The notes beneath the pieces were generated by a model that ran no database searches, was not told the DNA's origin, and saw only the letters and a list, made by a program, of their open reading frames with translations. Both the position numbers and the translations under genes were made by a program. From IMG/VR virus record IMGVR_UViG_3300037585_003884, positions 1-20,375 of that record: 20,375 nt of DNA. The stretch is one strand, 5' to 3'. This DNA is from a virus. Below, piece after piece: positions 1 through 20,375 of this stretch (positions within the stretch are counted from its first letter, which is position 1; the number at the start of each line of letters is the position of its first letter).

Positions 1-113
1 TGGGAAGGTAGTGCAGCCGCTATAAGGGTTGCAAAATCTTCTTCCCCCGCATCTCCGACGATGCGTGCCCCCATTTGCCAATTGTCTCTTTGTGATAGTG
101 CTGTCGCACCCAT
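1..113 (-). CDS. Unknown protein, N-terminal part (cut by window edge)
   Basis: An open frame starts with ATG at 113-111 and runs off the left edge after 37 codons. The start is well supported by a strong GAGGAGG ribosome-binding site at 117-124, four to seven bases before the ATG. The visible peptide begins MGATALSQRDNWQMGARIV and continues into an acidic then alanine-rich stretch; there is no signal peptide or recognisable motif. It is the next gene after a terminator, so it probably starts a new translation unit in the same leftward direction. I do not recognise the family. The gene is real with good probability because of the ribosome-binding site and its place just after the terminator. 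Confidence 0.7.
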   Translation of the reverse strand, partial: MGATALSQRDNWQMGARIVGDAGEEDFATLIAAALPS

Positions 114-125
114 CTTGCCTCCTCA

Positions 126-171
126 TTAAAATAGCGGCAGACTTTTAACCGGTCTGCCAGCGGCTGTTTTT
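126..171 (-). terminator. Intrinsic terminator after the Thr-rich gene, possibly bidirectional
   Basis: A hairpin has a 7-bp perfect stem GGCAGAC/GTCTGCC (136-142 with 152-158), extended by a GC/GC pair around a bulged A. On the minus strand it is followed by TATTTTA (133-127). On the plus strand it is followed by a run of five T (166-170), so it could stop transcription both ways. It begins a few bases after the stop codon of the 451-173 gene. It closely resembles the terminator at 468-510. Confidence 0.7.
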
Positions 172-172
172 A

Positions 173-451
173 CTACTCTGTTGTAGTTGTGGTGGTGTCA
201 GTTGTTCCACCGTCGGTGGTAGTTTCGGTGGTTGTTCCACCATCCGTACCAGTTGTTGTGCCACTCGTTGTGGCAGAGACTTCTACGGTCTCACTAGCGG
301 TTGTTTCAGTTGTTTCAGTGTTGGTGTTTGTCGACACCGCTCCCGGATCAACCGAACATGTCCCGTATGCTGTTGCGACCAGAAGGACGCCTCCGGCCAC
401 GCTTACTTGGACCTTCCATTTGGCCCATAGGGACTTTAGTGATTCTAACAT
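173..451 (-). CDS. Small Thr-rich membrane-anchored or lipoprotein-like protein
   Basis: A 92-aa protein with a clear ribosome-binding site (AAAGGAG, 458-464) before its ATG. Residues 1-15 are basic and amphipathic (MLESLKSLWAKWKVQ). Residues 16-31 form one hydrophobic segment (VSVAGGVLLVATAYG) ending at Thr-Cys. The rest, about 60 residues, is almost only Thr, Ser, Gly, Glu and Asp, ending in a Thr run. The Cys after the hydrophobic segment suggests a lipoprotein signal, but the residues before it (Tyr-Gly-Thr) do not fit a good lipobox, so a plain N-terminal anchor is equally possible. Small proteins of this build occur in phage lysis sets, for example outer-membrane spanins, but there is no holin or endolysin next to it here, so function is open. 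It is flanked by terminators on both sides and so could be a single-gene unit, although no promoter was recognised. Confidence 0.72.
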   Translation of the reverse strand: MLESLKSLWAKWKVQVSVAGGVLLVATAYGTCSVDPGAVSTNTNTETTETTASETVEVSATTSGTTTGTDGGTTTETTTDGGTTDTTTTTTE

Positions 452-467
452 TATTTTCTCCTTTATG

Positions 468-510
468 TTAAAAAATAGGGCAGAGTATTTGCGGCACCCG
501 CTCTGCCAGC
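468..510 (-). terminator. Intrinsic terminator after the gp32-like gene
   Basis: A hairpin with a 7-bp perfect stem GGCAGAG/CTCTGCC (479-485 with 501-507) and a 15-nt loop. On the minus strand it is followed by CTATTTTTTAAC, a run of six T (475-470). It lies 23 bases downstream of the gp32-like stop codon and upstream of the Thr-rich gene, so it should end the replication-gene transcript. Confidence 0.75.
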
Positions 511-532
511 GGTGTTTCTCAAACTATATGGT

Positions 533-1300
533 TCACTTTCCGTTCATCAGTTCGTTAAAGGCTTTATCTACATCACTCGTTGGCTTGCTATACGAAGTAG
601 TCTCACTAGAGCGGGATTCCGCGGACTTATTGCCGCACAATTGCTCATCAAGAATACTATCAATCTGCTCTGAGGTGTGACGCTCAAAGAGAGAAGCAAA
701 GTCTGGCATGCGATCGAGGAGGGCAGGGATCGCTTCTGTATCTGCCAGAAGAGGGGAAGTATTACGCCTCATCTTCATATTAGTTTGAGGATATGCGCCC
801 GGGGTGGTGGGCTTGGTATATGTTAGCGTGATATCCGTGCCTTCGTTGGCATCCGTGACATCACCGTATTCTGGATCAAGAATGTAACCAAGAAGAAGTT
901 CATACGCCTTCTTTCCATATCCATACACCTTGATTCCTTCATCTTCTCGGCCGCGGAGGACCACTGGTGAGAAGTAACGAGCACGTACGAACAGAGACTT
1001 AGCGAGCTTCTTGCTCTCTTCATCGTTGTTGTCCACACCTTCTCGCCATACAGAGGAGGCAAATTCACAAATTGGGCATGACTCTCCGTAGTTACGCTTA
1101 GGGCAAAGAATACCGCCCCGATGTTCTCCAACATTGTAGTGGAAATACATCTCCTTTAGGGGATCACCATCTGATGTCGGTACAATCCGAATATCTTGGT
1201 CACCTTCGTCGGGCTTAAACCAGACTGAGTCCCTGTTATCGCCACCTTCACCGCGTAGTGAAGCCAACTTCTTTCTCATTAGTTCCATATTAATAGACAT
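533..1300 (-). CDS. gp32: Single-stranded DNA-binding protein, T4 gp32-like
   Basis: A 255-aa protein beginning MSINMELMRKKLASLRG. T4 gp32 coats single-stranded DNA at replication forks and recruits replication and recombination proteins. The zinc-binding block of the core domain is visible: His54 or His60, then Cys66-x8-Cys75-x2-Cys78 (LCPKRNYGESCPIC), in the order His-Cys-Cys-Cys as in T4. The basic N-terminal segment fits the cooperative-binding region. The end, DVDKAFNELMNGK after a Ser/Thr-rich linker, fits the protein-interaction tail, although it is less acidic than T4's. The central part (VRARYFSPVVLRG, KVYGYGKKAYELLLG) matches marine gp32 proteins as I remember them. I chose the ATG at 1300 because AAGGAG (1309-1314) sits eight bases before it. 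An in-frame ATG at 1351 would add 17 residues but lies in a leader hairpin without a ribosome-binding site. It is the last gene of the leftward replication set and is followed by a terminator. Confidence 0.9.
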   Translation of the reverse strand: MSINMELMRKKLASLRGEGGDNRDSVWFKPDEGDQDIRIVPTSDGDPLKEMYFHYNVGEHRGGILCPKRNYGESCPICEFASSVWREGVDNNDEESKKLAKSLFVRARYFSPVVLRGREDEGIKVYGYGKKAYELLLGYILDPEYGDVTDANEGTDITLTYTKPTTPGAYPQTNMKMRRNTSPLLADTEAIPALLDRMPDFASLFERHTSEQIDSILDEQLCGNKSAESRSSETTSYSKPTSDVDKAFNELMNGK

Positions 1301-1325
1301 TACTTTTTCTCCTTGTTGTTTTGTT

Positions 1326-1351
1326 AAAGTATACTGAGCTTTCCTCAGCAT
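1326..1351 (-). promoter_or_regulatory. Candidate hairpin/pseudoknot operator in the gp32 leader
   Basis: On the minus strand an 8-bp stem (ATGCTGAG with CTCAGTAT, one G-T pair) encloses the 5-nt loop GAAAG. The loop bases AAAG can pair with CTTT at 1329-1326, which would close an H-type pseudoknot. The next 25 bases up to the start codon are A-rich and unstructured (AACAAAACAACAAGGAG). A pseudoknot followed by an unstructured ribosome-binding region is the known design of the T4 gene 32 operator, where gp32 represses its own translation. The pairing is seen in the sequence; the regulatory role is inference. It is unlikely to be a terminator because no T run follows. Confidence 0.45.
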
Positions 1352-1359
1352 CTAATGTA

Positions 1360-2223
1360 TTACTCTTGATCGAACTTGTCAAGAGTTTTTTGTTGTTGTA
1401 TTGCGTTAGTGTGGGCAACGCAGAACCCAAAATCTGGTAAATTTGTTTCGTAAATCGCGTAAGAAATTTTACGATAGGCATTCCTGGGTTTTGTTTTTAG
1501 GATGTCTACCAAACGCTTATGCAACCCTGTTTCACTCTCCAACCGCTTTTCGTTTATACACATATAATAACATAATTCGCGCTCGGTGTCAAGGTCAAAT
1601 AGCCACTTTTCTTCAAGTCTTTTCATATCTAAAAGGGACACTGCTCTTATCTTATTGATATCGCTTGGCTTTGACACATTTCCAATGTGTGGCTCGGTAT
1701 GTGCAAAATAATTTAAGTAATGCACACAAGAATAGACCGTCTCATTAAGAATACTGTAGTACTCTTTTAGATTGATCTCACTGTGGACTCTCTCAATATT
1801 CTCGTTGGAAAAAATAGTTAGGTTTTTAAAAAGGCCTGATCGTGCATATTCCTGTAGCACTCCGAAAGTCGTGTTCTCCACTAATCTTGGCACGCCTGTG
1901 AGCAGTTCGATATCCGGCTTGATGTAGAAAACATCCAGTTGTTTCTCTCTGATCTGCTCTAATACCCCAAGTGTATAAATTGAACTCAGTGAGGAGCCCA
2001 CTACAAAAACCTGCACGTGGTCTTTTAGATTCTTTAAAAACTTTTTAACTCGGGGGGCGTTCTTTTCGTATTCTTCGGGGGTATCGTACGTATTTAACTT
2101 AAACTGCGTCTTTGAGTTCTTCTCGACCTTGCTGTTCATGGTATATACCTCGTATTGCGGCAGATCTGCAAACTTACTTGCGATTGCAGACGCAGCATTG
2201 CCAATTCCGATCACAGAAATCAT
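1360..2223 (-). CDS. Divergent FtsZ/tubulin-like protein
   Basis: A 287-aa protein of unknown function whose layout follows FtsZ. Residues 2-13 (ISVIGIGNAASA) sit where FtsZ has IKVIGVGGGGN (loop T1). Residues 24-30 (YEVYTMN) match the strand FtsZ writes as VEFIAINTD. Residues 71-83 (QVFVVGSSLSSIY) lie where FtsZ has the GTPase signature GGGTGTG, but here it is GSSLSSI. Residues 98-103 (VFYIKP) match VGVVTKPF, and 119-146 match the FtsZ segment ending VIPNDRL. A helix and a loop with GNVSKPSDINKIRAV (181-195) stand near the T7 loop. The degenerate signature suggests altered or lost GTP binding. The ATG overlaps the polymerase stop codon (ATGA), with GGGAG upstream, so the two are probably translationally coupled. 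Phage tubulins such as PhuZ and TubZ organise DNA or phage particles, but this protein cannot be assigned to either. A generic Rossmann-fold protein is the alternative. Confidence 0.6.
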   Translation of the reverse strand: MISVIGIGNAASAIASKFADLPQYEVYTMNSKVEKNSKTQFKLNTYDTPEEYEKNAPRVKKFLKNLKDHVQVFVVGSSLSSIYTLGVLEQIREKQLDVFYIKPDIELLTGVPRLVENTTFGVLQEYARSGLFKNLTIFSNENIERVHSEINLKEYYSILNETVYSCVHYLNYFAHTEPHIGNVSKPSDINKIRAVSLLDMKRLEEKWLFDLDTERELCYYMCINEKRLESETGLHKRLVDILKTKPRNAYRKISYAIYETNLPDFGFCVAHTNAIQQQKTLDKFDQE

Positions 2224-3419
2224 AGGTTTAGGTCTCCCAAATCAAAATAGTTTTGGCCGGCCTTAAGATTGACCATGAATGAGTCCAATTTGTTATTTGA
2301 AAAGACTTCTTTAATTGCCGGCAAAAGAGGGCGGTCCTCATCAGCCAAGTCAATTACCAATTCATCATGTACAATATGTGAAATGTGGCTTTTCGTGTTT
2401 TCTAGCATTTTGTTAATCTCAATTGCCCGGTCGATAACCAGATCCGAAGTTGTGCTTTGGATAAGGTAATTGAATGCTTTTCTTTGTTCCACTTTAATGC
2501 GCCTTCCGAAGATGGTCTTAATATAGCCATCTTTGTAATGTTTGTCAAGAATCAAATTGCGATCATATAGATCGCTCTTGATAATCGTAGAATCAGGATT
2601 GTACAACCACCCAAAAAACAAAGTCTTTGCTTCGTCGCGCGTAGGATTGCGTATATCATTTGATTTGTTGAACACGTTTTCAATGTTCCATTGGTGAATG
2701 TCTTCCTGCGGTTGCGGTTCGCCGAGAAGAGACAGCACCGTCCTTACCTCTGCTCCGTTATAGTCCAATGAAATAAACCAATCGTTTTTAGGCTTTACAA
2801 CCTTTCTGAAATCCTTTTTCATCGTTAAGATGGGGAAAGACCCGGGAGAGGTTGTTAAGCGGCCTGTGACGGTACCAAAGAGGTTGTAATCAATATAGTT
2901 AGCGCCGGAGATAATCTTCTTGATGCCGAGCCTGGAGTTAGTGGCAGTGAACATGCTCTTACAGTCTGAGGCATCGATGTTTAGTGGTCGATATCTGATG
3001 TCATGGATGAGTTTCGAAGCCTCGCACAGAAAATCGTAGTTATTTGGCTTTGTGGTGTTTTCAAATACATGTTGAGTTATCTTATTCTTTATCTCGCAGA
3101 ACTGTAGCAGGGCGTCCTTGGGAATGAGATCGAAGATGCAGTGGTCGTTGAAATCAATCTTTGCTATTGTAAAAGATTTATAAAAAGCGTTCATTTTACG
3201 CACAGTTGCCTCGTACTCTTCAAGTAAATCCGAGGGTGCAGCTTCCTTGAGAGACGACCCGCCAGAATAAAGCCATGCGTATTGTACATCGGAATCTCTT
3301 ACCGAGCCAGTGTACTTCCAAGTTCTGAGTAGATCGGCCGGCATATGTTCAAAGTGAAGTTCTCCATCTTTATAAACACCAACACACTCTGTTTTATCAT
3401 CAAGTGTTTGAAAGTACAT
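2220..3419 (-). CDS. Compact family A DNA polymerase
   Basis: A 399-aa DNA polymerase of the Pol I/T7 family. The palm and fingers motifs are all present. FGTVTGRLTTSPGS (181-194) is the TGR primer-template motif. Motif A is SLDYNGAEVR with catalytic Asp219 and steric-gate Glu224. Motif B is RDEAKTLFFGWLY with Arg261, Lys265, Phe269 and Tyr273. GYIKTIFGRR (298-307) and FNYLIQSTTSDL (316-327) follow. Motif C is HIVHDEL with His351, Asp352 and Glu353. Phe269 is the residue that in E. coli Pol I (Phe762) disfavours dideoxynucleotides. The protein is far shorter than Pol I (928 aa) or T7 polymerase (704 aa). I see no 3'-5' exonuclease domain, and the stretch from motif B to GYIKT is only about 26 residues, so the fingers look trimmed. 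It overlaps the gene before it by 20 bases and the next by 4, with GAGGCGG just before its ATG. It is probably the replicative polymerase, working with the gp32-like SSB; that role is inferred. Confidence 0.9.
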   Translation of the reverse strand: MYFQTLDDKTECVGVYKDGELHFEHMPADLLRTWKYTGSVRDSDVQYAWLYSGGSSLKEAAPSDLLEEYEATVRKMNAFYKSFTIAKIDFNDHCIFDLIPKDALLQFCEIKNKITQHVFENTTKPNNYDFLCEASKLIHDIRYRPLNIDASDCKSMFTATNSRLGIKKIISGANYIDYNLFGTVTGRLTTSPGSFPILTMKKDFRKVVKPKNDWFISLDYNGAEVRTVLSLLGEPQPQEDIHQWNIENVFNKSNDIRNPTRDEAKTLFFGWLYNPDSTIIKSDLYDRNLILDKHYKDGYIKTIFGRRIKVEQRKAFNYLIQSTTSDLVIDRAIEINKMLENTKSHISHIVHDELVIDLADEDRPLLPAIKEVFSNNKLDSFMVNLKAGQNYFDLGDLNL

Positions 3420-4632
3420 TTTCCGCCTCTTCTTTACTTATCTTATCACGGTAAAGAAGATCTGTCAAGGAGCCACTGTAATCATATGTTTTTCCAATGA
3501 TGGACTCAAACAGGCCGACCGCTTCTGCGTGGCCCTTTAAGGTCGCGAGTTTTAATGAGTCCCTGATAAGATGCTGCTTTTCATTTTCTGTCAGCGGCGC
3601 GCTCTTTTCTTCCATCAGTCGGATTTTCATGTAGTTCTCAAGGCAAAATCTCTCTGTATAGAGCGTGTTGAACTGACTGAGGCTATACTGCTTGGGTCGT
3701 ACAATATTGTTTCTAAGTGTGCCGTCACCGCAAAGCTCAACATGTATATAATCTGTTTTAATGCGATCATATAACTCTAGAAGTATTGTTTTAAAATTTT
3801 CATAGTACGTAATGTGGGCTGGTGTGTAGGCGCTAGCCAACACTGCGGAAGTGCTGCGGTAATTTGAATTTGGGGCGGTCTGCGCATATTGGATCATCTC
3901 TGGGGTACCAATGTCCGCCACAAGTCTCCAAGGGTTGTTTGAGTCCACAGAGAATCCGTAAGAACGGCAAGCGTTCAGATAGAACTGCCAGTTTTTGCTT
4001 TCTTTAAAATTCTTGATCTTCATTTCGTCGCTCGCGGCTGACTCGGTAGAGACCTCAATTACAAGACCAGTCGCAGTCATCGGACAGTACCGACTCTTTA
4101 TAAACCCGGGATACGTAAAAGGTAGCTCCTTCGTAGACGTTTCTAAAATTCCCATGAGATGAAGCATAAATCCATCAAAATCTTTAAATCTCAAGTTCCT
4201 ACCAGAGAAGGTCTTCTCTATTGACTGTTTGTTTTCTGCTGAAAAGCTTCTGTATAGTGTTCTCGGGCTTTCGTATGCCCTTTGCACCTCTAGCACAGAT
4301 AAAAATGGGTCGGTAGTTTTGATTTGTCCGGACATGGCTTTCTTTTTAAATTGTTGTGAGAGTTCTCGGAAAGCATGAGCAACGAACCCCACTGCCTGGA
4401 AGCCAGTCCCCAACTTGTTGGTTTGATCAAGAGAGCCCATGGAGGTCGACGGCAGATCTAATTCAATCGGCACGTAGCTGTAGCTCACTCGGCCATACAA
4501 ATACTTTTCTGCTAATTGAAAATCTTTTAGATTCTCGTATTCCGGTTCCAGAATATCATTTCGGTATATGAGTGATTTTTGATAGAGCGCTTTCGTGCTC
4601 TCATTGTTACCTTTTTTATAAAATATAGACAT
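3400..4632 (-). CDS. Unknown 410-aa protein upstream of DNA polymerase
   Basis: A 410-aa soluble protein with no signal peptide or membrane segment, preceded by AAGGA nine bases before the ATG. Conserved-looking blocks are FKDFDGFMLHLMGIL, a hydrophobic-aromatic block FTYPGFIKSRYCPMTATGL, and NPWRLVADIGTPEMIQYAQ, followed by a mostly helical C-terminal half with several charged helices. I recall similar proteins from marine phages annotated only as hypothetical or virion structural proteins. Position allows two readings: it directly follows the large baseplate gene (27-bp gap), which suggests a virion role, but its 3' end overlaps the polymerase gene by 20 bases, which suggests coupling to replication. 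I looked for DxE-type exonuclease motifs that would make it the missing half of a split polymerase and did not see them. Function unassigned. Confidence 0.75.
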   Translation of the reverse strand: MSIFYKKGNNESTKALYQKSLIYRNDILEPEYENLKDFQLAEKYLYGRVSYSYVPIELDLPSTSMGSLDQTNKLGTGFQAVGFVAHAFRELSQQFKKKAMSGQIKTTDPFLSVLEVQRAYESPRTLYRSFSAENKQSIEKTFSGRNLRFKDFDGFMLHLMGILETSTKELPFTYPGFIKSRYCPMTATGLVIEVSTESAASDEMKIKNFKESKNWQFYLNACRSYGFSVDSNNPWRLVADIGTPEMIQYAQTAPNSNYRSTSAVLASAYTPAHITYYENFKTILLELYDRIKTDYIHVELCGDGTLRNNIVRPKQYSLSQFNTLYTERFCLENYMKIRLMEEKSAPLTENEKQHLIRDSLKLATLKGHAEAVGLFESIIGKTYDYSGSLTDLLYRDKISKEEAENVLSNT

Positions 4633-4659
4633 TTAAATTGATTCCTTGTTGTGCATTAT

Positions 4660-7600
4660 CTATCCGCCCCCGACCGAACCTTGGGCAGTGTCGCTTGGGT
4701 CACTTGTCTCGTAAGACTCGGTGATGCTGCTGCCATCCTCAAAAACGGTGCTCTCACCGAGTTCTTCGTTCGACTGATAACCCACTTCGTCTTCGGGTAC
4801 CGGTTCCTTGTTGTCGCTTGTAGAAGCTTGATATTCTGTTCTTTTTAGTGCACACTTTTTCACAACCGATACATCAGGGTTTGAATCAACAGAAGCGTTA
4901 TTGCCATTGTTTGACTTGGAGTTCTTGTCCACCTCGGCAACCCAGTGCGCAATAATTTGACTTGAGCGTACACCTTCTGCAATCGTGTGTGTGGTTTTAA
5001 TAATCATGTAGTACCCACCTATACCATACCTGCTTAGTTCGTATTGGTCAAGGGGCATTTTCTTTTTATTCTGATTGTAGTGATAGCCCGTAGTGTTTGG
5101 CGCAAAGCCGCGAGGATCAACGTACATGTACGTACCCGGGAAGGTGTTTGGCAACAGAAACGCGTCTACTGTGACATTGTACACTTCTCGGAGTTGCATG
5201 AGCCCATCATAGCCTTCTTGCTCAAAGCGTAGCTCTTTCAAGCCAGTCGCACTCGTCCTGTCTAATTTGATTGTTTTAACAATGCCCTTATCGCTCCCCA
5301 AGACATAATGAAAAATTCCATGGCTGTGATCGACACTGTAGTCTCCGCGCATCAGTTCTTGGGGGCGTGAGCGGCCTGCATAAAAGATCATCCAATTTCT
5401 TTGGGACTCTTGCCCCTTGTTTCTCGGACCCTGGTTGGTCCGGGAACCCATTGTGTTTAAGAGAGCCCCTCCGGTAAATTTGGGCACATAAACGTCTACC
5501 CTTTTGTTGGCGACCTTCTCTCTTCTCCAACTCTTTAACAGAAGTTCGCTTATCTCATCAGTAGGGCCGTCATAGTAGGAGGTCACCGAGGCATTGTATA
5601 AGGATACTCTTTGGCGCGATTTATCACCGCCGCACCTATTATCATTTAGAAAGTTTCTAAGATAATTTTTTACAAACTGGTTTATAAAGGCGCTCAGAGT
5701 GAAGCCAGTACGACCTTTGGCTAAGACCTTAGACGCCATCCACTCAGTAAAGTAGCTAACCGATATAGGAGCTTCTCCTATCGAAACGTTTAGATAGACA
5801 TCTGGCTTTTGGGGGTCCGATATTTCCATTGGACCCAATAGCACCCTTAAATTTTTGAAGTTGGTTTGCATCCTTCGCAGGGTTGCTCTTTCTTTTGTTT
5901 TTATGTGCTTGGCGCCTTCAGGGGGATCTAACTTGCCTAGTGCATTAGGATAGGTGCTCCGGAGGGCCACCTCAATTCCATTTAAAATAACATCAATCAA
6001 ATCATAAAGGTAAAAGAAGGTAACTTGCTCGTAAGAATCACCGCCGAACCCCTTCGCTGTTCCAATTCCAAGATGTGTTTCAAGCTCATCGGCCTTCTCT
6101 GTGGTGGCCGTGGCCTCAGCAGTCCTGCCGGCGGTTCCTGCTTCGCGGGCTTGAGTTCTAAGGCTTGAAATCTCGTTTGTGACCGCGGTTCGATTGGGTA
6201 TACCGCCCTCGACATCATATACCGGCCGTACACCGCCATACATTGATTCCGTCATCGACCCATATGGGATCTTGTAATAATATAATCTCTTATTTTCAAA
6301 AAGTGCTGACAGCAGTGACTTTAGATTCGACATTTGCTCTGCTTTTAATATTTCAGGATCCTCTTCTGTCGGGGGTTGAAGTTGATCGCCCTCTTTGTTT
6401 TTTCTTGCTCTGCTGAAAGCCTGCTTCATTCTACGGTTAAAGTTTGCGGCCGCAGATTTCTCCCCTGCAGCAAATATATCATAGTAAAAGTCGTCGAAAA
6501 AATCTTCGATGTAGGCAAGGTAGTTAATGACAAGATTAACTCTACCAAATTCATCGAACTCAAATTCGTGAATGGTCGGAGTAAGCTCAAGCGTTACAAA
6601 ACTATCTCGAATGGCAGCTTGAATTTTGTTCCTGTCGCCTCTTGAAATGGCCAGTTTTTTTGGTATTGCGTAGCCAACAAGAACTTTTAATCTAAAATTA
6701 AGTTTGGATGACGCGTCTTCGATTATGTTCCCAGCGCTAGTACGACATTCGGTCTCGGTGGTGCCAGTTTTGAGAGCCAAATCAACATATCTAAATTTTC
6801 CTCGGCCAGATCCCCGGGGCGCTAACAAATCAGCGAAACTTGCTGCGTGAAGCTTCAATTTTGCTTTTATGCTCTTTTTTGTAGAGAAGGGATCACTGCC
6901 GTCATACGTCCAGTTGAAGCTTTTTAGGCCTACGCCTCTGCCGCGGCGCTTCTTGTTAGCAAGCATTTCTTTTACATCGGATGCAGTAGTAGAACCATCA
7001 AAAGTTATTTCAACGTCCTCCTCTGTTCCCGGCTTTTCGCCTGGGATGACCTTGTAAAGGCGCACTGTGGGCTGCAACTGCGATAATACCTCTGGGGGGA
7101 TCTCAAACATTGTTTTAATGCTCTCTGATTGTGTTAATTTGTTTATAAACCCAAAGGGTGTGCCGCCTGCCATAATGCAGGCCTGACCCACCGGACTGGA
7201 TGATGCGTTGCTGACGGGCAGTTTCCTTTGCTTGGGCATTGCAGGGTCCCTACGCAGCTTAATAAGTTCAAAGATTTGTGCTTGAACATAGCACTGCTCT
7301 CGATAAGGCTTTGAAAGATAATTCTCATTTACCGTTAATGCTGCGATATTCGATAGACCTTCTCGATCTTTCTCAAGTTGTTCGCGTTTAATTCGTTCTG
7401 CTTCTTTTGCGGCTTGAACTTTCTGGGCGGTGGGGCCCGACGACATCTGATTTCCTTGGCGACCAGTGTTGGCGGCCATGGCGGCACGGGTTTCCTTGGC
7501 GGCTGAAGCTATGTCTTCTTCTGATAGTGTCTCAGCTAAAGTTTTAGTGATCTCCTCGAATCTTTCGCTAAGGTCCTTTATTTCTGTTGCCGCTCCTTCA

Positions 7601-7995
7601 AGAGCCTCTTTGGCCTCTCTAATCTCGGCGTACGCATTATCTACTGCGGTTTCTGCAAAGGCTGGCGACTCGTCATCGGCGAGGGTGTCTTCGAAATCTT
7701 TTTGGGTCTTAAGAGCACTCTTAGCGGTTTTTTTGAGTCCCGACAAATCGCTAAATTGTGTTTTAAACTGGGTTTCGTAATTGACGCCGGTGTAATCATC
7801 TGAGACTTTATCTACTTTAAATCGCGATAGTTCGTCATAGTCGCCTGCTGCTGTGTTTACTATTGTTGCTGCGGCATTGAAAGCAGCAATACTCTCTTGT
7901 AAGCTCTGCACACCGGCCTCAATGTTACCGCAGTTGTCGTCGATGAATTGATTTGTTTTCGGATGTTCGGATCCGAATTTCTTGCAAGAAGCCAT
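4660..7995 (-). CDS. Large virion structural protein, probably baseplate hub
   Basis: A 1111-aa protein. Residues 1-235 are helical and charged, with coiled-coil-like stretches rich in Glu, Lys and Ala. From about 240 the protein becomes mixed alpha/beta. Blocks include TPFGFINKLTQSES near 275, LQPTVRLYKV near 310, FNWTYDGSDPFSTKKSIKAK near 355, FRYVDLALKTG near 400, VTVDAFLLPNTFPGTYMYVD near 945 and YGIGGYYMIIKTTHTI near 990. The C-terminal 80 residues are acidic, Ser- and Asn-rich and probably disordered. These blocks resemble large structural proteins of marine phages placed at the tail tip. Its place after the tape measure, tube-initiator and gp53-like genes fits a baseplate hub or wedge component. 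I cannot match it firmly to one T4 protein such as gp27. Four bases separate it from the preceding stop codon, so translation is probably coupled. Confidence 0.75.
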   Translation of the reverse strand: MASCKKFGSEHPKTNQFIDDNCGNIEAGVQSLQESIAAFNAAATIVNTAAGDYDELSRFKVDKVSDDYTGVNYETQFKTQFSDLSGLKKTAKSALKTQKDFEDTLADDESPAFAETAVDNAYAEIREAKEALEGAATEIKDLSERFEEITKTLAETLSEEDIASAAKETRAAMAANTGRQGNQMSSGPTAQKVQAAKEAERIKREQLEKDREGLSNIAALTVNENYLSKPYREQCYVQAQIFELIKLRRDPAMPKQRKLPVSNASSSPVGQACIMAGGTPFGFINKLTQSESIKTMFEIPPEVLSQLQPTVRLYKVIPGEKPGTEEDVEITFDGSTTASDVKEMLANKKRRGRGVGLKSFNWTYDGSDPFSTKKSIKAKLKLHAASFADLLAPRGSGRGKFRYVDLALKTGTTETECRTSAGNIIEDASSKLNFRLKVLVGYAIPKKLAISRGDRNKIQAAIRDSFVTLELTPTIHEFEFDEFGRVNLVINYLAYIEDFFDDFYYDIFAAGEKSAAANFNRRMKQAFSRARKNKEGDQLQPPTEEDPEILKAEQMSNLKSLLSALFENKRLYYYKIPYGSMTESMYGGVRPVYDVEGGIPNRTAVTNEISSLRTQAREAGTAGRTAEATATTEKADELETHLGIGTAKGFGGDSYEQVTFFYLYDLIDVILNGIEVALRSTYPNALGKLDPPEGAKHIKTKERATLRRMQTNFKNLRVLLGPMEISDPQKPDVYLNVSIGEAPISVSYFTEWMASKVLAKGRTGFTLSAFINQFVKNYLRNFLNDNRCGGDKSRQRVSLYNASVTSYYDGPTDEISELLLKSWRREKVANKRVDVYVPKFTGGALLNTMGSRTNQGPRNKGQESQRNWMIFYAGRSRPQELMRGDYSVDHSHGIFHYVLGSDKGIVKTIKLDRTSATGLKELRFEQEGYDGLMQLREVYNVTVDAFLLPNTFPGTYMYVDPRGFAPNTTGYHYNQNKKKMPLDQYELSRYGIGGYYMIIKTTHTIAEGVRSSQIIAHWVAEVDKNSKSNNGNNASVDSNPDVSVVKKCALKRTEYQASTSDNKEPVPEDEVGYQSNEELGESTVFEDGSSITESYETSDPSDTAQGSVGGG

Positions 7996-7999
7996 TTTC

Positions 8000-8341
8000 T
8001 TATCCCATTCCCAGGGTGGCCAAAATGGATTCTGTGTCTAGTGGAATTGTGAGCAAATCTCCGGTGAGGCAGTCTGACTCGGTTGGGCGGCCGTTATACC
8101 AAGCAATTATCCACCACAGTGTGGGATCTCCATAAAACTGGTCTGCTAGCTTATAGTAGCGATCACCAACAGTCCACACGTGCGTTGTCGTATTTAAGCT
8201 AGCGCGATCAATCATATCTGGGTGATACAAAACAGGGGTTTCGTATTGTTGTATGTTTTTGATTCCATTACGCTTTTTGCGCAAGAACTGGTAGTATTTG
8301 CTGCTGTTGTTTAAAATTTTATAGTTGTTGTATCTTGACAT
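8000..8341 (-). CDS. gp53: Baseplate wedge protein with LysM-like domain, T4 gp53-like
   Basis: A 113-aa protein with AAAGGAG before its ATG. Residues 55-105 form a LysM-like module: HVWTVGDRYYKLADQFYGDP, then LWWIIAWYNGRPTESDCL, then GDLLTIPLD. This pattern (strand, helix, Trp-rich helix with Asn, then strand ending in Pro) is typical of LysM-type domains in tail proteins, such as gp53 of T4 and small LysM proteins near tape measure genes of other contractile tails. In T4, gp53 joins the wedges of the baseplate. The protein here is shorter than T4 gp53 (196 aa), having only a 50-residue basic lead before the LysM part. Its place between the tube-baseplate gene and the large baseplate gene supports the call. 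A peptidoglycan-binding role is possible but less likely. Confidence 0.75.
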   Translation of the reverse strand: MSRYNNYKILNNSSKYYQFLRKKRNGIKNIQQYETPVLYHPDMIDRASLNTTTHVWTVGDRYYKLADQFYGDPTLWWIIAWYNGRPTESDCLTGDLLTIPLDTESILATLGMG

Positions 8342-8373
8342 AATCTGTCTCCTTTCGGCATATTATCTTCCGC

Positions 8374-9501
8374 CTATGAATAATATTCTTCCATGTCTCT
8401 TGCGGCCTGTTCGAACATCTCCTCCTGGGCGCCGCGCATTCCAGCGGCGTGGGCCTCAGAGGTTTTGACGTTGGCTCGGGTATCACCCGTGTCGCCGGCC
8501 TGGACTGAGCTAAGGTATTCGTAGTTTGCCTGCTGTCGTGGTTTGAGTTTTTCTCCTGCGGCCACCTTATCATTAAGTTTATCTAAGCGCTTTTGATCTC
8601 TCCTTCTTCTCATCTCTCCAAACATTCCATCATACCCTCTGGCTTCCGCGTTGGCGCGATCTTGGGCAGCTTCGGCCCGGGCAGCTTCTCTGTTCTTGCG
8701 GGCCTCGATCTTCTCATTATAAGTACCCGCAGCGGCCACGGCGCCCGCCTCTGCCTCGCGAGGGGCATTGTAAGGAAATTGGGGATCCTTGAAGGTGGAC
8801 TTGCTGTTGTCGTTCCAACCTAGTGTTTGTTCGTGAATGACTGCGAAGTCTATTGATACTTCAATCATCTTGGGAAGAATAGTGTTTGACTCAACCTGAA
8901 TAACGCCTACATCTTTGTTTTCCAAGTTATGATTAATGTTCAGCGATGTGATAACTCCCAGCAAACCCTTGGACGGATCATTTGTAGAAGTATATTGGTT
9001 GAAAATCGTCTTACCCGTTGAATCCGCGGCCTTGTTCGGGCCGCTTTTTTCAGCAAGATTCATAACCTTAAGCCTGACCATTGGGCTCTGGGACAAAGTG
9101 TTAGCGGAGCCTACCCCTGTGTAGTTTGGATAAAGAAACTGTGCGAGTGATTGAACCCTAGCGAGGTTTCCATATGCGTCACCAATCGAGTCAGCGGGGA
9201 TCTTCCAAGCTAGTGTGATTCTTCTTTGGGTGTTCTTGAAGGTGTAGATTGGATCAGTTCTTCCAAACACTGTCTCCGGGCTCCACTCAGAGGCGTATGA
9301 CTCTTGGAAAGTGGTTATAAACGCCTTGAAAAAGACGTCTGATTCCGAAGGTACATGGAAAAAGGAGATGACAGCTTCCGCATGGTTAGCGATGCCATCA
9401 GTTGTAGCCGGACTTAGATGACCAGCTTTTGTGCCCCTTCGATTATTAAGGGTAATCTCTTTGTACCTTTCTTGATCGAACATTCCTAAACTTTTACTCA
9501 T
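8374..9501 (-). CDS. Tail tube-baseplate junction protein, gp48/gp54-like
   Basis: A 375-aa protein with AAGGA before its ATG. Residues 45-250 carry the pattern I associate with tube-initiator proteins of contractile tails: FFKAFITTFQESYASEW, then VFGRTDPIYTFKNTQRRITL, then a helix ending AQFLYPNY, then SPMVRLKVMNLA, and later MIEVSIDFAVIHEQTLGW. The repeated beta pattern suggests the tube-like fold that caps the baseplate and nucleates the tube (gp48 and gp54 in T4). The last 110 residues differ: they are very charged, rich in Arg, Ala and Glu, and likely form a long helix or coiled coil. The gene lies between the tape measure (22-bp gap) and the LysM protein. Assignment to gp48 or gp54 specifically is not possible from the sequence alone. 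Confidence 0.7.
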   Translation of the reverse strand: MSKSLGMFDQERYKEITLNNRRGTKAGHLSPATTDGIANHAEAVISFFHVPSESDVFFKAFITTFQESYASEWSPETVFGRTDPIYTFKNTQRRITLAWKIPADSIGDAYGNLARVQSLAQFLYPNYTGVGSANTLSQSPMVRLKVMNLAEKSGPNKAADSTGKTIFNQYTSTNDPSKGLLGVITSLNINHNLENKDVGVIQVESNTILPKMIEVSIDFAVIHEQTLGWNDNSKSTFKDPQFPYNAPREAEAGAVAAAGTYNEKIEARKNREAARAEAAQDRANAEARGYDGMFGEMRRRRDQKRLDKLNDKVAAGEKLKPRQQANYEYLSSVQAGDTGDTRANVKTSEAHAAGMRGAQEEMFEQAARDMEEYYS

Positions 9502-9523
9502 TTACTTGTTTCCTTTAATTTCG

Positions 9524-12100
9524 TCATATGACTGACTCTCCAAATTCCTTCTCAAACACTTCTACCGTCTTGACTGCTATTGGTTCACTATCAAGAGTCA
9601 CGTAGACCTCTACGTTGGGCGCTGCTGGCGCTGGGGCTGCTGCTGCTGTCACTGGGCGCTGGTTCGTTGTTGCGGCTGCTGCAGAGGCTCCTGTGACGAT
9701 AAGAGCGGTACTTGCCAACTTGACTGCTGACACTCCGTCGATTGCATCCATAACCCCTTCAACATCTGCGGTTAGAGGGGTAAGATTGGCTGTGATATTG
9801 ATATTGCTCAGACTGTTCAGCATTTTTATCGCACTCTCAGGGATAGATTCCAGAGCTTCTCCGACTAGGTAGATGCTGGCGGCAATCGCTGTTAGGGCTC
9901 CGGCGCCTGCAGCGGATCCAATAGCGTTAAGGCCTCCCACATCTACTATAAACTTGGCGAGGGCTGCGAGCTTTCCAATATCAATCGAATCAAACATTTT
10001 TGCAAGACCTCCTGCCATATGACCTATTCCTGCCGCGGCTAGCCCCATGCCGGCACCAATCATTACCGCGGCTTTTCCTACTCCTAGGAGGGTAGCAATA
10101 GCCGCGGCTGTGAGAGCGGCTTGAGGTCCCGCAACAAGAGCCATCAATCCAAGAATTAGTAGTCCAAATGCAGCCGTAAACCCAATAATCGCTATTGTGG
10201 CCGGGCCGGCCGCATCACCAAGTCCCTTAAAGGATTGAACCATGTAACTCATACCAAAGGTAGCAAGTCCGATGCCGGCGCCGATGCCGAGGACAGCGGC
10301 GCCGAATGCCGTCAATTGTTTGGCCGAAAAGGCTGCGGCTTGGCCTGAGCCGTACATCAACACCTTTGTAACTCCCATCTGTTTACTCCAAAGCATAATT
10401 TTTGCGATCATTTTTGCGCCAAAGACGAGTAGCATGCCAAATCCGAGCAATTTAAAGTTATCAGCCACTACTTTGACGAAACCAGCCAAAGAGGACAAGG
10501 TTTTACCCAATTCAGTAGTAGGGGCTGTTCCGTCCTTCATCTCGGTGATGACTTCGTGCAAGGCTGTTACAAAGTGAGTAACATCGGGTATTAGCGCGCG
10601 GAGAGAGTTGGTGAACCTATCCATTACATTTTGTTGTTCTTCGGTTCTTTTCTGAAGGTCTATCAAAGATTGTGCCGATTGATTGGTGCTGCCAGCCAAA
10701 TCGTCTATATTACCAGACATCAGCATGGCTAGATCAGTTACGTTGTCAATTCCATCTATGGCACCCACGTAGAAGTTTTTCTCGAAGTAAGACATGCTAT
10801 CAAATGTCTTGCCAGTTTTAAGAATGGCGTCCCGGATCTGCCCGAAGCGTTCTGCTGGCTCTGTGGCCATCAAAAGGTCCATGGCGTTTACGAAGTTGCC
10901 CCCAAGCGCTGCGTTGAGTTGTCCAGCTTGCTTGGCTGCACCCTCGAAGGTGTCAAAATTCTCGGTGATGCGAATAAGCTTCTCAATAGACAGACCAGTG
11001 GCCTTAGAAACTATTGCCAGATCTTTAAATACACTCACTCCGTCGCTTCCAAATTTAGAAACCATATCGCCGGCACTGGCAAAATCTGCCGCCATTTGCT
11101 TGGGAGCTACTCCAATTTGGCGCGCAAGGCCATCGAGTTCGATAACCGCATTCATGGCTTCGCGGCCGCCCATTCCTAAGCTCTTGGTGGCTATCTGGAG
11201 GCCCTTTCCGTAAGCCTCCAGGCCTACACCCGATTTCGCGAGGTAGGCGCCGGTCTGTCCAATCGAAGTCTGAAGATCGATTGACAACATTGTAAAGTCA
11301 GTGAAAACTGGCTGAAGGGCGATGATCGACGCGGACATATCGCCAACCGTTACTCCAAGCTCAATCATCTCCTGGCGAGTCTCCATCAAGGCGTTCCCCT
11401 GTTCGCGAGTAAAGCCTGTCTGCGATATCATGGCAGAAGTGGCCTTATCCATTTCAAGAGTAAGGTTGATAATGGTGTCGATAAGGCCGATACCTATTCC
11501 AATTAGGCCGGCTTGAGCGGTTTTCCAAAGCCCAGCTTTTGCGATCTGTTTGCCCATGCTTATTGCATTCCCGACATTGAGCGAATTATGCTTGCCATAG
11601 AGAGACACCATGCCGGACATTTGCGCTTTTAGGCTTTTGTAGGCGGCTTCTTGCTCTTTTAATTTCTTTATGTCCTTTTCTCGGGCTGCTTCTGCCTTTA
11701 AGAGACCCTTTAATTCTTCTTCCCTCGTAGCGTTAAGCTCTTCGAGATTTTCACCATTCTCTATTAGACTTTGACCTAACTTTTTCCGAAGCTCTATATC
11801 TGCTGCTGTTTTGTCGATTTTCGCTTCTAATGTTTTTATAGCCAGCTTTTTTTCAGCTTCGGCTTTCTTCTCAGCATCAACCATACGTTCGATGTTGCGG
11901 GCCTGAGTCGCTAAAGAATTATTTTGTTTATCAAGGAGTCTGATGCGTTCTTCAAGGCGCGCAATTGCTTCTTTTTCTGCGTTCTCGTCTCTATCCGGAC
12001 CAAAGCCTGCAGGGCCCGAATCAGCAACCCCGCCGGCTTTATTAATAGCAGCAACAATGGCGGCTTTAATCGCTTCTAAATCTGATTTATCGACTGGCAC
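9524..12100 (-). CDS. Tail tape measure protein
   Basis: An 858-aa protein with the usual tape measure build. Residues 30-165 are a long, highly charged coiled coil (Lys, Glu, Ala, Leu). Hydrophobic segments follow near 195-215 and again at about 545-720, the latter Gly/Ala-rich with several possible membrane-inserting stretches such as AGPATIAIIGFTAAFGLLIL. The end is Ala/Pro-rich, then a short acidic tail. Tape measure proteins set tail length and can help DNA enter the cell; about 1.5 angstrom per residue would give a tail near 130 nm (inference). It starts with GTG at 12100-12098, supported by AAGGGA eight bases upstream. It follows the chaperone pair, the classic place for a tape measure gene. 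Confidence 0.9.
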   Translation of the reverse strand: MPVDKSDLEAIKAAIVAAINKAGGVADSGPAGFGPDRDENAEKEAIARLEERIRLLDKQNNSLATQARNIERMVDAEKKAEAEKKLAIKTLEAKIDKTAADIELRKKLGQSLIENGENLEELNATREEELKGLLKAEAAREKDIKKLKEQEAAYKSLKAQMSGMVSLYGKHNSLNVGNAISMGKQIAKAGLWKTAQAGLIGIGIGLIDTIINLTLEMDKATSAMISQTGFTREQGNALMETRQEMIELGVTVGDMSASIIALQPVFTDFTMLSIDLQTSIGQTGAYLAKSGVGLEAYGKGLQIATKSLGMGGREAMNAVIELDGLARQIGVAPKQMAADFASAGDMVSKFGSDGVSVFKDLAIVSKATGLSIEKLIRITENFDTFEGAAKQAGQLNAALGGNFVNAMDLLMATEPAERFGQIRDAILKTGKTFDSMSYFEKNFYVGAIDGIDNVTDLAMLMSGNIDDLAGSTNQSAQSLIDLQKRTEEQQNVMDRFTNSLRALIPDVTHFVTALHEVITEMKDGTAPTTELGKTLSSLAGFVKVVADNFKLLGFGMLLVFGAKMIAKIMLWSKQMGVTKVLMYGSGQAAAFSAKQLTAFGAAVLGIGAGIGLATFGMSYMVQSFKGLGDAAGPATIAIIGFTAAFGLLILGLMALVAGPQAALTAAAIATLLGVGKAAVMIGAGMGLAAAGIGHMAGGLAKMFDSIDIGKLAALAKFIVDVGGLNAIGSAAGAGALTAIAASIYLVGEALESIPESAIKMLNSLSNINITANLTPLTADVEGVMDAIDGVSAVKLASTALIVTGASAAAATTNQRPVTAAAAPAPAAPNVEVYVTLDSEPIAVKTVEVFEKEFGESVI

Positions 12101-12120
12101 AGAAAAGTTCCCTTATTTAG

Positions 12121-12128
12121 TAAATAGT
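12121..12128 (-). promoter_or_regulatory. Candidate late promoter element (ACTATTTA) before tape measure
   Basis: On the coding strand the 10-mer ATACTATTTA ends 20 bases before the GTG start. The 8-mer ACTATTTA recurs in three other gaps before virion genes. The base pattern around it, GATACT before the 8-mer, is loosely like the T4 late promoter TATAAATACT. Here the motif is also part of a short inverted repeat with TAAATA next to it. Promoter role is inference. Confidence 0.4.
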
Positions 12129-12150
12129 ATCAGCAAAAAAAGACAAGGTT

Positions 12151-12483
12151 TTACTCTTGCCCATATTGCTTACTATATGATTTTGATGGGGGAGGCGAGT
12201 TAGACTCCGTCAACACATGCGTCTGGTTGCCGCGGCCTTTGCTGTTGGAAGCGTTCTCAATTGCTTCCTTTTCCGACTCTAATTGTTTAACGAGTCTCTC
12301 AACAAACCATTTACGCAAACCAATGGGCAAGTTGTATGCCTCTGATAATGACCAGCCTCCTGAATATTTTAGGAAGAAGAACTGCTCATATATGTTCTCC
12401 ATATAATCAGGTGTTAGGCCAAAAAAAGTCCGTGGTGAGCGGAACCTCCAATTCGTCCTCATAATCACACTCTGAGCATTCAA
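12151..12483 (-). CDS. Downstream frame of the tail assembly chaperone pair
   Basis: An open frame of 110 codons from a possible TTG at 12483. The protein-like part is FFGLTPDYMENIYEQFFFLK then GGWSLSEAYNLPIGLRKWFV, followed by a charged helix and a Ser/Pro/Gln-rich tail. This pattern is one I recall from small proteins encoded between the gp26-type gene and the tape measure in T4-related phages. The frame overlaps the previous gene by 77 bases. Neither TTG (12483) nor the internal ATGs at codon 8 or in the GLTPDYM segment has a good ribosome-binding site, and the residues before FFGL read as an out-of-frame copy of the upstream gene. It is therefore likely to be made as the tail of a frameshift fusion at 12421-12427. 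Tape measure chaperones made this way bind the tape measure during tail assembly. Confidence 0.75.
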   Translation of the reverse strand: MNAQSVIMRTNWRFRSPRTFFGLTPDYMENIYEQFFFLKYSGGWSLSEAYNLPIGLRKWFVERLVKQLESEKEAIENASNSKGRGNQTHVLTESNSPPPSKSYSKQYGQE

Positions 12484-13267
12484 AGTGCTGGTTTAAGTCG
12501 ACATTGGGGCTGGTTGCCTTATATGCATTACGAAGGTGCCTGGCATCCATGGAGGGGATGTTTTCAACAAGGTAGTTGATTGCCTGCGGGGTCATGTTGC
12601 CGTTGACTCCGATAATCATGTTGACTAGCTGGCGTGTTATGTTACGCTCTAGCTCGTTCTTACTCTTGCGATCATGTTCGATACCGTCAATAAGCCTTTT
12701 CTCGTCGGTGCCATTGAGCAACTTAAAGGTGACGTCCAAGCCTGTTTTAGGAAGCTTGGTGACAAACGTGCCATCGTTGTTATTGGCTGTAACGTATGCC
12801 GCGGCATTTTCGCCGTTATAGACGTTTGCCTTGTTGAGATCAAAACCATACTCTTGTGCTGTACCGCATGCTGGACATGTAACCTTGGTATTGTACTCAT
12901 TACCATAAGCGGAGATTCTGGCCGCAATAATAATTGCGTTTCTGTCTCCCACAAGAATAGAATCCGGATTAATTGCCTTATTCACGATTAAACTAGAAAG
13001 CACGCGATCAATCGCGACACCCTTCTTTAGGAGAGTTCGTGAAGTAAGCATATCTTCTTCTTTTGCGGTCATTTGCTTAATTTCGATTACATCTTTTTGA
13101 TGCAAAGGGTGAGCCGCATGATAGTGGACGCCAGCCGAGGGCAAGTCCACAAATTCAGTTGGAACAATGAATGAAAAATCATTTGATTCCGTGTTTTGGG
13201 TTAATTGTGGTGAAGGGGCCGCATCCATATTTTGAGGACCCCCCACTCTATCACTGTTTCTTGACAA
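12407..13267 (-). CDS. Zinc-ribbon tail/baseplate protein, T4 gp26-type; likely chaperone upstream frame
   Basis: A 286-aa protein. The core begins FSFIVPTEFVDLPSAGVHY and contains IEIKQMTAKEEDMLTSRTLL, SILVGDRNAIIIAARISAYG and a C-terminal ribbon. Two CxxC pairs, CPAC near residue 129 and CSEC near 265, could hold one zinc ion. The pattern fits the T4 baseplate (gp26) family, in which many members precede a tape measure gene and probably act in tail assembly. The start is TTG at 13267-13265, with AAAGAGGT six bases before it. An in-frame ATG at 13228 (codon 14) preceded by a G run is a possible alternative. The last codons, TTDFFWPNT, contain the T-run where ribosomes could shift into the next frame. 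Its own extended -10 promoter lies in the 60-bp gap before it. Confidence 0.8.
   Translation of the reverse strand: MSRNSDRVGGPQNMDAAPSPQLTQNTESNDFSFIVPTEFVDLPSAGVHYHAAHPLHQKDVIEIKQMTAKEEDMLTSRTLLKKGVAIDRVLSSLIVNKAINPDSILVGDRNAIIIAARISAYGNEYNTKVTCPACGTAQEYGFDLNKANVYNGENAAAYVTANNNDGTFVTKLPKTGLDVTFKLLNGTDEKRLIDGIEHDRKSKNELERNITRQLVNMIIGVNGNMTPQAINYLVENIPSMDARHLRNAYKATSPNVDLNQHFECSECDYEDELEVPLTTDFFWPNT
12419..12449 (-). other. Candidate programmed frameshift site (T7 run)
   Basis: The upstream frame reads GAC TTT TTT TGG at 12430-12419; the downstream frame reads ACT TTT TTT GGC. A +1 or -2 shift on the seven T (12427-12421) would join the two frames just before the stop codon at 12409-12407, giving a fusion of about 371-372 aa. 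A Shine-Dalgarno-like GGAGG (12449-12445) lies 17 bases before the run and has no start codon at useful distance, so it may act as a stimulator. The slip itself is inferred. Confidence 0.5.
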
Positions 13268-13299
13268 TATACACCTCTTTAAGTTATTGCAATAGAAAT

Positions 13300-13308
13300 A
13301 TTATAGCA
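13300..13308 (-). promoter_or_regulatory. Extended -10 promoter before the gp26-type gene
   Basis: The coding strand reads TGCTATAAT, a perfect extended -10 (TGnTATAAT) for a host sigma-70-type polymerase. The -35 area about 17-18 bases upstream (AGTACA or GTACAA) is a poor match, which is usual for extended -10 promoters. Transcription would begin near 13293, giving a leader of about 25 bases with the AAAGAGGT ribosome-binding site. It is the only clear promoter of this type in the window. Confidence 0.5.
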
Positions 13309-13327
13309 CGTTTGAGTGCGTTTTGTA

Positions 13328-13921
13328 CTACGATTGGAAGAAAGTTTGGCTTTCGTTACCGCCGGTGGCGCGTGATGGACCACCCATGGTCTGCAAGCGG
13401 GCCCAGTCATAACGAAGTTCTAAGGAAAGCTCAACCAAGTCATCTGTTCCGTAAGCGAGATCGCCGTACTTCACATCTGAGATGAATGCATTCCAAAGAG
13501 TCCATTTCTCAATCTCGTTGCCATCACCGTCAATCTGTGAGATATAGACAGCACCGAGGGCGCCGGCTGCTCTCGACTTGGACATAGAGCCAAGGGAGTT
13601 GGGGTTAGATGGAGGAGTATAGCCAGAAAGGTTGACGATGTCCGAAAGAGTTGCGGTCATGTCAGGATCACGTGGATCAACCAACGTTACAGTGATTGGA
13701 TTCCAAGTCACAGCGCCAGGGTAGTAGAAAGTGTGATTCAGATACTGATGTTCTGCTGTATTGATAGTGAACGAAGGTTTGTTCACTGTTTTGGCGTACC
13801 ACATAAGTGCTCCGCCCTGGGGGGCACTAATGCCCGTAAATTCGACTTTGAATCTAAACTGACGTTTAGGATCTTTTAGTTGTGTGCTCTCGGCAAAGTT
13901 GTCTGACCAAAATGGTGCCAT
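13328..13921 (-). CDS. gp19: Tail tube protein, T4 gp19-like
   Basis: A 197-aa protein, with AGGAG nine bases before the ATG; T4 gp19 has 163 aa. Family-like features are the N-terminal FRFKVEFTGI, the block GALMWYAKTVNKPSFTI, then HTFYYPGAVTWNPITVTLVD and the closing region with WTLWNAFISDVKYGDLAYG, ELSLELRYDWARLQ. These are the paired beta strands of the tube ring, where WNPITVTLVD is a typical tube-protein signature. Stacked hexamers of this protein form the inner tube of the contractile tail through which DNA passes. It directly follows the sheath gene, as in T4 and relatives. Confidence 0.9.
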   Translation of the reverse strand: MAPFWSDNFAESTQLKDPKRQFRFKVEFTGISAPQGGALMWYAKTVNKPSFTINTAEHQYLNHTFYYPGAVTWNPITVTLVDPRDPDMTATLSDIVNLSGYTPPSNPNSLGSMSKSRAAGALGAVYISQIDGDGNEIEKWTLWNAFISDVKYGDLAYGTDDLVELSLELRYDWARLQTMGGPSRATGGNESQTFFQS

Positions 13922-13946
13922 TTTAAAGTACTCCTGTGTTCTTTTT

Positions 13947-13954
13947 TAAATAGT
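13947..13954 (-). promoter_or_regulatory. Candidate late promoter element (ACTATTTA) before tail tube
   Basis: The coding strand carries AACACTATTTA, 25 bases before the tube ATG, in the 46-bp gap after the sheath gene. It is one of four copies of the same 8-mer. The tube protein is needed in high amount, and an extra promoter between sheath and tube would fit, but this is inference. Confidence 0.4.
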
Positions 13955-13967
13955 GTTTAGTTTTTTT

Positions 13968-16900
13968 TTAATCATCAAATGATGCGCCGGTTGAAGCAAT
14001 AACGAAGTCAATCGCAATATATTCGATTGAGCGCGCTGGCTTCACCATGATTTTCGCATACATGATGTTTTGATCTACTAGATCGGGGGTGGTTGTTGAC
14101 TCATCAAGAATCAACTTGTAGTCAGAGATACCGAAGTTACTCTTAACATTTGCAAGGAAGGGCTCAACAAGACCTGTAAAGCGGTTCCAAGTAGTCTGTA
14201 CATTCTGTTCGAAGAGAATCTTGGTAGAGATTACTGAAATCTGCTTCTTCAAGTAGATGACAAGTCGTCTTACGTTAATTCTATCAAGTGCGGATTGACG
14301 CTCTTGAAGTGTCTTCTGTCCGAACACTACGATTCCGGTTGATGGGAACGAGGCGATTGGGTTGATAGACGCTTCGTAAAGAAGGTCGCGCTCTTTCGAT
14401 GTAAGTTTTTCTGTTACTGCGCTGATTGGGATACCAGCAGCACCTTCTGAGAGGCCACCGCGGTTGAAGCCGGCTGGTGCAAACCAAAGTTGTGCTTTAC
14501 GCTCAGAACTGGCCAGCACACCAAGCATTGCTGCGGATGGTGGAAGCCATACTGCGGCGCCCGTGTTCTCATCGCGAGTCTGGACCCATGGGTAGAATGT
14601 TGCACCGTATGAAGAGTCGATTCTTCGATCCTTCAAAGATGTTGCAGCACCCTGTGGGGTTGTTCCAATTCGACTAGCCTTATCAGCGTAGTATGCTTCC
14701 GCGGTTGGAAGATATACACTTGGAAGGTCGATAAGAGCCATCGTGTCTGCGCGGTCTTCACATACACTAATCATATGCTGTGTAAGCGATGCGTTTGTTA
14801 AGCCCGGTGCAGCCATCAGGTTCATATCCACTGATTCTGGATCGCCAACTGTGTCGATTGCGCGTTTAAGCGTGTAGTAAGCAGAACTGTTACGCTCTGT
14901 TGCTGCGGCGCCCATACCATTGTTATAGAGTGGATCGGGAAGCTTGATGTCGAATCCATCGAATCCACCGAACAATGGTGCAGTGAAGCTGTTGTATCCG
15001 AGGTCAAGCAGGGCCTTGTAGCCGTTAACTGCGGAGTACGAAGTTCCAGCGCCGCGGGATCCCGATCTGTAGAACATGTTGTTGCTACTATCAGGACTCA
15101 CCAAGTTGTCAAGAGAGAAGATATACGAGAAACCGTCGATTCCAGTAATTCCGCCAGTAGAAGGATCTGACTGAAGGGCGCTTTGTGCCGAAAGCAGGCG
15201 TTGTACGCCTGGAGTGCTCGGATCAAAGCGGTTAGAGCCAGAGCCGCGCGTTGGAGAGAATCCAAAGTATGCCTTTGAGGGGTCGCTGATTCCGCCATCG
15301 GAAGCAGAGAGCCTAAGGCTAACGCTAGGCATGATTAGGTCCATTTGTATGTCCGCAGAGTCATCGGCGTTCGTGGCAGTTATGGTGCCGACGCCTAGGC
15401 CGCCGCTGAGGCAGAATGTGCCGTTGACGCCTCCCCAAGCAAGAGTCTCACCGGTGTCACCGAGAGAAGATCCCGTCGCCAGGGTCACAAAGATGTTAGA
15501 ATCGGCAGGACCCAGGCGTCTTTCGCCCGAAAGGTTAGTGGCCGTGGGGATTATGCTGCCAGTAGCGCTGATGATGATTTTGTTAGCGTCTTTGTATTTT
15601 GGTGGGCCGTAGTAACCGAATGGAAGCAATGTTTCCATGCCGGATGCGCCGGCTTCGACCTCGACATTCATGTCGACATATACATACTTGGATTGGTTAG
15701 GGTATTCACCATATAATTTAAGGCGTTTTTCCGTTTCGTCCCATACTTGATATTGATCTCCAACTTTCCGTGAAAGGAAGTTAGGAGAAGTAGGATCAAG
15801 ACTGCATTCGTCGAATCTTTCAAGAACCTGAACAGCGTTGTCTGAATCATCGATACGACGGATTAACACCGAGAATGTTCCGTAGTCGGTTGTGCTAGTG
15901 TTGGACTGGCGAATGTTGGAGATCGAAATTTTAACGTTATCGCTCAACCATGCGCCATGGCCGCGGCCGATTAATCGGAACAGCTTAGTTGCATCGCGCT
16001 GGATGCTGAACTCATCATAGAGGCCTGTATCTTGTGCGACGAACCAGCCGGCTTTCGCTTCATTGGCCGATACACCGGTCATATTTCCAGGAGAAGTGGT
16101 TTTGGAACCAGACAGGTGAAGTGCCACGATAACGCCAGCAAGGGGAGACGCTGCGTCGGTACTCTTGTCGTTTAGAAAGTCGCGAGTCTCTTGTTCATAG
16201 GACTCACCAAGCCAGTAATCTTTCTCTGCAGATGTTGGGTAGAAGTTACCCGAAACATACAGTTGAGGGTTGGTGTTGAACACCTTGCGGATGAACTTGT
16301 TACTGTTGTCGTCGAGGCTGAAGTCATAGAGTGTCTTGGTGCCATCACCTGCGGTGTGAGCAGCCTTAAAGACACCGTTAGCATCAGAAAGAATCACTGC
16401 ACCGACGCCTTCAGCGTTTTGGCGGCCATCAGCCGCGGCGCCAGAACCGATAAGAGTTCCTGAAAGGGCCATTAGTCCTGCTTCCAGATACCAAACTGCA
16501 GCTAAACTGCCCGTTGGGCCGGTGATGTCGGCCATTGATGCGGTACCATGCATGGTCCCTGAAGGTATAACAAACAAACCAAATGCTCCACCACCATGGG
16601 TGTTGTCTAACAGTAGTTCTGTTCTCCAGCCGGCCTGCTCTCCGAAGTGCGGAGAAGTAACATCGTCAGCATTAGGGTGCTGGTGACCAAGTGTACGGAT
16701 ATATGTGGCGGGGGCCACGCCGGGTGCTAAGAACGCCTTGGCGCCATAGAGACCATAGATGGGGGACTGGGTTGAGAGCCCGTTACGGTAAACATCTCCA
16801 CCGGCTCCACCGGGGACTGTTTCACCGAACATAGCTACAAAGTCGGAATAGGCCTCAGCCTTAACTGGCTGCATCGCCAAGCCTTTTGGCGCTCGGCCGA

Positions 16901-17003
16901 TAATAACCGGTCCGATAGTATCGGGGGTTCTGGGTATAAAGGAGTTATCAATCTCGTTGATAAAAACTCCGGGGGAAACAAACTTAAATTTCTTTACTGA
17001 CAT
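13968..17003 (-). CDS. gp18: Tail sheath protein, T4 gp18-like, very long form
   Basis: A 1011-aa sheath protein; T4 gp18 has 659 aa. The N-terminus FKFVSPGVFINEIDNSFIPR and following GPVIIGRAPKGLAMQPVK is the standard sheath start, followed by FVAMFGE. The C-terminal third carries the conserved domain: YGATFYPWVQTRDENTG, WLPPSAAMLGVLASSER, a stretch ending FGQKTLQERQSALDRINVRR, LVIYLKKQISV, and IMVKPARSIEYIAIDFVIA. Between them, about residues 100-700 hold extra beta-rich, Gly/Ser/Asp-rich material that probably forms domains on the outside of the sheath. Sheath subunits contract on binding and drive the tube through the host envelope. The start is ATG at 17003 with GAGGA about 11 bases before it. 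It follows gp15 directly, where T4 has terminase genes 16 and 17 between 15 and 18. Confidence 0.93.
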   Translation of the reverse strand: MSVKKFKFVSPGVFINEIDNSFIPRTPDTIGPVIIGRAPKGLAMQPVKAEAYSDFVAMFGETVPGGAGGDVYRNGLSTQSPIYGLYGAKAFLAPGVAPATYIRTLGHQHPNADDVTSPHFGEQAGWRTELLLDNTHGGGAFGLFVIPSGTMHGTASMADITGPTGSLAAVWYLEAGLMALSGTLIGSGAAADGRQNAEGVGAVILSDANGVFKAAHTAGDGTKTLYDFSLDDNSNKFIRKVFNTNPQLYVSGNFYPTSAEKDYWLGESYEQETRDFLNDKSTDAASPLAGVIVALHLSGSKTTSPGNMTGVSANEAKAGWFVAQDTGLYDEFSIQRDATKLFRLIGRGHGAWLSDNVKISISNIRQSNTSTTDYGTFSVLIRRIDDSDNAVQVLERFDECSLDPTSPNFLSRKVGDQYQVWDETEKRLKLYGEYPNQSKYVYVDMNVEVEAGASGMETLLPFGYYGPPKYKDANKIIISATGSIIPTATNLSGERRLGPADSNIFVTLATGSSLGDTGETLAWGGVNGTFCLSGGLGVGTITATNADDSADIQMDLIMPSVSLRLSASDGGISDPSKAYFGFSPTRGSGSNRFDPSTPGVQRLLSAQSALQSDPSTGGITGIDGFSYIFSLDNLVSPDSSNNMFYRSGSRGAGTSYSAVNGYKALLDLGYNSFTAPLFGGFDGFDIKLPDPLYNNGMGAAATERNSSAYYTLKRAIDTVGDPESVDMNLMAAPGLTNASLTQHMISVCEDRADTMALIDLPSVYLPTAEAYYADKASRIGTTPQGAATSLKDRRIDSSYGATFYPWVQTRDENTGAAVWLPPSAAMLGVLASSERKAQLWFAPAGFNRGGLSEGAAGIPISAVTEKLTSKERDLLYEASINPIASFPSTGIVVFGQKTLQERQSALDRINVRRLVIYLKKQISVISTKILFEQNVQTTWNRFTGLVEPFLANVKSNFGISDYKLILDESTTTPDLVDQNIMYAKIMVKPARSIEYIAIDFVIASTGASFDD

Positions 17004-17056
17004 GATTTCGCAATCCTCGTTTTATTAATTGTCTAAAAGACATCACAATCATTACC

Positions 17057-17064
17057 TAAATAGT
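17057..17064 (-). promoter_or_regulatory. Candidate late promoter element (ACTATTTA) before tail sheath
   Basis: The coding strand reads AAAATACTATTTAGG, 53 bases before the sheath ATG, in the 116-bp gap between the gp15-like and sheath genes. Its 10-mer ATACTATTTA is identical to that before the tape measure. The preceding AAAATACT is close to the T4 late promoter TATAAATACT. The rest of this gap shows no terminator. Confidence 0.45.
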
Positions 17065-17119
17065 ATTTTGGATTTCAAAAGGATGAAGACAATGTAGAAA
17101 ATAAGTGTTAGTTCCTGAA

Positions 17120-17995
17120 TTAGTCCTCTAAAAACGAGGGCTCCCCAGGAATTACAGCGGATTCTCTAGGGAAAGTAACTTCTACTACACTTTCTTCTAC
17201 AGTCACTATTGGCCGATCATCATTCTCGCCTTCTCCAATAAGATAACCCAAAACACGTAAATTAATTGACGTTTCGAACATTCGCAAGTCCTCCGATAGG
17301 TCCGACATGTTGTTATTGTGCGCAAAGTCTTGGTCAAGGAATGCTTCATAGATGTGACCGTTTCTTCTTAACAAGAAAGAGTTAATCTGACCAGTGCGTG
17401 TCATAAATGGCTGAATAAGGCTATTCATCTGTTCCTGATATTCAGTCTTGATGACAATTTTGTATTCTACATTGACATATACGGGTATTGGGATGGAAAG
17501 AGTCTGAATTACAACCTGTTTGTTGATTCTCGGAAAATAGTTTTGAAGTTTTCCTCCATTATTTGTCCTCGTCCCTGTTGCAACTGCAAAATTTCTTGTT
17601 TTGTCTTGTTTTATCTTTCTTGCAATAACCATGCGGCCGGCGCGCCCATTGTGGTTTTTTGAAAAGGTGTGCGCCTGGAAGCTGCCTTTGCGAGATGGAT
17701 CTTTGACAATGTTAACTCGTTCAATGCTGACAATAGGCAGGATTAGAGAGCCATCTGCATCTCTAAGCTCTTTGCGGCTCTTTATCTGATATGCCCTTTC
17801 GGGAGTCTGCCAAAAAACCGGAACTTCGGTGTATCCGTGATTTGTTCGTGCGCTTAGATCAAGGTCTTCCTTGATCCATGAAGTAATCGCATAATCTATT
17901 GTCTCGATTGTCGAAGACAACATTCCTACCTCTTCTAAGGTGGTGCTGGTTGCCCCGGGGGGTAGCTGTGCGAAATCAAAATCATCAGGTAGCAT
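17120..17995 (-). CDS. gp15: Tail terminator/sheath stabiliser, T4 gp15-like
   Basis: A 291-aa protein (T4 gp15 has 272). Family-like features are TEVPVFWQTPERAYQIKS, LPIVSIERVNIVKDPSRKG, PRINKQVVIQTLSIPIPVYV then NVEYKIVIKTEYQEQMNSLI, and later a strand region with DLSEDLRMFETSINLRVLGY. The alternating strand with YEIxxxTxYxxQMN is the feature I remember for this family. In T4, gp15 caps the finished tube and sheath and links them to the neck. The ATG overlaps the end of the gp14-like gene by 11 bases, with GAGG eight bases before it. The neighbours (neck genes before, sheath after) are in the T4 order. Confidence 0.75.
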   Translation of the reverse strand: MLPDDFDFAQLPPGATSTTLEEVGMLSSTIETIDYAITSWIKEDLDLSARTNHGYTEVPVFWQTPERAYQIKSRKELRDADGSLILPIVSIERVNIVKDPSRKGSFQAHTFSKNHNGRAGRMVIARKIKQDKTRNFAVATGTRTNNGGKLQNYFPRINKQVVIQTLSIPIPVYVNVEYKIVIKTEYQEQMNSLIQPFMTRTGQINSFLLRRNGHIYEAFLDQDFAHNNNMSDLSEDLRMFETSINLRVLGYLIGEGENDDRPIVTVEESVVEVTFPRESAVIPGEPSFLED

Positions 17996-18473
17996 CGAAT
18001 AATCCTCTTCTTGCTCGTCGGCATGTGCCGGCTATCTCAAAACTGTGGTCTACTTGGCCGAAAAGTTTCCTCGGCTCAGACAACTTAACTATCTCGTAAT
18101 AGATTTTACCGTAAAGAATAAAATCGCCCTCGCGGACATAAAGGTCCTGATCTTCGGTTAATCTTCTTTTATGGAAAAGTACTGTTATTGTAGAATCGGA
18201 GTCAACACCAACATTAGGCAAATATGACGTTGCTTCTTCGTTAAAGTCGATTAAAGCGTATATACGTACCGGCGGCAGATAGGTCTTTGCAATTGCCTCG
18301 CCGTACAGGTCATGAAAGTTGGTAGCCTCAAGATCAACTGGATAGTAGAGTATTTGTTGGCCAATGACCTTCTCGATAAGCTCATCATTAACTTGTTTTA
18401 CTAAGTCTCGCTCTTTTTTGCCCAAAAAGAGGGGAGGTGGTGGTGCTGCTGGTCTTTCCCATTCGTCTGACAT
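17985..18473 (-). CDS. Neck / head-closure protein, gp14-like
   Basis: A 162-aa protein that begins with a Pro-rich lead (ERPAAPPPPLFLGKKERDLV) and continues with a helix (VNDELIEKVIGQQ) and a beta-rich core: LYYPVDLEATNFHDLYGEAI, TYLPPVRIYALIDFN, ITVLFHKRRLTEDQDLYVRE then GDFILYGKIYYEIVKLSEPR and FGQVDHSFEIAGTC. The HDLYGE stretch and the GDFILYGKIYYEI pattern recall T4 gp14 and related head-closure proteins, though T4 gp14 is longer (256 aa). It lies between gp13-like and gp15-like genes, as gene 14 does in T4. In T4, gp13 and gp14 form the neck that seals the filled head for tail attachment. The assignment rests on gene order and partial pattern. Confidence 0.7.
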   Translation of the reverse strand: MSDEWERPAAPPPPLFLGKKERDLVKQVNDELIEKVIGQQILYYPVDLEATNFHDLYGEAIAKTYLPPVRIYALIDFNEEATSYLPNVGVDSDSTITVLFHKRRLTEDQDLYVREGDFILYGKIYYEIVKLSEPRKLFGQVDHSFEIAGTCRRARRGLFDAT

Positions 18474-18478
18474 CTATA

Positions 18479-19753
18479 TCACCCCACAAAAATCGGTAGA
18501 GGAGAGTTTTTGAATAGATTTTGTGTTGCGTCTGCAGTTTCAGAATCGTATTTGACAAGCTCTTTGTATTCAGTCTCTTTGAGCATCTCCATTAGTTTGT
18601 CTTTAAGTTGCTGTTGTTCATCTTTAGCTTGTGAAAGCAATTCGCTGTGATTGAGAGTTACGCTTTCTCCCGGAATCGGAATGGTGGTAAACTTTCCTCG
18701 AATCTGCCCAAGCATTTCTTTACACAATGCTAAGCAGTATTTTCTAATCCACTGCTTACCAATCGCATTGATGTTGCCATACGGTATATTATCGAAAGGC
18801 AATGTGTTCATATTGTTGACGCCCTCTACTCCGTCTCTATATTCCGAATTTGAGGTAAACGTGTCTAAATCTTCCACGTAAAAGCGAACCCACATGCTTT
18901 CGATAGAAGTGAAGTCGAAGTGGCCCGGCTCTGGATATACTCGAAGCTTATTATCAATCAACTCATAAGAATAGTGCGAAGTTCTCGTGTAGAGGCTGTC
19001 TTCGTACATAATCGCCTGCATTTTGTTTTGCCAGGTCGGGATCATTTCAAAAGTAGAGTCGTCTGAGTATTGCCCATAGGTTGACATGTTGCCAACAACA
19101 CCGATTCCTCCATAGTATCCAAAAAACCGCCACATTGCGCGCGGAGACCTATAGAAAACCTTTGTTATAATAACTCTCTTGCCATCAACCTTTCCAGAGA
19201 AGGGAACCTCGTTACCTTGGTCGTCAAGACCGGTCGAAGAGGCAGTTTCAATTATTTCTTGCAAATCGTAATCTTGTTTTTTCGGCGTAGGAGTAAACGA
19301 CGCTGAATATTGTGGTATAGTGCCGCCATAACCACCCATTGCAGCCATCGAATCTCCAACTTTTTTAGCGTAAGATGCCTGAAATCGCGGATAGCGCAAA
19401 TTGCCGCTTACGGGGCCGGTTAAAATAGTGCCATCATGATTGAACGTTCCCGTGGTGTTACCCAGGGCCGTCGATAGCACATTCTTACCTTGGTGTAGAT
19501 TAATAATGTATGAATACTCTAATACCGCTTCTTCATACGCTGCATATACATTGGAAGTGGTGAGTTCGATGTCAACAACATCGCCACCAAGTTTCTTATA
19601 GGTATATGCTACCTGATCTACAGCGCCACTTTTAAAGTTAGCCGATCCTGTGTATATTCCAAAGGGTACCGCGCTAGCGACGTCGTCGAACGACCCTGTT
19701 GATGTTAAGACGATTGCGCTTGTCGTCGATAGTGGACTTAAGTTTGTAGGCAC
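18479..19753 (-). CDS. gp13: Neck protein, T4 gp13-like
   Basis: A 424-aa protein (T4 gp13 has 309). The best landmark is its C-terminal block, about residues 320-370: NINAIGKQWIRKYCLALCKE, MLGQIRGKFTTIPIPGESVT, then LNHSELLSQAKDEQQQLKDK, which is the conserved end of gp13-type neck proteins. Earlier, AAYEEAVLEYSYIINLHQGK (about 70) and DNKLRVYPEPG (about 270) also fit. The N-terminal 60 residues are Ser/Thr-rich. The start is GTG at 19753-19751, with AGGAGG (19762-19767) eight bases before it; an ATG two bases further upstream is in another frame and closes after 27 codons. It is the first gene after the terminators, so it probably opens the neck-tail transcript. Confidence 0.8.
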   Translation of the reverse strand: MPTNLSPLSTTSAIVLTSTGSFDDVASAVPFGIYTGSANFKSGAVDQVAYTYKKLGGDVVDIELTTSNVYAAYEEAVLEYSYIINLHQGKNVLSTALGNTTGTFNHDGTILTGPVSGNLRYPRFQASYAKKVGDSMAAMGGYGGTIPQYSASFTPTPKKQDYDLQEIIETASSTGLDDQGNEVPFSGKVDGKRVIITKVFYRSPRAMWRFFGYYGGIGVVGNMSTYGQYSDDSTFEMIPTWQNKMQAIMYEDSLYTRTSHYSYELIDNKLRVYPEPGHFDFTSIESMWVRFYVEDLDTFTSNSEYRDGVEGVNNMNTLPFDNIPYGNINAIGKQWIRKYCLALCKEMLGQIRGKFTTIPIPGESVTLNHSELLSQAKDEQQQLKDKLMEMLKETEYKELVKYDSETADATQNLFKNSPLPIFVG

Positions 19754-19773
19754 ACATTTATCCTCCTATACGA

Positions 19774-19781
19774 TAAATAGT
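19774..19781 (-). promoter_or_regulatory. Candidate late promoter element (ACTATTTA) before gp13-like gene
   Basis: The coding strand reads CATAAAACTATTTATCG, with the 8-mer ending 20 bases before the GTG start and just ahead of the AGGAGG site. CATAAAACT resembles the T4 late core TATAAATACT. It lies downstream of both terminators, the expected place for a promoter that restarts transcription into the neck-tail genes. Confidence 0.45.
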
Positions 19782-19784
19782 TTT

Positions 19785-19810
19785 ATGAAGCACAAACTAC
19801 GCTGCTTCTA
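19785..19810 (-). other. Hairpin upstream of the candidate late promoter
   Basis: A 6-bp perfect inverted repeat GAAGCA/TGCTTC (19787-19792 with 19803-19808) with a 10-nt loop lies directly upstream of the ACTATTTA element. No T run follows, so it is not a terminator. It could be a protein-binding site for the promoter or chance. Confidence 0.25.
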
Positions 19811-19854
19811 GCACTTTATTATTATCGATCGCAAAATCTCAAAATTTTAAGGGG

Positions 19855-19880
19855 AAAAAAATTGCAGAGATCGGCAATTT
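19855..19880 (-). terminator. Second tandem intrinsic terminator
   Basis: A 7-bp perfect stem AAATTGC/GCAATTT (19874-19880 with 19859-19865) with an 8-nt loop; on the minus strand the stem runs into four further T (19858-19855). It stands just downstream of the stronger hairpin at 19884-19920 and probably backs it up. Confidence 0.55.
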
Positions 19881-19883
19881 CAA

Positions 19884-19920
19884 CAAAAACCCCCCATCCA
19901 AAAAGGAAAGGGGGATTTAA
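19884..19920 (-). terminator. Intrinsic terminator after the fibre-like gene
   Basis: On the minus strand AAATCCCCC pairs with GGGGGGTTT (one T-G pair), and an inner TCC/GGA pairs around a TTTTT loop. The hairpin runs from 19918 to 19887 and is followed by the T run at 19889-19885. It lies 30 bases after the stop codon of the gene entering from the right edge. Confidence 0.8.
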
Positions 19921-19949
19921 AAGCTTGATGCTGTTCGCTACCACACGTC

Positions 19950-20375
19950 CTATGTGTGGGCAGTTTGAACCAAAGCGTAGTGCAGGACGATGGCCTCACT
20001 CAGAGAGCCGCCCGAGATGTTTGTTACTGTGATCTTGAAGCTACCGGCAGCGTGGCCTGTCGCATCTACAGAATATTTTCCAATTGTTCCACCACTGTGA
20101 TGGTTGACAATACAAACGTCAGTTGCTCTGGCAAAGCTTGCACATGTCACCTGGAAGGTCACGATCGCATCCGAAGCAAGGGATGCGTTATGCATTGTAA
20201 TCTTTCCAACTGGGTGATCGAGAACAACAGTAGTTGATTTGCTCGTAGCTTGCGTGACTGAGCCGCCGTTGTCTAGCTTCAGTGTACCTGTCGTACCGAC
20301 AATGTTGCCAGCAGTGGCTGTAACAGTCGTATCTGATGTCAGGGAGTTAACCGTAACATCCGAACCTTCGAGATC
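19950..20375 (-). CDS. Beta-rich virion/fibre-like protein, C-terminal part (cut by window edge)
   Basis: The frame is open from the right edge to a TAG at 19952-19950, giving 141 visible residues. They are Thr-, Val- and Gly-rich with alternating beta pattern: VTVNSLTSDTTVTATAGN, GTTGTLKLDNGGSVTQATSK, then VVLDHPVGKITMHNASLASD and a closing GSFKITVTNISGGSLSEAIV. I recall very similar C-terminal domains at the end of structural or fibre-like proteins in marine phages. An ATG inside the frame (20195) is not the true start because the frame continues upstream without a stop. The gene probably encodes a head or tail surface protein; the two terminators after it suggest strong expression. Confidence 0.7.
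   Translation of the reverse strand, partial: DLEGSDVTVNSLTSDTTVTATAGNIVGTTGTLKLDNGGSVTQATSKSTTVVLDHPVGKITMHNASLASDAIVTFQVTCASFARATDVCIVNHHSGGTIGKYSVDATGHAAGSFKITVTNISGGSLSEAIVLHYALVQTAHT

Follow-up and report, generated by a model that had tools for sequence, protein, structure and literature searches.

TubA, a protein of 287 amino acids encoded on the minus strand at 1360..2223 of a stretch of phage DNA of 20,375 nucleotides, is predicted to adopt the tubulin/FtsZ fold, with both of its domains and the central helix H7, and lacks the GTPase signature. On the strength of the model and its structural matches we regard the assignment of the fold as highly secure. The protein is best called a pseudo-tubulin, a minimal and degenerate representative of the tubulin/FtsZ superfamily. 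The stretch analyzed, to which we refer as the window, is the complete source virus record of 20,375 bases. The phage tubulins PhuZ and TubZ are GTPases that move or center DNA. The gene for TubA, with this predicted fold but not the GTPase motif, is fixed in the replication operon of abundant uncultured phages, which also encode an intact tubulin, TubB; the combination may point to a viral cytoskeleton, so far unstudied, that is associated with DNA replication. The interpretation that we favor, although tentatively, since the function is inferred, is of a non-hydrolyzing pseudo-tubulin that, at the replication machinery of the phage, links or caps a TubB filament.

Predicted structure of TubA

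An earlier note on this DNA had called the protein FtsZ/tubulin-like, and had asked for structure prediction and a fold search. We modeled TubA with AlphaFold2 using 34 sequences. The best model has a mean pLDDT of 83.5 and pTM = 0.84; pLDDT values for the five models were 83.5, 82.8, 72.9, 67.4 and 66.5, three being weaker. The model comprises an N-terminal Rossmann-like domain, the long core helix H7 (residues 152-175; 1699..1770, minus strand) and a C-terminal sheet in a single chain. Its elements come in the FtsZ order that the note had proposed. Strand S1 and the T1 loop lie at residues 2-13, and the strand that had been identified as YEVYTMN is found at 24-30 (EVYTMNS). GSSLSSI occupies the T4 position at 76-82, VFYIKP (98-103) ends a strand at 95-102, SNENI, which had been likened to the NDRL of FtsZ, lies at 139-143 following a strand at 134-139, and the T7-like loop comes after H7.

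Foldseek in the PDB gave TubZ as the best match (E = 1.1e-11), followed by FtsZ (2.2e-11), and all 50 matches listed are tubulin-superfamily chains, with TM scores of 0.57-0.70 by query length. VIA gave Z = 21.2 for CetZ, 20.0 for TubZ and 19.6 for FtsZ over 255-266 of the 287 residues, with 10-14 per cent identity; for the 50 matches listed Z lies between 18.8 and 21.2, and they cover model residues 1-279. In BFVD the top two matches are phage proteins named FtsZ (TM = 0.72) and cell division protein (0.63), followed by two unnamed entries (0.57 and 0.47), after which the score falls to 0.34. The first of these, A0A6J5RW92 from an uncultured Caudovirales phage, is the closest viral fold match to TubA (E = 1.7e-13), but unlike TubA it is longer (452 aa) and is named as a GTPase. 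Prediction and fold search thus give tubulin/FtsZ for both domains, in agreement with the original call.

Part of the superfamily structure is not seen. The stretch separating H7 from a strand at 191-199, where H8 would be looked for, contains no helix in the model, with a mean pLDDT of only 69 over residues 181-190. Nor is there a long helix between the strands at 191-199 and 216-224, the location of H9 in FtsZ. As judged from the model, helices H8 and H9 have apparently been lost.

No sequence profile detects the kinship. The PF00091/tubulin profile has no match in the window, nor in the TubA protein up to E = 1, and finds none of 34 TubA members (E = 0.1) or of 6 members of a second TubA clade (E = 10). 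Phrog_4733 (tubulin PhuZ) does not match TubA up to E = 1. Nothing in Pfam or NCBIfam comes near its cut-off with TubA, and the best PHROGs match is marginal (E = 0.092) and of unknown function. Comparison of the TubA profile with those of TubB, FtsZ and PhuZ by hhalign gave nothing significant, TubB being aligned from T1 onward with E = 0.054. The relationship of TubA to the tubulins therefore rests on predicted structure. In whole-profile comparisons the best local match to both FtsZ and TubB is the T1 loop, with marginal scores; those for FtsZ (29.8) and TubB (32.5) are exceeded by the highest-scoring of 60 shuffles (31.1 and 36.2, respectively), and PhuZ is at the shuffled mean.

Motifs and a possible ligand site

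Relatives of TubA were collected from IMG/VR. The single TubA sequence found 151 loci (best 80 of 151 used), the TubA alignment at least 476 (best 80 used) and a second-clade query 37; the three sets overlap. These loci provided 113 distinct complete proteins, whose lowest pairwise identity is 42 per cent and whose mean identity is 61 per cent; the following counts are based on them.

The T1 loop position (residues 6-13, GIGNAASA; 2185..2208, minus strand) is defined by the alignment of the 113 sequences, together with the strand (2-7) and the helix (9-16) that the model places there. Gly8 is invariant (113/113) and Gly6 almost so (112/113), and in the second clade the loop reads GIGEAGCN or GIGDAGCN, similar to the T1 loop of FtsZ. 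At the T4 loop position (residues 76-82; 1978..1998, minus strand) the GGGTGTG of FtsZ is replaced by GSSLSSI, and the note had asked whether all homologues lack the signature. They do: the pattern [SAG]GG[TSG]G[SAT]G is found in none of the 113 proteins, and in 69/69 TubB sequences that served as a positive control. The variants in its place include GSSFSAN, GASLSSI and GSSYSSN, with Gly76 retained in 113/113 and Ser80 in 110/113.

The T7/H8 position (residues 176-190; 1654..1698, minus strand) is short in model and alignment, with no NxD and no H8. NxD is absent from residues 176-195 in all 113 proteins, and with it the NxDxxD synergy loop; TubB has FDSKDLETC at the T7 place in 69/69. In FtsZ neither the active site nor the longitudinal contact is complete without the T7 motif and H8. 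We considered whether residues 188 and 191 might be the T7 acidic residues, and dropped the idea because the model has a strand at 191-199. Although inferred without an assay, it is probable that TubA cannot hydrolyze GTP by the known mechanism and is no canonical GTPase.

Some positions that might hold a nucleotide are strongly conserved, i.e., Asn140 (113/113), an aromatic residue at 156 (112/113) and Asn160 (113/113), the last two lying in H7. TubA 134-167 can be aligned to FtsZ 159-193 (T6-H7), albeit weakly, 8 of 200 shuffles scoring as high; the same test does not recover this register with TubB or PhuZ, for which 124 and 129 shuffles out of 200, respectively, reach the score. By sequence alone the T1 loop also gives a weak, fold-consistent register, of TubA 1-16 with FtsZ 12-27. 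In the alignment of 134-167, Asn140, the aromatic 156 and Asn160 fall opposite the T6 Asn and the H7 aromatic and Asn that line the guanine site of FtsZ. The three positions may line a guanine site in TubA, although support for the register is weak.

The conservation of positions 76, 80, 140, 156 and 160 raises the possibility of selection on a ligand pocket, and this is the case for a first alternative to a non-hydrolyzing subunit. TubA might assemble by itself as an active tubulin, its Ser-rich loop contacting the nucleotide phosphates in a novel manner, and form its own filament for the phage DNA. Such a protein would have to manage without the Gly-rich T4 loop in 113/113 members, without NxD at T7, and, if the model is correct, without H8. 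We consider this unlikely.

TubA shares with FtsZ and CetZ a fold match over its whole length, and with FtsZ the weak registers at T1 and T6-H7, but differs from both in its low identity (9-13 per cent in the VIA matches listed), in lacking GGGTGTG and the NxD of T7, and in the apparent loss of H8 and H9. FtsZl1 and FtsZl2 have been described as diverging further than any other families of the superfamily, and occur beside conventional FtsZ; FtsZl2 retains T1, T4, T6, T7 and H7, while in FtsZl1 the T6-H7 part is unidentifiable and the earlier elements align (PMC2875224). TubA shows nearly the reverse, having kept H7 and lost the T4 and T7 motifs.

The C-terminal tail of TubA (residues 277-287, QQKTLDKFDQE; 1363..1395, minus strand) is modeled with low confidence. 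It is TLDKLEQE-like in most relatives, and is absent from residue 280 on in 24/113. The sequence QxxTLDKF resembles a clamp-binding peptide. We set aside a sliding-clamp role for the tail on the grounds that it is missing in those 24 proteins and that no clamp was matched in 7 records. In these searches, with PF02768 and PF02916, each family was represented by one domain, no control genome exceeded the cut-off for the gp45 family, and distant clamps could escape detection.

The replication operon and the distribution of TubA

The TubA reading frame begins with ATG and overlaps by 4 bp that of a family A DNA polymerase domain of 399 aa (2220..3419, minus strand; PF00476, E = 2.7e-19), as the earlier note had observed. 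The next gene downstream encodes a gp32-like single-stranded DNA-binding protein (SSB; 533..1300, minus strand), matched by PF08804 (E = 5.9e-15) and phrog_1192 (E = 4.2e-23); the searches were run on 533-1303, and the start was set at the conserved MSINMEL. Upstream of the polymerase and overlapping it is a 410-aa protein with no convincing family match (3400..4632, minus strand). A protein of 410-420 aa, as here and at L286:3383-4641, stands directly before the polymerase; counting the window, it occurs in 119 of 143 records. Elsewhere in the window the same strand carries, among others, genes for a tail sheath and for a baseplate-hub protein (PHROGs). A small protein with a hydrophobic N-terminal stretch and a Thr-rich tail follows the SSB gene, at 173-451 in the window and at 140223-140456 in the 195.7-kb record G021.

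This arrangement does not vary. Among 189 TubA records (the window included, and some contigs counted twice) a polymerase is present in 177, and the overlap is exactly 4 bp in 177/177, with the sequence ATGA in 166, GTGA in 10 and TTGA in 1. The other 12 have a contig edge no more than 155 bases upstream. SSB lies downstream on the same strand in 185/189, and in the remaining 4 there is a contig edge within 162 bases. The polymerase or SSB is thus missing only where a contig ends. Counting each distinct TubA DNA sequence once (n = 132), the polymerase is present in 124, with the 4-bp overlap in 124/124, and SSB in 128, on the same strand in 128/128. The placement between polymerase and SSB that had been noted in the single sequence therefore holds throughout. 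From this fixed position it is very likely that TubA is made together with both proteins. A role in positioning DNA or replisomes is an inference from gene order.

Outside IMG/VR we found no relatives. A tblastn search of 50,697 phage records with TubA found none at E = 0.01, and none was found in phage records with a second-clade TubA at E = 1. An alignment-based pattern scan of contigs from 84,980 bacterial and archaeal species gave no TubA relative. The polymerase/SSB neighborhoods of Flavobacterium, Microcystis, Lysinibacillus and Bacillus phages contain no annotated tubulin, although folds are not covered by this comparison, nor is the corresponding stretch of SBSphiC, which carries no annotation; five hypothetical proteins from these neighborhoods gave no tubulin match in a Pfam scan, and one compared with TubA gave nothing. 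Within the family the median dN/dS is 0.068 over 108 close pairs, indicating purifying selection; values for TubB, SSB and the polymerase are 0.043, 0.050 and 0.033, respectively. The existence of at least 476 related loci, the low dN/dS and the 4-bp overlap in 124/124 lead us to conclude that TubA is a real gene.

The unvarying position of TubA is also what would be expected of a replication accessory that has a tubulin fold and no cytoskeletal role, for example a processivity or SSB-loading factor for the short family A polymerase. That polymerase is only ~400 aa in length, its similarity to family A falls in the palm part, and the two sliding-clamp families were unmatched in the 7 records, which are weak negatives. 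However, this explanation accounts neither for the retention of the tubulin fold nor for a second tubulin encoded by these phages, and we think it a rather unlikely one.

A second tubulin and the proposed function of TubA

The second tubulin, TubB, was found first in a TubA-bearing record of 130.8 kb. It is a protein of 378 aa in which T4 reads GGGGGTGSS and the T7 place FDSKDLETC, found at L143:1303-2439 and in relatives L151-L230, and at G021:181057-182193. It matches PF00091 just above the cut-off (33.9 bits against 33, and 35.6 in another search), and its profile matches E. coli FtsZ with E = 1.1e-7 (hhalign); against phrog_4733 (PhuZ) it reaches only E = 0.077. A conserved acidic N-terminal tail of ~65 residues has a median charge of -17. 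TubB thus belongs to the same superfamily and genomes as TubA, but is longer, with the T4 and T7 motifs and the acidic tail. Its AlphaFold2 model is poor (pLDDT 53.2). The gene directly adjoins one for an SbcC-like protein in L143, with one gene between them in G021. IMG/VR holds 174 TubB relatives (best 80 of 174 used); in the 50,697 phage records only a weak match was found, in two records (Bacillus phage G). E. coli FtsZ as query finds 26 phage records, with 37-99.6 per cent identity. A PF00091 match in record G016 (11.2 bits, below cut-off) lies in another frame, of 1094 aa, and was not counted as a tubulin.

TubA and TubB occur in the same phages. In a first test of 19 TubA records only one had TubB, the other contigs not clearly reaching its place. 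Of 20 TubB records, picked for length among the best 80, nine contain TubA. Where at least 45 kb is available downstream TubA is present in 8/8, at 38.0-41.4 kb after TubB, and in the ninth record (G036, 195 kb) it lies 41.6 kb after TubB, provided that the record is treated as circular. None of 60 further TubB loci has 45 kb downstream by contig ranges, as read by eye. Records G020 and G027 are identical in the genes compared, leaving about seven independent cases of TubA with TubB, plus G036.

The reading that we prefer, a non-hydrolyzing adaptor or cap for TubB, would operate as follows. TubA would be synthesized alongside the polymerase and SSB, and would be located at the phage replication complex. 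Its retained tubulin surfaces would bind a TubB filament terminally or laterally, making TubA a non-hydrolyzing adaptor or cap, and guanine nucleotide might be held as a structural ligand. The TubB filament would thereby position or separate the replicating phage DNA. The parts of this proposal are not equally supported. That TubA works with TubB we think quite possible, without being convinced; that it links TubB to the replisome is more doubtful. The broadest form, a two-tubulin cytoskeleton in a large group of uncultured phages, with TubB as a GTP-driven filament and TubA as a GTPase-less, replisome-side subunit that nucleates, caps or tethers it, is speculative and on balance unlikely; TubA would then be a specialized, non-cycling tubulin of viral origin in direct connection with DNA synthesis. 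If TubA does join TubB to the replisome, it would reveal how DNA synthesis can be coupled to a filament by a virus, and would provide a natural pseudo-tubulin with which to probe the fold without hydrolysis.

Some observations weigh against the partnership. The two genes are ~40 kb apart in separate blocks, and there is neither a direct link nor physical data. For 36 record pairs the mean identities are 60.4 per cent for TubA, 92.5 for TubB, 56.9 for the polymerase and 76.3 for SSB, and a tight heterodimer would be expected to show more co-variation than is implied by 60.4 against 92.5 per cent. The gap may be due in part to the choice of records by TubB similarity.

The rapid divergence of TubA relative to TubB and SSB would also fit a host-facing protein. 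Phage inhibitors of FtsZ are known, and a non-hydrolyzing FtsZ-like subunit could cap filaments, such that TubA would cap or poison the host FtsZ ring and infected cells would cease to divide. Yet the neighboring polymerase diverges as fast, and the fixed position in a replication operon is not that expected of such a protein; we regard this as improbable. Lastly, an ordinary dinucleotide-binding Rossmann protein, e.g., an NADP-dependent oxidoreductase, is suggested by a weak match to Pfam F420_oxidored (PF03807; 14.9 bits, the cut-off being 21.6, E = 0.041; matched by 6/34 members at E up to 0.1, best 0.0085), but the match is restricted to residues 2-40, tubulins are what H7 and the second domain resemble (Z about 20), and among the BFVD matches listed viral oxidoreductases and epimerases have TM scores of 0.35 or less compared with 0.72 and 0.63 for the named FtsZ-like entries, so that the fold leaves this very hard to credit.

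Among known systems, TubZ (plasmid/phage partition) and PhuZ (phiKZ gp39) resemble TubA in being phage- or plasmid-encoded proteins with the tubulin fold that are tied to their DNA. Unlike them, TubA sits in an operon with polymerase and SSB. It differs further from PhuZ in having no T4 signature, in its length (287 aa compared with 327 aa for phiKZ PhuZ) and in having no PhuZ-family match; the PhuZ of phage RAY carries the T4 signature (PMC10299810). Two distinct FtsZ/tubulin representatives among jumbo phages are given by a survey (PMC7824862). A literature search limited to titles and abstract openings, with most subscription papers outside its range, found among the papers listed no description of a signature-less phage tubulin or of such a pair.

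Further genes of these phages are seen in G021. Besides TubA and TubB this record encodes a UvsX-like recombinase, DnaB-like helicase, exonuclease and primase, as well as ribonucleotide reductase and the SbcC-like protein near TubB. A search of 7 records for the phiKZ shell protein, bearing on the idea of a phage nucleus, gave no match and had no positive control, and is uninformative. G021 has two DNA polymerases, the short family A enzyme beside TubA and a second of 1156 aa at 126781-130248 (phrog_405), the start of which appears by eye to be PHP-domain-like (DnaE-type). At 120457-121554 the start of a reading frame resembles IMP dehydrogenase, again by eye only; IMP dehydrogenase is the entry to GTP synthesis. 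Finally, a near-identical leader, MKI[ST]KxxLKxIIKEE, opens three proteins, two in G021 (182219-182698 and 179064-179729) and one at L143:2436-2819, and has the look of a common signal for targeting or processing.

What the first reader, a model, noticed from the sequence alone, without database searches (positions are those of the whole stretch)
12407..12483. Frameshift fusion of the tail assembly chaperone pair on a T7 run
The gp26-type frame and the next frame overlap by 77 bases. The residues FFGL of the second frame begin exactly at the run of seven T where the first frame reads FFW. The second frame has no good ribosome-binding site, and a GGAGG without a start codon lies 17 bases before the run. 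The shift needed is +1 or -2, unlike the common -1 in lambda. Tail chaperone frameshifts are well known, but their use with a gp26-type zinc-ribbon protein is less so.
Basis: partly seen in the sequence, partly recalled or inferred. Interest (0 to 1): 0.65.

Follow-up and report, generated by a model that had tools for sequence, protein, structure and literature searches.

The report
+1 frameshift in phage tail chaperone
In a T4-related virus of bacteria, the ribosome very probably skips one base at a run of T to join two overlapping genes into one longer tail-building protein, and about 240 related viruses keep the same arrangement, often with an RNA hairpin just before the skip.

Summary
On the - strand the gp26-type gene (12407-13267; PF12322 T4_baseplate, E 6e-18) is overlapped in the +1 frame by a second coding frame, entered at GAC TTT TTT TGG (T-run 12421-12427). 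In 237 of 238 relatives (181 distinct junctions) the second frame is also +1, stays open for 65-114 codons, and is conserved from exactly the GGC after the T-run. Two loci have no ATG/GTG/TTG in the whole frame. Site variants (TTC TTT TGG, TTT CTT TGG, TTT CTA TGG) fit a +1 slip and argue against -2 and transcriptional slippage. T4 gp26 and gp51 both match the same family, so the pair is the short (TAC-N) and long (TAC-NC) tail assembly chaperone. Other T4-like phages examined put the second domain in the -1 frame, so the direction is reversed here. New here: a 5' stem-loop ending at the slip site is favoured across the group (p = 1e-4, 48 representatives), though weak in the window itself; a conserved GGAGGT lies just 5' of it in the window's clade. 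Known kind, apparently new variant. Not tested experimentally.

The parts
12407..13267 (-). gp26-type gene = TAC-N (286 aa, TTG start, TGA stop at 12407-12409)
   Evidence: PF12322 E 6e-18, phrog_150 E 5e-20; TTG start preceded by invariant GAGGTG in the clade
12151..12420 (-). TAC-C: +1-frame extension of 89 codons plus stop (GLTPDY...YGQE), made as a fusion to TAC-N (371 aa in all)
   Evidence: Open in +1 in 237/238 loci; pN/pS 0.13 in this frame; many relatives lack a start codon
12419..12427 (-). slip site TTT TTT TGG (P-site UUU re-pairs +1 to UUU; waiting A-site codon UGG)
   Evidence: Second TTT codon 58/58 in the window's clade; 139 of 181 distinct junctions TTTTTTTGG
12444..12450 (-). 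internal Shine-Dalgarno-like TGGAGGT, its GGAGG 17 nt before the T-run
   Evidence: GAG codon 58/58 although GAA is the commoner Glu codon in gp26; mean anti-SD energy -11.3 against background -0.2 kcal/mol
12429..12443 (-). 5' stem-loop UCCG(CUCACCA)CGGA; weak in the window, stronger (CCGC..GCGG) in most of the clade
   Evidence: 27-nt window ending at the slip has the lowest mean MFE of 191 gp26 windows in each of three clades; window itself only -3.4 kcal/mol, rank 91 of 272
13328..13921 (-). tail tube (gp19-like), upstream neighbour
   Evidence: phrog_4542 E 4e-26
13968..17003 (-). tail sheath, upstream neighbour
   Evidence: phrog_23 E 2e-68
9524..12100 (-). probable tape measure protein, the expected client of the chaperones
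   Evidence: Position, length 858 aa, coiled-coil start; no family match; only weak similarity to the corresponding ORF of Mel-JY01

Best explanation
The locus is a tail assembly chaperone cassette decoded by programmed +1 ribosomal frameshifting. Most ribosomes read gp26 to its own stop and make TAC-N. A minority, with peptidyl-tRNA-Phe on UUU (or tRNA-Leu on CUU in relatives) and the sense codon UGG waiting in the A site, slip one base forward and read on through the second frame, making TAC-NC (...TTDFF-GLTPDY..., 371 aa). By analogy with lambda gpG/gpGT, the N part would coat the tape measure protein and the C part would recruit tail tube subunits. A stem-loop that refolds as it leaves the ribosome just 5' of the slip, with an SD-like GGAGGU before it, probably favours forward and opposes backward slippage. 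Shown by sequence: conserved +1 frame, slip site, absence of starts, coding selection in the +1 frame, stem-loop trend. Inferred: that slippage occurs, its efficiency, the chaperone function, and the role of the stem-loop and SD.
For: +1 relation and slip site in 237/238 loci, 181 distinct; six of seven distant annotated phages and eight MAG loci are also +1. Nineteen distinct loci have no ATG/GTG/TTG from the upstream stop to 20 codons past the slip, and L113 and L141 have none in the whole frame. Synonymous constraint peaks at the slip; pN/pS 0.13/0.21/0.30 in the +1 frame only. T4 gp26 (208 aa) and gp51 (249 aa) both match PF12322 along their length, gp51 with an extra C-terminal tail, i.e. 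a short/long pair. Gene order sheath-tube-gp26-ORF-long ORF. Stem-loop: lowest-MFE window in three clades; 48 representatives, Wilcoxon p 9.7e-5, nine control positions not significant. An upstream hairpin next to the slip stimulates +1 and attenuates -1 frameshifting on 70S ribosomes (PMC6321510).
Against: No expression, ribosome-profiling or proteomic data. The window's own stem is weak, and L086 and L088 lack a convincing one. In most of the window's clade an ATG lies six codons after the slip, so separate reinitiation cannot be excluded there. One relative (L085) has a TAATG arrangement in the -1 frame instead. Tape measure identity rests on position.
Confidence: 0.9

Rival explanations
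1. TAC-C is an independent gene expressed by termination-reinitiation at the ATG just after the gp26 stop (TGATTATATG), with no fusion.
For: The window and most of its clade have this ATG six codons after the slip.
Against: The ATG is ATA, ATT or GTA in several distinct clade members (seven have no ATG in the whole stretch) and is absent at this place in the other two clades; L075, L113 and L141 lack usable starts. Conservation of the second frame begins at GL(T/S), before the ATG, and the slip-site codons are constrained.
Confidence: 0.06
2. Programmed -2 ribosomal frameshifting on the T-run (as in phage Mu) rather than +1.
For: The frame relation alone does not distinguish +1 from -2, and T7 permits re-pairing both ways.
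Against: Variants TTC TTT TGG, TTT CTT TGG and TTT CTA TGG allow good +1 re-pairing but poor -2 re-pairing.
Confidence: 0.04
3. RNA polymerase slippage on the T-run makes mixed mRNAs, and ordinary translation gives the two proteins.
For: Runs of seven T can be slippery for some polymerases.
Against: 40 of 181 distinct junctions keep the frame relation although their longest T-run is only three to six (TTTCTATGG, TTTCTTTGG, TTTCTTTAC, TTCTTTTGG, CTTTTTTGG).
Confidence: 0.03
4. The overlap is a sequencing or assembly error in a homopolymer; the real gene is one continuous frame.
For: Homopolymer errors are common.
Against: Same frame relation in about 240 assemblies and in isolate genomes (Mel-JY01, immuto, SP-15), including versions without a T7 run; the frame-0 end WP(N/D) is itself conserved.
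Confidence: 0.01

Closest known systems
T4-like tail assembly chaperones gp26/gp51 (Vladimirov, Gautam, Davidson 2022, Virology 566:9-15; paper not held, known here through PMC10885494 and PMC12846349 and from memory)
   Same: Same protein family PF12322; short and long forms; same place near the tape measure gene
   Different: T4 makes the two forms from separate genes; the T4-like phages examined here (P-SSM5, LG08, RL38J1, VmeM-32, S13) place TAC-C in the -1 frame at GATTTTTT or similar, whereas the window's lineage uses +1
lambda gpG/gpGT and the conserved tail frameshift of long-tailed phages (Xu et al. 2004, 2013; reviewed in PMC5009743)
   Same: Two-domain chaperone, overlap near the 3' end, slippery site, position before the tape measure gene
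   Different: lambda uses -1; +1 is reported for few phages, e.g. very likely haloarchaeal HSTV-2 (PMC5009743)
prfB (RF2) +1 frameshift
   Same: UUU or CUU in the P site followed by U (CUU U in the immuto-like clade); internal SD-like sequence upstream
   Different: A-site codon is sense UGG, not UGA; SD lies 17 nt upstream with a stem-loop between, not about 3 nt
Listeria phage PSA +1 frameshifts (PMC5009743)
   Same: +1 frameshifting in phage structural genes
   Different: On a proline codon in capsid and tail-shaft genes, not in the chaperone
Upstream refolding hairpins that stimulate +1 frameshifting (PMC6321510)
   Same: Hairpin immediately 5' of a +1 site
   Different: Those tested on 70S ribosomes were constructs; here the hairpin is evolutionarily favoured in a phage gene

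Membership tests
Frameshifted tail assembly chaperone cassette (gpG/gpGT type) | Lies between the tail tube gene and the tape measure gene | tested here: inconclusive
   Tube directly upstream by family match; the 858-aa downstream ORF fits a tape measure protein by position and size only
Frameshifted tail assembly chaperone cassette (gpG/gpGT type) | Second ORF overlaps the first in a different frame, without a needed start of its own | tested here: met
Frameshifted tail assembly chaperone cassette (gpG/gpGT type) | Conserved slip site with nucleotide-level constraint | tested here: met
Frameshifted tail assembly chaperone cassette (gpG/gpGT type) | Both short and long proteins are made, the long one as a minority | not testable with these tools
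   Needs reporter or proteomics
PF12322 T4_baseplate (gp26/gp51) | Profile match above the curated cut-off | tested here: met
   65.8 bits against cut-off 24.5
Canonical -1 slippery heptamer X XXY YYZ | Downstream domain lies in the -1 frame | tested here: not met
   Second frame is +1; in the window the -1 frame runs into a stop two codons on (TTG GCC TAA)
prfB-type +1 site | Stop codon waiting in the A site | tested here: not met
   A site is UGG in 178 of 181 distinct junctions and UAC in three
PF20546 DUF6760 (for TAC-C) | Profile match above the curated cut-off | tested here: not met
   16.5 bits against cut-off 27

The most novel reading that the evidence does not exclude
A widespread lineage of T4-related phages has reversed the direction of the tail chaperone frameshift from -1 to +1 at the same place in the gene. 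It does so with a natural stimulator not described before for bacterial ribosomes: a refolding 5' stem-loop, in the window's clade preceded by an internal Shine-Dalgarno sequence, acting on UUU/CUU with a sense UGG codon in the A site.
Probability: 0.45. Interest if true: 0.65.

Novelty: new variant of a known kind. Interest (0 to 1): 0.52.

Why it matters
It gives roughly 240 natural sequences of one +1 frameshift signal, in several slip-codon versions, in the same gene that other T4-like phages shift -1. That makes the question of what sets the direction of ribosome slippage directly testable. It also corrects annotation: the second domain is missing or reduced to 37-39 aa fragments in the isolate phages immuto, SP-15 and LIS04, and gp26-type genes labelled 'baseplate hub' are better called tail assembly chaperones.

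Tried and rejected
Downstream stimulatory structure: windows 3' of the slip are not reliably more structured than gp26 itself in the window's clade; rejected as a main element. Rfam: no meaningful match over 12100-12700. Helix covariation: in the window's clade the stem is mostly invariant, so compensatory changes are few; in the immuto-like clade one pair occurs as five standard types; hence the synonymous-resampling test was used instead. Solved-structure search with the fusion profile found no relative. hhalign of TAC-C with the T4 gp51 tail aligns the expected stretch (gp51 221-245) but at E 0.07: suggestive only. The DUF6760 match of TAC-C is below cut-off and not used. The Vladimirov 2022 paper is not in the library, so whether it already notes +1 cases could not be checked.

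Full report
The window is a 20,375-base virus record with its main genes on the - strand: sheath (13968-17003), tube (13328-13921), a gp26-type gene (12407-13267), a short second frame (12151-12483), then a long ORF (9524-12100) that is probably the tape measure protein.

Observation. The - strand reads GAG GTT CCG CTC ACC ACG GAC TTT TTT TGG CCT AAC ACC TGA in the gp26 frame, and CGG ACT TTT TTT GGC CTA ACA CCT GAT TAT ATG in the second frame. Going from the first to the second needs +1 (or -2).

Relatives. A protein search gave 80 loci in viral contigs. Searches from two distant isolates, Microcystis phage Mel-JY01 and Flavobacterium phage immuto, gave 160 more. Of 238 loci with a readable gp26 stop, 237 show the same +1 arrangement with the same kind of site; the remaining one, the SP-15 copy L249, is also +1 but with TTT TTT CAC. 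These 237 make 181 distinct junctions: TTTTTTTGG 139, TTTCTTTGG 27, TTCTTTTGG 6, CTTTTTTGG 3, TTTCTATGG 3, TTTTTTTAC 2, TTTCTTTAC 1. Among annotated phages, Mel-JY01, immuto, Bacillus phage SP-15, Listeria phage LIS04, Streptococcus phage GXN1 and the large phage LR756508 have the second domain in +1 after UUU or CUU; only LR756511 differs, with TAATG in the -1 frame. Eight loci in WOR-3, Flavobacteriales and other MAGs are +1 as well.

Selection. The DNA after the slip evolves as protein in the +1 frame only: pN/pS 0.13, 0.21 and 0.30 in the three clades, against 1.1-2.6 in the other frames. Conservation of the second frame starts at the GGC codon following the T-run, while residues further upstream in that frame vary freely. 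In frame 0, codon choice around the slip gives the first (Mel-JY-like), first (immuto-like) and second (window's clade) most constrained seven-codon window of the gene; the only stronger one, in the window's clade, is the gene start.

No separate start. Nineteen distinct loci have no ATG, GTG or TTG from the upstream stop to 20 codons past the slip, and L113 and L141 have none in the whole second frame. The ATG six codons after the slip in the window's clade is replaced by ATA, ATT or GTA in some members. Rarer start codons were not excluded.

Direction. With TTC TTT TGG only the second codon can slip, by +1 (UUU to UUU); -2 would place UCU. With TTT CTT TGG a +1 slip gives UUC or the prfB-like CUU to UUU. 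With TTT CTA TGG only UUU to UUC works. One rule, +1, covers all; -2 does not. The longest T-run is only three to six in 40 of 181 junctions, which also speaks against transcriptional slippage. This reasoning is inference from pairing rules.

Upstream elements. In the window's clade TGGAGGT is invariant (GAG 58/58 where GAA makes up 57% of Glu codons). Immediately 3' of it and ending one or two bases before the T-run is a stem-loop, CCGC(TNNNN)GCGG in most members, with alternatives such as TGCC(ACTTAC)GGCA in L008. The 27-nt window ending at the slip has the lowest mean folding energy of 191 gp26 windows in each of the three clades; against synonymous resampling the mean z is -2.80, -1.17 and -0.91, controls -0.24, -0.18 and -0.07 (in the Mel-JY-like clade one control window was lower). 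On 48 representatives under 70% identical, slip windows have mean z -1.08, p 9.7e-5, while nine control positions are not significant. LR756508 has a perfect seven-pair stem (-11.2 kcal/mol, rank 1 of 237), but the window's own stem is weak (-3.4, rank 91 of 272), and LIS04 and GXN1 show none that is convincing. An upstream hairpin next to the slip is known from constructs to stimulate +1 and attenuate -1 shifting on bacterial ribosomes (PMC6321510). That fits a U7 site, which would otherwise invite -1. That the hairpin brings the GGAGGU closer to the P site is my conjecture.

Function. T4 gp26 (208 aa) and gp51 (249 aa) both match PF12322 along their length, gp51 with an extra tail. Published work cited in PMC10885494 and PMC12846349 (Vladimirov et al. 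2022) describes T4-like tail assembly chaperones as a short and a long form. The window's pair is therefore most likely TAC-N and TAC-NC. In P-SSM5, LG08, RL38J1, VmeM-32 and S13 the C domain lies in the -1 frame, so the lineage studied here uses the opposite direction at the corresponding place.

Verdict. A real, strongly conserved programmed frameshift, almost certainly +1. The kind is known; the direction in gp26-type chaperones and the upstream stem-loop appear new. Nothing here has been tested at the bench.

Noticed in passing
13265-13277 and loci of the window's clade: gp26 starts with TTG behind a near-invariant GAGGTGTATATTG in the clade members listed; the start region is the only part of the gene more synonymously constrained than the slip site, hinting at tuned initiation.
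   Followed up: partly
2220-3419 (-): A 399-aa family A DNA polymerase-like protein (PF00476) lies near the tail genes; it looks short for a full polymerase and overlaps the next ORF at 3400-3419.
   Followed up: no
L084 4720-4983, L087 4678-4897, L088 4660-4891: Public annotations of immuto, SP-15 and LIS04 leave a gap or a 37-39 aa fragment where the +1-frame chaperone domain lies.
   Followed up: partly
L085 4798-4950: LR756511 has a longer gp26 C-terminus and a TAATG start for a similar second ORF (MDEQFFFLYHLH...) in the -1 frame: a possible non-frameshifting version.
   Followed up: no
13968-17003 (-): The tail sheath is unusually large (1011 aa), with Pfam domain matches only in its C-terminal third.
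   Followed up: no
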